Shown: positions 1 through 64,000 of the stretch, piece by piece
Layout: each line of letters starts with the position of its first letter
Position numbering within the stretch: the first letter of the stretch is position 1
Assembly: GCF_023195775.1 (NCBI RefSeq)
Contig: NZ_CP096205.1
Span: forward strand, 186,001-250,000
Origin: Flavobacterium azooxidireducens
Lineage (GTDB): Bacteria; Bacteroidota; Bacteroidia; Flavobacteriales; Flavobacteriaceae
Length of the DNA: 64,000 bases
Reading direction: 5' to 3'
Program-made: the position numbers and the translations under genes
The notes under the pieces: generated by a model
What the model was told of the DNA's origin: nothing
The model's database searches: none
What the model saw: only the letters and a program-made list of their open reading frames with translations

Positions 1-456
1 ATTTACATTTCGTTAGGTGAAAAAGCGTATGGAGTTTCAGCTGGCAAAGGCGAAGTTCATTTCACCATTCGTTGTCAAACTAATAAAGAAATGGAAAAAC
101 TTTCAAACGAATTGGAAAATTTGATCGAAAAAATTGCAAAAAATCATCAATTAGAATATAAAATTAAATGGACAGAATCTTTCCAAGCCAATGAAAACAA
201 TGCTGATGCGAACAATTTCATCAAAAATACCTCAAAGATTTTAGGATTGGATGTATTTGAAAAAGATACTCCTTTTAGTTGGGGCGAAGATTTTGGATTG
301 TTCACACAACTTTACAATGGAGCAATGTTTGGACTTGGAGCTGGAAAAGATTCTCCGGCTTTGCATCATTCAGATTATGATTTTCCGGATGAAATTATCT
401 CAACTGGCGTAAAATTGTTTCATCAAATCAGTAAAGAAATCAATAATGCACACTAA
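1..456 (+). CDS. M20-family metallo-amidohydrolase, C-terminal part (cut by window start)
   Basis: The frame is open from base 1, so the N-terminal part lies outside the window; 151 residues are visible. The C-terminal half of an M20 catalytic domain is recognisable: the segment SWGEDFGLF matches the conserved acidic metal-ligand site of M20 amidohydrolases (usually GSEDF), and LHHSDYDF matches the histidine-containing closing motif, followed by a final helix. Members hydrolyse N-acyl amino acids or dipeptides with two bound metal ions, usually in the cytosol. The stop overlaps the start of the next gene by 11 bases, so it is translationally coupled to two racemases. This suggests a role in freeing an amino acid that is then racemised, but the substrate cannot be read from the sequence. 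Confidence 0.85.
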   Translation: MYISLGEKAYGVSAGKGEVHFTIRCQTNKEMEKLSNELENLIEKIAKNHQLEYKIKWTESFQANENNADANNFIKNTSKILGLDVFEKDTPFSWGEDFGLFTQLYNGAMFGLGAGKDSPALHHSDYDFPDEIISTGVKLFHQISKEINNAH

Positions 457-1597
457 CTCGGTTATCGAACTTAATCCCGATTCATATCAAAATAACCTAC
501 TTTTTCTAAAGAAAATGTATGGCAAAAACGTCATTCTTTCTTCTGTTGTAAAAGGAAATGCGTATGGTCACGGCATTGAAGAATTTGTCACAATGGCTCA
601 TAAAAGTGGTGTTTCACATTTTTCTGTTTTTGATGTTGCCGAAGCTCAACTCGTTAAAAAACAACTTCCTAAAAAAGTTACCATTTTGATTATGGGATTT
701 GTTTCAGATGAACTGATGGAATGGGTTATTCAAAATGACATTGAATTTTTTGTATTTGATAAAAAAAGGTTAGAATTAGCCATTAAAATCAGTAAAAAGT
801 TAAACAAAAAAGCCATCGTTCACATTGAAGTGGAGACCGGAATGAATCGTACCGGTTTTGTTCAAAATGAATTAAACAGCCTAATTTCTTTACTAAAAAA
901 AGAAGAAAATCATATCGTATTTAAAGGATTATGCACTCATTTTGCAGGAGCAGAAAGTATGTCAAATTACTTTAGAGTCAAACAACAAATTGAGCGATTT
1001 GAAAAAATATATGCTTATTTCTGTGTGAAAAATTTAATCCCGAAGATAAAACATTCCGCTTGTTCAGCCGCTTCAATTATGTTTCCGGAAACCAGAATGG
1101 ATATGGTTCGCATCGGAATTATGCAATATGGATTATGGCCAAGTCCTGAAGTTTTTGCCAGTTATATATCCTCCAAAAAGAAGAAAATTGATCCGTTAAA
1201 AAGGGTAATCTCGTGGAAAAGTCAAGTGATGAGTATCAAAAAAATTGATGCGTGCGAATTCATTGGCTACGGAACGAGTTTTATGGCGAAAGAAAAAATG
1301 AAAATTGCAACTATTCCAATTGGTTATGCTCACGGTTACAGTCGTTCGCTGAGCAACAAAGGTCGAGTGATTATCAATCAACAGCGATGTATGGTGGTGG
1401 GAACGGTGAATATGAATATGATGTTGGTGGATGTTTCGGATATTCCTTCCATTCAAATTGGCGATGAAGTAATTCTCATCGGAAGCCAAGAAAAAATTGA
1501 TGTTTCGGTAGCTTCGTTTAGCGAAAACAGTAATCAATTAAATTATGAATTACTCACGAGAATTTCAAAATCAATTCCCAGAAAAATTTTAATCTAA
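446..1597 (+). CDS. alr: alanine racemase
   Basis: A PLP-dependent fold-type III racemase of 383 residues, the usual length for alanine racemase. The PLP-binding lysine is Lys36 in the motif SSVVKGNAYGHG, and the catalytic tyrosine of the opposite subunit lies in the motif IGYGTSF at about residue 275. The C-terminal beta domain is complete. The reaction interconverts L- and D-alanine for peptidoglycan synthesis in the cytosol. The start overlaps the end of the M20 gene and the stop shares an A with the start of the next gene (TAATG), so all three are one operon. In many Bacteroidota alr is fused to or near murF; that is not the case here, so this may be a second, specialised racemase. Confidence in the family is high, in D-alanine as the only product moderate. 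Confidence 0.9.
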   Translation: MHTNSVIELNPDSYQNNLLFLKKMYGKNVILSSVVKGNAYGHGIEEFVTMAHKSGVSHFSVFDVAEAQLVKKQLPKKVTILIMGFVSDELMEWVIQNDIEFFVFDKKRLELAIKISKKLNKKAIVHIEVETGMNRTGFVQNELNSLISLLKKEENHIVFKGLCTHFAGAESMSNYFRVKQQIERFEKIYAYFCVKNLIPKIKHSACSAASIMFPETRMDMVRIGIMQYGLWPSPEVFASYISSKKKKIDPLKRVISWKSQVMSIKKIDACEFIGYGTSFMAKEKMKIATIPIGYAHGYSRSLSNKGRVIINQQRCMVVGTVNMNMMLVDVSDIPSIQIGDEVILIGSQEKIDVSVASFSENSNQLNYELLTRISKSIPRKILI

Positions 1598-2670
1598 TGG
1601 CATTTATCAAATTATATCGATCAAAACTTCAAGAAAATTATAGTTTTCTGGACGATTTATTCAAATCCAGAAATATCGAATGGGGTGTTGTTTCTAAATT
1701 ATTATGCGGAAATGTAATCTATTTGAAAGAGTTAATTGCTCTTGGTGCGACTGAAATTCACGATTCCAGAATCAGCAATTTAAAAAAAGTAAAAAAACTA
1801 AATCCGGCCATTCAAACTGTTTACATCAAACCGCCGGCAAAGTTGAGTATCAAACGAATTGTAGAATTTGCAGATGTGAGTTTTAACACTGAGATTTTTA
1901 CCATCAAACTACTTTCAGAAGAAGCGATTAGACAAAATAAAATCCATAAAATTATCATTATGATTGAAATGGGCGATCTACGTGAAGGTGTGATGGGCGA
2001 AGAATTAATTGCATTTTATGGCGAAGTTTTACAAATGCCAAACATAGAAGTTCGCGGAATTGGTACGAATTTAAATTGTTTGAGTGGTGTGATGCCAACG
2101 CAAGACAAATTGATTCAGCTGAGTTTATACAAACAATTGATTGAAGCCAAATTCAACGTTTCTATTCCGTGGGTTTCGGGCGGGACTTCAGTGGCGATTC
2201 CTTTGATACTAAAGAATGCAAGACCGATGGCCGTGAATCATTTTAGAATTGGTGAAGCTCTATTTTTTGGTAAAGATTTATTTACGGGAGATACCATTGA
2301 AAATATGCACAACGATGTTTTTAAATTATATGCCGAAATCATCGAAATCACTCAAAAACCGAATGTTCCTGATGGTGAATTAGGTGAAAATGTAGCAGGA
2401 AATTCATTTTCAATTGCAAATATTGACGATTTAAGTGGAACATCACTTCGGGCTATTTTAGACATTGGTTTGTTGGATATGCAACCGCAGTATTTAGAGA
2501 TTGAAGATGAAAACATTACTATTGTTGATGCCAGTTCAGATATGTTGGTGGTTGATATTACAAATTCTGAAAACAACTACAACATTGGTGATTTAATTTC
2601 ATTTAAACTAAAATATATGGGAGCTTTGCATTTGTTGAATTCTGATTATATTGAAAAAATAGTTGAATAA
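1597..2670 (+). CDS. alanine racemase-like amino-acid racemase (ornithine racemase/YhfX type)
   Basis: A second PLP-dependent fold-type III protein of 357 residues. The N-terminal motif VVSKLLCGN contains the likely PLP lysine (Lys34), and IGEALFFGKD near residue 222 matches the conserved phosphate-binding end of the barrel in the ornithine racemase/YhfX group. It differs clearly from canonical alanine racemase: the lysine motif is SK rather than VKxNAYG and the C-terminal domain diverges. Known relatives include ornithine racemase of clostridia; whether this one acts on ornithine, lysine or another amino acid is not visible. It starts by the TAATG overlap with alr and ends just before a hairpin terminator. 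Two racemases beside one amidohydrolase suggest a dedicated D-amino-acid or peptide-recycling module. Confidence 0.75.
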   Translation: MAFIKLYRSKLQENYSFLDDLFKSRNIEWGVVSKLLCGNVIYLKELIALGATEIHDSRISNLKKVKKLNPAIQTVYIKPPAKLSIKRIVEFADVSFNTEIFTIKLLSEEAIRQNKIHKIIIMIEMGDLREGVMGEELIAFYGEVLQMPNIEVRGIGTNLNCLSGVMPTQDKLIQLSLYKQLIEAKFNVSIPWVSGGTSVAIPLILKNARPMAVNHFRIGEALFFGKDLFTGDTIENMHNDVFKLYAEIIEITQKPNVPDGELGENVAGNSFSIANIDDLSGTSLRAILDIGLLDMQPQYLEIEDENITIVDASSDMLVVDITNSENNYNIGDLISFKLKYMGALHLLNSDYIEKIVE

Positions 2671-2673
2671 AAA

Positions 2674-2697
2674 AAGGAGCTTTTTAGGCTCCTTATT
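2674..2697. terminator. bidirectional hairpin between convergent genes
   Basis: A 7-bp perfect stem (AAGGAGC with GCTCCTT) and a 7-base loop sit between the convergent racemase and dsbD stop codons, with A and T tracts on the two sides. It can act as a terminator on both strands. Confidence 0.8.
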
Positions 2698-2698
2698 G

Positions 2699-4678
2699 TT
2701 ATTTTACAAACTTGTCAATTCCGTTTCGTAACCATTTTTCATATAAATCGATGTTCGGATCATAACTTGCGGGTTCATCTGAAATAGTATTTCCATCGAT
2801 ATCCAAAATCAAATAATACGGCTGAGCATTGGCTTTGTATTTTGTGATTTGAAAGTCACTCCATTTATTACCAATGGTTTTGATTTTTTTACCAGTTTCT
2901 TTGGAAACATATTTTTCGTTTTCGGCTAGTTCTTTTTTATCATCTACATATAAAGAAATTAAAACCACTTCATTTTTTAGAATTGAAAGAATCTTTGTGT
3001 CAGACCAAACATAATCTTCCATTTTACGGCAATTCACACAAGCATATCCTGTAAAGTCAAGTAAAATGGGTTTGTTTATTTGTTTGGCATACGCCAATCC
3101 ATCTTCATAATCGTGAAAAGCTATGATTCCGTGCGGTCCGGAATGTGCTCCTTTTGGCAAAGCTCCTAATTCTGATGAAATTCCACTTCCACCAACTCCA
3201 TTCGGACTTTCGCTGTAATGCAACGGTGGTGGAAAACCGGAAATTATCTTTAATGGTGCTCCCCAAAGTCCGGGAATCATATAAATCGTAAAACTCAACA
3301 CAAACAATCCCATAAATAATCTTCCTACGGAAATATGAGTGAGTGGACTATCGTGCGGTAACGTTAATTTACCAAATAAATACAATGCCCAAGCTCCAAA
3401 AACGGCAATCCAAATCGCTAAAAAGGTTTCTCTTTCAAACCAATGTAATTGCAAAACCAAATCGGCATTTGATAAAAATTTAAACGCAAAAGCCAATTCT
3501 AAAAATCCTAACGAAACTTTTACGGTGTTTAACCATCCGCCTGATTTTGGCAAGGAATTCATCCAACCAGGAAATAATGCGAACAACATAAACGGTAAAG
3601 CAATGGCTGATGAAAAGCCTAACATTCCGACAATTGGAGCAATTCCGCCTTTGGAAGCGGCTTCCACAATCAACGTTCCCACAATGGGTCCAGTACAAGA
3701 AAATGAAACGATTGCTAACGCTAATGCCATAAAAAAGATACCGATAATTCCTCCTCTATCCGCTTGACGATCCACTTTATTTGCCCAAGAATTTGGTAAA
3801 ACGATTTCAAATGCACCTAAAAATGAGGCAGCAAAAAATACTAATAATGCAAAGAAAATGACGTTAAAAGCTACGCTAGTTGATAATTCATTCAAAGAAT
3901 CAGCTCCAAAAATTGCTGTTATGGCTGAACCCAACGTTACATAAATTACGATAATGGAAAGTCCGTAGAATATTGCATTCTTAATACCTTTCGACCTGTC
4001 TTTACTTTGCTTAGTAAAATAACTCACTGTCATAGGAATCATTGGAAACACACAAGGAGTCAATAATGCCGCAAATCCGGAAAAGAAAGCGATGATGAAT
4101 ATTGTCCAAAGACCTTTCTTTTCTTCTTTTTTCTCTGCTTTTTTATTTTCTGCTTTTAATTCTTTTGTGACTAATTTTTCATTAATTTTAGTTGAATCTA
4201 CTGTTTCAACTACGGAAACAACACCTTCTTTTACAGGTAACTGAAATTCAAAATTTTTAAATTGTTGAATACATTGTTCCAAACACGCTTGGTATTCCAC
4301 TTCTACTTTAATTGATTTTAAAGCTGGATTTATGACTTTTACCAATTGCTGAAATTGAGCTGAATTTTCAAACATATATTCATCTACTTCAAAAACATCG
4401 CTGTAAACTTTTTTATATTTACTTTCGGTTGTTTTTCCGATAAGTTGATAATTATTTTTTACATCTTCATAAATAAAAACCGAAGGTAATGAACCACCAT
4501 CTGGCGTGAACTGCGAAAAAATGTGCCAATCCTTTTCAATTGTTGCGTCAAATTTTAATAGAAATTCCGTGTCCGATTTTTGTTCGATGGATGTTTTCCA
4601 TTTTACCGGATCTAAAATTTGTGCTTGCGTAATGGTAATTACAAAAAAGGAAAGTAGCGTAAAAAATAAATTCTTCAT
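2699..4678 (-). CDS. dsbD: thiol:disulfide interchange protein DsbD
   Basis: Inner-membrane reductant conduit that moves electrons from cytosolic thioredoxin to periplasmic thiol proteins. The 659-residue protein has a signal peptide (MKNLFFTLLSFFVITITQAQ), a periplasmic N-terminal DsbD-alpha-type domain (to about residue 160), a charged Glu/Lys-rich linker, a multi-pass membrane core containing the family motif LLTPCVFPMIPMTVSYF, and a C-terminal thioredoxin-like domain with the redox motif ACVNCRK (about residues 547-553). The second core cysteine occurs in SFSCTGPIVG. Its start codon overlaps the tilS stop (TAATG), so the two are co-transcribed. The family and role are well established; partners in this organism are not known. 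Confidence 0.95.
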   Translation of the reverse strand: MKNLFFTLLSFFVITITQAQILDPVKWKTSIEQKSDTEFLLKFDATIEKDWHIFSQFTPDGGSLPSVFIYEDVKNNYQLIGKTTESKYKKVYSDVFEVDEYMFENSAQFQQLVKVINPALKSIKVEVEYQACLEQCIQQFKNFEFQLPVKEGVVSVVETVDSTKINEKLVTKELKAENKKAEKKEEKKGLWTIFIIAFFSGFAALLTPCVFPMIPMTVSYFTKQSKDRSKGIKNAIFYGLSIIVIYVTLGSAITAIFGADSLNELSTSVAFNVIFFALLVFFAASFLGAFEIVLPNSWANKVDRQADRGGIIGIFFMALALAIVSFSCTGPIVGTLIVEAASKGGIAPIVGMLGFSSAIALPFMLFALFPGWMNSLPKSGGWLNTVKVSLGFLELAFAFKFLSNADLVLQLHWFERETFLAIWIAVFGAWALYLFGKLTLPHDSPLTHISVGRLFMGLFVLSFTIYMIPGLWGAPLKIISGFPPPLHYSESPNGVGGSGISSELGALPKGAHSGPHGIIAFHDYEDGLAYAKQINKPILLDFTGYACVNCRKMEDYVWSDTKILSILKNEVVLISLYVDDKKELAENEKYVSKETGKKIKTIGNKWSDFQITKYKANAQPYYLILDIDGNTISDEPASYDPNIDLYEKWLRNGIDKFVK

Positions 4679-5982
4679 TATACTAATTGAATTTTTATGA
4701 TAGTTTGTGTGTTTTCGGTTACTTTAAATCGATCGTCTAAGCGTTTTCCGATTAGCCAAACAATTTGATTTTCAGAGCATAAAAGCCAGGCATTTTCTTT
4801 ATCAATTATCGAAAATTTTTCATCTTTAAAAAATTTACTCAACTTCTTTTTTCCGTTCATTCCAAAAGGGTAAAAATAATCACCTTCTTGCCATTTTCGA
4901 AGTTTTAAAGGAAACTTTAACGCATCAGAATCAACAAAGATAGTTTTTGAATCGGATATAGTTATGTTACTTACGTTACAAAACGTCAACTTTAAGGGAA
5001 AATTAAGTTCCGATTGGTTATTATTAATAAAATATTCATCAGAAATTTTGTCAGATTTTGGTTCAATAATCAGTGTTTCTCTATCTTTCACTAATCTGAA
5101 ATGTTCCGAAAAAATTTGTTTTCCGGATTGAGCTTCCACCAAATCATAAATATCTTGCCAAGCTGAAAATCCGAAAGGCATCAACCATTGATACAAATAC
5201 GCTTGATAATTTGAAAGTTGCAACAATTCATTTAGATTAATTATTTTTTGTTTATCAACATCTTCAACTACTTTTCGATACACAATTCGCGAAGCATCAT
5301 CTACCAACGATTGAGCTTGATTGAGGTTTTGAATGGTATTTTCAAACGATTCTAAAAAACTCGGATTCAATTCTTTTAAAATCGGAACAACGTGATGACG
5401 AATTTTATTTCGAACATATTTATCAGAAGTATTGCTGGAATCTTCTCTCCATTTCAACTGATTTTCGTTCGCAAAAGTTTCAATTTCTGCTCTGGAAAAA
5501 AACAATAATGGTCGAATAATTTTATCATTTTGGGATGGAATTCCGAGTAATCCATCCAAACCTGTTCCACGAGAAAAATTGATTAAAAATGTTTCCAATT
5601 GATCGTCTAAATGATGAGCGGTAAGAACAAAATCGAAATTTTCAGTTGCTAACAATTCATAAAACCATTCGTATCGCAACTTTCGTGCGGCAACTTGAAT
5701 TGATAATTTTTCGTCTTCGGCAAATTGCTTCGTATCAAATTTTTGAAAAAAACCTTTAATAGAATTTTCTTTGCAAAAGGATTTCACAAAATCTTCATCT
5801 TCATCACTTTCGTCATTACGAAGTTGAAAATTGCAATGAGCAACAGCAAATTCTATTTTCGTTTTTGAAATTAAATCTAACAAAACCATACTATCCAAAC
5901 CACCACTGACCGCGATGAGAATTTTCGCCTTTTGAAGAAAAGGAAAATTAGTGTTGATGTTTTTTTGGAATTTGGTTAGCAT
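4678..5982 (-). CDS. tilS: tRNA(Ile)-lysidine synthase
   Basis: ATP-dependent enzyme that converts the wobble cytidine of the CAU-anticodon tRNA(Ile) to lysidine, so that it reads AUA. The N-terminal PP-loop is SGGLDS at residues 26-31, followed by further family motifs such as LTAHHLDDQLETFL. A substrate-binding middle region and a C-terminal domain with the segment LRKWQEGDYFYPFGMNGKKK are present; 434 residues is normal for the full-length form. It lies 13 bases after the ATPase gene and overlaps dsbD by one base. It is expected to be an essential cytosolic enzyme. Confidence 0.95.
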   Translation of the reverse strand: MLTKFQKNINTNFPFLQKAKILIAVSGGLDSMVLLDLISKTKIEFAVAHCNFQLRNDESDEDEDFVKSFCKENSIKGFFQKFDTKQFAEDEKLSIQVAARKLRYEWFYELLATENFDFVLTAHHLDDQLETFLINFSRGTGLDGLLGIPSQNDKIIRPLLFFSRAEIETFANENQLKWREDSSNTSDKYVRNKIRHHVVPILKELNPSFLESFENTIQNLNQAQSLVDDASRIVYRKVVEDVDKQKIINLNELLQLSNYQAYLYQWLMPFGFSAWQDIYDLVEAQSGKQIFSEHFRLVKDRETLIIEPKSDKISDEYFINNNQSELNFPLKLTFCNVSNITISDSKTIFVDSDALKFPLKLRKWQEGDYFYPFGMNGKKKLSKFFKDEKFSIIDKENAWLLCSENQIVWLIGKRLDDRFKVTENTQTIIKIQLV

Positions 5983-5995
5983 TTTTCAAAAGTAC

Positions 5996-7150
5996 TTATT
6001 TCATTTGATTCCACGAAAGTACGTTAACATTTGTTCGTTTTTGATTGTCATCCCCGGCATAAATCAAACTTTTTGACTTAATTTCATCTTTGGCTAAGTT
6101 CTCAAAATAATTAATTTCCTTAAATAAATCGGTTGTAACTGTTTTGGTTGATTTTATTTCAATTACATTCAACAAATCATCATCTTGACGAATCAAATCT
6201 ACTTCGTGACCATTGGAATCTCTCCAAAACCACAGTTCTTCCATTTTATTTTGATGAAAATTTTGTTTAACATATTCGCCAACAATCATATTTTCAAATA
6301 AATTTCCTTTGTATGAATTAAATTTTATTTGATTGGTATCTTTTATTTTCAACAAATGGCAGAGTAAACCGGTATCATAAAAATAAATCTTCGGACTTTT
6401 TATGACGCGTTTATCAAAATTTTTATAATAGGGTTGCAACAAAAAAATGATGTAACTACTTTCTAATAAGGAAATCCAAGCCTTTGCTGTAGGCTGTGTA
6501 ATACCACATTCGTTTGCCAATGAACTTAAGTTCAATAATTGGCCGGCACGCGAAGCACACAAACTCAAAAAAACACGAAAAGTTCGCATATCACGAATGT
6601 TTACTAACTCAGTAATATCTCGTTCTACATAGGTTTGAATATAATTTGAATAAAACACTTGCGACGGAATTGAACGGTCATAAATTGCAGGATAAAATCC
6701 TTTTAACATCGCTTTGGTGTAATCATCTTCCATTAAATTCGCTGAATGGAGTTCGCCAAAATCAAAAGGTAACAACTTAAAAAGAGCAACTCGACCCGCT
6801 AAACTTTGTGTTATATTCTTCATCAAATGAAAATTTTGCGAACCCGACAAAATGAATTGACCCATAATTTTTTTCTCGTCAACAATCGTTTGTAAATAAG
6901 AAAATAATTGTGGCACTCGTTGTACCTCATCAAAAATGCAAAATTGACTATACTTTTCAAAAAAACCATTTGGATCATTTTCAGCAAAAGCTCTCAAATC
7001 CGGATTTTCTAAGCTTAAATAGGTATAATCGTGAAAAAGTTCCTTCAATAAAGTTGTTTTTCCTGATTGTCTAGGCCCGGTTAAAGCTAGAATCGGATAC
7101 TTCGTTTTATATATTTTTAATTGTTCAATTATTTTTCTATTTACAGGCAT
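5996..7150 (-). CDS. AAA-type ATPase with C-terminal DUF4143 (PD-(D/E)xK-like) domain
   Basis: A 384-residue P-loop protein of the AAA_14/DUF4143 group, common in Bacteroidota and of unknown cellular role. The Walker A is GPRQSGKTT (residues 25-33), Walker B is CIFDEVQRVP (Asp74-Glu75), and a sensor-like segment LSGSQNF follows. The C-terminal domain contains GHEVDLI and VIEIKST, an arrangement resembling the D-ExK core of PD-(D/E)xK nucleases. Family members occur in many divergent copies per genome and are often linked to defence or selfish elements, but this is unproven. The gene is preceded by a 22-bp tandem repeat array that fills the space up to pabB and probably controls it. It is followed at 13 bases by tilS, which may be co-transcribed. 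Confidence 0.85.
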   Translation of the reverse strand: MPVNRKIIEQLKIYKTKYPILALTGPRQSGKTTLLKELFHDYTYLSLENPDLRAFAENDPNGFFEKYSQFCIFDEVQRVPQLFSYLQTIVDEKKIMGQFILSGSQNFHLMKNITQSLAGRVALFKLLPFDFGELHSANLMEDDYTKAMLKGFYPAIYDRSIPSQVFYSNYIQTYVERDITELVNIRDMRTFRVFLSLCASRAGQLLNLSSLANECGITQPTAKAWISLLESSYIIFLLQPYYKNFDKRVIKSPKIYFYDTGLLCHLLKIKDTNQIKFNSYKGNLFENMIVGEYVKQNFHQNKMEELWFWRDSNGHEVDLIRQDDDLLNVIEIKSTKTVTTDLFKEINYFENLAKDEIKSKSLIYAGDDNQKRTNVNVLSWNQMK

Positions 7151-7180
7151 AAAACTCTAATTATAAAACAAATATATAAA

Positions 7181-7290
7181 CTTATTTTGAATATACAAGT
7201 ATTTTATTTTGAATATACATAAATATTATTTTTAAATTACATAGATTTTATTTTGAAAATACATAAAATTTAATTTGAAATTACATAACT
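7181..7290. repeat. five tandem 22-bp repeats upstream of the ATPase gene
   Basis: Five head-to-tail 22-bp units at 7181-7202, 7203-7224, 7225-7246, 7247-7268 and 7269-7290, consensus near TTTATTTTGAATATACATAA on the plus strand. The invariant core is a T-rich block, then (G/T)AAxxTACA. Units are contiguous, without spacers. The array lies 31 bases upstream of the ATPase start and overlaps the last two bases before the end of pabB. A period of 22 bp equals about two helical turns, so bound proteins would line up on one face of the DNA. I infer an operator or partition-like binding array. Confidence 0.85.
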
Positions 7291-8578
7291 AATTCAACAC
7301 CTCAAACATTGCTTTCGCTTTCAACAAACATTCTTCATATTCACCTTCGGGAGTTGCTTCGGAAGTAATGGCACTTCCCACGGAAAAAGACAAATATTGA
7401 TTTTTGGAATTGTATAAAATACTTCGAATCACTACATTAAAATCGAAATCACCTTCGGGAGAAAAATAGCCGATTGCTCCGCTGTATAAACCCCGTTTGG
7501 TTTCTTCTAAGTCTTCGATGATTTTCATTGCAGAAATTTTGGGAGCACCGGTCATACTTCCCATCGGGAAAGTAGTTTTGATAATTTCAACGGGAGAAGT
7601 TGTATTTTCCACTTGAGAAACTACCGTAGAAATCAGTTGATGAACTTGTTTAAACGTATAAATTTGGCATAATTCTTCTACTTCAACCGAACCTTTTATA
7701 GCAGTTTTAGATAAATCATTTCGAACCAAATCGACAATCATAATGTTTTCGGCACGTTCCTTCGGATTAAGTGCTAATTCAGCTTTGGATTGTTCGTCTA
7801 ATTCAATATCAAAAACACGTCGGGCTGTTCCTTTTATAGGTTGCGAAATAATTTTAGTTCTTTCTTTTTTCAAATATCTTTCAGGTGAAGCGGAAAGTAA
7901 AAACTGATGATTATTTTTGAAGTAAACAGCAAAAGGTGGTTGCGAAATAGCATTAAGTTTTTGATAAATTTCAATCGGATTAATTGTTGCATCTTTCGCA
8001 AAAAATTCCATACAAAAATTGGCTTCATAAATGTCGCCGTGATGAATTTTTTCAAGCATTTTGGAAACTTTTTGAAGATAGGCTTCTTTTGAAATTCGTT
8101 GTTGGATTTTGATTTCACTTCCATCTCCCATCTTCCCTCTTCCCTCCTTCAAAATTTCTGAAAAATCATCATCCATTTCATCATCACATAAATTCAAATA
8201 CTGCATTTCAACGTGATTCTCTTTCAAAAAAAATAACTTTTTGGGTTGAAAGAAAAACAAATCCGGAAATTCTAATCCGTCAAAATTTTTAGATTTTAAA
8301 GCTTCTGTATCATTTTTTAAATCATACGACAAATAACCAAACAACCAATCTTTGGTATGGTTTTGATACTGATGTAAATCCTCAAAAGCATTAAAATAGT
8401 CGGTTTTGATGGAAGTAAAAGCATCCACGGCCAAAACCGAATCATAATTGGAATACTTTTGATGATAATTATTGGTGTCCAAAAAAACAACCTCTCTAAA
8501 CTGATTACCCCAAATCAACAATTTTTGTTTGAAGATTTCAGGATTTTCAATAGAAAAGACTTTTGTAGCTCTGAGCAT
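7289..8578 (-). CDS. pabB: aminodeoxychorismate synthase component I (chorismate-binding enzyme)
   Basis: A 429-residue chorismate-binding enzyme of the TrpE/PabB/MenF fold. The C-terminal catalytic core shows FPMGSMTGAPK, the signature segment of anthranilate/aminodeoxychorismate synthases, along with QPIKGTARR and GEYEECLLKAKAMF. It lacks a fused glutamine amidotransferase and no pabA lies next to it. The likely reaction is chorismate plus ammonia (from PabA) to 4-amino-4-deoxychorismate for folate synthesis. The N-terminal third is more divergent than in TrpE, and the single-domain length favours PabB over TrpE, but the latter cannot be excluded. It starts 13 bases after the FMN reductase gene, suggesting one transcript. 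Confidence 0.88.
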   Translation of the reverse strand: MLRATKVFSIENPEIFKQKLLIWGNQFREVVFLDTNNYHQKYSNYDSVLAVDAFTSIKTDYFNAFEDLHQYQNHTKDWLFGYLSYDLKNDTEALKSKNFDGLEFPDLFFFQPKKLFFLKENHVEMQYLNLCDDEMDDDFSEILKEGRGKMGDGSEIKIQQRISKEAYLQKVSKMLEKIHHGDIYEANFCMEFFAKDATINPIEIYQKLNAISQPPFAVYFKNNHQFLLSASPERYLKKERTKIISQPIKGTARRVFDIELDEQSKAELALNPKERAENIMIVDLVRNDLSKTAIKGSVEVEELCQIYTFKQVHQLISTVVSQVENTTSPVEIIKTTFPMGSMTGAPKISAMKIIEDLEETKRGLYSGAIGYFSPEGDFDFNVVIRSILYNSKNQYLSFSVGSAITSEATPEGEYEECLLKAKAMFEVLN

Positions 8579-8591
8579 TTTTTAATGAAAA

Positions 8592-9131
8592 TTATTTTAA
8601 TGCTATTTCAAATTGATGAAGTTTCTCTAAAATTTCATTTTTAATTTTATCGTTGATGATTTTTGTTTCTTCAATAGAAAAATTTTCTTTGAATGATGGA
8701 AAAGAATACGTATCAACTATTTCTGCACCAAAACGAGGAAGCATATTTTTCGTTACTTCTAATGAACCAATTCCACCGCGAGCACCGTTTGAAGTACTTA
8801 ATAAAAAGATTTTCTTTCCTTCTAAAAATTTTCTATCTAAACGCGAAAGCCAATCAATCACGTTTTTAAAAAAAGCGGATGGATTTCCGTTGTGTTCATT
8901 CACTGAAATCAACAAACCTTCAGAAGCCTGAATATGCTTATAAATTTGATTAATTGAAGATGGAAAACCATTATCGCGTTGTTCATCTTCGCTGTAAACA
9001 ATCAAATCCATATCGGATAATTTGAACAATTCAAATGAAGTTTCTTGTAATTGAGTGGTTAAGTAGGTTACTAATTGATGATTTATTGAAGTGGAAGAAT
9101 TACTTCCTGCAAAGGCTAAAATGGTTGACAT
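8592..9131 (-). CDS. NADPH-dependent FMN reductase family protein
   Basis: A flavodoxin-fold protein of 179 residues. The chosen start (MSTILAFAGSNSS) puts the phosphate-binding loop FAGSNSSTS directly at the N-terminus, as is usual in this family; a longer frame upstream adds 15 residues with no family character. Later motifs fit the fold, including the active-site-like NEHNGNPSAFFKNVIDWLSR (close to the family's SxPEYNxSxPxxLKNxID) and LSTSNGARGG. Members reduce FMN or quinones with NAD(P)H in the cytosol. It directly precedes pabB in the same direction; no functional link is evident. Confidence 0.88.
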   Translation of the reverse strand: MSTILAFAGSNSSTSINHQLVTYLTTQLQETSFELFKLSDMDLIVYSEDEQRDNGFPSSINQIYKHIQASEGLLISVNEHNGNPSAFFKNVIDWLSRLDRKFLEGKKIFLLSTSNGARGGIGSLEVTKNMLPRFGAEIVDTYSFPSFKENFSIEETKIINDKIKNEILEKLHQFEIALK

Positions 9132-9214
9132 AATATTAGTTTTTGTAAAGGTAAGAAAGAAATAAATTCCATTCAAATTAAAGTTTCTATAATAATTTTG
9201 AGTAAAAAAATAAA

Positions 9215-9242
9215 AAAACCGAGCTATTGCTAACTCGGTTTC
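9215..9242 (-). terminator. dnaK terminator
   Basis: A 7-bp stem (AACCGAG with CTCGGTT) is followed, on the minus strand, by a run of T residues. It lies 20 bases after the dnaK stop. Confidence 0.85.
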
Positions 9243-9262
9243 TATATAAATTTGAATATGAA

Positions 9263-11149
9263 TTACTTCACTTCTTCAAAATCAACATCTTGTGTTTGAT
9301 CTCCACTTGCATCGGCTTGCGGCTGAGCTTGTTGAGCACCTTGGTTGTCTTGTGATTTATACATTTCTTCTGAAGCATTTTTCCACGCTTCATTGATTTT
9401 GTCTAAAGCAGGTTGAATTGTTGCGATATCTTTTGTTTCATACGCCGCTTTCAACTCGTTTAACGCAGCTTCAATAGGTTGCTTGTTCGCATCTGACAAT
9501 TTATCGCCGTATTCTTTTAATTGACTTTCAGTTTGGAAAATCATTCCGTCTGCTTCGTTCAATTTATCAACTTTTTCTTTTGCGATTTTATCAGCTTCAG
9601 CATTGATTTCCGCTTCTTTTTTCATTCTTTCGATTTCTTCCGGAGTTAATCCTGAAGAAGCTTCGATACGAATATCGTGCGATTTTCCGGTTCCTTTATC
9701 AGTTGCAGAAACTTTGATGATACCATTGGCATCAATGTCAAACGTTACTTCAATTTGTGGAACCCCTCTTGGAGCTGGCGGAATTCCGTCTAAATGGAAA
9801 CGACCAATTGTTTTGTTGTCATTTGCCATTGGTCTTTCTCCTTGCAATACGTGAATTTCAACCGATGGTTGGTTATCAGCAGCAGTAGAGAAAACTTGTG
9901 ATTTTTTGGTTGGAATAGTTGTGTTTGACTCAATTAATTTTGTCATAACACTTCCCATAGTTTCAATTCCTAATGATAAAGGCGTAACGTCTAATAACAA
10001 TACATCTTTTACATCACCACTTAAAACACCACCTTGAATAGCAGCACCAATTGCCACAACCTCATCAGGGTTTACACCTTTTGATGGTTTTTTACCAAAA
10101 TATTTTTCAACTTGTTCTTGAATGATTGGCATTCTTGTTGAACCTCCAACTAAGATTACTTCGTCAATATCTGATGTTGATAAACCTGCGTCTTTTAATG
10201 CTTTTACAACCGGTTCCATTGAACGTTTTACTAAACTTTCTGCCAATTGCTCAAATTTAGCTCTCGTTAATGATTTTACCAAGTGTTTTGGACCACTAGC
10301 TGTAGCCGTAACGTAAGGTAAGTTGATTTCTGTTTGTGTAGAAGATGATAATTCAATCTTCGCTTTTTCAGCTGCTTCTTTCAAACGTTGCAAAGCCATT
10401 GGGTCTTTACGTAAATCGATACCTTCTTCGCTGTTGAATTCATTTGCCAACCAATCGATGATTACTTGGTCAAAATCGTCTCCACCTAAATGAGTATCTC
10501 CGTTTGTTGATAAAACTTCAAAAACACCATCACCTAATTCAAGTACAGAAATATCAAATGTACCTCCACCTAAATCGTAAACGGCAATTTTTTGATCTTT
10601 TCCGGCTTTATCTAAACCATAGGCTAACGCAGCAGCAGTTGGTTCGTTGATGATTCTCATTACTTTTAAACCTGCAATTTCACCCGCTTCTTTTGTTGCT
10701 TGACGTTGAGCATCGTTAAAATAAGCAGGAACAGTGATAACCGCTTCGGTTACTGTTTGACCTAAATAATCCTCAGCCGTTTTTTTCATTTTTTGAAGTG
10801 TCATTGCTGACAATTCTTGTGGTGTATATAAACGACCGTCGATATCCACACGTGGCGTATCGTTGTCACCTTTTACCACTTTATACGCTACATTTCCAGC
10901 CTCTTTTGCACTTTCAGTATATTTATTACCCATAAAACGTTTGATAGACGCAATGGTTTTGGTTGGATTAGTTACTGCTTGTCTCTTGGCAGGGTCACCT
11001 ACTTTGATTTCACCACCGTCAACAAATGCAATAACAGATGGCGTAGTTCTTTTACCTTCAGCATTTGCAATTACTACCGGCTCTCCACCTTCCATTACGG
11101 ATACACAAGAGTTGGTAGTTCCTAAATCGATTCCAATTATTTTACTCAT
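9263..11149 (-). CDS. dnaK: molecular chaperone DnaK (Hsp70)
   Basis: ATP-driven Hsp70 chaperone in the cytosol, working with DnaJ and GrpE. The start is set at [14 protein letters not shown] because the nucleotide-binding motif GIDLGTTNS (residues 6-14) always lies at the very N-terminus; a longer frame adds 33 non-conserved residues from the leader. The protein has 628 residues, with the actin-like ATPase core ([22 protein letters not shown]), linker [16 protein letters not shown], substrate-binding beta domain and a helical lid ending in an acidic DVDFEEVK tail. Neither dnaJ nor grpE is adjacent. No CIRCE element is visible upstream, so HrcA control is not indicated. Confidence 0.98.
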
Positions 11150-11240
11150 AATTTTTAATTTGTATGTCTTGTTTTTAATTCGTTTTTTAAACTTGCTTTG
11201 CAAATGACAAGGATTATGCCAAGTAGGGAAATCAAAAAAA

Positions 11241-11290
11241 AATGTCATAAATCGATTGAAGATTCAGAAAAAATATGACATTATGACATT
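11241..11290. promoter_or_regulatory. dyad repeat in the dnaK/cupin divergent region
   Basis: AATGTCATAA (11241-11250) and its exact reverse complement TTATGACATT (11281-11290) flank a 30-base gap. A further TATGACA lies at 11274-11280 and TGTCATA near 11381. The roughly 280-base region between dnaK and the cupin gene is otherwise AT-rich. The dyad may be an operator for dnaK or for the cupin gene; this is inference. Confidence 0.4.
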
Positions 11291-11427
11291 TATTTTATAT
11301 CTATTTGAAATATCAAGAGTTATAGTAAGATAAAAAATGTGTGAAATATACAATTCATACTAAGAATTAAGCAACAATCTGTCATATTAAAGCACCAACT
11401 TTACCATAATAAGAAATAATAAATGTT

Positions 11428-11829
11428 ATGGAAGAAAATAAAGTTATCGATAAAAGCTCATTTGATAAAAAATTAGGTACTGAATTAGAAAAAGGCGACC
11501 CACATATTATAGTAGAAATAATTGAATATGTTCCTCATTCTATTGTGAGTAAAACAATCATCAAGAAGTCAACAGGAAATGTAACCGCCAAATCTTTTGA
11601 TGAAGGAGAAGAATTATGTGAAAAAACGATTCCGTTTGACACTTATGTTCAAATAATTCACGGTGTTGCAAGCGTGACCATTGATAAAAAAGAACATAAT
11701 TTAAAGCTTGGCTACGGAATTGTAATTCCGGCACATTCGCATCATTGTTTTAATGCCAATGAAAAGTTTAAAATGATTTCTACCATTATAAAAAGTGGTT
11801 ATGAAGAAATGAATGTGGAAAAATGGTAA
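11428..11829 (+). CDS. cupin-domain protein
   Basis: A 133-residue protein with a single small beta-barrel (cupin) domain in its second half: PFDTYVQIIHGVASVTIDKK is the first cupin motif region and the second has GYGIVIPAHSHHCFNANE, in which the histidines could bind metal. No signal peptide is present. The function of this subfamily is unknown; stand-alone cupins bind small molecules or act as simple isomerases or dioxygenases. The gene is divergent from dnaK and convergent with the M14 peptidase gene, and shares a hairpin with it. Confidence 0.7.
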   Translation: MEENKVIDKSSFDKKLGTELEKGDPHIIVEIIEYVPHSIVSKTIIKKSTGNVTAKSFDEGEELCEKTIPFDTYVQIIHGVASVTIDKKEHNLKLGYGIVIPAHSHHCFNANEKFKMISTIIKSGYEEMNVEKW

Positions 11830-11864
11830 AGTAATGCTTATTCAACTAAAAATAAAGCATTACT
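11830..11864. terminator. hairpin between convergent cupin and M14 genes
   Basis: A perfect 10-bp stem (AGTAATGCTT with AAGCATTACT) with a 15-base loop overlaps the last codons of the M14 gene. A T-run is absent on the plus side, so termination efficiency is uncertain. Confidence 0.5.
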
Positions 11865-14336
11865 AAACAATAAATTTCCATTCTCCCAAAAACCTCTAAA
11901 AAGCGGATTATCAATCATATAAATCACTTTTCCGTTTCCGTGATAATCAACAGCGAACGAAACAGTTTCTTGAATTGATTTTTTTAATTTGTTGCCAATG
12001 AATCCAAAACTTTGGTAATTTTTAGGAACGTAAATGACATTTTGAGCTCCTTTTAATAATTTAAAATTGGAATCGGTTGTTTTTAAACTAAAGTATTTTT
12101 CACCTAATCCGAATGTTAACGGATGCGAACTATCAATATTGTTTTCAATAATCGCTCCTGGAATATATCCTGAAATCGAACGTCTTTCACTTCCTTCAAA
12201 ATCTAAAAAGCGATCTAATAATTCTTGTTCTTCAATAAATTTCTGAGCTTCTGCTTTTTCATCTTCGGTCGCAAATTTTGTCAGATGATAGCCTGGACGA
12301 TCTTCAAACTGACCTACAGCACCACCAATTGCAATGACTTTTCCGCCTTTGGAAATAAAATTATCAATCGAACTTTTTTGAGTATCTGAAAAACCATACC
12401 AACCTTCGGGTAAAATTAACGTATTGTATTCAGCTAAATTCACGCGATTAAAATGTTGCATTTCAACTGTACTCATCGGATATTCAATCACTTGATCCAT
12501 AAAAAACCAAACTTGTCCAAAATCAATATTGTTCACTCCGCTTCCACCTAAAACCAATACTTTTGGTGCTTTTAATAACGGATAACTTTCTCCTCCTAAA
12601 TCACCACCTTTGCTTGCAAAACCACTTTCTAACGCGACATAATCATATTTCTCTTTTATCAAATTTTGTATTGTTTCTTCAAAATTCTGCACTTTTGAAT
12701 TATCGCCTTTAGTAACAATCAAGCCACCTCTTTCGATTTTTAAATCTCCAAAATAAACTTCTTTTCTCGCCGAACGAACTTTGATATTTCCTTGATGCAA
12801 CAAACTCAACACACGAGCTGAACTTCTACTATCCCAAGGAATATAATACGCATAAGCATTCGCAACTTTCGCTGGTGGACTGACATCTAACCTTGTTTTT
12901 GTTTTAACGGGTAAATTTCCTTTCAGTGCAAAACTTTCTACACCATACGCCAGTGGCAACGACCAAGCTGTAATGTCATACGACAAACTATCAGTTAATT
13001 TGTGATGTGGTTCAAATAAAACTTGCGTTAAAACCGCTCTGGGTTGATCTACTTTAATAATCAAATCATTCGGTTCAATCGTAAATGATTTCTCTTTGTT
13101 GGATTGATAATGATAACCTGAAAGTTTTTTCGTTTCATCGGCAAACGCAGTTTCAATTCTATTTCGATTAAGTAAGACAGAAAGTTCTAAATTTTTCGGA
13201 CTATTTTTTACGATGTACGTTTGGTATTTTCCTTTTGGTTTGGTTCGATTATCTTTAAAATAAGCTCTAAATTCTTTGGTTAAAACATCTTTTTGAACGT
13301 TAGAAAGTTCAACCACAGTTAGAATTGCTTTGGTATGATGGTTTATTCTGTCTTGCAAAGTCAATACTTCTCCATTTTTTAATAAAACGGCTCTTCCAGC
13401 TCCAATTCCGCCTTGCTCATACGTCATTCCAACTGCTCCATTATAGCAAGGATAAGTGTCGCCATAACTCGGATAGAACAAATCAAATCGTTCGCCGGAA
13501 TAATACATCCAACCTTCTTTATCGAATTTTTTTGAAGTAATCTCCCCTATTTTTTTATGAAAATCCCGTTGAAAAGGAGCAATTTGTTCGTGATACGGTT
13601 CGGCAGCAGGTGGGAAAAAGTACGGTTCATTATAACCCATTTCGTGCACATCGGCGTGTACCATCGGCATCCATTGATGATACAAATCCATTCGCAACTG
13701 CGTTTCCAATTGTGTTTGCCAAGCCCAATCGCGGTTTAAATCATACACATAATGATTTTGTCTTCCGCCCGGCCAAGGTTCCATATGCTCTCGGTCTGAA
13801 ACTCCAGGGTGCGTTTTCTTGCCGGAAACATCGCGAAGCCAATTCGCATAACGCGAAAAACCATCCGGATTTAAACAAGGATCTAAGATGACAATTATGT
13901 CTTCCAACCACTTTTTTGTTTCTTTATTATTTGGGTTTATCAGTTCGTAAGCGACTGATAATGCACTTTCTATCGCTCCAATTTCATTGCCGTGTACATT
14001 AAAACTCAACCAAACAATCGTTTTTGATTTTGAATTATTTTTGGTTGGAAAAAGCCCGATTTCATACAAGTGATTTTTTCGGATTTCTTCTAAATTTTTT
14101 AAATTTTCAGGGGTTGAAATATAATAAGCATTCAAATTTCTTTCCTGCGTTGTTTCACCATATTTCTGATGCTGAATCCAATCTGAATTTTTAACTAATT
14201 GATCAAAATAAGCTTCCACTTGATGATAATAGGTTACTTGCTTTCCATAATTAGGCAAAAATTCTGAAGGTGATTTGGGTTGAGAAAAGCCAATTAAACA
14301 GACAAAAAACAGAAGTAGGTTGAAAAATCGATTCAT
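11838..14336 (-). CDS. secreted M14-family zinc carboxypeptidase
   Basis: An 832-residue exported peptidase. The start is set at MNRFFNLLLFFVCLIGFSQP because this gives a clean signal peptide. The M14 zinc site is visible as FNVHGNEIGAIES (HxxE, about residue 110), followed by NPDGFSRYANWLRD, HADVHEMGYNEPYFFPPAA and the likely catalytic glutamate in VGMTYEQGGIG. The long C-terminal part contains a glutamine-amidotransferase-like beta/alpha region (LILPEGWYG, GGAVGQF), as in large Bacteroidota members. It probably degrades peptides in the periplasm or at the cell surface. A TATATTTG promoter box (minus strand) lies 19 bases upstream of the start. Confidence 0.9.
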   Translation of the reverse strand: MNRFFNLLLFFVCLIGFSQPKSPSEFLPNYGKQVTYYHQVEAYFDQLVKNSDWIQHQKYGETTQERNLNAYYISTPENLKNLEEIRKNHLYEIGLFPTKNNSKSKTIVWLSFNVHGNEIGAIESALSVAYELINPNNKETKKWLEDIIVILDPCLNPDGFSRYANWLRDVSGKKTHPGVSDREHMEPWPGGRQNHYVYDLNRDWAWQTQLETQLRMDLYHQWMPMVHADVHEMGYNEPYFFPPAAEPYHEQIAPFQRDFHKKIGEITSKKFDKEGWMYYSGERFDLFYPSYGDTYPCYNGAVGMTYEQGGIGAGRAVLLKNGEVLTLQDRINHHTKAILTVVELSNVQKDVLTKEFRAYFKDNRTKPKGKYQTYIVKNSPKNLELSVLLNRNRIETAFADETKKLSGYHYQSNKEKSFTIEPNDLIIKVDQPRAVLTQVLFEPHHKLTDSLSYDITAWSLPLAYGVESFALKGNLPVKTKTRLDVSPPAKVANAYAYYIPWDSRSSARVLSLLHQGNIKVRSARKEVYFGDLKIERGGLIVTKGDNSKVQNFEETIQNLIKEKYDYVALESGFASKGGDLGGESYPLLKAPKVLVLGGSGVNNIDFGQVWFFMDQVIEYPMSTVEMQHFNRVNLAEYNTLILPEGWYGFSDTQKSSIDNFISKGGKVIAIGGAVGQFEDRPGYHLTKFATEDEKAEAQKFIEEQELLDRFLDFEGSERRSISGYIPGAIIENNIDSSHPLTFGLGEKYFSLKTTDSNFKLLKGAQNVIYVPKNYQSFGFIGNKLKKSIQETVSFAVDYHGNGKVIYMIDNPLFRGFWENGNLLFSNALFLVE

Positions 14337-14354
14337 TTTAAAAAAATTAGAAGT

Positions 14355-14362
14355 CAAATATA
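14355..14362 (-). promoter_or_regulatory. -7 box for the M14 peptidase gene
   Basis: TATATTTG on the minus strand matches the Bacteroidota -7 consensus TAnnTTTG. It lies 19 bases from the chosen start; no good -33 TTG was found at 17-23 bases. Confidence 0.55.
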
Positions 14363-14450
14363 GGTTATTTTTTGAACGGTTGAACTGAAAAGCGAATTCA
14401 CAAACTAATAAAGAAAAGTTAATTTTTCAATTCTATTTTTAAGAAACTCG

Positions 14451-14483
14451 TTTGAATAAGCAATAAACAAAACACTATATTTG
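14451..14483 (+). promoter_or_regulatory. Bacteroidota-type promoter of the serine deaminase gene
   Basis: TTTG (14451-14454), 21 bases, TATATTTG (14476-14483), then 22 bases to the ATG. Both boxes match the primary sigma factor consensus of this phylum. Confidence 0.85.
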
Positions 14484-14505
14484 CCTTTACTAAATCGTTT
14501 GCGTT

Positions 14506-15930
14506 ATGGAAGAATGTATTTCTGTTTTTGATATGCTTAAAATTGGTGTTGGACCCTCGAGTTCACACACGCTCGGACCGTGGAGAGCTGCCGAACGTTT
14601 TTTAGCCGAATGCAGAGAAGAAAGCATTCTGAATCAAGCCATTAGAGTCAAAGTCGATCTATATGGTTCGCTTTCCTTAACGGGAAAAGGGCATGCCACC
14701 GACTTAGCAGTCATCTTGGGATTAAGCGGACAAGATCCGGAAACTATCCCGATTGCTGACATTGATGGGATTGTTCAATCGGTAAAAACTTCTAAAAAAA
14801 TTAATTTAGGAAATGAAATCCAAGTTGACTTTGAAGTAGAAAAAGACATTGTTTTCAACCGAAATTTTCTTCCTTTTCACGCCAATGGTTTGACTTTTAC
14901 TTTATTTACTAATGATAAAGAATTTAGTGAAACCTATTATTCTATTGGTGGCGGATTTGTGGTGAAAGAAGAACGAACCAATGCCAAAAAGAAATTAGAG
15001 ATAAAATGTGCTTTCCCCTATCCTATTCAAAAAGCAGATGAATTATTAGAATTTTGTAAAAAAGAAAATAAATCGATTTCTGAAATTGTCTACGAAAATG
15101 AAAAATCGATGCGTTCCGAAGAAGAAATTAACCACGAGTTAATGCGAATTTGGGACACGATGTTAGAATGCATTTACATCGGTTGTCACTCCGAAGGAAT
15201 TTTGCCCGGCGGATTAAACGTTCGCCGAAGAGCTTTTGATATGCACGAAGGTTTGAAAGGAACTATCCCGTATTCAAATCCACAAGAATGGCTGGAAACC
15301 ATCAGAAAAACAGAAGTTAAGTTTCGTCAAATTTTAAAGTGGGTAAGCTGCTTTGCATTGGCCGTTAATGAAGTGAATGCAGCATTAGGTCGTGTTGTAA
15401 CCGCACCAACCAACGGAAGTGCGGGTGTAATTCCGTCTGTTTTGATGTATTATTTAGTAATTGAAAATCATCAAGCCGGAGAAAAAGAAATCAAACAATT
15501 TTTACTCGTTGCCGGAGAAATTGGCAGTATTTTCAAAAAAGGAGCTACAATTTCTGCCGCAATGGGCGGATGTCAAGCTGAAATTGGCGTATCAAGTGCA
15601 ATGGCAGCAGCAGCATTATGTGAATTGATGGGTGGAACGCCTGCTCAAGTGACGATGGCCGCCGAAATTGCAATGGAACATCATTTAGGAATGACCTGTG
15701 ATCCGATTGGCGGATTGGTTCAAATTCCGTGTATCGAACGCAATACGATGGGTGCGATAAAAGCGATTAATGCGGCTGAATTAGCTCTTGAAACCGATGC
15801 AAACAACGCGAAAGTTCCGTTAGATAAAGTAATCAATACGATGTGGGAAACCGCTAAAGATATGAACTCCAAATACAAAGAAACCAGTGAAGGTGGTTTG
15901 GCAGTTGGAGTGAATTTGGCAGATTGTTAG
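14506..15930 (+). CDS. sdaA: L-serine ammonia-lyase (single-chain, iron-sulfur type)
   Basis: Converts L-serine to pyruvate and ammonia using a [4Fe-4S] cluster. The 474-residue chain carries both the beta domain (N-terminal motif [17 protein letters not shown] at residues 16-32) and the alpha catalytic domain, as in E. coli SdaA. Cysteines expected to hold the cluster occur in [31 protein letters not shown] and the preceding [14 protein letters not shown] segment. A well-formed promoter is present upstream. The stop overlaps the stop of the convergent small secreted-protein gene by 4 bases. Confidence 0.95.
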
Positions 15931-16364
15931 TTGTTTTTCCGCCTCGTATCCAAAATATAAACCACTTTCCAAACTTCATTTTCTTTATACAGTTGAAAAG
16001 AATTCACTCCGGAATGGCTCAATTTATCATTCACATAAAATTCGTATGGAGTCCAAACGTGAGCCATTGAACCATCAATTTGAACTTTAAAACTTAAAAT
16101 TTTCTCTTCAAATTTCATTGATAATGGAATCGTTGCAATGGATTTGTAAAAATCCGACGCTTTCTGAATTGAAAATTTAGATCCTTTTTCCGATTCAGAA
16201 ATAGAATGTAAAACCAAATTTTCGGAACACACTTTCTTTAAAGCGATTGAATCTCGTTGGTGAAAAGCATTAAAAAATTTTCCAATCGTAATTTGAATTT
16301 CACTTTCTTGAGCGAAAGAAAATTGAAAAAACAATAATAAGATGAGAATTGGAATTTTTTTCAT
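15927..16364 (-). CDS. secreted SnoaL/NTF2-like protein
   Basis: A 145-residue protein with a signal peptide (MKKIPILILLLFFQFSFAQ) and an NTF2-like cone fold suggested by the helical start (IGKFFNAFHQRDSIALKKV) and the terminal strands (SGVNSFQLYKENEVWKVVYI), typical of SnoaL/DUF4440 proteins. Such proteins are small-molecule binders or enzymes; no catalytic residue can be assigned. It lies 11 bases downstream of the NhaD gene on the same strand. Confidence 0.65.
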   Translation of the reverse strand: MKKIPILILLLFFQFSFAQESEIQITIGKFFNAFHQRDSIALKKVCSENLVLHSISESEKGSKFSIQKASDFYKSIATIPLSMKFEEKILSFKVQIDGSMAHVWTPYEFYVNDKLSHSGVNSFQLYKENEVWKVVYILDTRRKNN

Positions 16365-16375
16365 AAGTCAATAGT

Positions 16376-17662
16376 TTAATGAGTTAGTAGGTTTAAAATC
16401 AAATACGTTACAATTCCGGCAACATATCCTGCAATGGCTAACGGTGTGATTTTTTTCAAATACCACAAAAAGGTCATTTTTTCTTTTTCCATAATGGCGA
16501 TTCCGGCTGCTGAACCAATTATCAACATACTTCCTCCTGTTCCTGCACAAAGAGCGACGAATTCCCATAATGCATCATCCATCGGATATTCGGTTAATGA
16601 AAACATTCCTTGCGTGGCTGCCACTAAACTTCCATTATCAACAATGGACGATAGAACACCAATCGCAATGACCATCACATTATTATTGGGTAACGTTTCT
16701 TGTAAAAAGACAGATAACTGACTCAAAATTTGAACTTCTTGTAAAACGTAAACCAAAAGCAAAATTCCCATAAAATAAAGAATAGAACTCACATCCACTT
16801 TTGATAACGCATACGCAACCGAATATTTTTCTTTCACTTCTTGCGGTTTATTGCGATGATAGATGATCGAAACCAATGAAACAAATGCTAGAGCCATTAA
16901 AACCCCAATAAAAGGAGGCAATCCTGTAATCGATTTAATGACCGGAACCATTACCAATCCAAAAACGCCTGCTAAAAATACACTTAAACTACCTTGCATT
17001 TTTTCTTCTTTAATCACTTCCGCCATAGAAAGTTGAACTCTTAGCATCGTAAAACCTTTCATTCGATAACTGGCAATTATTAATGGAACTAAAAGACACA
17101 TCAAAGAAGGAAGAAAAAGCACTTTCACAATTCCAAAAGCACTGACTTGTCCGCCAATCCAAAGTAAAGTGGTGGTAATATCTCCAATGGGACTAAAAGC
17201 TCCACCGGCATTGGCAGAAATGACAACAATTCCGGCTAAAATCATTCGAGTTTCACTTTTGGGCATCAATTTTCGCAAGAGCGTAATCATTATAATTGCT
17301 GTGGCTAAATTGTCTAATAAAGCCGACATAAAAAAGGTAATTCCGCCTACAATCCACAACAATTTTAAAACCGATTTTGTTCGAATACGATTCGTAATAA
17401 CTGAAAAACCTTTGTGAATATCAATCAATTCCACAATAGTCATCGCTCCCAAAAGGAAAATCAACAATCCTGAAATTTCACCAAAATGAAGAATTAATTT
17501 GTCTGAAACTTCATGCTTGTCTCCATTATACAATAAAGCATATACAATCCAACACAAAGAACCCGTTAGAATGGATGTAATTGTTTTGTTTATACGTAAT
17601 GAAGATTCGAAAATGATCGATAAATAGCCCAAAATTGCTATCGCCAGAAGGATTGAAGTCAT
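16376..17662 (-). CDS. nhaD: NhaD-type Na+/H+ antiporter
   Basis: A polytopic inner-membrane protein of 428 residues with about 12 hydrophobic segments, belonging to the ion-transporter superfamily NhaD group. Diagnostic segments are SALLDNLATAIIMITLLRKL, ANAGGAFSPIGDITTTLLW and SSIVDNGSLVAATQGMF, two inverted-repeat halves with Asn/Asp in the ion path. It exchanges Na+ (or Li+) for protons and supports sodium and alkaline pH tolerance. It is transcribed toward the SnoaL-like gene and diverges from panB. Confidence 0.92.
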   Translation of the reverse strand: MTSILLAIAILGYLSIIFESSLRINKTITSILTGSLCWIVYALLYNGDKHEVSDKLILHFGEISGLLIFLLGAMTIVELIDIHKGFSVITNRIRTKSVLKLLWIVGGITFFMSALLDNLATAIIMITLLRKLMPKSETRMILAGIVVISANAGGAFSPIGDITTTLLWIGGQVSAFGIVKVLFLPSLMCLLVPLIIASYRMKGFTMLRVQLSMAEVIKEEKMQGSLSVFLAGVFGLVMVPVIKSITGLPPFIGVLMALAFVSLVSIIYHRNKPQEVKEKYSVAYALSKVDVSSILYFMGILLLVYVLQEVQILSQLSVFLQETLPNNNVMVIAIGVLSSIVDNGSLVAATQGMFSLTEYPMDDALWEFVALCAGTGGSMLIIGSAAGIAIMEKEKMTFLWYLKKITPLAIAGYVAGIVTYLILNLLTH

Positions 17663-17758
17663 TTTTATAAGATTAAAAAATCCTTAGCTAAAGTAGTAAG
17701 TTTTTGTAACCGAAAACATCTTTATCCAAAATATTTTAAGTCACAAATAAACATTGCT

Positions 17759-17766
17759 TACATTTG
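17759..17766 (+). promoter_or_regulatory. -7 box for panB
   Basis: TACATTTG fits TAnnTTTG and lies 26 bases before the chosen panB start; the -33 element is weak. Its position inside the longest frame supports the shorter start. Confidence 0.6.
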
Positions 17767-17792
17767 TATTTCGTTCCAATAAATTTATAAAA

Positions 17793-18611
17793 ATGTCAAC
17801 AGCAAAAAAAGATTACAAACGCATCACGACCAAATCACTTTTTGATATGAAAGCCAATGGCGAAAAAATATCAATGCTTACTGCTTACGATTTTACAATG
17901 GCAAAAATTGTAGATGCTGCAGGAATTGATGTAATTTTAGTGGGAGATTCTGCCAGTAACGTAATGGCCGGACACGAAACTACTTTACCAATCACGTTAG
18001 ATCAAATGATTTATCATGCGAGTAGCGTGGTTCGTGCGTGTGAAAGAGCTTTGGTTGTAGTTGATTTACCGTTTGGAACGTATCAATCAGACCCAAAAGA
18101 AGCATTGCGTTCTTCCATCCGAATTATGAAAGAAAGTGGTGGACATGCTGTTAAATTAGAAGGTGGAAGCGAAATCAAAGAATCCATCAAAAAAATATTA
18201 AATGCCGGAATTCCTGTCATGGGACATTTGGGTTTAACGCCTCAATCTATCTATAAATTTGGAACTTACACCGTTCGTGCCAAAGAAGAAGCCGAAGCTG
18301 AGAAACTGGTGGAAGATGCCAAATTGTTAGAACGAATTGGTTGTTTTGCCTTAGTTTTAGAAAAAATTCCTGCCAAATTAGCTCAAAAAGTAGCCGAAAG
18401 CATTTCGATTCCGGTGATTGGAATTGGTGCCGGAAATGGAGTTGATGGTCAAGTTTTAGTTCTCCACGATATGATTGGAATGACACACGAATTTAGTCCA
18501 CGATTCCTTAGAAGATATATGAATTTATATGAAGATATGACCAAAGCCATCGGACAATATGTTACCGATGTGAAATCGTTGGATTTTCCGAATGCGAATG
18601 AACAGTATTAA
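17793..18611 (+). CDS. panB: 3-methyl-2-oxobutanoate hydroxymethyltransferase
   Basis: First committed step of pantothenate and CoA synthesis: transfers a hydroxymethyl group from methylene-tetrahydrofolate to 3-methyl-2-oxobutanoate. The 272-residue protein shows the PanB signature: [20 protein letters not shown], the metal-binding [31 protein letters not shown] and [19 protein letters not shown]. The start at [10 protein letters not shown] is chosen since the upstream extension carries the promoter box. No other pan gene is adjacent; the downstream pseudouridine synthase is separated by a short repeat. Confidence 0.97.
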
Positions 18612-18655
18612 TGTGGCAATTGGGCAATGTGCCAATTAGTCAATGAGTTAATTTG
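18612..18655. repeat. short degenerate CAAT-rich repeat
   Basis: Successive near-copies of a roughly 8-10 base unit built on GCAATT/GCAATG/CCAATT/CAATGA, including the small hairpin TGGCA...TGCCA. It fills the space between panB and the pseudouridine synthase gene. Similar low-complexity intergenic strings are familiar from Flavobacterium genomes. Confidence 0.5.
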
Positions 18656-18658
18656 CGG

Positions 18659-19360
18659 ATGAAAATAGTTACTACAAAAGATAATTTACAAATTCTTCAC
18701 GAAGACAACCATTTGATAGTTGTGAATAAACGTGTCGGCGATATCGCTCAAGGCGACAATTCAGGCGACAAACCCCTACCCGACATCGTAAAAGAATACC
18801 TCAAAGAAAAATACAATAAACCCGGCGATGTTTTTTTAGGCGTGGTTCATCGGCTTGACCGGCCTACAACCGGAATCGTTGTTTTTGCCAAAACCAGTAA
18901 AGCATTGACACGAATGAACGATTTGTTTAGTTCTCGGGAAACGCAAAAAACGTATTGGGCAGTTGTAAAAAACATACCTCCAAAAGAAGAAGATACGCTA
19001 GTTCATTTTATCAAAAGAAATCAACAAAATAATACTTCCAAAGCTCATTCAAAAGAAGTTCCGGATAGCAAAAAAGCGAGTTTACATTACAAAATCATAG
19101 CCGAATTAGATAATTATTTTGCTTTAGAAATCGAATTGCATACCGGAAGGCATCATCAAATTCGTGCTCAACTGCAAGCGATTGGATGTTCGATCAAAGG
19201 TGATTTGAAATATGGTTTTGATCGTAGTAATCCGGATGGTGGCATTCATCTTCATGCTCGAAAATTATCTTTTATTCATCCTGTTTCTAAAGAACAAATT
19301 ACTATTATCGCTCCTGTTCCTCATGATGTAATTTGGAAATCAATTGAAACTAAAGTATAA
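18659..19360 (+). CDS. RluA-family RNA pseudouridine synthase
   Basis: A 233-residue single-domain pseudouridine synthase without an S4 domain. The catalytic aspartate lies in VHRLDRPTTGIVVFAKTSKA (about residue 66), and the RNA-binding basic segment LHTGRHHQIRAQL is present. The N-terminal LHEDNHLIVVNKRVG matches the RluA family. The start is set at the ATG (MKIVTTKDN) rather than at a TTG six bases upstream. It probably isomerises uridines in rRNA or tRNA; the target cannot be predicted. Confidence 0.9.
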   Translation: MKIVTTKDNLQILHEDNHLIVVNKRVGDIAQGDNSGDKPLPDIVKEYLKEKYNKPGDVFLGVVHRLDRPTTGIVVFAKTSKALTRMNDLFSSRETQKTYWAVVKNIPPKEEDTLVHFIKRNQQNNTSKAHSKEVPDSKKASLHYKIIAELDNYFALEIELHTGRHHQIRAQLQAIGCSIKGDLKYGFDRSNPDGGIHLHARKLSFIHPVSKEQITIIAPVPHDVIWKSIETKV

Positions 19361-19488
19361 TTTTTTTCGTTTATAAAGTAGGGATGATCCTTTTTCAATT
19401 GTTTCGTATGGAGTAAAAATACCTATTTATGGGTAGTTACTATTCAAAAAAGAAGTACCACCTTTGAAATCAACTAAATATAAACAAA

Positions 19489-20835
19489 ATGAAAAAATTA
19501 ATTGTTTCAGTTTTTATGCTTTTCAGTATTTGTTCATTTGCCCAAGAACATTTTTCCGGGATTGGAACTTCCAAGCGAATTGGCATACTCAACGCCAATT
19601 TTAATCCGGCAGAATTAGCTAATCTTAGTTCCAAAATGGAGGTGAATGTTTTTGCCACCAGCGTAAATATTTCCAACAACAAAATAGGTGTGAGTGATAT
19701 TACCGGTGATGAAGATTTTGAAGATTTAATTTTTCAAGGAAATGAACCTGTTAATTTGAGGTTTGATGTGGAAGTCGCCGGTCCGGGATTTGCTTTTCGA
19801 TATGAAAAATGGGGATTTGCCATCACATCCAAAGCGTATGGAAAATTAAATTTAGTAGATATTGATGCCAATATTGGTGACGCTATTGCCAACAACGGAT
19901 TGAATTCTTTGGTAAATTTCACTACGTTAAACGGAAATTACAATCAACGTTTAGTGGGAACAACCTACGGAGAAATCGGACTTTCTGCTGCCAGAAATTT
20001 ATGGGAAACCGATAAATACAAATTAAACGGAGGTGCTACTTTCAAATTATTGTTTCCAGGTTCATATGCCAATTTTGGTGCCGATCAATTTGAAGGAACA
20101 GTTAATTACATTGGCGGAAATTCTTTTTTAACCAATGCCAATGCATCAATCAACGTGGCTTATTCCGGAAGTTTAGGCAGTAGCTTTTCTGATTTTGACA
20201 GTTATTCTGATTCGGTTTTTGGAAGTTTAAATGGTTTTGCTGTTGATTTTGGTGGAACGTTTACGATTAAAGATGACAATGACGGGTATAAATTCAATTC
20301 CGGAATTTCAATTAGAAATATTGGTGGGATGACTTTTAAAGATGAAAATAATTCCTCAACCAATTATAATTTGCTGATTGAAGGTACCGAAAGTTTAAAT
20401 TTATCTCAATTTGATGGTGTGGACAGTTTGCAAGAAGTGGAACAAATTTTGATCGATAGCGGATTTCTAACTTCAACTTCTTCCTCAGAAGATTTTAGAG
20501 TGAAATTGCCAAGTGTTTTAAACGCTTATGCCGATTTACAAGTAATTCCAACCTTATATGTTTCGGTATTTTTACAACAAAAATTAACCGATGATGCTAA
20601 AAATGACCAAATTACAGCTCAAAATGTGGTAACGTTAACGCCGCGTTTTTCATTAAAAAATTTCGAAGTTTTTGCACCATTATCTCAAACAGAAATCGCA
20701 GGTTTTAATGCCGGAATTGGTTTTAGAGCTTATGGATTCTTTATCGGATCAGGTTCTGCCTTTACCGCTTTGATTAACGATAGCAAACAAGCTGATTTTT
20801 ATTTCGGATTTAGATTTGGATTTGGCAAAAGTTAA
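19489..20835 (+). CDS. DUF5723-like outer-membrane protein
   Basis: A 448-residue exported protein with a signal peptide (MKKLIVSVFMLFSICSFAQ). The rest is rich in alternating hydrophobic strands with glycine and aromatic residues, ending in a terminal strand (ADFYFGFRFGFGKS) with an aromatic pattern typical of outer-membrane beta-barrels. The N-terminal region (NANFNPAELANLSSKMEVNVFATSVN) is typical of DUF5723 proteins of Bacteroidota. Its function is unknown. The upstream region holds an imperfect dyad (TACCTATTTATGGGTA) and a near-promoter box (CACCTTTG). Confidence 0.7.
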   Translation: MKKLIVSVFMLFSICSFAQEHFSGIGTSKRIGILNANFNPAELANLSSKMEVNVFATSVNISNNKIGVSDITGDEDFEDLIFQGNEPVNLRFDVEVAGPGFAFRYEKWGFAITSKAYGKLNLVDIDANIGDAIANNGLNSLVNFTTLNGNYNQRLVGTTYGEIGLSAARNLWETDKYKLNGGATFKLLFPGSYANFGADQFEGTVNYIGGNSFLTNANASINVAYSGSLGSSFSDFDSYSDSVFGSLNGFAVDFGGTFTIKDDNDGYKFNSGISIRNIGGMTFKDENNSSTNYNLLIEGTESLNLSQFDGVDSLQEVEQILIDSGFLTSTSSSEDFRVKLPSVLNAYADLQVIPTLYVSVFLQQKLTDDAKNDQITAQNVVTLTPRFSLKNFEVFAPLSQTEIAGFNAGIGFRAYGFFIGSGSAFTALINDSKQADFYFGFRFGFGKS

Positions 20836-20853
20836 TTTTTCTCATTATATTTG
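20821..20853 (+). promoter_or_regulatory. Bacteroidota-type promoter of the aldehyde dehydrogenase gene
   Basis: TTTG (20821-20824), 21 bases, TATATTTG (20846-20853), 24 bases before the ATG at 20878. The -33 box overlaps the end of the upstream coding region. The -7 box contains the TTG that would start the longest frame, so that start is unlikely. Confidence 0.8.
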
Positions 20854-20877
20854 AATTCATTCCCAAACCAATTTGAA

Positions 20878-22206
20878 ATGAGTTCGATTTCAACTGTTGC
20901 CAAACGAAAAAGTTTGCTCAAAAAACTACTGATTGCTATCAAAAAGCACGAATCAGAAATTATTGAAGCATTACACAAAGATTTTAAAAAACCTGAATTT
21001 GAATCGTATTTAACTGAAATTAATTATGTTATTTCCGATTTAAAAAATACAATATCCAACATAAATCGATGGTCAAAACCGAAACGCGTTTGGCCATCGA
21101 TTTTAAATTTGCCATCCTCCGATTTTATTTATTCTGAACCGTATGGTCGAGTTCTAATTATTTCTCCTTGGAATTATCCGTTTCAATTAGCGATTTGTCC
21201 GCTTGTTGCTGCCATTGCTGCAGGAAACACTGTTGTTTTAAAACCATCGGAATTAACGTTCAACACCTCCCAAATCATCACAAAAATAGTAGAAGAAGTA
21301 TTTGATGTAAAAGAAGCCGTAGTCGTTCATGGCGGAGCAGAATTCACTCAATCATTACTGGAAAAACGTTGGGATTTTATCTTTTTTACAGGAAGTGTTT
21401 CTGTGGGAAAAATTGTGGCTCAAGCCGCTGCAAAGCATCTCACACCGGTTACTTTAGAATTAGGTGGAAAAAATCCGTGTATTATTGACGAAGGTGCCGA
21501 TTTAGAAATTGCCGTAAAACGAATTGTGTGGGGGAAATTCATAAACGCTGGACAAACCTGCATTGCTCCTGATTATATTTTGGTTCAGGCAAAAGAAAAA
21601 TACAATTTCGTTGAATTACTCAAACAAGAAATTACCCGAGCGTACGGAGAAAATCCAGAAGAATCAACCGATTTTGCACGTATCATCAATACCAAAAACT
21701 GGCAACGATTACATCACATGATTGATCCTAAAAAAGTTATTTTTGGCGGAATTACAAACGAAGAAAGTCGATACATTAGTCCTACCCTACTTGATGAACC
21801 CGATTTGAATAGCGAAGTAATGAAAGATGAAATCTTTGGACCTATTCTACCCATCATTTCCTATCATGATGAAAAAGATTTAGAACGAATCATTATGAAA
21901 TATGAAAAACCTTTGTCATTGTATGTTTTCACAGAAAACAAAGATTTTGCCGAAAAAATAATTACAAAGTACTCCTTCGGTGGTGGATGCGTGAACGATA
22001 TTATCATTCATTTTTCCAACAAAAGATTACCTTTTGGCGGCGTTGGTCATAGTGGCTTGGGTGCTTATCACGGAAAATTTGGTTTCGATTCGTTTTCACA
22101 TAAAAAATCAATTGTAAAAAAACCAACTTGGGGCGATAATCCTGTTCGCTATGCACCGTATAAAAACAAATTGAAATACATAAAAAAATTACTATCTTGG
22201 CTTTAA
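20878..22206 (+). CDS. aldehyde dehydrogenase (ALDH3-like)
   Basis: NAD(P)-dependent aldehyde oxidising enzyme of 442 residues, the short form typical of ALDH3/fatty aldehyde dehydrogenases. The catalytic cysteine is in INAGQTCIAPDYIL (about residue 229) and the general base glutamate in VTLELGGKNPCII. The cofactor-binding turn FFTGSVSVGKIV and the substrate-tunnel segment SPWNYPFQLAICPL are present. The C-terminus ends in the basic segment KNKLKYIKKLLSWL, which may be a membrane-association helix, as in ALDH3 enzymes. It has its own promoter; the membrane-protein gene follows at 11 bases. Confidence 0.93.
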   Translation: MSSISTVAKRKSLLKKLLIAIKKHESEIIEALHKDFKKPEFESYLTEINYVISDLKNTISNINRWSKPKRVWPSILNLPSSDFIYSEPYGRVLIISPWNYPFQLAICPLVAAIAAGNTVVLKPSELTFNTSQIITKIVEEVFDVKEAVVVHGGAEFTQSLLEKRWDFIFFTGSVSVGKIVAQAAAKHLTPVTLELGGKNPCIIDEGADLEIAVKRIVWGKFINAGQTCIAPDYILVQAKEKYNFVELLKQEITRAYGENPEESTDFARIINTKNWQRLHHMIDPKKVIFGGITNEESRYISPTLLDEPDLNSEVMKDEIFGPILPIISYHDEKDLERIIMKYEKPLSLYVFTENKDFAEKIITKYSFGGGCVNDIIIHFSNKRLPFGGVGHSGLGAYHGKFGFDSFSHKKSIVKKPTWGDNPVRYAPYKNKLKYIKKLLSWL

Positions 22207-22217
22207 ACTAACAAATT

Positions 22218-23006
22218 ATGGAAAACAACACTACAAAAAAAATCAACCAAGCCACTCAACAAGGCTATTATCTTGACTTTGGAACAGTAATTGAAAAAGC
22301 ATTTGAAAATTACAAAAAAATTGCCCTAACAGGAGGTTTAGGTTTTTTAATTATAGTAATTGCCTCTTTTGCCCTTTTTGGTTCTATCGCAGTCGTTGCT
22401 TTTGGCACAGCAGACATGATGGGTACACTAACCGAATTTAATCCAATGGATTTTTCGGTAGTCGGCATACTTATTTATTTTTTAGTTATGATTGTTTTTG
22501 CCGGATTAACCGCTCCCATTGGAGCAGGATTTTTCAAAATGGCTCATTTGGCTGAAACCAACAAACCTTTTTCTGTGGGAGTTATTTTTGACTATTATAA
22601 AACAGTTCACTTTAAAGAATTATTTATTGCCGCGTCATTACTTGCCATCATTAATTTTGCTTTTGTTACAGGTTTTGAATTTATTGATTATCCAATTGTG
22701 GGCAATATGCTATCTTATGTTGTTGCTTTTTTTACCATGCTAACCGTTCCGTTAATCATTTTTGATAATCAAACGGGGGTAGATGCCATTTCCATCAGTA
22801 TCAAATTAGTTTTAAAACAACCGCTTATTTTATTAGGGCTAGCAATAGTAAGTTTCATTATTGTTTGTCTGGGTATCATTGGATTTTGTATCGGAATTCT
22901 GTTTACATTTCCGTTTTGGTATTCCTTTCTTTACACAACCTACAACTCCATTTTCCCGATTGAAAATGCAAGTGAGATTGAGGAGATTGGGAGATTGGAG
23001 GAGTAA
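22218..23006 (+). CDS. integral membrane protein of unknown function
   Basis: A 262-residue protein with about six strongly hydrophobic segments (for example ALTGGLGFLIIVIASFALFG and ILLGLAIVSFIIVCLGIIG) and a short charged N-terminus. It resembles the multi-pass DUF-type proteins that occur widely in Flavobacteriia, but no motif allows a role to be assigned. It lies 11 bases after the aldehyde dehydrogenase gene and 14 bases before the next small gene, so it is probably in one operon with both. Confidence 0.75.
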   Translation: MENNTTKKINQATQQGYYLDFGTVIEKAFENYKKIALTGGLGFLIIVIASFALFGSIAVVAFGTADMMGTLTEFNPMDFSVVGILIYFLVMIVFAGLTAPIGAGFFKMAHLAETNKPFSVGVIFDYYKTVHFKELFIAASLLAIINFAFVTGFEFIDYPIVGNMLSYVVAFFTMLTVPLIIFDNQTGVDAISISIKLVLKQPLILLGLAIVSFIIVCLGIIGFCIGILFTFPFWYSFLYTTYNSIFPIENASEIEEIGRLEE

Positions 23007-23020
23007 AAATCAAAATTTTT

Positions 23021-23374
23021 ATGAAATTCTTTTCAAACCTATTTAAACCCAAATTAAAACATCCGGAAGATTATTATAATGTAACTATAACAGATGAATT
23101 TGTTCGGGTTGAGCATCCTAAAATAAAAACAGAACAAATTGCTTGGTCTGAAATTGAAGTCATAAAATTAATTAATACTGATAAAGGACCATGGGCTCCG
23201 GATATTTGGCTAACACTTATCGGAAAAAATTCTGGCTGTGTGATTCCTCAAGGAGCAAAAGGGTATGATGAAGTTTATGAAATTGTTTCTAAATATGAAA
23301 ATTTTGACTTTGAAAAAGTGATAGAATCAATGACTTGTACTGACAATAGAGATTTTTTATTGTGGAGGAAATAG
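23021..23374 (+). CDS. small hypothetical cytosolic protein
   Basis: A 117-residue soluble protein with no signal peptide and no family that I recognise. The start is basic (MKFFSNLFKPKLKHPEDYY), then a beta-rich part with the central segment APDIWLTLIGKNSGCVIPQG and a helical C-terminus. The pattern of ITDEFVRVEHPKIKTEQIAWSE followed by VIPQGAKGYDEVYEIVS is reminiscent of small PH-like domains, but that is a weak impression. It lies 14 bases downstream of the membrane-protein gene. Confidence 0.65.
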   Translation: MKFFSNLFKPKLKHPEDYYNVTITDEFVRVEHPKIKTEQIAWSEIEVIKLINTDKGPWAPDIWLTLIGKNSGCVIPQGAKGYDEVYEIVSKYENFDFEKVIESMTCTDNRDFLLWRK

Positions 23375-23416
23375 ATTATAAAGAACAAAAATTGCCTAAT
23401 TTATCGCAAAACACAA

Positions 23417-24034
23417 ATGAAAAAGCATTTACTATTAACAATATTTCTTTTATTTTTTGTCAATCTACATTCACAAAATAATGAAATATCACTTAAAAGA
23501 TATTCTCTTGCTGAATCCAAAGGCTATCATATTAAAATTAGAGAAATTGACGATAAATTAATTATTGAAGCAATTTTAATGGATAGTATTTCACAAAATT
23601 TAAAAAATGATAAAGAATATAAAAAACTTAATAAAAAGTTTAATAAAGCGGCAAGTGGTGAAAAAATTAATATGGAATTAGTAAAACCTATTTTAATAAA
23701 AATTGAAGAAATCTATGACAAACATACTTACCATAAATCTGATTTTATAGTCTTAGAAAAAGAAAAATTTCCTGAATATTATAATGAATTTAATGAAATA
23801 TTTAATACTCCGACTTCTATTTTAGACAAAGAAAATAGAGGTAGAATTGTGTTAAATGGTCACTTCATTACTTTTATAATGAAAACAAAAAATTATCAAG
23901 ACTTTTTTAAATTAAGTTCGCCCGACGAAAATAGTAATCCGGTAATCGTAAAGTTTATGAAAGCAACCTTCGAGGTTTTTAGGAATGAAAATAAGAATGA
24001 TTTTTTGGACAGAAAATATACTTTTGGATTATGA
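23417..24034 (+). CDS. exported hypothetical protein
   Basis: A 205-residue protein with a signal peptide (MKKHLLLTIFLLFFVNLHSQ). The mature part is Lys/Asn/Glu-rich and mostly helical. I do not recognise a family. Its base composition is more AT-rich than its neighbours, and it stands at the border of the repeat-rich stretch that follows, so it may be an accessory gene. Confidence 0.6.
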   Translation: MKKHLLLTIFLLFFVNLHSQNNEISLKRYSLAESKGYHIKIREIDDKLIIEAILMDSISQNLKNDKEYKKLNKKFNKAASGEKINMELVKPILIKIEEIYDKHTYHKSDFIVLEKEKFPEYYNEFNEIFNTPTSILDKENRGRIVLNGHFITFIMKTKNYQDFFKLSSPDENSNPVIVKFMKATFEVFRNENKNDFLDRKYTFGL

Positions 24035-24138
24035 TAATAGTACAGCCTATATCTTCTTAGTTATCACGATGCTCTGTGTATTCTCTCAACTTAGCAGCTT
24101 TTAAATTAAAATCCTAATCCTAACTGCACATCCTCAAG

Positions 24139-24228
24139 TTGTGTCATTTCGAGGCACGAGAAATCACATAAAGTAACTAACAAAAATGCTTAGCGTAATG
24201 TGATTTCTCGTGCCTCGAAATGACACAA
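24139..24228. repeat. perfect 31-bp inverted repeat (REP-like palindrome)
   Basis: The left arm (24139-24169, beginning TTGTGTCATTTCGAGG) and the right arm (24198-24228) are exact reverse complements over 31 bp, with a 28-base spacer. A 15-bp direct repeat with one mismatch (GTATTCTCTCAACTT at 24078-24092 and 24251-24265) lies outside both arms. The core AAATCACATAAAGTA recurs in the related element near 55.2 kb. The roughly 310 bases between the exported-protein gene and sucC hold nothing else but a terminator. Confidence 0.9.
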
Positions 24229-24298
24229 AAAACCTCATATCTCACTATACGTATTCTCCCAACTTCACATCAAATAAATTCACTTACTATCAAACAAA

Positions 24299-24326
24299 AA
24301 AAAGCCACCTCTCGGCAGCTTTTTCA
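24299..24326 (-). terminator. sucC terminator
   Basis: On the minus strand AAAAAGCTGCC, a GAGA loop and GGTGGCTTTTT form a stem with two G-U pairs, followed by a T-run, 22 bases after the sucC stop. Confidence 0.8.
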
Positions 24327-24347
24327 CACTATTATATCTAAAATTTA

Positions 24348-25544
24348 TTATTTCGTCAAAGCCGCTTTCACTTGATCCGCTGCTTCTTGAAACTGTACAG
24401 CCGATAAAATTGGCATACCTGAATTATCAATCAATTCTTTTGCAATCTCAGCGTTTGTACCTTGTAAACGTACGATGATTGGCACTTTAATAGCGTCACC
24501 CATATTTTTATAAGCATCCACAACACCTTGAGCCACACGGTCACAACGAACAATACCACCAAAGATATTAATCAAAATCGCTTCCACATTCGGATCTTTC
24601 AAAATGATTCTAAACGCAGTTTCCACACGTTTTGCATCCGCAGTTCCACCCACGTCCAAAAAGTTAGCAGGTTCAAAACCGGCATACTTAATCAAATCCA
24701 TTGTGGCCATTGCTAATCCGGCTCCGTTCACCATACAACCTACGGTTCCATCAAGGTCAACATAGTTCAAACCAACTTCTTTTGCTTCAACTTCAATCGG
24801 ATTCTCTTCACGAATGTCACGCATATCAGCAATTTTGGCTTGTCTGTACAACGCATTATCATCAATATTCACTTTCGCATCCACCGCCATAATTTTGTTG
24901 TCAGACGTTTTCAAAACCGGATTGATTTCAAACATCGACGCATCACAACCAATGTACGCGTTATATAAACTATCTACAAATTTCACCATTTCCTTAAACG
25001 CATTTCCAGAAAGACCTAAATTAAAGGCAATTCTTCTCGCTTGAAAACCCTGTAAACCAACAGCCGGATCAATTTCTTCTGTAAAAATTAAGTGTGGAGT
25101 GTGCTCCGCCACTTCTTCAATATCCATTCCGCCTTCGGTAGAATACATAATCATGTTTCTTCCCGTCGCACGATTCAACAAAACCGACATATAAAACTCC
25201 GATGTTTCACTCTCACCCGGATAATAAACATCCTCGGCAATCAACACCTTGTGCACTTTTTTTCCCTCAGCCGAAGTTTGCGGCGTAATCAATTGCATTC
25301 CAATAATTTGCTCTGCAATTTCCTCTACTTGTTGCAAGTTTTTAGCCAACTTCACTCCGCCACCTTTTCCTCTTCCACCAGCGTGAACCTGAGCTTTAAT
25401 AACGTGCCATCCCGTACCGGTTTCAGCAGTTAATTGTTTAGCGGCAGCCACGGCCTCAACCGGATTGTTAGCCACAATTCCACGTTGAATTCTAACGCCA
25501 TAACTGGCCAAAATTTCTTTACCTTGATATTCGTGTATGTTCAT
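24348..25544 (-). CDS. sucC: succinyl-CoA synthetase (ADP-forming) subunit beta
   Basis: TCA-cycle enzyme subunit of 398 residues. The start at [16 protein letters not shown] is fixed by the invariant SucC N-terminus; the longer frame adds 17 unrelated residues. ATP-grasp features are visible ([20 protein letters not shown]) and the C-terminal CoA-ligase part has [13 protein letters not shown] and [17 protein letters not shown]. The alpha subunit gene sucD is not adjacent on either side. A TATTTTTG box lies about 34 bases upstream on the minus strand. Confidence 0.97.
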
Positions 25545-25577
25545 AGTAGTATAACGTTTGTCTGTTAAAAAGTGCCA

Positions 25578-25585
25578 CAAAAATA
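25578..25585 (-). promoter_or_regulatory. -7 box for sucC
   Basis: TATTTTTG on the minus strand fits TAnnTTTG, with 33 bases between it and the ATG; no clear -33 partner. Confidence 0.5.
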
Positions 25586-25628
25586 GCAAATTCAAACCAA
25601 TTTCTGAAACTATTTTCCTTTTTATTTT

Positions 25629-25777
25629 CCAGAAGCTATTCCCGCTTTCCGCTACAAGCTTTTGCTCAAAAACCTTTTTTTCTAAGGTCCGGCAGGAGCT
25701 TCCGTTGGTCGCTCTGCCAAACCAAGAAAAAATAGGTTTTTTTCACCAAAGGCTTTCCGCTGCAATCGGGGCTAGGA
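25629..25777 (-). repeat. dispersed repeat, copy 1 (about 149 bp)
   Basis: Read on the minus strand, this segment aligns along its whole length with 48047-48193. Shared blocks are CCTAGCCC at the start, CGGAAAGC, GGCA(A/G)AGCGACC, GGAGCTC or a near match, TTGCCG/CTGCCG, CTTGTAG(C/T)G and GGAATAGCTTCTG at the end. The ends form an imperfect inverted repeat (CTAGCCC with GGGAATAG). It has no reading frame of note and is inserted between sucC and an orphan gene. Confidence 0.85.
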
Positions 25778-25871
25778 AATTGTGCTTATAGTGATTTTCA
25801 GAAGTAATATATTCAGAAAAATAGTAATTAATAAATGAAAAGTCTATTCAATGATTTGTAATAAAAATTAC

Positions 25872-25879
25872 TATATTTG
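25872..25879 (+). promoter_or_regulatory. -7 box upstream of the cassette-like gene
   Basis: TATATTTG fits the Bacteroidota consensus and lies 44 bases before the ATG at 25924; the -33 partner is weak. It is followed by AATGCGAAACGAACG, which recurs near 26400. Confidence 0.55.
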
Positions 25880-25923
25880 AAAGTATTAATGCGAAACGAA
25901 CGAATAATATATATTAAAAAATT

Positions 25924-26286
25924 ATGCAACATAAAGAAGACTTAATTTGGGACAATATTACAAATAGTGCAAAAAGAAAATTTGATTATAAAGACTTTGA
26001 AAGTTCTTTTGAAGAAATAGACATTGAACTTGCCGATACATTCCTTTTTGAAATTATTGCAGGTTTTGCTGGTGGAGAATCTAAAGAATTAATATCTGCA
26101 AGACTACTTAGTCAAATAATGCTAACTGGTTTTCATTTTGATAAAACCGAAATGCATAAATTTATTGATGGTAAAGAAAAAGTATTAGGAATAGAAATTT
26201 ATGCGACGCAACTTGCTCGTACAATGCTGGAAGATGGAACTGATGTAATATCTGTTTTAAAATCAATTAATCAAATTTTAAATTAA
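25924..26286 (+). CDS. orphan small protein, cassette-like gene 1
   Basis: A 120-residue acidic soluble protein without signal peptide or recognised family. It is predicted to be mainly helical, with the segment ELADTFLFEIIAGFAGGESK in the middle and FHFDKTEMHKFIDGKEKVLG after it. The leader contains TAATGCGAAACGAACG and the gene is followed at once by the inverted repeat described at 26288-26423. The surroundings suggest an accessory gene acquired as a unit. Confidence 0.65.
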   Translation: MQHKEDLIWDNITNSAKRKFDYKDFESSFEEIDIELADTFLFEIIAGFAGGESKELISARLLSQIMLTGFHFDKTEMHKFIDGKEKVLGIEIYATQLARTMLEDGTDVISVLKSINQILN

Positions 26287-26287
26287 G

Positions 26288-26423
26288 AACGTTGTATAAC
26301 AGCCCTTTCGCACAATTGAGAATTTTGTAGTAAATTCATATTCACGTTTCACAAGAAATATTATCTTAGCGGAAAATAATCGGTTCCGAAGTTCTCAACT
26401 AATGCGAAACGACGGAACGTTGT
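26288..26423. repeat. attC-like imperfect inverted repeat between two orphan genes
   Basis: Starts 2 bases after the stop of gene 1 with GAACGTTGTATAAC (26288-26301) and ends with GAACGTTGTCTAA. Inside these, TTTCGCACAATTGAGAA (26306-26322) pairs imperfectly with TTCTCAACTAATGCGAAA (26392-26409). The size (about 130 bases), the bulged pairing and its place directly after a stop and shortly before the next start resemble integron attC sites, but the terminal GTTGTCT does not fit the GTTRRRY core well, and no integrase gene is in the window. Confidence 0.5.
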
Positions 26424-26450
26424 CTAAAATTGTAAAAAAAACGATATTAA

Positions 26451-27251
26451 ATGGAAAAAATTCTAATTTTTATAATTGTAGTTTGTTGCTGTAATCCATT
26501 TTATTCTCAAAATATAAAAAAGTATAAAGGCAAATATAAAAGTGGCATTGCTGATTACACTTATTATGAAGATGAAAAACTGGAAAGAATACTTGATGGG
26601 AGTTTCTATTTTAAAAATGGATATTCTGAAATTCTTGGAACATACGAAAAAAATAACAAAGTTGGGAAATGGACTTACATTTATAACTGGCAAGGTCGTT
26701 ATGTAAAAATGATTGGTAACTACTCTTCAAATTTAAAAAATGGAATTTGGAAATTTGATGAAACAATAACCGAAGGGAAAAACAAAAAAGAATTTGCAAC
26801 AGTATACAATTTTAAAAATGACACGTTAGTTAAAGAAATATCTTTACCCAAATTGAAAGGAAATCTGGATCCAAACGGAAATTTTATTGGAAGTTGGATA
26901 TATAAAGACTCGCAAAGCGAATATTTAGTTGAATTTGAAAAAAATGTATTGAAAAAGCTAATTCACCGAAATCCGCAAGATGGTCAAATATTCTTAAATT
27001 ACGATACTGAAAATAATCAAGATATTATTAATAAAGGCTTATACAAAATAGTAACTTTAGAATTGACAAATAACTATTCTCAAGATATCACAAATGTTAT
27101 TACAGATATAAAATCAGTTAAAAAAATTGAATCTATTAGATATTTCTTCAATCGATTAAATGGAAACTTAAAAGATTTCCTAAATGATTTAGCTTTTTTG
27201 GATTTCAAAATCTTTGTGAAAGACCCTGAAATTATTCTTTTAAAACAATAA
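26451..27251 (+). CDS. exported MORN/YwqK-like protein, cassette-like gene 2
   Basis: A 266-residue protein with a short hydrophobic signal (MEKILIFIIVVCCCNPFYSQ). The N-terminal half contains several copies of a G-x-Y/W pattern (GKYKSGIADYTYY, GTYEKNNKVGKWTYIYN, GNYSSNLKNGIWKFDE), typical of MORN or YwqK-like repeats, which form antiparallel strands and are common in secreted Bacteroidota proteins. The C-terminal 80 residues are helical and unrelated to anything I recognise. The gene begins 27 bases after the attC-like repeat and has no visible promoter of its own. Confidence 0.65.
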   Translation: MEKILIFIIVVCCCNPFYSQNIKKYKGKYKSGIADYTYYEDEKLERILDGSFYFKNGYSEILGTYEKNNKVGKWTYIYNWQGRYVKMIGNYSSNLKNGIWKFDETITEGKNKKEFATVYNFKNDTLVKEISLPKLKGNLDPNGNFIGSWIYKDSQSEYLVEFEKNVLKKLIHRNPQDGQIFLNYDTENNQDIINKGLYKIVTLELTNNYSQDITNVITDIKSVKKIESIRYFFNRLNGNLKDFLNDLAFLDFKIFVKDPEIILLKQ

Positions 27252-27420
27252 GAAAATTGACGATGTTCAAACCTTTGAAACAAAGGTTTCTTATACTCTA
27301 GGAAATAGGAAAGTGAGTATTCAAAGTACTCCAGAAAATTTATGCAATGAACTTGGGAGAATTGTTGTAAAAGTTAATTTAGAAAGCCCAATGCTGCAGC
27401 ACGGCAATTCAAATAATTAA
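27244..27420 (+). pseudogene. remnant of a TonB C-terminal-like gene
   Basis: An open segment of 58 codons with no start codon near its beginning, overlapping the end of the previous gene. Its translation includes TLGNRKVSIQST, then CNELGRIVVKVNLES, which resembles the strand-helix core of TonB-C/energy-transducer domains in Flavobacteria (typically CNExGxVVVxxxVxRxG). The family match stops after about 15 residues and the frame ends with GNSNN and a stop. I read it as a decayed 3' part left by recombination; the assignment is tentative. Confidence 0.45.
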
Positions 27421-27441
27421 ATTTAAACAAAACTACCCCCG

Positions 27442-27468
27442 CTGCCGCACGAATCCTTCGTGTGGCAG
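27442..27468. terminator. strong hairpin after the gene remnant
   Basis: CTGCCGCACGAA (27442-27453), loop TCC, TTCGTGTGGCAG (27457-27468): a 12-bp stem with one G-U or C-A position. It is much more GC-rich than its surroundings. No long T-run follows, so it may be a structural repeat rather than a terminator. Confidence 0.5.
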
Positions 27469-27544
27469 TTTAAAATTTAAAACATTAAAAAGATTTCATA
27501 CGTTGGCTTGAGGAAAATTTTAAAAAAAACATAACATTTTTTAA

Positions 27545-27565
27545 GCTTAATACGTATGTTTAAGC
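27545..27565. promoter_or_regulatory. candidate HicB operator
   Basis: A 21-bp dyad, GCTTAA, TACGTATGT, TTAAGC, with a TACGTA centre, lies 14 bases upstream of the -33 box of the hicBA promoter. HicB proteins usually repress their own operon by binding a palindrome; the link here is inferred from position. Confidence 0.5.
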
Positions 27566-27579
27566 GGTGTTAAAGAAAA

Positions 27580-27609
27580 TTGTTTTATACTAATATTTGT
27601 ATATATTTG
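27580..27609 (+). promoter_or_regulatory. promoter of the hicBA operon
   Basis: TTG (27580-27582), 19 bases, TATATTTG (27602-27609), then 32 bases to the hicB start. Confidence 0.75.
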
Positions 27610-27641
27610 TTTCATATTTATCACTAATAATACTTTAACAT

Positions 27642-28034
27642 ATGAATAAGAACCACTTATTAGATGTGGATTTTTCTAATTCAGGCGGAAGCGTAAAAGC
27701 TAAAATTATACTTTTTTCTTTTAAGGAAGATGATAACTTTATCATATATTCTCCGCATTTAGATGTGTCTGGGTATGGAAAAACAGAAAAGGATGCTATG
27801 GAATCATTCAATCATTGTTTGACAGTTTTTCTTGATTACACAGTAAATAAACAAACACTTCATAATGAATTAATTCATTTAGGATGGCAACTTAAAAAAG
27901 GGACTACTAAATCCCCTAAAAAAGTTAATGCTCCATCTTGGAGTGATTTGTTAAAGAAAAATACTTCTTTAGAAGACTTGTTAAATAGTCATAATGTGAC
28001 AACAATCCAAAGAGAAGTCGCAATTCCAATGTAA
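27642..28034 (+). CDS. hicB: HicB-family antitoxin
   Basis: A 130-residue antitoxin. The N-terminal half is the partial RNase-H-like HicB fold: DNFIIYSPHLDVSGYGKTEKDAMESFNHCLTVFL (about residues 33-66) holds the family pattern of a strand, the YSPxLDVSGYG turn, and a following helix. The C-terminal part ends with a short basic region (TIQREVAIPM) that may form the DNA-binding or toxin-binding tail. The order antitoxin-then-toxin is the reverse of the commonest hicA-hicB order but frequent in Bacteroidota. It lies 3 bases upstream of hicA and has its own promoter with a candidate operator. Confidence 0.85.
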   Translation: MNKNHLLDVDFSNSGGSVKAKIILFSFKEDDNFIIYSPHLDVSGYGKTEKDAMESFNHCLTVFLDYTVNKQTLHNELIHLGWQLKKGTTKSPKKVNAPSWSDLLKKNTSLEDLLNSHNVTTIQREVAIPM

Positions 28035-28037
28035 TAA

Positions 28038-28280
28038 ATGAATAGCTATAAGTTAAGCAATATACCATTAGCAACAATGATATGGTTTCTAGAGCATCAA
28101 GGCTTAAAGCATATCAAAACCGAAGGAGGACACGCAAAATATACAAGGAGTGACTTAAGAAGACCTATTACTATTCAAACTCACATTTCACCTGTTCCAG
28201 AGTTTATAGTTTCTCAAATTTTAAAACATCTTTGTTTTAATAAAAAAGATTTTCACGCATATATTCAAAAGCATTATTAA
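28038..28280 (+). CDS. hicA: HicA-family mRNA interferase toxin
   Basis: An 80-residue protein with the small dsRBD-like HicA fold. The family core is visible: FLEHQGLKHIKTEGGHAKYT (the conserved Gly-x-His containing the catalytic histidine), then RRPITIQTHISPVPEFIVSQILKHL. HicA cleaves mRNA in a translation-independent way and is inhibited by HicB. A weak hairpin (CTACTTT with AAAGTGG) and T-rich sequence follow the stop at 28281-28312. The pair sits in the accessory stretch and may act in stabilisation of this region or in phage defence. Confidence 0.88.
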   Translation: MNSYKLSNIPLATMIWFLEHQGLKHIKTEGGHAKYTRSDLRRPITIQTHISPVPEFIVSQILKHLCFNKKDFHAYIQKHY

Positions 28281-28379
28281 GCTACTTTTAAAGTGGTTTT
28301 ATTATTTTTGATAGTCACGAGCTGCAGCCCCACGCTGCATAAAGAATCATCTCTTGAAATATTTTATAATAGTAATACT

Positions 28380-29024
28380 ATGAACCTCTCCCAAAAAGCC
28401 CAAACCATCTCCTCCCAAATTAACCCAAAAACAACCAAATTAGGCGATTTGCGAGTCATTGCCAAAGAAATCAAAAAAGATCACGAACTAGGAATGGAAC
28501 TTTGGTCAATCGGCGGTTTTCATCACCGACAGTTAGCCATCCTGATTATGGATAAAAAACTGCTCACGCAAGAACTCATCAATCAACTGGATAACGACAT
28601 CAGCCAACATCCCGAAGAAGAAAGAACTCAATTAATCGATTGGTTAATGGCTAACCAACTTTCCAAAGACAAAAAAACCATTTCCCTCATCGAATCTTGG
28701 GAAAATAGCAAATCACCACTTCAACGTAGAATTTTTTGGTATTACCAAGCTCGCTTGCGATGGGTCGGACAAACACCTCCTCCAAACAGCGAATACCTTC
28801 TTTCCACCATCGAAAAAAATATTGAAAAAGAACAACCGGAAGTGCAATGGGCTATGAATTTTACTGCTGCTCAAATCGGCATTTTTCAACCTGAATTTCG
28901 CCAAAGATGCATCGCTCTTGGAGAACGAACCGGCTTATACAAAGATGAATTTGTACACAAAGGCTGTACACCAAACTATTTACCGGAATTTATTTCTATG
29001 CAGGTTTCGAAGTTGAAAAAGTGA
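28380..29024 (+). CDS. AlkD-like DNA alkylation repair (HEAT-repeat) protein
   Basis: A 214-residue all-helical protein. The segment TKLGDLRVIAKEIKKDHELG and the following ELWSIGGFHHRQLAILIMDK match the helical N-terminal part of AlkD-type DNA glycosylases, which excise N3- and N7-alkylpurines. Tryptophans in LIESWENSKSPLQRRIFWYY fit the DNA-binding concave face. The catalytic aspartate found in AlkD cannot be placed with confidence, so this may be one of the AlkD2-like, possibly inactive, branch. The longest frame starts 87 bases upstream at a GTG and adds a lipoprotein-like stretch (FLIVTSCSP) that comes from a GC-rich intergenic repeat; I reject that start. Confidence 0.75.
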   Translation: MNLSQKAQTISSQINPKTTKLGDLRVIAKEIKKDHELGMELWSIGGFHHRQLAILIMDKKLLTQELINQLDNDISQHPEEERTQLIDWLMANQLSKDKKTISLIESWENSKSPLQRRIFWYYQARLRWVGQTPPPNSEYLLSTIEKNIEKEQPEVQWAMNFTAAQIGIFQPEFRQRCIALGERTGLYKDEFVHKGCTPNYLPEFISMQVSKLKK

Positions 29025-29025
29025 T

Positions 29026-29382
29026 TCAAGCACTATGCAAAAACACTTCTGCCGGAATACTAAAATAATCTTTTAGTTTCTGTGCCATCTTTAAAGTTAT
29101 TTCACGTTTACCGGATAATATGGCAGAAACGTGTCCTTTACTTCCAATAATGGGTTCTAAATCTTTGGCCTTTATTCCCATTTCCTGCATTTTATATTTA
29201 ATTACTTCTAAAGCATCTAATTCCGGCAAATGATAATGTTTGTCATCATAATCTTTTACCAAAACGATAAGTAATTCTAATTCATCACTTTCAGGAGTGT
29301 TTGGTTCAGCATTAAATATCTCCATCATTCGTATCGATGCTTTATTGTAATCCTGCTCAGTTTTCAATACTTTCCATTTCAT
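29026..29382 (-). CDS. HigA-like antitoxin with XRE helix-turn-helix (no toxin partner)
   Basis: A 118-residue protein starting MKWKVLKTEQDY. The N-terminal part (ASIRMMEIFNAEP, LELLIVLVKDYDDKHYHLP) is typical of HigA antitoxins that pair with HigB; the C-terminal HTH reads YKMQEMGIKAKDLEPIIG, then SAILSGKREITLKMAQKL. In type II systems the higB gene normally precedes higA, but only about 200 bases separate this start from the divergent lysA gene and no HigB-like frame is there. It is therefore an orphan, perhaps the survivor of a decayed pair. It converges with the AlkD-like gene, one base apart. Confidence 0.8.
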   Translation of the reverse strand: MKWKVLKTEQDYNKASIRMMEIFNAEPNTPESDELELLIVLVKDYDDKHYHLPELDALEVIKYKMQEMGIKAKDLEPIIGSKGHVSAILSGKREITLKMAQKLKDYFSIPAEVFLHSA

Positions 29383-29569
29383 AATTAATTCTTTTTGTTT
29401 GTTAAAATTGTTTTGCAAATAAATAATTAAACATTTTTAAAAATAAATATACTAAAAGTTTTAAGCCTACTAACTTCAAAGTTAAAAAAATTTATAAAGT
29501 TACAAATATAACAATTTGTGATTTTTTGTTATTTCTACACAAAAAATTTAAAGTAACGCTTTGTGGACT

Positions 29570-29577
29570 TACATTTG
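29570..29577 (+). promoter_or_regulatory. -7 box for lysA
   Basis: TACATTTG fits TAnnTTTG and lies 14 bases before the ATG at 29592; the -33 region is poor. It rules out the longer frame that starts at 29526. Confidence 0.55.
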
Positions 29578-29591
29578 TTGAAAATTCACGA

Positions 29592-30797
29592 ATGAACTCA
29601 TCAGATTTACTACAATTAGCAGACCAATTCGGAGGACCGCTTTATGTTTACAATGCCGAAAAAATTGAATCGCAATACAATCGTTTAGTCAACGCTTTTT
29701 CAAAAGTGGAACGATTGCAGATTAATTATGCTGTCAAAGCATTATCTAACATTTCTGTTTTAAAATATTTTCACAAATTAGGTTCGGGTTTAGACACGGT
29801 TTCACTTCAAGAAGTACAATTAGGTTTAGCTGCCGGTTTTGAACCGAATCGCATCATTTTTACTCCTAATGGAGTTTCCATCGATGAAATTGAAGAAGTG
29901 GCGACTTTGGGCGTTCAAATCAACATTGATAATCTTTCAATTTTAGAACAATTCGGAACCAAACACCCTACCGTTCCGGTTTGCATCCGAATCAATCCGC
30001 ACGTGATGGCGGGTGGAAACACAAATATTTCGGTGGGTCATATCGATAGTAAATTCGGAATTTCCATTCATCAATTGCCACATTTGTTGAGAATCATCGA
30101 AAATACGCACATGCACATCAACGGAATTCACATGCACACCGGTTCCGACATTTTGGATATCGAAGTGTTTTTGTATGCTGCCGAAATTCTATTTGAAACT
30201 GCAAAAAACTTCAAAACTCTAGATTTTATTGACTTTGGTAGTGGATTCAAAGTTCCATACAAAAAAGACGATATCGAAACCAATGTGGAAGAATTAGGTA
30301 AAAAATTATCCAAACGATTCAATCAATTTCAAACTGAATACGGTCGTCCGTTGACATTAGCATTCGAACCCGGTAAATTTTTAGTAAGCGAATCAGGATA
30401 TTTTTTAGCGAAAGTAAATGTAGTAAAACAAACTACATCCACCGTTTTTGCCGGAATTGATAGCGGATTTAATCACTTAATTCGTCCGATGTTATATGGT
30501 TCATATCATCACATTGAAAACATTTCCAACCCAAAAGGAAAAGAACGTTTTTATTCGGTGGTAGGTTACATCTGCGAAACCGATACTTTCGCCAACAACC
30601 GAAGAATTTCCGAAATCAAAGAAGGTGATATTTTATGTTTCAGAAATGCCGGAGCTTATTGTTTTTCGATGGCATCTAACTATAATTCACGCTTCCGTCC
30701 AGCAGAAGTACTTTGGTATGAAGGCAAAGGTCACTTAATTCGCGAAAGAGAAACATTTGAAGATATTCTACGAAATCAGATTGAAATCGCATTTTAA
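29592..30797 (+). CDS. lysA: diaminopimelate decarboxylase
   Basis: Converts meso-diaminopimelate to L-lysine, the last step of lysine synthesis, using PLP. The 401-residue protein has the PLP lysine in QINYAVKALSNISVLKYF, the glycine-rich phosphate site in DFIDFGSGFKVPY, the family signature HMHTGSDI, and the C-terminal CETDTFANNR and GAYCFSMASNYNSR segments that are characteristic of LysA (cysteine and tyrosine of the opposite subunit). The start at MNSSDLLQLADQFG follows a promoter box. A strong hairpin lies 12 bases after the stop. Confidence 0.95.
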   Translation: MNSSDLLQLADQFGGPLYVYNAEKIESQYNRLVNAFSKVERLQINYAVKALSNISVLKYFHKLGSGLDTVSLQEVQLGLAAGFEPNRIIFTPNGVSIDEIEEVATLGVQINIDNLSILEQFGTKHPTVPVCIRINPHVMAGGNTNISVGHIDSKFGISIHQLPHLLRIIENTHMHINGIHMHTGSDILDIEVFLYAAEILFETAKNFKTLDFIDFGSGFKVPYKKDDIETNVEELGKKLSKRFNQFQTEYGRPLTLAFEPGKFLVSESGYFLAKVNVVKQTTSTVFAGIDSGFNHLIRPMLYGSYHHIENISNPKGKERFYSVVGYICETDTFANNRRISEIKEGDILCFRNAGAYCFSMASNYNSRFRPAEVLWYEGKGHLIRERETFEDILRNQIEIAF

Positions 30798-30809
30798 TTT
30801 CAAGGTTTA

Positions 30810-30842
30810 ACACCTGACAGGTTTCAAAAACCTGTCAGGTGT
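30810..30842. terminator. perfect 15-bp hairpin after lysA
   Basis: ACACCTGACAGGTTT (30810-30824), loop CAA, AAACCTGTCAGGTGT (30828-30842). The stem is perfect; only A/T-rich sequence, no T-run, follows. The CCTGACAGG core is a familiar intergenic hairpin in Flavobacteriia and shares ACCTGACA with the terminator at 58724. Confidence 0.8.
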
Positions 30843-30900
30843 AATAAAATAAATAACCCTTATTGCCATAAATCACTACCTAATCAAACAAACACAACCA

Positions 30901-30935
30901 AAAAGAGTCGGAAATCATTTTCCGGCTTTTTTTAT
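30901..30935 (+). terminator. hairpin with T-run upstream of the phosphatase gene
   Basis: AAAAAGAGTCGGAAA, TCA, then TTTTCCGGCTTTTTTT form an imperfect stem followed by seven T residues, a factor-independent terminator shape. Confidence 0.7.
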
Positions 30936-30981
30936 GAATGGGAATTAATGTTTATTTAACGGTAACCTCATTAGTATTTTT

Positions 30982-30989
30982 TATATTTG
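30982..30989 (+). promoter_or_regulatory. -7 box for the alkaline phosphatase gene
   Basis: TATATTTG, 17 bases before the ATG at 31007; the -33 partner is weak. Confidence 0.6.
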
Positions 30990-31006
30990 AAAAATTTAAA
31001 ATCCCA

Positions 31007-32425
31007 ATGAATAGAAGAAAATTTTTCAGAAACGGAACCCTTTTTACGTTGGGAACCGCCATCATAAATCCGTTTGAAAGTAGTGCAAACAGTTTAGACA
31101 ATTCCATTGAATTCAAAGGAAAAAAAGCTAAAAACATCATTGTATTAGTTAGTGACGGAATGAGTTCCGGAACGTTAAACATGGCTGATATTCATCTAAA
31201 TAGAAAAAACGGAAATGGTTCAAATTGGTTGAATTTATACCGAGAAAACAAGGTAACACGTGCTTTGATGGATATGGCTTCGGCATCATCCGTTGTGACT
31301 GATTCGGCTGCAGCAAGTTCTTCTTGGGGAAGTGGTTTTCGCGTAAAAAACGGAGCGTTAAACGTCGGAACAAACGGCGAAGAATATCTACCAATTTGGC
31401 AAAAGTTCAAAAAAGCAGGAAAAATGGCGGGTTGTGTCACCACAGTTCCGATTACACACGCAACTCCGGCCGGATTTTGTGTAAACAGCAAAAGCAGAAA
31501 CAGTCAAGCCGATATTGCCGAAAGTTACTTGAATTTGAATTTTGATGTGATGATGGGTGGCGGACAACAATATTTTGATGCCAACTCCAGAAAAGATAAA
31601 AAAGATTTATATGCCGCTTTTCAATCCAAAGGATATCAAGTGGCGAAAACACGAAGTGAAATGCATTCCACTTCCAACGACAAACCTATTTTAGGACTAT
31701 TTTTTGAAGATGGTCTTCCCTACTCTATTGACCGTGAAAACATCAAAGATTTAGGCAACACAATTCCGACTTTGGCAGAAATGACGCAAAAAGCCATTGA
31801 CCGAATGAAAGACCACAAAAAAGGTTTTGTATTACAAGTGGAAGCCGGAAAGGTAGATTGGGCTGCTCACGCCAATGACATTGCCGGTTTGCTGTATGAC
31901 CAAGTTGCTTTTGATGAAGCGGTGAAAGTTGCTATGGATTTTGCTGAAAAAGACAAAGAAACGTTAGTCATTATCACCACCGATCACGGAAACGCAAATC
32001 CGGGATTAATTTATGGAAAGAACGTCAACGATCATTTTGACAGTGTTCAACATCATAAACATACAAATGAATGGATTTTAAATGGTTTTACACCGGAATC
32101 AACATTAGCTCAAATTAAGGAACGTATTGAATTTGCCAATGGTTTTGCATTAACCGATGACGAAGCCAAAACGATTTTGAGTTATTATTCCAATTTAGAA
32201 AAACAAGATGACGGATTATACAACTACAAAAACCTACCTTTCAAAACCTTTGCTGAAATGCAAAAAAGCAGAACTTCCGTAGGATGGATTAGTATGGATC
32301 ACTCGGCAGATTTCACCGAATTGGCGATGTTTGGACCCGGAAGTGAAAAACTAAAACCATTCATTAAAAACACCGATTTACATTATTTTATGCTAGAAGC
32401 AGCAGAAGTGGAAAATAAATTTTAA
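31007..32425 (+). CDS. alkaline phosphatase (PhoA family), Tat-exported
   Basis: A 472-residue phosphomonoesterase. The N-terminus MNRRKFFRNGTLFTLGTAI is a twin-arginine signal, so the enzyme is likely exported folded to the periplasm. The active-site serine lies in SVVTDSAAASSSWGSG (the DSA motif of PhoA), metal ligands in VLVSDGMSSG near the start and in IITTDHGNANPG (Asp-His), and a further ligand in QVEAGKVDWAAHAN. The ligand His near the C-terminus is probably in WISMDHSADFTELAMFG. It releases phosphate from organic esters. The start follows a promoter box, 23 residues inside the longest frame. Confidence 0.93.
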   Translation: MNRRKFFRNGTLFTLGTAIINPFESSANSLDNSIEFKGKKAKNIIVLVSDGMSSGTLNMADIHLNRKNGNGSNWLNLYRENKVTRALMDMASASSVVTDSAAASSSWGSGFRVKNGALNVGTNGEEYLPIWQKFKKAGKMAGCVTTVPITHATPAGFCVNSKSRNSQADIAESYLNLNFDVMMGGGQQYFDANSRKDKKDLYAAFQSKGYQVAKTRSEMHSTSNDKPILGLFFEDGLPYSIDRENIKDLGNTIPTLAEMTQKAIDRMKDHKKGFVLQVEAGKVDWAAHANDIAGLLYDQVAFDEAVKVAMDFAEKDKETLVIITTDHGNANPGLIYGKNVNDHFDSVQHHKHTNEWILNGFTPESTLAQIKERIEFANGFALTDDEAKTILSYYSNLEKQDDGLYNYKNLPFKTFAEMQKSRTSVGWISMDHSADFTELAMFGPGSEKLKPFIKNTDLHYFMLEAAEVENKF

Positions 32426-32440
32426 GGTTAATTAATTCAT

Positions 32441-32468
32441 AAAAAACACAGTTCATCGCTGTGTTTTT
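32441..32468 (+). terminator. phosphatase gene terminator
   Basis: ACACAG (32446-32451), loop TTCATCG, CTGTGT (32459-32464), then T residues. It overlaps the GTG that starts the longest downstream frame, so that frame begins too early. Confidence 0.8.
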
Positions 32469-32508
32469 TTATTTAATTATTATTTTGGTGTATTACAATA
32501 AACAAACA

Positions 32509-33615
32509 ATGAAAATCATTTTAATCTTCTTATTCTTTTCAATCCACTTTGTTGATGCTCAAAATAGGATAGGAATTTATAAGTTAAATAATTTAGATAA
32601 TTTATTAACCAACGAGTTGAAAACTAGACTCAATGAAGAAATAAAAAATAAAGATGTTATATTTTTAGGTGAATCTGAACATCATATGGGCTCTGAATTT
32701 ATTGCAAAAACTGAATTTGTCAAATATTTAGTCTTAGAACACAATTTTACTGAAATTGCTTTTGAAGCTGATTTTTTTGCTTTACACCAAACAAATTCTA
32801 AAAATAATATTTTCCCACATTGGTCAAAATCGATTCAATGTCAGGATTTATTTGACTTTTTAAATAAACACAAGGTAACCATTTGGGGCTTTGACAATCA
32901 ATTTAGTTCTGCTTATTCTTTTCAAAATTTTACTCCATTGCTAATTAATTTTTTGGATTCAAAAAAAATTAATTATACCAATAACTTCGAAGTATTGATT
33001 AATGTTTTTATGACTTCACAATCTAAAAAAAGTAAAGATGAATTATTACAAGAAATTGAAAATATCATTTTGCAATTGGAAGGAGAAAATACATTTTGGA
33101 CTCAAGCGTTGAAAAGTTTTAAAAGTTTGGTTAAACAAGAATCAGTTAGCCGTAAAAGTGATGCCTACAAAATTAGAGACTTTCAAATGGCTGATAATTT
33201 AAACTTTTTAACAACAAGTCTTAAAAACAAAAAAGTTATTGTTTGGGCTGCAAATGTACATAGTTCAAAAATCAATATTCCTGAAATGAATTATAAAATA
33301 ATGGGGTATGAATATTTAAAAATAACTAATCGAAATACGTATCATATTGCCTTTAGTCCAATAAAAATGCCTTACAGAAAAATGAGTTATATAGAAAAGC
33401 AACATAAAGATAAATTCAACATGTTGTATTTCCTACCCAATACCACTGAGAATTATTTTATAGATTCTAAACAAATTATTGAAGAAGACATAAATCAACT
33501 CAATATTTTATATGAGGGTATGTTCGGAATGAGAATTAAGAAAACTAATTACTTTAAACATTTTGATGCTTTAGTTTTTATTGCTGAGGGAGAAAAAAGT
33601 ATTCTTGCTCACTAA
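32509..33615 (+). CDS. exported erythromycin esterase-like protein
   Basis: A 368-residue protein with a signal peptide (MKIILIFLFFSIHFVDAQ). The family core is visible in VIFLGESEHHMGSEFIAKTE and YLVLEHNFTEIAFEADFFA, which corresponds to the GE-x-H and E-A-D segments of the erythromycin esterase/EreA-TiKi superfamily, and in KKVIVWAANVHSSK. Relatives include macrolide esterases, but most are of unknown substrate and this divergent one cannot be called a resistance gene from sequence. The start at ATG 32509 gives the signal peptide; the longer frame begins within the terminator of the preceding gene. Confidence 0.7.
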   Translation: MKIILIFLFFSIHFVDAQNRIGIYKLNNLDNLLTNELKTRLNEEIKNKDVIFLGESEHHMGSEFIAKTEFVKYLVLEHNFTEIAFEADFFALHQTNSKNNIFPHWSKSIQCQDLFDFLNKHKVTIWGFDNQFSSAYSFQNFTPLLINFLDSKKINYTNNFEVLINVFMTSQSKKSKDELLQEIENIILQLEGENTFWTQALKSFKSLVKQESVSRKSDAYKIRDFQMADNLNFLTTSLKNKKVIVWAANVHSSKINIPEMNYKIMGYEYLKITNRNTYHIAFSPIKMPYRKMSYIEKQHKDKFNMLYFLPNTTENYFIDSKQIIEEDINQLNILYEGMFGMRIKKTNYFKHFDALVFIAEGEKSILAH

Positions 33616-33651
33616 AAAATTCACATAAAATTCAAATTATTCAAAAAAACC

Positions 33652-34818
33652 CTAAACCTTCCTCCTCTCCCTCTCCTTCTTAATCAACATCAATTCCCGA
33701 CTCGTTTGTCCGGCCACGGAAGTATTTTCTTCTGCTCTGCGAATTAAGTATGGCATCACATCACGAACCGGTCCAAAAGGCAAGTATTTTGCAACGTTGT
33801 AACCATTGGCGGCTAAATTATAACTGATGTTGTCGCTCATACCATACAATTGTCCGAACCAAATGCGTTGATCATTGGAAGACAATCCTTTCGATTTCAT
33901 CAACTCCATTAATTTATACGAACTCAATTCGTTGTGCGTTCCTGCAAAAATGGCCATTTTGTCAATGTGTTCAACCATGTAGGCTACGGCAGCATCATAA
34001 TTTTCATCGGAAGCGGCTTTGGTGGCACAAATAGGTGTTTTATATCCATTTTCTTCAGCTCGTTTGTTTTCTTTTTCCATGTAGGCACCGCGAACGAGTT
34101 TCATACCAATATAAAAACCTTCTGATTTGGCTTGTTCGTGCAATTTCTTCAGGTAATCCAAACGATCCCAACGGTACATTTGCAATGTATTAAAAACAAT
34201 GGCTTTTTCTTTGTTATGTTTCCGCATCATTTGCGTGACCAATTCATCGGCAGCATCTTGCATCCAACTTTCTTCGGCATCAATAAGCAACGGGACATTT
34301 CGTTCTTGAGCTAACTTACAAACAGCTTCATAACGAGCCACTACTCGATCCCATTCGGCATGTTCTTCAAAATTAAGAGCTTGTTTTTCGCCTACTTTGG
34401 TGTATAAATCAAAACGTCCAAAACCGGTTGGCTTAAAAACAGCAAACGGAATGGCATCTTTCTCTTTAGCAAATTCAATGATTTTGAGCGTTTTTTTCAT
34501 CGCTGCATCAAACTCAATTTCTTCTTCTTTACCTTCCACAGAATAATCCAACACAGAACAAACGCCTTTGGTAAACATTTTTTCCATCACGGGCAAACAG
34601 TCTTCTTCACTAATTCCGCCACAAAAATGATCAAAAACAGAAGCTCTGATTAATCCTTCCACCGGCAAATGTGCTTTGAGAGCAAAATTTGTCACGGCAG
34701 TCCCGATGCGAACAAGTGGCTCGCTATCAATCATTTTAAATAAAAAATAAGCTCTATCTAATTCAGTATCACTTTTTAAAGAAAAAGCAACTTGCGTATT
34801 ATCGAAGATTTTATCCAT
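33652..34818 (-). CDS. proline dehydrogenase
   Basis: Oxidises L-proline to pyrroline-5-carboxylate with FAD, feeding electrons to quinone. The 388-residue monofunctional form shows the barrel motifs KLVRGAYMEKENKR and FGQLYGMSDNISYNLA, with the C-terminal signature VAKYLPFGPVRDVMPYLIRRAEEN that contains the substrate-binding Arg-Arg pair. There is no fused aldehyde dehydrogenase domain and no adjacent P5C dehydrogenase gene. It is preceded by a well-formed promoter and diverges from aroB. Confidence 0.94.
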   Translation of the reverse strand: MDKIFDNTQVAFSLKSDTELDRAYFLFKMIDSEPLVRIGTAVTNFALKAHLPVEGLIRASVFDHFCGGISEEDCLPVMEKMFTKGVCSVLDYSVEGKEEEIEFDAAMKKTLKIIEFAKEKDAIPFAVFKPTGFGRFDLYTKVGEKQALNFEEHAEWDRVVARYEAVCKLAQERNVPLLIDAEESWMQDAADELVTQMMRKHNKEKAIVFNTLQMYRWDRLDYLKKLHEQAKSEGFYIGMKLVRGAYMEKENKRAEENGYKTPICATKAASDENYDAAVAYMVEHIDKMAIFAGTHNELSSYKLMELMKSKGLSSNDQRIWFGQLYGMSDNISYNLAANGYNVAKYLPFGPVRDVMPYLIRRAEENTSVAGQTSRELMLIKKERERRKV

Positions 34819-34839
34819 GTTTTGTTGAAAATAATGTAG

Positions 34840-34872
34840 CAAAGATAAGGAGTGTTTGAGAATGTTATCAAA
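34840..34872 (-). promoter_or_regulatory. Bacteroidota-type promoter of the proline dehydrogenase gene
   Basis: On the minus strand: TTTG (34872-34869), 21 bases, TATCTTTG (34847-34840), then 21 bases to the ATG. Spacing is identical to the serine deaminase and aldehyde dehydrogenase promoters. Confidence 0.85.
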
Positions 34873-34923
34873 TTTTTGATTTAATTTGTATCTGAATTAT
34901 TAAAAATAAAATCAACCTTTTTC

Positions 34924-35991
34924 ATGCAACCCATTCAAGCAACTAATTATTCTGTTTATTTCAATCAAGATTGTTATACTTTTTTGGATTCTTTTTTAGA
35001 AGAAAATAATTATTCCAAACTTTTTATTTTGGTTGATTCGAATACAAACGAAAATTGTCTGCCTCATTTTCTTTCTTTAGTTGCCACCGAAATCGTCATT
35101 GAAATCATCGAAATTGAATCGGGCGAAGCACACAAAAACATCGAAAGTTGCATTCAATTATGGGAATCACTTACCGAATTAGGTGGCGACCGAAAAAGTT
35201 TGATTATCAATGTTGGCGGTGGAGTTATCACTGATATTGGGGGTTTTGTTGCTTCCACTTTCAAAAGAGGAATCGATTTTATTAATGTCCCAACCACATT
35301 ATTAGGAATGGTTGATGCGTCAATTGGCGGAAAAAACGGCGTTGATTTAGGAAATTTGAAAAATCAAATTGGTGTGATTAATTCACCAAAAGCGGTTTTA
35401 ATTGATACCATTTATTTAGAAACTTTACCACAAAACGAAATGCGTTCCGGTTTAGCCGAAATGTTGAAACACGGACTCATTTTTGACAAAGAATATTGGA
35501 CTAAATTCAACGATTTGGGCAATTTATCTTCGGATGATTTGGATGATTTGATTTATCAATCCGTTGAAATAAAAAATGCTATTGTGATGCAAGATCCAAC
35601 AGAAAACGGCATTCGAAAAGCATTGAATTTCGGACATACATTAGGCCACGCAATTGAAAGTTATTTTCTTGAAAACCCTTTAAAAACAACTCTTTTGCAT
35701 GGAGAAGCCATTGCAGTTGGAATGATTTTGGAAAGTTTTATTTCGATGAAAAAAGAGTTAATTACTTTGGATGAATATCTGGAAATCAAAACCACGATTA
35801 ATTCCATTTTTGAAAGGGTTGTTTTTGATGAAAATGACCTTGATCCCATCATCGATTTATTGATTCACGACAAAAAAAATGAATACGGAACCATTCAATT
35901 TGCTCTTTTAGACGGAATTGGCAAAATTAAATTAAATCAACAAGCTGATAACAAACTAATTACTGCGGCTTTTGATGATTATAAAACATAA
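34924..35991 (+). CDS. aroB: 3-dehydroquinate synthase
   Basis: Second step of the shikimate pathway: DAHP to 3-dehydroquinate with NAD+ and a metal ion. The 355-residue protein has GGGVITDIGGFVASTFKRG with the NAD-binding glycine run, PTTLLGMVDASIGGKNGVDL, and the metal-ligand segments GLAEMLKHGLI and LNFGHTLGHAIES plus LLHGEAIAVGM. Divergent from the proline dehydrogenase gene with about 105 bases between. No other aro gene is next to it. Confidence 0.97.
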   Translation: MQPIQATNYSVYFNQDCYTFLDSFLEENNYSKLFILVDSNTNENCLPHFLSLVATEIVIEIIEIESGEAHKNIESCIQLWESLTELGGDRKSLIINVGGGVITDIGGFVASTFKRGIDFINVPTTLLGMVDASIGGKNGVDLGNLKNQIGVINSPKAVLIDTIYLETLPQNEMRSGLAEMLKHGLIFDKEYWTKFNDLGNLSSDDLDDLIYQSVEIKNAIVMQDPTENGIRKALNFGHTLGHAIESYFLENPLKTTLLHGEAIAVGMILESFISMKKELITLDEYLEIKTTINSIFERVVFDENDLDPIIDLLIHDKKNEYGTIQFALLDGIGKIKLNQQADNKLITAAFDDYKT

Positions 35992-36011
35992 CATTTTTTT
36001 TAACATAGAGC

Positions 36012-36043
36012 TTGCATTTAGGTTAGATTATTTTTTACATTTG
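36012..36043 (+). promoter_or_regulatory. promoter in the speA leader region
   Basis: TTG (36012-36014), 21 bases, TACATTTG (36036-36043). It is the only good promoter upstream of speA and implies a transcript that starts near 36050, giving speA an RNA leader of about 230 bases. Confidence 0.7.
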
Positions 36044-36048
36044 CCTCA

Positions 36049-36228
36049 ATGAAAAACAATCAAAACAAAAAGTGGGAAAATTTGACGACGTTCAATAATC
36101 ATTGGTCTTTTCAATGTTTTATTAAAAATAGCGTAAGTTCAAAAAATACTTTAAATTTTGACAATTCAGAAAATTCCAAAATGTTTCATGAAAAACTGCA
36201 AATAATTTTTGCAAATATTCGGGTTTGA
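36049..36228 (+). CDS. possible 59-residue leader protein upstream of speA
   Basis: An open frame of 59 codons (MKNNQNKKWENLTTFNNHWS...) with a proper ATG and a TGA stop, ending 54 bases before speA. It is Asn/Lys/Phe-rich and has no recognised family. The ATG is only 5 bases after the -7 box, so the transcript would be nearly leaderless for this frame. It may be a real small protein, or the region may be a noncoding leader RNA for speA that happens to be open. Confidence 0.4.
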   Translation: MKNNQNKKWENLTTFNNHWSFQCFIKNSVSSKNTLNFDNSENSKMFHEKLQIIFANIRV

Positions 36229-36270
36229 AATTTAGATTAATTATTTTTTACTTTACTTTTAATCTAAATT
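36229..36270. promoter_or_regulatory. hairpin in the speA leader
   Basis: AATTTAGATTAA (36229-36240) and its exact reverse complement TTAATCTAAATT (36259-36270), with an 18-base loop, end 12 bases before the speA start. There is no T-run. In RNA it could mask the ribosome-binding region; as DNA it could be an operator. Confidence 0.55.
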
Positions 36271-36282
36271 ACTGAAATCTAA

Positions 36283-37683
36283 ATGAATACTAAATATTTC
36301 GACTTAATCAATCAAACGTTTTACTTTCCACAAGAAGAGTTTACACTTAATAAAGATAATCTTCAATTTCACCAAATCGATTTGATGAAAATTGTGGAAC
36401 AATACGGAACACCATTAAAGTTTACGTATTTGCCGCAAATTTCTAACAACATCAACCGTGCAAAAGGTTGGTTTAGAAAAGCGATGGAGAAAAATAAGTA
36501 CGATGCAAAATACTATTATTGTTATTGTACAAAAAGTTCGCACTTTAGTTTTATTATGAATGAAGCGTTTAAAAACAACATTCACATTGAAACGTCTTCG
36601 GCTTTTGATATTGATATTGTAGAAAATTTGATGGCGGAAGGAAAAATCAACAAAAATACCTACGTAGTTTGCAACGGTTTTAAACGCGAACAATACATTG
36701 AAAACATTGCCCGCCTAATCAACAACGGCCACAACAAAACAATTCCTGTTATTGATAATTATGAAGAGTTGGATTTACTTCAGGAAAAAATTGATGGTAA
36801 ATTCAAAATCGGAATCAGAATTGCAGCCGAAGAAGAACCAAAATTTGAGTTTTATACCTCTCGTTTGGGAATTGGTTACAAAAACATCGTTCCTTTTTAC
36901 AGAAAACAGATTGAGGAAAATAAAAATGTGGAATTAAAAATGCTTCACTTTTTTATTAATACCGGTATTCGCGACACAGCCTATTATTGGAATGAGTTAT
37001 TAAAGTGTATGAAAGTGTATGTGGCATTAAAAAAAGAATGTCCAACATTAGATAGTTTGAATATTGGTGGTGGTTTTCCTATCAAAAATTCATTAGCATT
37101 TGAATACGATTACCAATATATGATTGACGAAATTATCAATCAAATTAAAATTTCGTGTGAAGAAGCGGAAGTGGATGTTCCTAACATTTTTACTGAATTT
37201 GGTTCGTTTACTGTTGGTGAAAGCGGAGGAGCGATTTACCAAGTTTTATACCAAAAACAACAAAATGATCGTGAAAAATGGAATATGATTGATTCGTCTT
37301 TCATCACCACTTTACCGGATACGTGGGCCATCAACAAACGTTTTGTGATGTTGGCTATCAACCGTTGGAATGACACTTACGAACGGGTTTTATTAGGTGG
37401 ATTAACTTGTGATAGCGACGATTATTACAACTCCGAACAAAATATGAACGCCGTTTATTTACCTAAATACAACAAAGAAAAACCATTGTACATTGGATTT
37501 TTCAATACCGGAGCTTATCAAGAAACCATTGGAGGTTTTGGCGGTTTACACCACTGTTTGATTCCGCAGCCAAAGCACATTTTGATTGACCGTGATGAAA
37601 ACGGAATTCTGGCAACCGAAGTATTTTCTGAACAACAAAGTGCAGAGCAAGTACTATCAATTTTGGGCTACGAGAAAAAATAA
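36283..37683 (+). CDS. speA: arginine decarboxylase (biosynthetic)
   Basis: PLP-dependent enzyme making agmatine from arginine, the first step of polyamine synthesis by this route. The 466-residue protein is the short Bacteroidota form: the PLP lysine is probably in YYYCYCTKSSHFSFIM, with the specificity and phosphate-binding segments IETSSAFDID, LNIGGGFPIKNS and the C-terminal CDSDDYYN, which matches the cysteine-aspartate motif of alanine-racemase-fold decarboxylases. It is preceded by a long leader with a hairpin and followed at 89 bases by the deoxyhypusine-synthase-like gene. An agmatinase gene is not next to it. Confidence 0.92.
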   Translation: MNTKYFDLINQTFYFPQEEFTLNKDNLQFHQIDLMKIVEQYGTPLKFTYLPQISNNINRAKGWFRKAMEKNKYDAKYYYCYCTKSSHFSFIMNEAFKNNIHIETSSAFDIDIVENLMAEGKINKNTYVVCNGFKREQYIENIARLINNGHNKTIPVIDNYEELDLLQEKIDGKFKIGIRIAAEEEPKFEFYTSRLGIGYKNIVPFYRKQIEENKNVELKMLHFFINTGIRDTAYYWNELLKCMKVYVALKKECPTLDSLNIGGGFPIKNSLAFEYDYQYMIDEIINQIKISCEEAEVDVPNIFTEFGSFTVGESGGAIYQVLYQKQQNDREKWNMIDSSFITTLPDTWAINKRFVMLAINRWNDTYERVLLGGLTCDSDDYYNSEQNMNAVYLPKYNKEKPLYIGFFNTGAYQETIGGFGGLHHCLIPQPKHILIDRDENGILATEVFSEQQSAEQVLSILGYEKK

Positions 37684-37772
37684 CATTTTTTGTTCTAAAA
37701 AGAGTTTTTCTTTTCAAAAAAAAGGTTTTTCTTTGAACCATCATATTACGAATACAATTTAAGAATTATAAA

Positions 37773-38747
37773 ATGAGTAAAGGACCTATCAGTCAATTTA
37801 TTGAAAAAAATTACCTTCATTTCAATGCTGCTGCTCTTGTTGATGCTGCCAAAGGATATGAACAACATTTGCTAGAAAACGGAAAAATGATGATTACACT
37901 TGCCGGAGCAATGAGTACGGCTGAGTTGGGAAAATCATTAGCTGAAATGATCCGTCAAGACAAAGTGCATATCATTTCGTGTACGGGTGCAAATTTGGAA
38001 GAAGATATCATGAATTTGGTCGCTCATAATTCATACAAAAGAGTTCCGAATTACCGTGATTTGAGTCCTGAAGATGAATGGGATTTACTTGAAAATCACT
38101 ACAATAGAGTTACCGATACGTGTATTCCTGAAGAAGAAGCGTTCCGTAGATTACAATCGCATTTATTTGACATTTGGAACAATGCTGATTCAAAAGGAGA
38201 ACGTTATTTTCCACATGAATTTATGTATCAAATGATTAATTCTGGTGTTTTAAAACAATATTACGAAATTGATCCAAAAGATTCTTGGATGGTTGCTGCG
38301 GCGGAGAAAAATTTACCAATTGTCGTTCCAGGATGGGAAGACAGCACGATGGGAAATATTTTCGCTTCCTATTGCATCAAAGGAACTTTTAAACCGACCA
38401 CGATGAAAAGTGGAATTGAATATATGATGTGGTTGGCCGATTGGTATCCAAAAAATTCAACCGGAAAAGGAGTTGGTTTCTTCCAAATTGGTGGAGGAAT
38501 TGCAGGTGATTTCCCGATTTGTGTGGTTCCAATGTTATACCAAGATATGGAAATGCATGATGTTCCGTTTTGGAGTTATTTTTGCCAAATTTCTGATTCA
38601 ACCACCAGTTACGGATCGTATTCAGGAGCAGTTCCGAATGAAAAAATTACGTGGGGAAAATTAGATATTGCCACACCCAAATTTATTATAGAATCCGATG
38701 CAACCATTGTTGCCCCATTAATATTTGCTTACTTACTTGATTTATAA
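37773..38747 (+). CDS. deoxyhypusine synthase-family protein
   Basis: A 324-residue NAD-binding protein of the deoxyhypusine/homospermidine synthase family. Family markers include MMITLAGAMSTAELG, IISCTGANLEEDIMNLVAHN and the C-terminal SYSGAVPNEKITWGKL. The catalytic lysine of deoxyhypusine synthase, in (S/T)WGK, is present. The active-site KHH segment of the eukaryotic enzyme, after GGG, is replaced: here the sequence is GGGIAGDFPICVV. Bacteria have no eIF5A, so the usual product is excluded; relatives are thought to make homospermidine or other polyamines. Its position after speA supports a polyamine role. Confidence 0.85.
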   Translation: MSKGPISQFIEKNYLHFNAAALVDAAKGYEQHLLENGKMMITLAGAMSTAELGKSLAEMIRQDKVHIISCTGANLEEDIMNLVAHNSYKRVPNYRDLSPEDEWDLLENHYNRVTDTCIPEEEAFRRLQSHLFDIWNNADSKGERYFPHEFMYQMINSGVLKQYYEIDPKDSWMVAAAEKNLPIVVPGWEDSTMGNIFASYCIKGTFKPTTMKSGIEYMMWLADWYPKNSTGKGVGFFQIGGGIAGDFPICVVPMLYQDMEMHDVPFWSYFCQISDSTTSYGSYSGAVPNEKITWGKLDIATPKFIIESDATIVAPLIFAYLLDL

Positions 38748-38758
38748 CAGATTTTTTT

Positions 38759-39202
38759 ATGAGAAGAATTATTGTTGACTATGCTAAACTAACGAATGAT
38801 ATTCTTTCGATGCTTGTGGAAAAATTTCCTGATGGCTACGAGGATAACGACATTATTCGCTTTAGAAATGCCCAAAACGAACTAATTGAAGCGGTTGAAG
38901 TTCGTACAGAAGACACCATCTATTTGGTGAAAGTCAGTAAAAAACTTGCCACCCGTATTGAGAATTTTGAAGAAGATGAAGATTTGGATGTAGAAGTTGA
39001 AACTATCGCACCGGTTAAAGGTCTTGATTTAGATGATGACATTGATGAAGTAGATGTGGACGAAGAAGATGACGACGCCCCTTCTGATGATGATGTAGAA
39101 ATTGATCCTTTAAAAGATTCCGGTGGTTCTGACGACGACGATGACGACGATGATTTTGAAGACGAACCTTCTGATGAAGACGACGAAGAAGAAGAATACT
39201 AA
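38759..39202 (+). CDS. conserved protein with long acidic tail
   Basis: A 147-residue protein. The first 75 residues form a small alpha/beta part (MRRIIVDYAKLTNDILSMLV..., then IYLVKVSKKLATRIENFEED), and residues from about 75 on are almost only Asp and Glu, with runs of up to eight Asp codons made from GAC/GAT repeats. Such acidic tails occur in Flavobacteria next to a folded N-terminal domain and may mimic nucleic acid or bind basic proteins. I recognise no enzymatic motif; homologues annotated as DNA primase would be misnamed. It lies 11 bases after the previous gene. Confidence 0.75.
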   Translation: MRRIIVDYAKLTNDILSMLVEKFPDGYEDNDIIRFRNAQNELIEAVEVRTEDTIYLVKVSKKLATRIENFEEDEDLDVEVETIAPVKGLDLDDDIDEVDVDEEDDDAPSDDDVEIDPLKDSGGSDDDDDDDDFEDEPSDEDDEEEEY

Positions 39203-39206
39203 AAAT

Positions 39207-39232
39207 TTGAGCTCCATTTGGGGCTCTTTTTT
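39207..39232. terminator. hairpin between acidic-tail protein and birA
   Basis: GAGCTCC, ATTT, GGGGCTC form a 4-6 bp stem followed by six T residues on the plus strand, between the convergent genes. Confidence 0.75.
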
Positions 39233-39233
39233 A

Positions 39234-39962
39234 TTAATACAACATCTTAATTTCTTTAATTCCAAAGGAAACGATTGAATCATCTTCCAACAAAACATTC
39301 AATAAACCTTCATGGGAAACATTTTGAATAATACCCATAAACTTCTCCTCTTTTGTATTTTCAAAAGCTATTGGAACTCCAATTTTGAATAATTTTTGAT
39401 GATATAAATTCCAAATAAAATCGGTCTGCGTCGTAATTTTTAAAACAAATTGTTTGATGGATTGACAAAGTTCTTGCAATAATTCATCTAAATCATAATC
39501 AAATCCTGTTTTCAGTTTTAAAGAGGAAGCATTTGGAACATTTTCAAACATCATTTGATTTATATTTAACCCAATTCCAACAATAGAAAAAACTTCTCCG
39601 TCTGATTTAAAACTGTTTTCAATCAAAATACCTCCAATTTTGTGATTACCTGACATAATGTCGTTTGGCCATTTGATTGTGACTGAAGGAATTTTATATT
39701 TTTCCAAAACAGAAATAATTGCCAAAGAAACAACAATATTTAACGTATAAAGTTGTTTAACATCTACAATTAAATCACGTATTAAAACACTAAATGTCAA
39801 GTTCTTACCCGATTCCGAAACCCAAACCGAACCCATTTGACCTTTTCCGTTGGTTTGACTTTTTGACATCACAACCGTAAAATTTGTCACCACTTGTTTG
39901 GCTATCAACTCCTTTAAATAGTCGTTTGTAGAATTAATGGCACTCAGTTTGATGATATCCAT
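39234..39962 (-). CDS. birA: biotin-[acetyl-CoA-carboxylase] ligase
   Basis: Joins biotin to the carrier lysine of biotin-dependent carboxylases, through biotinyl-AMP. The 242-residue protein has the catalytic domain only, with no N-terminal DNA-binding domain, so it is not a repressor. Recognised segments are LSAINSTNDYLKELI, the biotinyl-AMP loop NGKGQMGSVWVSESGKNL (usually GRGRxGRxW) and IKWPNDIMSGNHKIGGILIE. A small C-terminal SH3-like part follows. Divergent from rsfS. Confidence 0.92.
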   Translation of the reverse strand: MDIIKLSAINSTNDYLKELIAKQVVTNFTVVMSKSQTNGKGQMGSVWVSESGKNLTFSVLIRDLIVDVKQLYTLNIVVSLAIISVLEKYKIPSVTIKWPNDIMSGNHKIGGILIENSFKSDGEVFSIVGIGLNINQMMFENVPNASSLKLKTGFDYDLDELLQELCQSIKQFVLKITTQTDFIWNLYHQKLFKIGVPIAFENTKEEKFMGIIQNVSHEGLLNVLLEDDSIVSFGIKEIKMLY

Positions 39963-40028
39963 AGAAATAAATTATATAAAAATCGTTCTAAAGTTGTGTT
40001 AAGCTTCAAAAATAAACACAATTTTTGA

Positions 40029-40036
40029 TAACTTTG
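40029..40036 (+). promoter_or_regulatory. -7 box for rsfS
   Basis: TAACTTTG fits the TAnnTTTG consensus, 20 bases before the ATG; the -33 element is unclear. Confidence 0.5.
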
Positions 40037-40056
40037 CGAAAATATTAAATTAGTAA

Positions 40057-40428
40057 ATGGCGAACAAGAAAGTTAGTAAAGATGAATTGTTAATAAACAT
40101 CATCAAAGGAATAGAAGAAGTTAAGGGAAATGACATCGACATTTTAGATTTACGAGAAATCGAAAATACTGTTTGCGATTACTTTATCATTTGCAACGGT
40201 AACTCCAATACACAAGTTAATGCTATCGTTAACTCAGTTCAAAAAACAGTTTCTAAGGAATTAAAAGATAAACCTTGGCATGTGGAAGGTTCAGACAATG
40301 CCGAATGGGTTTTGATGGATTATGTGGACATAGTTGTTCATGTTTTTCAAAAGCACGTGCGTGAATTTTATAATATCGAAGGATTGTGGGGCGATGCTAA
40401 AATCACCACGATTCCAAACAAAGTTTAA
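40057..40428 (+). CDS. rsfS: ribosomal silencing factor
   Basis: Binds ribosomal protein L14 and blocks subunit joining in stationary phase. The 123-residue protein has the whole DUF143 domain: IDILDLREIENTVCDYFIIC, the centre with KPWHVEGSDNAEWVLMDYVD, and the typical VVHVFQKHVREFYNIEGLWG ending. It is followed at 25 bases by ftsH, and is probably co-transcribed with it, an arrangement seen in other Bacteroidota. Confidence 0.96.
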   Translation: MANKKVSKDELLINIIKGIEEVKGNDIDILDLREIENTVCDYFIICNGNSNTQVNAIVNSVQKTVSKELKDKPWHVEGSDNAEWVLMDYVDIVVHVFQKHVREFYNIEGLWGDAKITTIPNKV

Positions 40429-40453
40429 AAATTGCTAAAGAAGAAAACTCATA

Positions 40454-42409
40454 ATGTCAAAAGAAAATAATTCTACACCAAACCCGAATAAATTTAAATT
40501 TAATCCTTGGCTGGTTTATTTTATCGTTGCCGGTATTTTTATTTTTATCAGTATTATTTCCGGTGGAAGTTCATTTCAAGAACCAGGAAAATTAACCATT
40601 TCTAAATTCAATGAATACCTTGAAAAAGGTGAAATTGAAAAAGTTTTGGTTTACAGCAAAGGTGAAAATCTGAGCGAAGCCGAAATTTATATTACCAAAG
40701 AAGCTCTTAAAGACAAAAAACACAAAGACATTGTAAATGACGTTTTAGGTCGCGAAAACAAAGGAGCACACTATCTTTTACCAAATATTGGTGATGTAAA
40801 ATTGTTTCAAGACAAACTTGAATTAGCTAAAAAAGAAAACAAATTAGCCGATTATAATTATTTGGTAAAAAGCAATTGGTCTGGAATATTAATTAATTTC
40901 TTACCAATCATTTTAATCATTGTCATTTGGATTATCATCATGCGAAGAATGTCTGGTGGTGGTGCCGGAGGAGGTGGTGGACAAATCTTCAACATTGGAA
41001 AATCGAGAGCAAAATTGTTTGACGAAAAAACCGATGTAAAGGTTACTTTCAAAGACGTTGCCGGATTAGAAGGAGCGAAAGAAGAAGTGCAAGAAATTGT
41101 AGAGTTCCTTAAAAACCCAGAAAAATATACCAATTTAGGAGGAAAAATACCAAAAGGAGCTTTACTTGTTGGACCTCCAGGAACAGGAAAAACCTTGTTA
41201 GCCAAGGCGGTTGCCGGTGAAGCAAAAGTGCCATTTTTCTCGTTATCCGGTTCAGATTTCGTAGAAATGTTTGTGGGTGTTGGTGCTTCCAGAGTAAGAG
41301 ATTTATTCAAACAAGCAAAAGACAAGTCGCCAGCAATCATTTTTATTGATGAAATTGATGCCGTGGGTCGTGCTCGTGGAAAAAACAACATGTCTGGTTC
41401 TAATGATGAAAGAGAAAACACATTAAATCAATTACTTACCGAAATGGATGGTTTTGGAACCAACACAAATGTGATTGTGTTAGCAGCAACCAACCGTGCC
41501 GATGTATTAGATAAAGCATTAATGAGAGCAGGTCGTTTTGACCGTCAGATCTATGTTGATTTACCGGATATTCGTGAGCGTAAAGAAATTTTTGAAGTTC
41601 ACTTAGCTCCGTTGAAAAAAGTTGAAGGTTTAGATACCGAATTTTTAGCGAAACAAACACCTGGTTTTTCCGGTGCTGATATTGCGAATGTTTGTAATGA
41701 AGCCGCTTTGATTGCTGCCAGAAACAACAAAACTGCAGTGGACAAACAAGACTTCTTGGATGCTGTTGACAGAATTGTTGGCGGATTAGAAAAGAAAAAT
41801 AAAATTGTTACACCGGCAGAAAAGAGAGCTATTGCAACCCACGAAGCAGGTCATGCAACCGTGAGTTGGATGCTGGAACATGCTGCTCCTTTAGTAAAAG
41901 TAACCATTGTTCCTAGAGGGCAAAGTTTAGGTGCGGCTTGGTATTTACCGGAAGAACGACTAATCGTTCGCCCGGATCAAATGCTGGACGAAATGTGTGC
42001 AACCATGGGCGGAAGAGCCGCAGAAAAAGTAATTTTTGATACTATTTCTACCGGAGCATTAAGCGATTTGGAAAAAGTAACTAAACAAGCTCGTGCGATG
42101 GTTACAATTTATGGTTTGAATGATAAATTAGGAAATATTACGTACTATGATTCATCAGGTCAAAGTGAATATAATTTCTCAAAACCTTATTCTGAAGAAA
42201 CTGCAGTTACGATAGACAAAGAAATTTCAGGATTAATTGAAAGCCAATACCAAAGAGCAATCAAATTATTAGAGGAAAACAAAGATAAATTAATTCAATT
42301 AGCCGACATTTTAATTGAAAAAGAAGTGATTTTTAAAGACGATTTAGAAGCAATTTTCGGCAAAAGACCTTATGGTGATGATAGCCACGTTTCTGTTGGA
42401 GTGGAATAA
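40454..42409 (+). CDS. ftsH: ATP-dependent zinc metalloprotease FtsH
   Basis: Membrane-anchored AAA protease that degrades misfolded membrane proteins and some cytosolic regulators. The 651-residue protein has two transmembrane helices (about residues 14-34 and 148-164), a periplasmic domain between them, a Gly-rich linker, the AAA domain with Walker A GPPGTGKT (about residue 239) and Walker [10 protein letters not shown], the arginine-finger segment RAGRFDR, and the zinc site HEAGH (about residues 463-467). A terminator follows directly. Confidence 0.98.
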
Positions 42410-42440
42410 ATTTCTTTATTTTCATCAAAAAACATAAAAA

Positions 42441-42477
42441 ACTCAATTCAATATCACTTTTGAATTGAGTTTTTTTT
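42441..42477 (+). terminator. ftsH terminator
   Basis: ACTCAATTCAA (42441-42451), loop of 8, TTGAATTGAGT (42460-42470), then eight T residues: a perfect 11-bp stem, a textbook factor-independent terminator. Confidence 0.92.
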
Positions 42478-42484
42478 ATCTTTG
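42477..42484 (+). promoter_or_regulatory. -7 box for the LUD/cdsA/psd operon
   Basis: TATCTTTG fits TAnnTTTG, directly after the ftsH terminator and 40 bases before the next ATG; the -33 partner is weak. Confidence 0.55.
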
Positions 42485-42524
42485 AACGATTTCAATTACG
42501 AATTGCAGAATTGTTTAAAAAAGT

Positions 42525-43127
42525 ATGAGTCTTTTTAAAAAATTATTTGGTGCCGGAAACGATTCTTCTGATGAAAATAAGGAGAAAGATGCGAGTCCGT
42601 TTAATCCCGAATCCAAAATTCCTGTGGACGAGATGTTTACTTTCAATTTTAAAAAAAATGGAGGTAAATTTTTGTATTGTGAAAATTTAGAAGAAGTAAA
42701 CGAACAGTTTCTTAACATCCTTGAAGAAAATGATTGGTTTGAATGCGAAGCAGTTTGCTATGAGCCAAAACTGTATCACTTTTTAGATGATAATAGATTG
42801 ACTTACAAAAACACAGCCAGTCCAAAATTCCTTTTAGCCAGTTGCGAAAATTTAATTGCAGATGAAGGCTCGGTTTTATTAACATCCAACCAGATTAAAC
42901 AAAATAAACCCCACGAATTACCGGCAAACATTGTTGTTTTTGCAACGACAAGTCAGATTTTAGAAAGCAAAAGCGACGGTTTAAGAGAAATTAAAAAACG
43001 CTACGACAAAGATTATCCAACTAATATCACCACTATAAAATATTTTGAAAAAGCAAAAGAAGAAGATTTTCTTCATTATGGAAGTGCAGCCAAAAACCTG
43101 TACCTCTTGCTTTTAGAAGATCTATAA
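42525..43127 (+). CDS. LUD-domain (LutC/YkgG-like) protein
   Basis: A 200-residue cytosolic protein. The LUD fold is recognised from GSVLLTSNQIKQNKPHELPA and NIVVFATTSQILESKSDGLRE, which correspond to the conserved strand-turn-helix of LutC (lactate utilisation) family proteins, but the genes for LutA/LutB are absent, so a role in lactate use is not indicated. Its place at the head of the phospholipid operon (1 base before cdsA) suggests a linked function, not yet known. Confidence 0.75.
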   Translation: MSLFKKLFGAGNDSSDENKEKDASPFNPESKIPVDEMFTFNFKKNGGKFLYCENLEEVNEQFLNILEENDWFECEAVCYEPKLYHFLDDNRLTYKNTASPKFLLASCENLIADEGSVLLTSNQIKQNKPHELPANIVVFATTSQILESKSDGLREIKKRYDKDYPTNITTIKYFEKAKEEDFLHYGSAAKNLYLLLLEDL

Positions 43128-43128
43128 G

Positions 43129-43935
43129 ATGAATGAAACGCTTATAAGAGCTTTATCGGGTGCAGTTTATATTCTTTTACTTTTAAGCTGCATACTTTAT
43201 TCAAACATTACTTTCTACATTTTGTTTGGTCTCTTTTTGGCTCTAGCTGTACTTGAATTTTGTAAATTAGTCAGACTAAATTATGTTGTTCCGCTAATTA
43301 TAGCAATATTTAGTTATGTTATTTTTTATAATACTCCTTTTAATCAAGTATATGATGGAACTATAACTATTATTAGTATACTAGTTTCAATACAATTGGC
43401 ATTTTTTCTTTTTTCCAAAAAAGAAAAAGCATTCAAAAAGCATGAAAAGTGGTTATATCTAATTGGCTATATCATACTACCTTTTATTATTTTAACAAAA
43501 ATTCCAATTGGTGTTAATGGATATAATCCCAGAATATTAATTGGAATTTTTATTTTGATTTGGACAAATGACACGTTTGCTTATGTGGTAGGAAAGTCAA
43601 TTGGCAAACACAAACTTTTTGAACGCATTTCTCCCAAAAAAACAATTGAGGGATTTTTTGGAGGATTAACCTTCAGTGTTTTAGGCAGTATTGTGATAGC
43701 AAAATTCTTTATCGGAACGTCCAATATCTGGATTTGGATTGGAATAGCGATTTTAGTTAGTATATTTGCAACACTGGGTGATTTAATTCAGTCTAAGTTC
43801 AAAAGGTTAGCCGGAGTGAAAGACAGTGGAAAAATCATGCCCGGTCACGGAGGAATATTAGATCGATTAGACAGTATTATTTACGTGGCACCATTCATTT
43901 TTTTGTTTTACCAAATTTTAAATTATGTTTCATAA
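43129..43935 (+). CDS. cdsA: phosphatidate cytidylyltransferase
   Basis: Makes CDP-diacylglycerol from phosphatidic acid and CTP in the inner membrane. The 268-residue protein has about 7-8 membrane helices and the family signature: ISPKKTIEGFFGG, then GDLIQSKFKRLAGVKDSGKIMPGHGGILDRLDSIIY with the CTP- and metal-binding Asp residues. It overlaps the start of psd by 11 bases, showing translational coupling. Confidence 0.95.
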   Translation: MNETLIRALSGAVYILLLLSCILYSNITFYILFGLFLALAVLEFCKLVRLNYVVPLIIAIFSYVIFYNTPFNQVYDGTITIISILVSIQLAFFLFSKKEKAFKKHEKWLYLIGYIILPFIILTKIPIGVNGYNPRILIGIFILIWTNDTFAYVVGKSIGKHKLFERISPKKTIEGFFGGLTFSVLGSIVIAKFFIGTSNIWIWIGIAILVSIFATLGDLIQSKFKRLAGVKDSGKIMPGHGGILDRLDSIIYVAPFIFLFYQILNYVS

Positions 43936-44575
43936 AGAAGGAGCAAAAATCATTTTAATAGCAACCATTTTTGTGGCGGCTTTGATTTTAGTAGCAGATC
44001 ATTTCATAGCATTAACTTGGTTACGAATGACAATTCAGATTATTGGTTTGATTTTTTTAATTCTAATCTTGCAATTTTTCAGAAATCCAAAAAGAGTTAC
44101 ACCGAATGATGACAATCACGTAATTGCTCCGGTTGATGGAAAAGTAGTTGTGATTGAAGAAGTTTTTGAACCGGAGTATTTTAATGATAAACGACTTCAA
44201 GTTTCAATTTTCATGTCGCCCATCAACGTTCACGTAACGCGTTATGCAGTGAATGGAAAAATAAATTTCAGCAAATATCATCCTGGAAAATACCTCGTTG
44301 CTTGGCATCCAAAAGCAAGCACAGAAAACGAACGAACTACAGTTGTGATTGAAAACCAAAATTTTGGTGAAATACTTTACCGTCAAATTGCAGGTGCTTT
44401 GGCTCGAAGAATCGTAAACTATGCCAAAGAAGGAACGATGGTAAAACAAGGAACTGATGCCGGTTTTATAAAATTTGGTTCAAGAGTAGATTTATTCTTA
44501 CCTTTAGGTACTAAAATAAACGTTAGTTTAAACCAAACCGTAAAAGGCGGAGAAACCGTTGTAGCCGAAAAATAA
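43925..44575 (+). CDS. psd: phosphatidylserine decarboxylase proenzyme
   Basis: Decarboxylates phosphatidylserine to phosphatidylethanolamine. The 216-residue short form has two N-terminal membrane segments, NHVIAPVDGKVVVIEEVFE, the His of INVHVTRYAVNGKI, and the C-terminal segment GFIKFGSRVDLFLPLGTKI, whose Gly-Ser is the expected self-cleavage site that gives the pyruvoyl group. It follows cdsA with an 11-base overlap and precedes the ACBP gene by 1 base. Confidence 0.92.
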   Translation: MFHKEGAKIILIATIFVAALILVADHFIALTWLRMTIQIIGLIFLILILQFFRNPKRVTPNDDNHVIAPVDGKVVVIEEVFEPEYFNDKRLQVSIFMSPINVHVTRYAVNGKINFSKYHPGKYLVAWHPKASTENERTTVVIENQNFGEILYRQIAGALARRIVNYAKEGTMVKQGTDAGFIKFGSRVDLFLPLGTKINVSLNQTVKGGETVVAEK

Positions 44576-44576
44576 A

Positions 44577-44849
44577 ATGGCTGAGAAAGATTTAGATACA
44601 CGCTTTCAGGAAGCTTTTGAAAAAGCATCAAACATGACTGAGCAATTACCTCAGGATGTAATGTTGCGTATTTATGCTTATTACAAACAGGCAACTCATG
44701 ACACAGTTGGCTATAAACAATTGAGCAATAACGATCTGAGAAATGCTTTTAAAACGAATGCTTGGATGCAAATCAGTCATATAACACCCGATGAAGCCAA
44801 AGAACTGTACATCGAAACAATAAATTCATTACTAAATAAAAAAAAATAA
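44577..44849 (+). CDS. acyl-CoA-binding protein
   Basis: A 90-residue four-helix acyl-CoA-binding protein (ACBP). The signature is visible: [18 protein letters not shown], then [20 protein letters not shown] and [13 protein letters not shown]. It binds long-chain acyl-CoA in the cytosol and could deliver acyl groups to phospholipid synthesis, in line with its place in the operon. ACBPs are rare in bacteria outside a few groups, including Bacteroidota. Confidence 0.9.
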
Positions 44850-44853
44850 TATT

Positions 44854-45627
44854 ATGAAAAAATTAATTTTATCTGCTTTAATTGTCTCAACCTTATTAAG
44901 TTGTAACAACAGCAAAAAATTAGAAGAAGTAGTTGAAGTTCCACTACCGGAAACAGAAGAAGTAGTAACAGAAATGGGCAACCCTGCCGATGTAAAAGTG
45001 GATGAAGGTGGAGCGTTTGAAATGATTGCTTTACCTTATGCATACAATGCTTTGGAGCCACATATTGATGCAAAAACCATGGAAATTCATTTTTCAAAGC
45101 ATCATTTGGCTTATGCTAACAATTTGAACAAAGCCATTGCCGGAACAGAAATGGCTAATATGTCTATTGAAGATATCTTTAAAAAATTAGACCTAGAAAA
45201 CAAAGCGGTTAGAAATAACGGTGGTGGATATTATAACCACAATTTCTTTTGGGAAATAATGGCATCCAACAAAGGTGGAGAGCCAACCGGTGCTGTTGCC
45301 GAAGCTATCACAAAAGATTTTGGAAGTTTTGCTGATTTTAAAACGCAATTTGTTGATGCAGCTATGAAACAATTCGGTTCAGGTTGGGCTTGGTTAATTG
45401 TTGATAAAACAGGTAAGTTAGCTATTACAACAACTGCGAATCAAGACAATCCGTTAATGACAAAATTAGGAAATACCGGAACGCCAATTTTAGCTGTTGA
45501 TGTTTGGGAACATGCTTATTATCTAAAACACCAAAACAAAAGAAAAGATTACTTAGAAGGTTTCTTCAACGTAATTAACTGGGATAAAGTAACTGAAAAA
45601 TATACGGCAGCAACTGCTGTGAAATAA
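44854..45627 (+). CDS. superoxide dismutase (Fe/Mn), lipoprotein form
   Basis: A 257-residue Fe/Mn superoxide dismutase that is preceded by a lipoprotein signal: [20 protein letters not shown] has a lipobox with Cys at residue 21, and a Glu-rich linker leads to the enzyme core. The core has the metal ligands in [34 protein letters not shown], and [20 protein letters not shown]. Disproportionates superoxide. A lipid-anchored periplasmic or surface location differs from the usual cytosolic enzyme. It lies 4 bases after the ACBP gene and ends the operon before a terminator. Confidence 0.93.
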
Positions 45628-45645
45628 TATTTTTAATCGAAATTG

Positions 45646-45687
45646 AAAAGGTTTGTTGAAGTAAAATTCGGCAAACCTTTTTTATTT
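45646..45687 (+). terminator. superoxide dismutase operon terminator
   Basis: AAAAGGTTTG (45646-45655), loop of 16, CAAACCTTTT (45672-45681) with further T residues. Confidence 0.85.
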
Positions 45688-46236
45688 ATTCGTTTTTCTT
45701 TCCAAAATCACTTCTACCGGACGATTCGTTCGAGGTCCGAATTGCTGAGCTTGACGTTCATTTTCAGAGGAACATAAAATGTACATATTAAAAGGATAAA
45801 GCTGAATGAGTTGTGTTTCAAATGAACCTCCGTTTTCTTCCCCGTCAATGTCTTGTATTTTTATAAAATAGTTTTCTGCTTTAAAAGTAGTAGCAACTGA
45901 AAGTAAATAATTTTCTTTCGCAAACGGAAAAAACCATTTAGAATCCGCAGCGTCGTTTGATACTTTATTACCGTTATTGTCTATTTTATGATTCAGTTTA
46001 AAAACTAACGGTTCATTTCTGTTTGTCCAACTCAATAAATTATTAACGTTGATGACTTCTCTACCTAAACTATCAGCAATGGTAATTCGCAATCCTTTTA
46101 TGGTTTCTGTTTTTCCTTTTTCGTGAACATTAATAACTAAGTACGAAGTAAAATCATACCCGCAATGTTGTGCGTTGATGACTTGTGCTTTTGCAGAAAA
46201 GTTAAGGAGTAGAAAAAATAAAAATAGAATTCTCAT
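45682..46236 (-). CDS. exported hypothetical protein
   Basis: A 184-residue protein with a signal peptide (MRILFLFFLLLNFSAKAQ). The mature part contains a Gly/Asn-rich beta-type region, with LVINVHEKGKTETIKGLRIT that resembles a single Ig-like or transthyretin-like strand set, and a C-terminal segment LYPFNMYILCSSENERQ. I recognise no known family. It converges with the dismutase operon. Confidence 0.6.
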   Translation of the reverse strand: MRILFLFFLLLNFSAKAQVINAQHCGYDFTSYLVINVHEKGKTETIKGLRITIADSLGREVINVNNLLSWTNRNEPLVFKLNHKIDNNGNKVSNDAADSKWFFPFAKENYLLSVATTFKAENYFIKIQDIDGEENGGSFETQLIQLYPFNMYILCSSENERQAQQFGPRTNRPVEVILERKTNK

Positions 46237-46309
46237 AATAATTTAATGATGTTGTAAAGATACGAAAGCAAAAGTTATTCCAAAATCAATTTAAAAAACT
46301 AAATCATTT

Positions 46310-46365
46310 GCTACCTGCGTTGCAGGAGATTTCTATTTCGACTTCGTCATCTTGCGAAATGACAA
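46310..46365. repeat. degraded palindromic repeat
   Basis: GAGATTTCTATTTCGACTTCG and CGAAATGACA are spaced as in the REP-like elements near 24.2 and 55.2 kb. The arms no longer pair well, so this appears to be a decayed member. Confidence 0.45.
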
Positions 46366-46372
46366 AATCAGT

Positions 46373-46406
46373 GCAAAAAAAGAAGCACTCTTTTCAGAAT
46401 GCTTCT
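46373..46406 (-). terminator. hairpin downstream of the isomerase gene
   Basis: AGAAGCA (46381-46387) and TGCTTCT (46400-46406) pair; on the minus strand a run of seven T residues follows. It would end the isomerase transcript after a 156-base 3' region. Confidence 0.7.
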
Positions 46407-46562
46407 ATAATTTTAATTGAACACGGATTTTAAAGATTTAATGGATTTTCGCAAATTTTGATAGCTTTGCTATAATGGATTTGAAGGAATTAATTTGGTG
46501 AAAATTTCTTTGAAGAAAAGGCCTCCAACTTTAAAACCCGTAACTCTTAACCCGCAACATCC
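46407..46562. repeat. remnant repeat of the AATCCGTG type
   Basis: On the minus strand this stretch contains GCGAAAATCCATTAAATC and TTTAAAATCCGTGTTCAA, near-copies of a short AAATCC-centred unit. Similar strings flank GxxExxY genes in other Bacteroidota, so it may be the scar of such an element. No coding frame is visible here. Confidence 0.35.
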
Positions 46563-47495
46563 CTACTTCACCTCCATCAACTCCACATCAAAAATCAACG
46601 TAGCATCAGGTGGAATTACGCCACCGGCTCCACGAGAACCATAACCTAAATACGAAGGAATGACAAAACGAGCTTTATCTCCCACTTGTAATAATTGAAT
46701 TCCTTCGTCCCAGCCTTCGATTACGTGACCTTTTCCGAGTGGGAAATCGATTGGTTGTTTTCTTTTGTATGATGAATCGAAAACTACTCCGTTTTCTAAA
46801 GAGCCTGAATAATGAACCGAAACAGTTTTTCCTTTTTCAGCTTGTTTTCCATTTCCTTTTTGGATGATTTTATAACGTAAACCACTTTCTGTTTTTTCGA
46901 AACCGGCGGCTAATTTTTCTAATGCTTGTTCTGCTTTTTGTTTTTCTTCTGCAATTCTTTTTTCACGTGAGCCTTCAAATGTTCTGAATGCTTCGATGGC
47001 ATTCCATTTTTGAGCTTCCTCGCCTACTCTAACGATTTCAAGGGTTTCTAACACATCACCTTGAGCAATTGCATCAACAACATCTTGGCCTTCCACAACA
47101 TTTCCAAAAACAGAATGTTTTTTATCTAACCACGGTGTTGCCACGTGTGTGATGAAAAATTGTGAACCGTTTGAACCCGGTCCGGAATTTGCCATCGACA
47201 AAACGCCTGGTGCATCGTGACGTAAATCAGGGTGAAATTCATCGTCAAATTGATAACCCGGTCCGCCGGTTCCTTGTCCTTGTGGGCATCCACCTTGGAT
47301 CATAAAATCGGAAATCACTCTGTGGAATTTTAATCCATCATAATACGGTTTTCCCATTGGTTTGGCGTCGTTTTCTAATTGTCCTTCGGCTAAGCCAACA
47401 AAGTTTCCAACTGTACCAGGTGTTTTATCGTGTGTAAGTTTTACTAAAATAGTACCTTTTGTGGTATTGAATTTAGCGTATATTCCGTTTTCCAT
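46563..47495 (-). CDS. cyclophilin-FKBP double peptidyl-prolyl isomerase
   Basis: A 310-residue fusion of two unrelated isomerase families. Residues 1 to about 160 are cyclophilin-type ([59 protein letters not shown]), a charged helix (about 165-200) follows, and residues from about 210 to 310 are FKBP-type ([60 protein letters not shown]). Both active sites look intact. No signal peptide, so it is cytosolic. Such cyclophilin-FKBP fusions (CFBP) have been described from Flavobacterium and are rare elsewhere. A TAAATTTG box lies 26 bases upstream. Confidence 0.95.
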
Positions 47496-47520
47496 CGTAT
47501 GTTTTATTTTAATTGAGGTG

Positions 47521-47528
47521 CAAATTTA
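47521..47528 (-). promoter_or_regulatory. -7 box for the isomerase gene
   Basis: TAAATTTG on the minus strand fits TAnnTTTG, 25 bases before the ATG. Confidence 0.5.
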
Positions 47529-47536
47529 AGATATTA

Positions 47537-47566
47537 TTGTTGATTAACCTTAAAATTGTACTTTTG
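47537..47566 (+). promoter_or_regulatory. promoter of the DUF1569 gene
   Basis: TTG (47537-47539), 19 bases, TACTTTTG (47559-47566), 22 bases before the ATG. Confidence 0.7.
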
Positions 47567-47588
47567 AATAACTCAAAAACTTAAAAAA

Positions 47589-48038
47589 ATGGCTTCCATC
47601 TTTGATAAAAATGATAATGCTGTACTCATTAGCAGAATTAATGCTTTAACTCCCGAAACGCAACCTTTGTGGGGAAAAATGAATGTGGGTCAAATGCTTT
47701 CACATTGCCAAGCTCCAATTGATGTGGCTTTTGGTGATGCGAAATTAAAATCGAATATTATTTTTTTAGTGTTGGGACGAATTTTAAAAAAGAAAATATT
47801 AGCCGCACCGATGTTTAAGAAAAATTCGATGACCGAACCCAGTTTTATTAGAACCGGTGAATATGATTTTGAGGAAACCAAAGCGGAATTAATCACAAAA
47901 GTGAAACGTTTTGCTGACGAAGGAACGGCTTGTATTAAAATTGAAAAGCATCCTTTTTTTGGAAAAATGTCATTTGAAGAGTGGGATAATTTGCAATGGA
48001 AGCACTTAAATCATCATTTGAAACAATTTGGTGTTTAG
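47589..48038 (+). CDS. DUF1569 (DinB-like) protein
   Basis: A 149-residue four-helix protein of the DUF1569 group, related to DinB/YfiT. The N-terminus has LTPETQPLWGKMNVGQMLSHC with the first potential metal-binding histidine, and the C-terminus has HPFFGKMSFEEWDNLQWKHL followed by NHH, giving a possible metal site. Relatives are metal-dependent thiol transferases of unknown substrate. It has its own promoter and is followed directly by the dispersed 150-bp repeat. Confidence 0.82.
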   Translation: MASIFDKNDNAVLISRINALTPETQPLWGKMNVGQMLSHCQAPIDVAFGDAKLKSNIIFLVLGRILKKKILAAPMFKKNSMTEPSFIRTGEYDFEETKAELITKVKRFADEGTACIKIEKHPFFGKMSFEEWDNLQWKHLNHHLKQFGV

Positions 48039-48046
48039 CACAATCC

Positions 48047-48193
48047 CCTAGCCCGGAATGAAACGGAAAGCTTTTTTTGAAAAAACAAATTAGTTTTGTT
48101 GGCTTGGCAAAGCGACCTTGGGAGCTCTTGCCGAGGCTTACAAAACTTTTGTTTTGAAAAAAAACTTGTAGTGAAAAGCCGGAATAGCTTCTG
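48047..48193 (+). repeat. dispersed repeat, copy 2 (about 147 bp)
   Basis: From CCTAGCCC to GGAATAGCTTCTG, in the plus orientation, collinear with the reverse complement of 25629-25777. The inner part forms a hairpin around GGCAAAGCGACC and GAGCTCTTGCC, with A- and T-rich flanks between the conserved blocks. The copies agree in the GC-rich blocks and differ in the A/T-rich ones, as expected for conserved RNA or DNA structure. It ends just upstream of the trmD promoter box. Confidence 0.85.
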
Positions 48194-48202
48194 AAAAATA
48201 AG

Positions 48203-48210
48203 TATTTTTG
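48203..48210 (+). promoter_or_regulatory. -7 box for trmD
   Basis: TATTTTTG fits TAnnTTTG, 15 bases before the ATG at 48226. A -33 partner would lie in the last bases of the dispersed repeat. Confidence 0.5.
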
Positions 48211-48225
48211 CCAAAAATTAGTTAT

Positions 48226-48903
48226 ATGCGAATTGATATTATCACGGTTTTGCCTGAGCTTTTACGAAGTCCGTTTGAGGCATCGATTTTGAAACGTGCT
48301 ATTGATAAGGGTTTGGTGGAAGTGCACGTGCATAATTTGCGTGATTATACGACCAACAAGCAGAAAAGTGTGGACGATTATCAGTTTGGCGGTGGTGCCG
48401 GAATGGTAATGTCGATTCAGCCGATTGACGATTGTATTGCGAAATTGAAGAGCGAACGTGACTATGACGAGGTGATTTATATGTCGCCAGATGGTGAAAC
48501 GCTGAATCAGAAAATGGCGAATTCAATGTCGATGTTGCATAATATTATAATTCTTTGTGGACATTATAAAGGCGTTGACCAACGGGTTCGGGATCATTTT
48601 ATTACGAAAGAAATCTCGATTGGTGATTATGTGCTTTCAGGCGGCGAATTGGGTGCGGCTGTTTTGAGTGATGCGATTATTCGGTTAATTCCGGGTGTTT
48701 TGAGTAATGAAACGTCGGCTTTAACGGATAGTTTTCAGGATAATTTACTGTCGGGACCAATTTATACGCGTCCGGCAGAATACAAAGGATGGAAAGTGCC
48801 TGATGTTTTATTGAGTGGAAATTTTGCCGAAATTGATAAATGGCGTGAAAATCAAGCGTATGAACATACGAAGAATAGAAGGCCGGATTTGTTGGAGGAA
48901 TAG
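48226..48903 (+). CDS. trmD: tRNA (guanine-N1)-methyltransferase
   Basis: Methylates G37 of tRNAs with a G at 36, preventing frameshifts. The 225-residue protein has the trefoil-knot SPOUT fold: [38 protein letters not shown], then [16 protein letters not shown] and [20 protein letters not shown]. The start is set at the ATG giving MRIDIIT, the usual TrmD N-terminus. It is not in the usual rpsP-rimM-trmD-rplS operon; rplS lies 4 kb downstream in the same direction. Confidence 0.97.
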
Positions 48904-48931
48904 TTTTCCGTTGTCAGTTGTCTGTTATCCG

Positions 48932-48960
48932 TTGAGGCGGTTTTGTTTTCACTATCTTTG
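48932..48960 (+). promoter_or_regulatory. promoter of the HipA-like kinase gene
   Basis: TTG (48932-48934), 18 bases, TATCTTTG (48953-48960), 19 bases before the ATG. It lies in a short GTTG-rich low-complexity string. Confidence 0.65.
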
Positions 48961-48979
48961 TTATTGAAATTCCAATTTT

Positions 48980-49783
48980 ATGCACACCAATTTACGAACG
49001 GTAAATGTTACCCGCTATATTAGTCCTTTGCGAGAAGGTGGTTCTTTGCCTGCTTTGGCCGAAGCCGATGATGATTTTAAGTATGTTTTAAAATTTCGTG
49101 GTGCCGGTCACGGTGTAAAAGCGTTGATTGCTGAATTTTTGGGTGGTCAAATTGCACGATTTTTGGGTTTGCCTGTTCCAGAATTAGTTTTTGCTACGCT
49201 TGATGAAGCTTTTGGAAGAACCGAAGGCGATGAGGAAATTCAAGATTTATTGCAAGGTAGTCAAGGTCTGAATTTAGGTTTGCATTTTCTTTCGGGAGCT
49301 TTGACTTATGATACGGCGGTGAATGATTGTGATGCACTTTTGGCTTCCAAAATTGTTTGGCTAGACGCGTATATTACGAATGTTGACCGCACTTTTAAGA
49401 ACACCAATTTGTTGATTTGGAAAAAAGAACTTTGGTTGATTGACCACGGTGCTGCTTTTTATTTTCATCATTCGTGGGATAATTGGAAAGCCAATGCGTT
49501 GACTCCTTTTCCATTGATTAAAGACCACGTTTTATTACCGAAAGCGACTCGTTTAGAGGATGTAAACAACGAATTTACATCAAAATTAAACGATACTATT
49601 TTACGTGAAATTGTAAATCAAATTCCTGAAGATTGGTTACTTTGGGAAGATGAAGGTATAACTCCGACTGAAATAAAAGAAGTTTATTTTCAATTTTTGT
49701 CCATTCGATTGGCCAATGCCTCCGTATTTTTAAAACAAGCACAAGATGTCCGCACCACACTTATCCGCACCACACTTATATGA
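48980..49783 (+). CDS. HipA-family kinase-like protein
   Basis: A 267-residue protein of the HipA-like group, shorter than the HipA toxin and without an adjacent HipB. The kinase fold is suggested by YVLKFRGAGHGVKALIAEFL, a likely phosphate-binding and lysine region, and IVWLDAYITNVDRTFKNTNL and LWLIDHGAAFYF, which match the catalytic-loop (D-x-x-x-x-N) and metal-binding (DHG) segments of HipA. It ends in RTTLIRTTLI, created by a tandem 15-bp duplication. It overlaps the DUF3037 gene by 38 bases; this pairing recurs in many bacteria and suggests the two work together. Confidence 0.82.
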   Translation: MHTNLRTVNVTRYISPLREGGSLPALAEADDDFKYVLKFRGAGHGVKALIAEFLGGQIARFLGLPVPELVFATLDEAFGRTEGDEEIQDLLQGSQGLNLGLHFLSGALTYDTAVNDCDALLASKIVWLDAYITNVDRTFKNTNLLIWKKELWLIDHGAAFYFHHSWDNWKANALTPFPLIKDHVLLPKATRLEDVNNEFTSKLNDTILREIVNQIPEDWLLWEDEGITPTEIKEVYFQFLSIRLANASVFLKQAQDVRTTLIRTTLI

Positions 49784-50144
49784 GTACACCGTAATTCGCG
49801 TTGTACCGAGGGTGGAACGTGAGGAATTCATTAATATTGGGTTGATGCTTTTTTGCAAACATCAAAAATATTTGCGGATTCAATATGAAATTCCGGATGA
49901 AAAAGTTCGTTTTTTGGATGCTGAATTTGATTTATCTCAACTGAAAATAAATTTGGAAGCTTTTTCAAAAATCTGCTCCGGCAAAAAAGACGGTGGTCCT
50001 ATTGCCTCTTTTGATATGGCAGAACGATTTAGATGGTTAACCGCAGTGAAGAGTTCGAGTATTCAAACATCAAGACCTCATACGGGTTTGAGTTTTGATT
50101 TGGATGAAACTTTTGAACGATTGTATGCGGAGTTGGTGTTATGA
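49746..50144 (+). CDS. DUF3037 protein
   Basis: A 132-residue cytosolic protein of the DUF3037 family. After an unusual start (MSAPHLSAPHL) the family core begins with YEYTVIRVVPRVEREEFINI and continues with the conserved SFDMAERFRWLTAVKSSSIQ and RPHTGLS. The function is unknown. It is always found beside HipA-like genes; here its first codons lie inside the HipA-like gene in the +1 frame, and its N-terminal SAPHL is present twice because of the 15-bp duplication. Confidence 0.82.
   Translation: MSAPHLSAPHLYEYTVIRVVPRVEREEFINIGLMLFCKHQKYLRIQYEIPDEKVRFLDAEFDLSQLKINLEAFSKICSGKKDGGPIASFDMAERFRWLTAVKSSSIQTSRPHTGLSFDLDETFERLYAELVL
49749..49778 (+). repeat. 15-bp tandem duplication in a two-frame overlap
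   Basis: TCCGCACCACACTTA occurs twice head to tail (49749-49763 and 49764-49778). Being a multiple of three, it keeps both frames: RTTLI twice at the end of the HipA-like kinase and SAPHL twice at the start of the DUF3037 protein. Confidence 0.95.
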
Positions 50145-50181
50145 AAATTCTCTAAATCAAATTTAAAAAATTAAAAATATA

Positions 50182-51201
50182 ATGACCCCCATCAAAACTG
50201 CCCTTCTAGCCTACGGACTTTCCGGCAAAATTTTTCACGCTCCTTTTTTAGCAACGAATAAAGGTTTTGAATTGTATGCCGTTTTAGAACGAAATAACCA
50301 AAAAGCAAAAAATGATTTTCCGGATGTGAAAAGTTATGCTTCGTTAGAAGAACTTTTGGCTGATAATTCAATTGAATTGGTAGTTGTGAATACGCCCAAC
50401 AACACGCATTTTGAATTGGCTAAGCAATGTTTGCAAGCAAAAAAGCACGTACTATTAGAAAAACCAGCAACGGCAACACCTGAAGAATTTTTGGAATTGA
50501 TGACGATTTCAAAATCGATTAACAAACAACTTTTAATTTATCAAAATCGACGTTGGAGCAGTGATATTTGTACTGCAAAAGAAATTATAAAATCAGGTAA
50601 ATTAGGAAATATTGTTGAAGTTCATTTGCGTTTTGATCGTTTTCGCCCGACTATTAGTGCGAAAGGATTTAAAGAAAATGAATTGCCCGGAAGCGGAATT
50701 TTATATGATTTAGGTTCGCATTTAATTGATCAAGCGATTTCAATTTTTGGCAAACCGAAAAAGCATTATATACAAAAAGGAATGTATCGAAATGGCACTA
50801 TAGTGGATGATTATGCGTTTGTGCATCTTTTGTTTGAGAATCAGGTGAATGCTTTTATAACTGTGAGTTTGCACGTACTTGATGTTCTTCCAGGAATTGT
50901 GATTCACGGCACAAAAGGAAGTTTCATTAAAGATTTTTGTGACGAGCAAGAAAATCAATTGATGGCAGGAATGGCTCCGAATCATCCTGATTTTGGATTG
51001 GAATTGGAAAACAAAGTGGGAAAATTGACTTATGTTGATGAAAATAATAATACAATTGTAGAACGAATTCCATCTCAAAAAGGAAATTTTAATGGTTTAT
51101 TTGATGAAGTGTTTGATTGTATTCGGAATGGAAAACCGTTTTCTGTTAGGAATGAGGAGATTTTGGAGCAGATTAGAATATTGAATGATAGACAATTGTA
51201 A
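50182..51201 (+). CDS. Gfo/Idh/MocA-family oxidoreductase
   Basis: A 339-residue NAD(P)-dependent dehydrogenase. The Rossmann part has [20 protein letters not shown] at residues 8-27 (family G-x-x-G), [20 protein letters not shown] and the conserved [15 protein letters not shown] with the Lys-Pro pair. The C-terminal domain has [18 protein letters not shown] with the conserved Asp-x-x-x-His. The [11 protein letters not shown] start is typical of the YdgJ/IolW-like subgroup acting on inositols or sugars; the actual substrate is unknown. Confidence 0.9.
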
Positions 51202-51218
51202 AAGAATCCATAATTGAA

Positions 51219-51746
51219 ATGAATAGAATTATTGTAGAAAAAGGAGATATCACTAAAATTGAAGTTGATGCTATTGTGAATGCAGCAAATACTTCATTAT
51301 TAGGTGGCGGTGGTGTTGATGGTGCAATTCATAGAGCAGGTGGAAGTAATATTTTAGAAGATTGTCGAAAAATTATAGCTAAACAAGGAGGTTGCAAAGT
51401 TGGCGAAGCGGTTATTACAACAGCCGGAAAACTTCCTTCAAAATTTGTAATTCACACTGTGGGACCGGTTTGGAACGGAGGAAACAAAAAAGAAAATGAA
51501 AAACTCGAAAACTGTTACCTTAATTCTCTAAAATTAGCGATTGAAAATAATTGCAAAACAATAGCTTTTCCCAGTATTAGTACAGGAATTTATAAATTCC
51601 CAAAAGATAAAGCTGCAAAAATTGCAATTAAAACAATAAAAGACTTTTTAGAAACTGAAAATACTATTGAAAAAATAATCCTTGTAAGTTTTGATGATGA
51701 AAATTTTAATATTCTAAAAAATGAATTGGAAAGCATTGAAAACTAA
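51219..51746 (+). CDS. macrodomain protein (O-acetyl-ADP-ribose deacetylase-like)
   Basis: A single macrodomain of 175 residues. The ligand-binding segments are visible: [20 protein letters not shown], then [17 protein letters not shown], and the C-terminal [20 protein letters not shown]. It binds ADP-ribose and in relatives (YmdB, MacroD-type) removes O-acetyl or ADP-ribosyl groups. The Asn-Ala-Ala-Asn and Gly-Gly-Gly-Val-Asp residues needed for activity are present. It overlaps the following lipoprotein gene by 26 bases. Confidence 0.93.
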
Positions 51747-52035
51747 TTCAAAATCACTTTTATTATTTTTGACTCTACTAATATTTTCATCGTGTAATAA
51801 TCAAAAGAATGAACTTTATGAAGTTGGATTTTGGAAACACTATGATGGTTTTAGAATTGGAGACGCAATAAATTTTGATACCGGAAATTGCCAAATTCAA
51901 AATGACACCATTTATAAAAGCGAGAAGCCTGTTGCAATACTAATTAAAATTGAAAATAGAATTTTTACAAGAGATAAATTTCTACATATAAAAGACTTAA
52001 CAACTAACGAGAAAGGGATTTATATTGGAAAGTAA
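51721..52035 (+). CDS. small putative lipoprotein
   Basis: A 104-residue protein with a hydrophobic segment and lipobox ([14 protein letters not shown]) at residues 12-25, preceded by a short basic start ([11 protein letters not shown]), then a short beta-type mature part ([20 protein letters not shown]). No family recognised. The start lies inside the macrodomain gene in another frame, so the two are translationally coupled, but the first 26 bases are shared. Confidence 0.6.
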
Positions 52036-52169
52036 TTTGTTTTAAATGGTAAAGCTTTCAAGAACATCAAACCTTAATGTCTCTTAATTCCTTAATCGTT
52101 TTAAAACAAAAAATTACTTATTTTTATTAGAAACCAAAACGCTTATCAAATAAAAATCAACCAATTTAA

Positions 52170-52198
52170 TTGTAATTTCAAAATAAATTGTAAATTTG
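52170..52198 (+). promoter_or_regulatory. promoter of rplS
   Basis: TTG (52170-52172), 18 bases, TAAATTTG (52191-52198), then a 74-base leader to the ATG. The leader contains GATAATCGTGTATGTTGCTC and GATAATCACT, two near-copies of a GATAATC unit, which may be a binding site for autoregulation. Confidence 0.65.
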
Positions 52199-52272
52199 CA
52201 CCCACATTTGGATCAACCTCTGACGATAATCGTGTATGTTGCTCTGATAATCACTATTTTAACTTAATTGTT

Positions 52273-52623
52273 ATGGCAGATTTAATGAAATTCGTTCAAG
52301 ACGAGTTTGTTACAAAAAAAGACTTTCCGGAATTCGGAGCAGGTGATACTATCACTGTTTATTATGAAATTAAAGAGGGTGAAAAAACAAGAACCCAGTT
52401 CTTTAAAGGAGTTGTAATTCAAAGAAGAGGATCAGGTGCAACAGAAACGTTCACTATCCGTAAAATGTCAGGAGCTGTTGGTGTGGAAAGAATTTTCCCG
52501 GTTAATATGCCTGCACTTCAAAAAGTAGAAGTTAACCAAAGAGGTAAAGTTAGAAGAGCTCGTATTTTCTACTTCAGAGACCTTACAGGTAAAAAAGCAA
52601 AAATCAAAGAAAGAAGAAGATAA
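52273..52623 (+). CDS. rplS: 50S ribosomal protein L19
   Basis: Ribosomal protein at the 30S-50S interface, 116 residues. The core is typical: FGAGDTITVYYEIKEGEKTR, QFFKGVVIQRRGSGATETFT, IRKMSGAVGVERIFPVNMPA and the basic end GKVRRARIFYFRDLTGKKAK. It has its own promoter and leader and a perfect terminator. Confidence 0.99.
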   Translation: MADLMKFVQDEFVTKKDFPEFGAGDTITVYYEIKEGEKTRTQFFKGVVIQRRGSGATETFTIRKMSGAVGVERIFPVNMPALQKVEVNQRGKVRRARIFYFRDLTGKKAKIKERRR

Positions 52624-52645
52624 TCAACTTTCTAATCATAAAAAG

Positions 52646-52677
52646 TCCCGTTTTGATATTCAGAACGGGATTTTTTA
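52646..52677 (+). terminator. rplS terminator
   Basis: TCCCGTT (52646-52652) and AACGGGA (52664-52670) pair around an 11-base loop; six T residues follow. Confidence 0.9.
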
Positions 52678-52815
52678 TTTCCGTCAAATTTAACAACTCA
52701 CTCAATTTTTAATTCATTTTTTGTCAAATTACTAATTTTTAAAGTTCAGATTATCATATCCATAATTCAATCGTTTTCGTTTGTAGAATCTACCTGAATT
52801 CCACTTCCTTTTTCT

Positions 52816-52823
52816 TATCTTTG
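52816..52823 (+). promoter_or_regulatory. -7 box for icd
   Basis: TATCTTTG fits TAnnTTTG, 54 bases before the ATG; no clear -33 partner. Confidence 0.55.
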
Positions 52824-52832
52824 TAATCCTGA

Positions 52833-55097
<2,265 letters not shown>

Positions 55098-55115
55098 AAA
55101 CACAAATGTACTGCT

Positions 55116-55234
55116 TTGTCATTTCGACGAAGGAGACCCGAGCAATAGCGAACAGGCGAAGCAAATCACATAAAGTAGATAGCATCATATTTGCTTGACG
55201 ATATGTGATTTCCCCGCTGGTCGAAATGACACAA
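55116..55234. repeat. REP-like palindromic element related to that at 24.2 kb
   Basis: Outer arms TTGTCATTTCGAC (55117-55129) and GTCGAAATGACACAA (55220-55234) and inner arms AAATCACATA and TATGTGATT pair as an interrupted palindrome. AAATCACATAAAGTA (55163-55177) is identical to 24161-24175. The middle differs (GAAGGAGACCCGAGCAATAG), so the two are relatives, not exact copies. Confidence 0.8.
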
Positions 55235-55283
55235 TCTAACATAGTAATATTTAAGGGACGATAATTTCAAATAATTTTTATAC

Positions 55284-55317
55284 AAAAAAAGACAATCTTA
55301 ACCGGTTGTCTTTTTTT
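55284..55317 (+). terminator. icd-region terminator
   Basis: A-rich AAAAAAAGACAA and TTGTCTTTTTTT form a stem with a 10-base loop and a T-run. Confidence 0.85.
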
Positions 55318-55420
55318 GTTTCATTTTAAACCCTAAATTTATAAAATCGAAAAAAGTTTTAGGTTCTTCCCAACCTTTTGCCAACTATTGTGCTCTTTAT
55401 AAGAAAGCAAACCAATTGTG

Positions 55421-55954
55421 ATGGAAAAAAATATCATTCAAGCCTGCAGAAAAATGCACCGAGACGCCCAGCGGAAGGTGTATGAGCACATGGGACCCAA
55501 ATTGTATCAGTTATGCAAACGGTATCTCAAAAAAGAGGAAGAAATAGAAGAAGCTTTGGCCGATGCATTCTTTACTATTTTCACCAAAATTGATCAATTA
55601 AAAGAAGACCACGCGTTTGAAGCTTGGGCTCGAAAAATCACAGTCAATCAGTGTTTACTCACGTTGCGAAAAAATGTGAATTTTAATTTGTATTTAGAAG
55701 ATGTCAAATTATCCTCGCAACCCACAACGGACGAAATTACTGATTTGGAAGAGGAAGATTTACTCAACCTGCTTCAACTGATTCCCGACGGATGCAAAGC
55801 CATCTTTAATTTGTTTGTAATTGAAGGCTATTCACACAAAGAAATTGCACTGCAATTAGGTATTTCAGAAGGTACTTCAAAATCACAATTGAACGCTTCA
55901 AAAACCAAATTGAAAGAGTTAGTGAACAATTTTTATTATCAAAAGGCAAAATAG
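55421..55954 (+). CDS. ECF-type sigma-70 family RNA polymerase sigma factor
   Basis: A 177-residue extracytoplasmic-function sigma factor. Region 2 includes KLYQLCKRYLKKEEEIEEAL and the segment EAWARKITVNQCLL, and region 4 is CKAIFNLFVIEGYSHKEIA followed by LQLGISEGTSKSQLNASK, the recognition helix-turn-helix. The start is the ATG at 55421 (a GTG lies directly upstream). The next gene begins 2 bases after the stop and encodes a membrane-spanning protein whose short cytosolic part is the natural candidate for the anti-sigma factor. Confidence 0.93.
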   Translation: MEKNIIQACRKMHRDAQRKVYEHMGPKLYQLCKRYLKKEEEIEEALADAFFTIFTKIDQLKEDHAFEAWARKITVNQCLLTLRKNVNFNLYLEDVKLSSQPTTDEITDLEEEDLLNLLQLIPDGCKAIFNLFVIEGYSHKEIALQLGISEGTSKSQLNASKTKLKELVNNFYYQKAK

Positions 55955-55956
55955 TT

Positions 55957-58707
55957 ATGGAAAATCAAGATAAATTATACGATAAAATTCAACAAGCGGC
56001 AAAAAATGCCGAATCTAATTCATTTCCCGGAATGGAAAAAGTCTGGGCACGTGTGGAAGAAAAATTAGATAAAAAAGAAGATAAAAAAGTAATCGTTCTT
56101 TGGAAAAAATGGGCTATTGCCGCTTCTCTCCTATTGTTTGTATCCATTGGTTATCATTTTTTAAAATCGGATAAAGAAATTATTACAATTGAAAATCCAG
56201 TTGTGATTGAAAATAAAGATACAATTCAAAATGTTTCTCCTTTAAAAATTGAGAAACCGGAAGAAAAAGTGGTTGTTTCTGCTGAAGTTGAATTTGAAAA
56301 GAATTCAAATGCTGAAACAATTTCTCAAGAATCAATCCTAAAAAATTCTATTAAAAAAGAACAACAAGTGGTTTCGGTTTTTAATGACAGTTTGATGAAA
56401 TTGAATGATTTAATTGCTTTAGATGAAGAAAAAAGTAAATTAGTTTCCAAAGAAATTCCAACTGTAAAAATTTCCAGCGAAGAAATAAATAAATTAACTG
56501 GAGAACGAATGATTACCGGAGTTGTAATGGATAATTATAATGTTCCTCTTCCAGGTGCAACAGTTCTCATCAAAGGAACTTCGAAAGGAACTAATACTGA
56601 CTTTGACGGTAAATTTTCTATCAAAGCCAAAAAAGGAGAAACGTTGGAGTTTAGCTATGTTGGAATGCAAACGCAAACAGCTAAAATTGATAGTTCTACT
56701 AATTTGAATATTGCGTTAGCAGATGATAGTACATTAGAAGAAGTCGTCGTTGTAGGTTATGGAACAACTACCAAAGAAGCCTATACCGGCACTGCAACTA
56801 AAATTAGTTCAAGCGAAATAAAAAAAGATAGAAAAAGAAATAATTCAGAAAAGGCTTTAGTTTGGAACTCTAAATCTGATAAAGGTGAATTTCAAGTCAA
56901 AGCTGAAGCTCTGCAATCAAATAGTCAATCTTTACAAGGAAAAGTTGCAGGAGTCTATATTAATGATGCTAATAAAAAATTTAAGGGAAATAATAATATA
57001 ACTTTAAGAGGAACTAATTCAATAAACTCGAAAAATGAACCACTAATCATTTTAGACGGACGTCCAATTTCCCAAAAAGAGATGCAAGTGCTTAATCCAA
57101 ATGATATCAAAGATATTACGGTTTTAAAAGATGCATCAGCCACATCTTTATATGGAAGTACCGGAAGAAGTGGCGTAATCGTCATCACCTCCAAAAGCGG
57201 AAAAGTTGAAAAACTCTCCAAAAGACAACTCAAAAAGAAACTAAAAGAATTAGAAGAAGCTCAAAAACAAGCACCAAATCAATGGCCTGTTAATGATCCA
57301 ATCCAAAATGAATCGTATGAATCATTTGAAGAAAATGCCTTCGAGAGTCCGAGTACCGCACCGCTTTCTACGTTTTCGATTGATGTTGACAATGCCTCTT
57401 ACACCAACATTCGTCGTTTTATCAACAACGGGCAAACCGTGCCAAAAGATGCGGTTCGTGTGGAAGAAATGATTAACTTCTTTAAATACAATTATACTGA
57501 ACCAACCAATGAACATCCGTTTTCCATTCACACCGAATACAGCGATTGTGCTTGGAACAGCAATCACAAAGTGTTGAAAGTTGGTTTGCAAGGAAAAAAT
57601 ATTCCAACAGATAATTTACCGGCTTCCAATTTAGTTTTTCTGGTTGATGTTTCGGGTTCGATGAACGAACAAAATAAATTACCATTGCTCAAACAATCGA
57701 TGAAAATTTTGGTAGAGCAGCTTCGTAAAAAAGATAAAGTTTCGATTGTGGTGTATGCCGGAGCTGCCGGAATGGTCTTACCACCAACTTCGGGCGACGA
57801 TAAAAAGACCATTATCGATGCGTTAGAAAAATTACAAGCAGGCGGAAGCACAGCTGGTGGTGCAGGAATTGAATTAGCCTATAAAATTGCTCAGGAAAAC
57901 TTTGTCAAAAACGGAAACAACCGAGTGATTTTAGCTACTGACGGCGACTTTAATGTGGGAGCTTCATCTAATACAGACATGCAAACGTTAATTGAAGAAA
58001 AAAGAAAAAGTGGTGTTTTCCTAACTTGTTTAGGCTACGGAATGGGCAATTACAAAGACAGCAAAATGGAAACCATTGCCAACAAAGGAAACGGAAATTA
58101 TGCTTATATCGACAATATTCAAGAAGCCAATCGCTTTTTAGGAAAAGAATTCAAAGGGTCGATGTTTGCCATCGCCAAAGATGTGAAAATTCAAATCGAA
58201 TTCAATCCGCAACACGTGCAAGCCTATCGATTGATTGGGTATGAAAACCGAAAACTGAAAGACGAAGATTTTGTGAATGATACCATTGATGCCGGCGAAT
58301 TAGGAAGCGGTCACACCGTTACGGCATTGTATGAAATTATTCCGACCAACGTAAAAAGCGACTTTTTCAAAGAACCAATTGACTTAAAATATTCTAAAAC
58401 AGAAAATTCTTCAACCGTTTTTGGTAATGAATTGGCTACTATCAAATTTAGATACAAAAAACCGGATGGCGAAAAAAGTATTGAAATGGTTCAGGTTATT
58501 GAGAATAAATCAATTCCGATTGAAAATTCATCCGAAGATTTTAAATTTTCGTCCGCTGTTGCTTGGTTTGGATTGAAATTAAGAGATTCAAAATTAGTTC
58601 ATAATAAAGACAGTGAAGCCATCAAAACCTTGGCAAAAAAAGGAATTTCAATTGATGAAGATGGTTACAAATCCGAGTTTATCCGATTGGTTGAAACCGT
58701 AAAATAA
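55957..58707 (+). CDS. membrane-anchored TonB-plug/VWA (YfbK-like) fusion, putative anti-sigma
   Basis: A 916-residue protein with a rare order of domains. Residues 1-50 are cytosolic (SFPGMEKVWARVEEKLDKKE is like the N-terminal part of FecR-type anti-sigma proteins), 52-69 a single transmembrane helix, 70-180 a Glu/Lys-rich linker, about 183-265 a CarboxypepD_reg domain (ITGVVMDNYNVPLPGATVLI), then the SusC-type signature LEEVVVVGYGT and a TonB plug (about 295-410: LIILDGRPISQKEMQ, DITVLKDASATSLYGSTGRS). No beta-barrel follows. From about residue 450 on is a YfbK/VWA domain with the MIDAS motif DVSGSMN (about 564). It is thus inner-membrane, with the rest periplasmic. Confidence 0.85.
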   Translation: MENQDKLYDKIQQAAKNAESNSFPGMEKVWARVEEKLDKKEDKKVIVLWKKWAIAASLLLFVSIGYHFLKSDKEIITIENPVVIENKDTIQNVSPLKIEKPEEKVVVSAEVEFEKNSNAETISQESILKNSIKKEQQVVSVFNDSLMKLNDLIALDEEKSKLVSKEIPTVKISSEEINKLTGERMITGVVMDNYNVPLPGATVLIKGTSKGTNTDFDGKFSIKAKKGETLEFSYVGMQTQTAKIDSSTNLNIALADDSTLEEVVVVGYGTTTKEAYTGTATKISSSEIKKDRKRNNSEKALVWNSKSDKGEFQVKAEALQSNSQSLQGKVAGVYINDANKKFKGNNNITLRGTNSINSKNEPLIILDGRPISQKEMQVLNPNDIKDITVLKDASATSLYGSTGRSGVIVITSKSGKVEKLSKRQLKKKLKELEEAQKQAPNQWPVNDPIQNESYESFEENAFESPSTAPLSTFSIDVDNASYTNIRRFINNGQTVPKDAVRVEEMINFFKYNYTEPTNEHPFSIHTEYSDCAWNSNHKVLKVGLQGKNIPTDNLPASNLVFLVDVSGSMNEQNKLPLLKQSMKILVEQLRKKDKVSIVVYAGAAGMVLPPTSGDDKKTIIDALEKLQAGGSTAGGAGIELAYKIAQENFVKNGNNRVILATDGDFNVGASSNTDMQTLIEEKRKSGVFLTCLGYGMGNYKDSKMETIANKGNGNYAYIDNIQEANRFLGKEFKGSMFAIAKDVKIQIEFNPQHVQAYRLIGYENRKLKDEDFVNDTIDAGELGSGHTVTALYEIIPTNVKSDFFKEPIDLKYSKTENSSTVFGNELATIKFRYKKPDGEKSIEMVQVIENKSIPIENSSEDFKFSSAVAWFGLKLRDSKLVHNKDSEAIKTLAKKGISIDEDGYKSEFIRLVETVK

Positions 58708-58723
58708 AAAATTGGTTACTCTT

Positions 58724-58759
58724 AAAACCTGACAATTAACTCAAATTGTCAGGTTTTTT
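58724..58759 (+). terminator. VWA fusion gene terminator
   Basis: AAAACCTGACAATT (58724-58737) and AATTGTCAGGTTTT (58744-58757) form a perfect 14-bp stem with a 6-base loop, followed by T residues. The ACCTGACA core also occurs in the hairpin at 30810. Confidence 0.92.
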
Positions 58760-58833
58760 ATTAACCGTACTTTAACAACTGATGTATAAAATTTCTGAAA
58801 AAATTTCATCAAATTTGTTAAAAAAAGTAGTCT

Positions 58834-61212
58834 ATGTTTTTCAAAAGAATTAGTCTGACATTCCTCTTTCTTCTATCGTCGATTACGATGTTACAAGCAC
58901 AAGAAAAATTCACGATTAGCGGAACTATTTCCGATCAAAAAAGCAATGAATCACTCTACGGAGTTAACATCATTGTAACCGACACAAAATCGGGAGCAAC
59001 GACCAACGAATATGGTTTTTACTCCATTTCCTTATCCAAAGGAACTTATTTAATTCAAATTAGTTATGTTGGTTTTCAAACCATTGAAGAAACAATTGTT
59101 TTAGATAAAAACATTCGAAAAAACTTTTCATTATTCGAATCGAGTCAGCAATTAAGCGAAGTCGTTTTAACCGAACGAAAAGCCAAAGCAGAAATTCGTA
59201 AACCAGAAATGAGTGTGAACAAACTTTCCATCCAAGAAATCAAAGAAATGCCGGTTTTGTTAGGAGAAGTTGATATTGTGAAATCGTTGCTCACGTTGCC
59301 TGGTGTCACAAGTGCCGGCGAAGGTCAATCCGGATTTAACGTGCGTGGTGGTGGAGCCGATCAAAATTTGATTTTATTGGACGAAGCTACCATTTATAAT
59401 TCCTCTCATTTATTTGGATTGTTTTCGGTTTTTAATCCCGATGCAATCAAAGATTTGAAATTGTATAAAGGTGGAATTCCAGCTCGTTATGGTGGAAGAT
59501 TATCATCCGTTTTAGATATTTATCAAAAAGAAGGAAACAGTAAAGAATATCATGTGAATGGCGGAATTGGTATCATTTCCAGTCGATTAATGGCGGAAGG
59601 TCCAATTGTAAAAGACCGTGGCTCATTTTTGGTTGCAGGAAGAGGTTCGTATGCTCATCTATTTTTAAAACTAACTGATAATGACAATTCCGCTTATTTT
59701 TATGATTTGAATACAAAATTGAGTTACAAAATAAATGACAACAACAACGTGTATTTTTCGGGTTATTTTGGTCGTGACGTCTTTAGTTTGAATAATGCTT
59801 TTGTGAATACGTATGGAAATGCGGTATTGAATTTACGATGGAATCATTTGTTTTCGGATAAATTATTCAGCAATATGTCGTTCATTTATTCGGATTATTA
59901 TTATGGCTTAGAATTGGATTTTGTTGGTTTCGAATGGAATAGTGGTATCAAAAATTACAACTTCAAATACGATTTCAAACATTATTTAAGCGATAAATTG
60001 AAATTAACCTATGGTTTAAATACGATTTATTATGATTTTAATCCCGGTAAAATTGAACCTAGCCGTCCGGATTCAGGCATTAATGAAGACCAATTAGATA
60101 GAAAATATGCATTAGAATCGGCTGTTTATGTAGATGCCGAACATCAATTAACCGAAAAACTAACGGTTTCCTATGGATTTCGATACAGTAACTTTTTACG
60201 TTTAGGCGAGCAAACGTTGAATGTGTATGAAAACAATCAAGCAGTCAATTTTAATTCAGATTTTCAAATTTATGAAAGTGCCACTCCGATTGGAACAGTT
60301 TCCTATGGAAAAAATGAAACGATTGCCAGTTTCAACAATTTAGAGCCTCGTTTTTCTGTTTCGTATGCGTTAAATGACAATCAATCTGTAAAAGCAAGTT
60401 ATAACCGAATGAGTCAGTATTTGCATTTGATTTCAAATACACAATCGCCTACTCCATTGGATGTTTGGGCTCCAAGTGACAACTTTTTGAAACCGCAATT
60501 ATTAGATCAATATGCTATTGGTTATTTTCAAAATTTTAAAGATGATGCTTATTCTGTTGAAGTGGAAACGTATTACAAAGACATCAAAGATCGCGTAGAT
60601 TATATTGATGGTGCTAATTTAATTGCCAACGAAGCCATTGAAAGAGTCGTTTTAAACGGCCGCGGAAGAGCCTACGGATTAGAAGTTTTATTTAGAAAAA
60701 ATGCAGGTCGATTCAACGGTTGGTTATCGTACACTTTAGCCAGAACCGAACAACAAGTGTTGGGAAGAACACCTGAAGAAACCGGAATTAACAACGGAAA
60801 TTGGTACAAAACAGGCTTCGACAAATTAAACGACATTTCAATTGTTGGAAATTATAAATTGAATGAAAAATGGCGTTTTGGAGCTAATTTTTCCCTTCAA
60901 ACAGGTCAACCTGTCACTTTCCCAAATGGTCAATATGAATATTTAGGTATCACTGTTCCGAATTATGGTCTTCGAAATGAAGATCGTTTGCCAACCTATC
61001 ATCGTTTGGATGTTTCTGCGACATTAACACCTCGCAAAAACAAAGATAGAAAATGGCAAGCCGAATGGGTTTTTGGTTTTTATAATATTTACAATCGTCA
61101 AAATGCGGCTTCGATAACTTTTCGTCAAAATGATGAAACAGCTAAAAATGAGGCAGTTCGATTATCTATTTTCGGAATTGTTCCGAGTGTAACGTATAAT
61201 TTTAAATTTTAA
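58834..61212 (+). CDS. TonB-dependent receptor
   Basis: A 792-residue outer-membrane receptor. After a signal peptide (MFFKRISLTFLFLLSSITML plus QAQ) comes a CarboxypepD_reg domain (ISGTISDQKSNESLYGVNII), a plug domain (about 125-225, with GFNVRGGGADQNLILLDEAT and GGIPARYGGRLSSVLDIYQK) and a beta-barrel to the last residue Phe (YNFKF end). The barrel has no SusC-type extension. The next gene, 3 bases later, encodes a DUF4249 lipoprotein. Receptors of this type take up large ligands with energy from TonB; the ligand is unknown. Confidence 0.94.
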   Translation: MFFKRISLTFLFLLSSITMLQAQEKFTISGTISDQKSNESLYGVNIIVTDTKSGATTNEYGFYSISLSKGTYLIQISYVGFQTIEETIVLDKNIRKNFSLFESSQQLSEVVLTERKAKAEIRKPEMSVNKLSIQEIKEMPVLLGEVDIVKSLLTLPGVTSAGEGQSGFNVRGGGADQNLILLDEATIYNSSHLFGLFSVFNPDAIKDLKLYKGGIPARYGGRLSSVLDIYQKEGNSKEYHVNGGIGIISSRLMAEGPIVKDRGSFLVAGRGSYAHLFLKLTDNDNSAYFYDLNTKLSYKINDNNNVYFSGYFGRDVFSLNNAFVNTYGNAVLNLRWNHLFSDKLFSNMSFIYSDYYYGLELDFVGFEWNSGIKNYNFKYDFKHYLSDKLKLTYGLNTIYYDFNPGKIEPSRPDSGINEDQLDRKYALESAVYVDAEHQLTEKLTVSYGFRYSNFLRLGEQTLNVYENNQAVNFNSDFQIYESATPIGTVSYGKNETIASFNNLEPRFSVSYALNDNQSVKASYNRMSQYLHLISNTQSPTPLDVWAPSDNFLKPQLLDQYAIGYFQNFKDDAYSVEVETYYKDIKDRVDYIDGANLIANEAIERVVLNGRGRAYGLEVLFRKNAGRFNGWLSYTLARTEQQVLGRTPEETGINNGNWYKTGFDKLNDISIVGNYKLNEKWRFGANFSLQTGQPVTFPNGQYEYLGITVPNYGLRNEDRLPTYHRLDVSATLTPRKNKDRKWQAEWVFGFYNIYNRQNAASITFRQNDETAKNEAVRLSIFGIVPSVTYNFKF

Positions 61213-61215
61213 GTA

Positions 61216-62034
61216 ATGAAACATTTCAAATATAGTTTACTACTATTAATCAGTCTCTTAACATTTGGATGCGAAGAAGTTGTGGATGTTGATTTGAATA
61301 CAGCTCCGCCAAAATTAGTAATCGAAGCTTCCATTAATTGGGTAAGAAATACGCCTGGAAATATTCAGGCTGTAAAACTATCAACCACAACAAATTATTT
61401 TGCAGATGAAGTTCCGCCGGTTACAGATGCAATTGTAACCATTACCAATAGTGAAGGTACGATTTTTACTTTCACACAATTAGATGAACCCGGTTTATAT
61501 ATTTGTGCTGATTTTGTTCCGGTTGTAAATGAAACGTATACATTAGTTGTTGTTTATGATGGTGAAACCTATACTTCAACCGAAAGATTATTGGCCACTC
61601 CAGAAGTTATTCGTGTTGAACAACGTAATGATGGCGGTGTTTTAGGCGAGGATGTGGAAGTAAAATTCTTCTTTAATGACATTCCGAATGAGACTAATTT
61701 TTACTTTTTAGGAATTTTTGATCCTTATAAAGTTATACCGGAATACGGTGTTTTGGAAGATCGCTTTTTTGAAGACAATGAAATGTTCGGATTATATTTT
61801 AGCGAAGATTTAGTAGCAGGTGATACATTGACATTTACAATGAATGGCGTTTCGCAAAATTATTTCAATTACCTCAACATACTTTTGGCTCAAACGGGAA
61901 GTAATGCAGGTCCCTTTAGCACACCAACTTCCACCGTTCGAGGTAACATAGTTAATCAAACAAATTTTGATAATTTTGCGTTGGGTTATTTTAGATTGAG
62001 TCAAACAGAAATTAATGAGTATATTATTGAGTGA
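61216..62034 (+). CDS. DUF4249 outer-membrane lipoprotein
   Basis: A 272-residue lipoprotein: signal peptide MKHFKYSLLLLISLLTFGC with lipobox Cys19. The mature part opens with EEVVDVDLNTAPPKLVIEAS, the hallmark of DUF4249, and continues as beta-sandwich repeats (DAIVTITNSEGTIFTFTQLD). DUF4249 proteins are nearly always found immediately after a TonB-dependent receptor gene, as here, and probably cap the receptor or help bind the substrate. The C-terminal end (LRLSQTEINEYIIE-like) is complete. Confidence 0.88.
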   Translation: MKHFKYSLLLLISLLTFGCEEVVDVDLNTAPPKLVIEASINWVRNTPGNIQAVKLSTTTNYFADEVPPVTDAIVTITNSEGTIFTFTQLDEPGLYICADFVPVVNETYTLVVVYDGETYTSTERLLATPEVIRVEQRNDGGVLGEDVEVKFFFNDIPNETNFYFLGIFDPYKVIPEYGVLEDRFFEDNEMFGLYFSEDLVAGDTLTFTMNGVSQNYFNYLNILLAQTGSNAGPFSTPTSTVRGNIVNQTNFDNFALGYFRLSQTEINEYIIE

Positions 62035-62048
62035 TTTCTTTCTAAAAA

Positions 62049-62079
62049 TTTCTCACAGAAAGCACAGAAAACACTGAAA
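62049..62079. repeat. left inverted repeat of the GxxExxY unit
   Basis: A 31-bp CACAGAAA-rich sequence starting TTTCTCACAGAAAGCACAGA. It matches the reverse complement of 62588-62618 at 29 of 31 positions. Confidence 0.92.
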
Positions 62080-62190
62080 TAGATTCTGTGACTTTTGATT
62101 GTTTATTAAAAATATATTTTAGCCCATGTTGAATTTAATAAGATTAATTCATACATTTTTATATTTTTGAAATTATAAAATATAAGATGA

Positions 62191-62568
62191 ATGGAAAATA
62201 ATGAATTAACTTATGAAATAAGAAGTGCTATATTTGAAGTATTTAAAGAACTGGGGCCAGGTCTGTTAGAAAGTGTTTACGAAGCCGCATTGTGTTATGA
62301 ATTGGAAGAAAGAGGATTTGACATTAAATGTCAACTTAACTTGCCGGTAATTTATAAAAGTAAAGATTTAGGTTTAGGATATCGATTAGATATATTAGTA
62401 AATGATAGCATTATCATTGAAATAAAATCAGTTGAAGAAGTAAAAAATGTTCATAAAAAACAATTGTTAACCTATTTGAAATTAACAAATAAGAAACTGG
62501 GGCTTCTAGTAAATTTTAACGCTGATTATCTGAAAGATAAAGAAAGTATAATTAGAATTATTAATTAG
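62191..62568 (+). CDS. GxxExxY protein (PD-(D/E)xK nuclease-like)
   Basis: A 125-residue protein of the GxxExxY family. The name-giving motif is in ELGPGLLESVYEAALCYELE, and the nuclease-like core in YRLDILVNDSIIIEIKSVEEV (Asp, then Glu-x-Lys), as in PD-(D/E)xK enzymes. Activity and role are unknown; members are widespread in environmental bacteria in many copies. The gene is enclosed by 31-bp inverted repeats at 62049-62079 and 62588-62618, so that the unit (570 bp) has the look of a small mobile element. Confidence 0.88.
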   Translation: MENNELTYEIRSAIFEVFKELGPGLLESVYEAALCYELEERGFDIKCQLNLPVIYKSKDLGLGYRLDILVNDSIIIEIKSVEEVKNVHKKQLLTYLKLTNKKLGLLVNFNADYLKDKESIIRIIN

Positions 62569-62587
62569 AAAACGAATTACACAAAAT

Positions 62588-62618
62588 TTTCTGTGTTTTC
62601 TGTGTTTTCTGTGAGAAA
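62588..62618. repeat. right inverted repeat of the GxxExxY unit
   Basis: A 31-bp TTTCTGTG-rich sequence ending TTTTCTGTGAGAAA, nearly the exact reverse complement of 62049-62079. It ends 4 bases before the start codon of the thiamine pyrophosphokinase gene. Confidence 0.92.
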
Positions 62619-62622
62619 AAAA

Positions 62623-63285
62623 ATGTCATCACATCACATAGTTCGAGACGATCAAGAACCAGCACTAATTATTGCTAATGGTGCCGCTTGTAGCGAAGAA
62701 TTGCTAGGACAGTTGTTAGAATGGTCACCTATTGTAATTGTCCTAGATTCTGCGATCAGTCGTGTGATTGAATTAGGTATTAAAGTAGATGTATTACTAG
62801 GTGATTTTGACAGAGATTTTGATGCCGATTATTACAAAGAAATTCAATATCCGCTTGAAATCGTTCACACACCCGACCAAAACAAAACCGATTTAGAAAA
62901 AGCGTTTGATTATTTGGTTGAACGAAATTTTCCTGCTGTAAATGTCGTTTGGGCAACCGGTAAAAGAGCCGATCATACTATAACCAATATCACTTCCATT
63001 GTAAAGTTCAGAAATAAATTGAAAATTGTTTTATTTGACGATCATTCTAAAATATTTCTTATTCCCAAAAAATATGAAAAATGGTATCCTAAAAACACTG
63101 TCATTTCGTTGATTCCAATTGGAGCTGTTCATGGCATTCATTCTCGAAATTTATTTTATCCGTTAGAAAATGATTCATTAACAATCGGCTACAGAACCGG
63201 AAGCAGTAATCATGTTGCCGAAGATGGCATAGTGACCATCGAACACGAAGAAGGCGATTTAATTTTAATGGAATGTTGGGATTAA
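62623..63285 (+). CDS. thiN: thiamine pyrophosphokinase
   Basis: Converts thiamine to thiamine pyrophosphate with ATP. The 220-residue protein has the metal-binding motif LLGDFDRDF (usually GDFDS), HTPDQNKTDLEKAFDYL (the D-K-T-D motif) and ATGKRADHTITNITSI (G-x-R-x-D-H), with a C-terminal beta-sandwich domain. The start at MSSHHIV is chosen as the longer frame consists of the inverted repeat of the neighbouring element. Any earlier promoter would have been disturbed by that element. A terminator follows. Confidence 0.93.
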   Translation: MSSHHIVRDDQEPALIIANGAACSEELLGQLLEWSPIVIVLDSAISRVIELGIKVDVLLGDFDRDFDADYYKEIQYPLEIVHTPDQNKTDLEKAFDYLVERNFPAVNVVWATGKRADHTITNITSIVKFRNKLKIVLFDDHSKIFLIPKKYEKWYPKNTVISLIPIGAVHGIHSRNLFYPLENDSLTIGYRTGSSNHVAEDGIVTIEHEEGDLILMECWD

Positions 63286-63315
63286 AAAAATGCCCGTTAA
63301 ACAACGAGCATTTTT
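63286..63315. terminator. bidirectional terminator after thiN
   Basis: AAAAATGCCCGTT and AACGAGCATTTTT form a stem with one mismatch and a 4-base loop, between convergent genes. Confidence 0.85.
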
Positions 63316-63337
63316 AGTATATCTAATTATCTATCAA

Positions 63338-64000
63338 TTATTTACACTCATTAAATTCTTTCACAATATTGATTAAATTTTCTTGAATTTTTAAATCAAA
63401 AGCTCCGCTTATAATCTCATCAGATAAAACTTTACAAGCACTCAAATATTCTGCTAATTCTTTAGAAAGGTTTTTATTGTTTCGCTTATCAATCATTTGA
63501 CCAACTGTTTGACTTTTTAATTTGATAACAAAAACTTCCTCATCTACAGGATCAATATAAACCGAATTTTCTTTTTCGGTAAACACTTCTTTATAAAAAT
63601 AAGCATTGTTAAAGCCTAAAGACATTGCATTTGATAATTTTTTAGCTGCATCGCCTTTCACTTTCATTCCTTTGTAACCCGTTTGAGTACCATCGCTGTT
63701 TATTACAAAAAAACTAACGTTGTCTTTTGCAGAAAGTGTAATAAAACGTTCTTTCCCTTTTTCATTCAAATATTTTATACTTACATTTTTACCATAATTA
63801 TCGATCGCATCAACCACTTCGGTATTGCCGGTTTGATGAACATCTAATTTTTCAAATTGAGCAGTTAAAGTTCCATCATATTTAACACCATTTTCATCAA
63901 TGGCATAACCACGAACATTGTACACATTTACACTTCTTTCTTTAGCTAATTTTACTTTTTCGTTCAATAAATCTTGCTTGTATTGTTTCGCTTGACGACC
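63338..64000 (-). CDS. hypothetical protein, N-terminus cut by window end
   Basis: The frame is open through the window end on the minus strand; a TTG-start frame begins at 63967, but in-frame codons (RQAKQYKQDLL) continue upstream, so the N-terminal part is outside. The visible 220 residues have a Lys-rich helix, a beta-type centre (NVRGYAIDENGVKYDGTLTA, VSIKYLNEKGKERFITLSAK, FVINSDGTQTGYKGMKVKGD) and a helical C-terminus (ELAEYLSACKVLSDEIISGA). I do not recognise the family. The pattern of a short repeated strand with GTL/GYK suggests an exported Flavobacterium protein. Confidence 0.65.
   Translation of the reverse strand, partial: GRQAKQYKQDLLNEKVKLAKERSVNVYNVRGYAIDENGVKYDGTLTAQFEKLDVHQTGNTEVVDAIDNYGKNVSIKYLNEKGKERFITLSAKDNVSFFVINSDGTQTGYKGMKVKGDAAKKLSNAMSLGFNNAYFYKEVFTEKENSVYIDPVDEEVFVIKLKSQTVGQMIDKRNNKNLSKELAEYLSACKVLSDEIISGAFDLKIQENLINIVKEFNECK

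Follow-up and report, generated by a model that had tools for sequence, protein, structure and literature searches.

Two adjacent genes of Flavobacterium azooxidireducens, located in the stretch of 64,000 nucleotides analyzed here (the window, to which all coordinates refer), appear to form an autoregulated unit of an ECF sigma factor and its anti-sigma protein. The periplasmic half of the latter likely originates from fusion with a neighboring protein comprising a CarboxypepD_reg-like domain (CpD), a TonB-receptor plug, and a VWA domain; we assign this reading a probability of about 0.75. Sequence comparisons support the domain architecture, the chimeric nature of the second protein, the recurrence of the fused state, and the predicted promoter with its association with the system. 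The sigma factor would read the promoter CCCAACCTTT-N14-CTCTWTA before its own gene, and the second protein would be an inner-membrane anti-sigma factor, its periplasmic half derived from the CpD-plug-VWA product of an adjacent gene. In the off state, the sigma factor would be held by a cytosolic stub. The VWA/CpD/plug part would sense a periplasmic event (a ligand, a partner, or envelope strain) that alters the stub or removes it; once free, the sigma factor would transcribe its own operon and, in relatives, other envelope genes as well. We infer here the binding of sigma by the putative stub, the signal, and the release step.

The fusion in some Flavobacterium species reveals a sensor system with several gene arrangements in Bacteroidota. 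No description of a sigma/CpD-plug-VWA system was found in the covered parts of the open-licence literature. The same sources yielded no role for a plug and CpD in such barrel-less Bacteroidota proteins or for Bacteroidota YfbK-type VWA proteins; the portions of PMC12826043 and PMC4571129 that mention VWA or yfbK genes have no bearing on the system. Since these modules are tied to an ECF sigma factor with a predicted promoter, sigma activity could serve as a read-out for the roles of the plug, CpD, and YfbK-type VWA modules.

Architecture of the two-gene unit

The first gene (55418..55954, + strand) encodes an ECF sigma factor of 178 aa with region 2 (PF04542, 3.7e-11) and region 4 (PF08281, 1.2e-11), scoring 76.1 bits against the sigma70-ECF family TIGR02937 (cut-off 42.9). 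The initial annotation placed its start at ATG 55421; the start is probably GTG 55418, which aligns with the GTG of relatives. Two bases downstream, as had been noted from the sequence, begins the gene of a 916-aa protein (55957..58707, + strand), which domain matches and the chimera comparison identify as a candidate anti-sigma/CpD-plug-VWA fusion. The same spacing occurs in 32 of 73 loci, with a range from -47 to 25.

The putative sigma-binding part of the 916-aa protein is a cytosolic stub directly following the sigma gene (residues 1-51; 55957..56109), also present in the separate anti-sigma proteins of relatives. Residues 1-180 match no Pfam or NCBIfam family at E ≤ 1. The stub is followed by a single transmembrane helix, assigned by eye (about residues 52-69; 56110..56163). 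Residues W30, L37, and D38 of the stub and A55 and A56 of the helix are invariant in 16 aligned sequences. Next comes the CpD domain, similar to the SusC N-terminal extension (residues 186-265; 56512..56751; PF13715, CarbopepD_reg_2, 2.7e-19), and a TonB-box-like motif assigned by conservation (residues 260-269; 56734..56763). In an alignment of 57 sequences, that is, this protein and 56 of the 120 listed homologues, L260 of the motif is invariant, and E262 and V263 are conserved in at least 90%. The motif is a counterpart of the Bt1763 TonB box, given as VDEVVV in the part of PMC7782687 used here.

The plug (residues 313-407; 56893..57177; PF07715, 5.4e-14) carries the SusC/RagA signature at residues 383-413, which passes the TIGR04057 cut-off (47.7 versus 46.2 bits); the full-length SusC family TIGR04056 stays below its cut-off (231.9 versus 368.25 bits). 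By sequence, residues 185-416 align with a solved SusC homologue (8aa4_A, 1.4e-30), and the beta-barrel family PF00593 has no match at E ≤ 1. The C-terminal half consists of the vWF_A (YfbK N-terminal) domain (residues 450-541; 57304..57579; PF12450, 1.1e-40), the VWA domain (residues 558-720; 57628..58116; PF00092, 4.9e-20), and the YfbK_C domain (residues 735-915; 58159..58701; PF12034, 1.5e-70). The VWA domain contains residues that we take to be a MIDAS motif (D564-x-S566-x-S568, T632, and D662), all of them invariant in the 57 aligned sequences. The order of a stub, a helix, CpD, the SusC signature, a plug, and a YfbK-like VWA domain with an intact MIDAS and no barrel, proposed in the initial annotation, is thus borne out by the Pfam and NCBIfam matches and this conservation, with the helix read by eye.

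Chimeric origin and conservation of the locus

In most of the Flavobacterium relatives whose flanks were fetched, the corresponding parts are encoded separately. The usual operon consists of the sigma gene, an anti-sigma gene encoding the same stub and helix with a mini-plug at the end, and a gene for a secreted CpD-VWA protein. We compared the 916-aa protein with both products of 43 such split loci. Its N-terminal 100 residues have median scores of 282 against the anti-sigma proteins and 32 against the VWA proteins, and the part from residue 201 onward scores 348 against VWA versus 129 against anti-sigma. Each of the 14 fused proteins compared shows this division, its two segments having their best scores with the same respective partners. 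By these scores, the 916-aa protein is a chimera of the anti-sigma N-terminus of relatives and their neighboring secreted CpD-VWA protein.

The origin of the plug is less uniform: the VWA proteins score better in 32 of the 43 loci and the anti-sigma proteins in 11. Our plug-tail pattern, which, like our TonB-box pattern, misses variants, occurs in 7/14 fused proteins and, among split loci, in 18/43 VWA proteins versus 39/43 anti-sigma proteins; a plug is therefore no constant feature of the VWA part. In one separate anti-sigma protein (L212), Pfam detects no plug. The initial annotation rightly put receptor-type parts and a VWA domain inside the putative anti-sigma protein. Its suggestion that they moved there from a receptor is improbable as a single step, because the protein combines the anti-sigma N-terminus of relatives with a CpD-VWA neighbor, and because split anti-sigma proteins already bear a SusC-like mini-plug or, in other classes, CpD plus TonB_C.

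The fused state recurs. On a VWA tree of 79 rows (including eight without an upstream sigma gene and leaving out L111), the fused label needs seven changes, at least three of them required by well-supported branches; these three might also reflect a single gain plus two losses. The anti-sigma N-terminus of fused proteins is also of two kinds, zf-HC2 in some and the flavobacterial stub in others. When this stub was compared by profile with the anti-sigma domain found in other classes, the match was weak and lay mainly over the helix region, and it does not establish homology of the sigma-binding part.

To describe the neighborhood, we chose 147 VWA rows, namely all 97 of a phylum list and 50 of another list of 75, the remainder of the latter being duplicates of the phylum list and, for the most part, rows with short open frames; flanks were fetched for 140 of them, and one (L132) has no complete ORF. 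Among the 43 genus rows with flanks, 42 have a co-directional ECF sigma gene upstream of the VWA gene, and the lone exception (L183) is truncated by its contig end. With 14 sigma region-2 genes in the 3.82-Mb F. azooxidireducens genome, a sigma gene is expected within about 2 kb by chance in some 2% of cases by our estimate, and the linkage is more than chance. Conservation of the pair, on which the initial annotation depends, is supported. The fused form is real in F. azooxidireducens, but it is the only one that the initial annotation described, and a single ORF lies between sigma and VWA in 32 of the 43 genus rows. The best 80 of 566 loci from named genomes, which probably overlap with the genomes of the other samples, comprise 16 fused and 62 split loci, one without a sigma gene in the stretch, and one without an intact VWA ORF.

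In the phylum sample, a sigma gene adjoins the VWA gene in 29 of 97 rows, these 29 including 18 of the 78 rows outside the genus. By the adjacency rule used, 67 of the 97 have no sigma gene beside the VWA gene, 20 of these encoding short proteins (≤555 aa). Gene order varies: in two loci (L137 and L146) sigma and the second gene are downstream of the VWA gene, and other classes or families have either a divergent sigma gene together with an anti-sigma protein bearing CpD plus TonB_C, or a fusion of zf-HC2 with the VWA protein. TonB_C is above the cut-off in four of five tested second genes of this class type, and zf-HC2 exceeds the Pfam cut-off in three cases, the second gene of L075 and the fusions L074 and L093. 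In split systems, we suggest, the anti-sigma and VWA proteins may dock through their plug, CpD, or TonB_C parts.

Predicted promoter and candidate regulon

The predicted sigma promoter, CCCAACCTTT-N14-CTCTTTA (55369..55399, + strand), identified by its recurrence before the sigma gene, ends 18 bases before the GTG codon. In 59 related loci, CCAACCT is present at this place in 57, and the full two-box pattern in 51. The promoter was found in 65 of 68 genus genomes with a listed match to the anti-sigma stub, versus 5 of 81 without one (Fisher 3.6e-32); the 68 were picked by hand among the matches listed (hits from the query start), weaker unlisted ones counting as absent.

In relatives, the motif also precedes other envelope genes, encoding DUF4139, VIT-CpD, and MG2 proteins, as judged from the flanks of 40 exact sites of a longer list (at least 40). 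For instance, in one relative (L279) it precedes an ExbB-led operon ending with a TonB_C protein. In the F. azooxidireducens genome, the site of the sigma gene is the only match with zero or one mismatch. We propose no wider regulon here, since two sites have two mismatches and 26 have three, while the control pattern gave 48 hits; no member of the DUF4139 or VIT families was detected in this genome, which has one MG2 protein. The start-site study of Flavobacterium psychrophilum describes a different ECF motif, whose -10 box is CGT (PMC9723704, in part); CCAACC is absent from the main text of that paper, whose motif logos stand in a figure.

Possible signals and comparison with known systems

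The VWA part could be an output of the sigma factor rather than a sensor, fused by way of co-transcription, with the anti-sigma protein sensing by other means. Fourteen of the 68 stub-positive genomes have no PF12450 (a sigma gene was read in nine of them), and the operons read in such genomes bear small CpD or mini-plug proteins instead; the core switch would therefore work without the VWA part, which might be an output, in line with the envelope genes behind the motif in relatives. This reading is rather unlikely, given that fusion involves both types of anti-sigma N-terminus and that VWA-sigma linkage is kept across divergent, co-directional, and downstream gene orders, although an output feeding back would be compatible with both observations. 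A role of CpD and the plug as passive spacers, spread by shuffling and without a function in signaling, would explain why anything from 306 to 639 residues precedes PF12450 in the 14 fused proteins, only half of which have the plug tail, and why pieces of CpD and of the mini-plug are found repeatedly in small proteins. It fits poorly with the conserved positions of CpD, the motif, and the plug in the 57 aligned sequences and with the mini-plug tail of most split anti-sigma proteins, and we consider it slightly less probable still.

Comparably doubtful to the output reading is gating by TonB or by tension, in which TonB (in other classes, the TonB_C of the anti-sigma protein) would grip the TonB box and plug, and a pull between the inner membrane and the envelope would free sigma. 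The motif directly follows CpD, as it does in Bt1763 according to the part of PMC7782687 used; TonB_C is frequent in the class-type second genes; the L279 operon links the sigma motif to ExbB; and VWA proteins were proposed as force transducers in 2025 (PMC12204202, in part). The latter share with our protein an inner-membrane tether and a periplasmic VWA fold, but here a sigma gene, not tolQR-like genes, adjoins, and no SHLS motif was found near the helix in the first 120 residues of 73 second genes, fused ones included, the sole SHL string being in the stub of L197. The word sigma is absent from the main text of PMC12204202. In addition, the strict TonB-box pattern is present in 7 of 16 fused proteins and missing in nine.

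The FecI-FecR-FecA system likewise combines an ECF sigma/anti-sigma pair with the periplasmic portions of a TonB receptor, whereas here the receptor parts reside in the anti-sigma protein or its partner, and the second protein has no FecR, STN, or barrel match at E ≤ 1. FecIR-type cell-surface signaling could have as its partner the CpD-plug-barrel receptor (58834-61209) encoded downstream together with a DUF4249 gene. This receptor has no STN match at E ≤ 1, a domain with a role in such signaling (PMC7782687, in part); it is separated from the two-gene unit by a terminator-like hairpin with a T run (58724..58758, + strand), read by eye and absent among the three sites listed by a terminator scan; and other genes stand downstream in the close relative L097. 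With no FecR, no STN, and a hairpin in between, signaling through this receptor was rejected as the main reading and is very improbable.

The proposed autoregulated unit resembles ECF pairs of the zf-HC2 type, with which it shares a sigma factor of regions 2 and 4, an adjacent membrane protein with a cytosolic stub, and a promoter motif ahead of the sigma gene; zf-HC2 itself is present in three relatives of the second gene (L074, L075, and L093). The differences are a stub without a listed family and the CpD-TonB box-plug-VWA-YfbK_C ectodomain, and we file the unit as working like an ECF sigma/anti-sigma pair without assigning it to any named anti-sigma family. With SusC/RagA transporters it has in common the N-terminal extension, the TonB-box motif, the plug, and the SusC signature, but it has no beta-barrel and, in the fused form, is anchored by a membrane helix. 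The vWF_A domain, the VWA domain with MIDAS-type residues, and YfbK_C are those of YfbK-type proteins; E. coli is positive for PF12450, and we know of no sigma partner of its YfbK.

More tentatively, and improbable in this full form, the system might be a signaling device that is common across the phylum and uses a TonB-type grip (CpD, TonB box, plug, and TonB_C) to link the anti-sigma and VWA proteins instead of for import. Docking or tension would free a sigma factor renewing an envelope-guarding set (VWA, VIT, alpha-2-macroglobulin-like, and DUF4139 proteins and the Ton motor), and repeated fusion would hard-wire the link. Finally, the split operon and its promoter are both present in strain CI04 of Flavobacterium johnsoniae (L364), so that the anti-sigma protein, the VWA protein, the TonB box, and the plug are separately testable there.

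Sigma gene and barrel-less partner

The ECF-type sigma factor gene occupies 55418-55954, starting with GTG at 55418 or, alternatively, with ATG at 55421, and is followed by the second gene at 55957-58707. Pfam and NCBIfam searches identify sigma regions 2 and 4 in the former and the CarboxypepD_reg (CpD), plug, vWF_A, VWA and YfbK_C domains, and no barrel, in the product of the latter, in agreement with the arrangement proposed in the initial annotation. A solved SusC homologue aligns by sequence with residues 185-416 (1.4e-30). The MIDAS motif, described there as intact, is borne out by MIDAS-type residues invariant in 57 aligned sequences; the cytosolic stub, the TonB-box-like motif 260-268 and the plug residues are conserved in the same alignment, with variable linkers between them. 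The whole-protein search yielded at least 6807 relatives at E<=1e-20 among at least 7999 candidates; most of the best 120 of the 6807 have the full domain set, and the close relatives are named Flavobacterium.

The system belongs to the ECF/anti-sigma kind, its new feature being a putative anti-sigma linked to a barrel-less SusC-like VWA protein. The original observation is real and tells more than first stated: the fused state joining these two components recurs, and a promoter and a target set are predicted for it.

Upstream of the sigma unit lies the monomeric isocitrate dehydrogenase gene (52878-55097), with a terminator-like hairpin (55282-55319) between. Beyond the hairpin that follows the unit, 58834-62034 encodes a TonB receptor (CpD, plug, barrel) and, 3 bases later, a DUF4249 protein.

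Split and fused loci

A vWF_A match is present in 57 of the 150 genomes of the genus (56 over the cut-off). Among 43 genus rows whose flanks were retrieved, one ORF separates the sigma gene from the VWA gene in 32, the sigma-adjacent anti-sigma and VWA parts form one fused protein in nine, and more than one ORF intervenes in one; no sigma gene was seen in the last, L183, where the stretch ends at the contig end. The best 80 of 566 loci from named genomes comprise 16 fused and 62 split loci, one without a sigma gene in the stretch and one without an intact VWA ORF. Fused loci occur, for instance, in Flavobacterium lacus (90% identity), Paenimyroides ummariense and Taibaiella koreensis; the F. 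johnsoniae CI04 locus is split.

The separate second proteins (292-390 residues) share the stub and helix of the window protein, and most end with a mini-plug. Our own plug-tail pattern matches 39 of 43 separate anti-sigma proteins and 18 of 43 VWA proteins of split loci; in Pfam, the plug scores below the cut-off in the second protein of L127 and is not listed in that of L212. Residues 248-319 of one separate anti-sigma hit a frame of 1018 residues (3.0e-12) and other receptor-sized ones with comparable values. By a crude pattern, all 43 split-locus VWA proteins have a signal-peptide-like N-terminus. Small secreted CpD and/or mini-plug proteins are encoded between the anti-sigma and VWA genes at L185:3038-3685, L200:3413-3760 and L178:2488-2880.

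Fourteen fused proteins (13 of the genus, including the window protein, and L099 of another family) were compared with the components of 43 split loci by median scores. In all 14, the N-terminal 100 residues score best against separate anti-sigma proteins (282 vs 32 against VWA proteins for the window protein), and residues 201 onward against VWA proteins (348 vs 129 against anti-sigma proteins). For the window plug taken by itself, the VWA protein is the better match in 32 of 43 loci and the anti-sigma in 11. Judged by these scores, the fused protein is a chimera built from two proteins of adjacent genes. Since its N-terminus resembles the anti-sigma and the remainder the VWA protein, the simplest fusion event would have attached the mature VWA protein to the stub and helix of the anti-sigma, with loss of the latter's own mini-plug. 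A separate anti-sigma with CpD and a mini-plug-like end (by eye) in L171 is a possible intermediate. Seven changes of the fused state are required on the VWA tree, at least three of them by well-supported branches; these three could reflect a single gain plus two losses, although the differing anti-sigma N-termini favour separate fusion events.

The sigma/anti-sigma/VWA system occurs widely across the phylum. Within the phylum sample, vWF_A was found in 82 of 392 genomes, and the 97 match rows include 13 with a divergent adjacent sigma gene, ten co-directional with one ORF between, six direct or fused and one partial; 67 have no adjacent sigma gene by the rule used, two of which (L137 and L146) have a sigma and a second gene downstream. 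Of the 29 sigma-adjacent rows, 18 fall outside the window's genus, among 78 such rows. With 14 sigma region-2 genes in the 3.82 Mb of the window genome, we estimate, without simulation, chance adjacency near 2%. The second genes of five divergent loci all encode CpD; TonB_C is over the cut-off in four (21.8 vs 24.6 bits in the fifth, L126) and zf-HC2 is found in one. In L074 and L093, from another family, zf-HC2 is fused to CpD-VWA, and the gene overlaps the sigma gene by 4 bases.

Predicted promoter and targets

Of 59 loci, 57 carry CCAACCT a short distance upstream of the sigma gene (all but L074 and L093), and 51 the full pattern CCAACCTTT-N14-CTCT(A/T)TA; among named genomes, the full pattern was found in 67 of 78 and CCAACCTTT in 74. 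The pattern with a leading C has a single site in the window genome, at 55369-55399, when up to one mismatch is tolerated. At most one mismatch being allowed, 71 of 150 genus genomes have a site; a reversed control pattern gave 16 matches in all. Excluding the window genome, sites occur in 65 of 68 genomes with an anti-sigma stub among the matches listed vs 5 of 81 others (Fisher 3.6e-32, uncorrected for kinship of genomes). Those with a site and no stub among the matches listed are G042, G052, G073, G085 and G161. The ECF motif reported from start-site mapping in F. psychrophilum differs from this promoter (PMC9723704).

From a longer list, 40 exact sites in relatives were examined. All precede a same-strand open frame, its start at most 93 bases away in 38 (261 bases in L279, 139 in L296). 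Sigma operons account for nine of the sites. Downstream of the remaining ones are genes for DUF4139/DUF4140, VIT-CpD-DUF2135 and very large MG2-type proteins, for a recurrent CxxC protein of about 245 residues and for CpD or TonB_C proteins, as well as an ExbB-to-TonB operon and an M56 cluster. With the exception of the 245-residue protein, each of these kinds is backed by one example whose Pfam match exceeds the cut-off; the remaining members, along with the ExbD genes and a BlaI-like gene, were assigned by eye. Searches of the window genome gave no DUF4139 or VIT match and one MG2 protein, which fits a target set that has shrunk to the sigma's own operon.

The alpha-2-macroglobulin-like family is a recurrent predicted target. 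Very large secreted proteins lie 15-93 bases behind exact sites in L282, L290, L293, L297, L298 and L305, MG2 being assigned by Pfam in L305 and by resemblance in the other five. L279:1940-4862 encodes ExbB, two ExbD-like proteins (by eye) and TonB_C, 261 bases behind an exact motif copy. The protein of roughly 245 residues in L300 (218-949; CxxC motif FCNSC) has no Pfam family over its cut-off; similar proteins occur in L277, L281, L288, L294, L295, L299, L306, L307, L309 and L310, and in L126 and L129 one is encoded directly after VWA.

Proposed mechanism

Membrane anti-sigma proteins hold ECF sigmas. The stub would hold the sigma, and the periplasmic VWA, CpD and plug parts may sense a ligand, partner or strain. 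In split systems the anti-sigma would dock to the VWA protein via plug, CpD or TonB_C parts, and fusion would make this docking covalent. The sigma/anti-sigma pairing, the chimera and the promoter are supported by tool results and sequence.

In the SusC protein Bt1763, VDEVVV, after the N-terminal extension, is reported to act as a TonB box, its deletion or mutation impairing function (PMC7782687). A strict TonB-box pattern was matched in VWA proteins of the divergent (10 of 13), split (33 of 43) and fused (7 of 16) classes, and in 8 of the 68 others, where some matches may be spurious. The box is common, not universal, in sigma-linked VWA proteins, which argues against fused proteins having to contact TonB. 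Other inner-membrane VWA proteins were proposed in 2025 to transmit force (PMC12204202); many have an SHLS motif, which is absent near the window-type helix. A point against a sensing function of VWA is that the anti-sigma stub persists in 14 genomes lacking PF12450; the sigma was read in nine of them.

Promoter-bearing sigma/anti-sigma operons were observed in nine loci from genomes without a vWF_A match (L271, L274, L275, L278, L283, L284, L286, L287 and L289), in several of which small CpD or mini-plug proteins replace the VWA gene.
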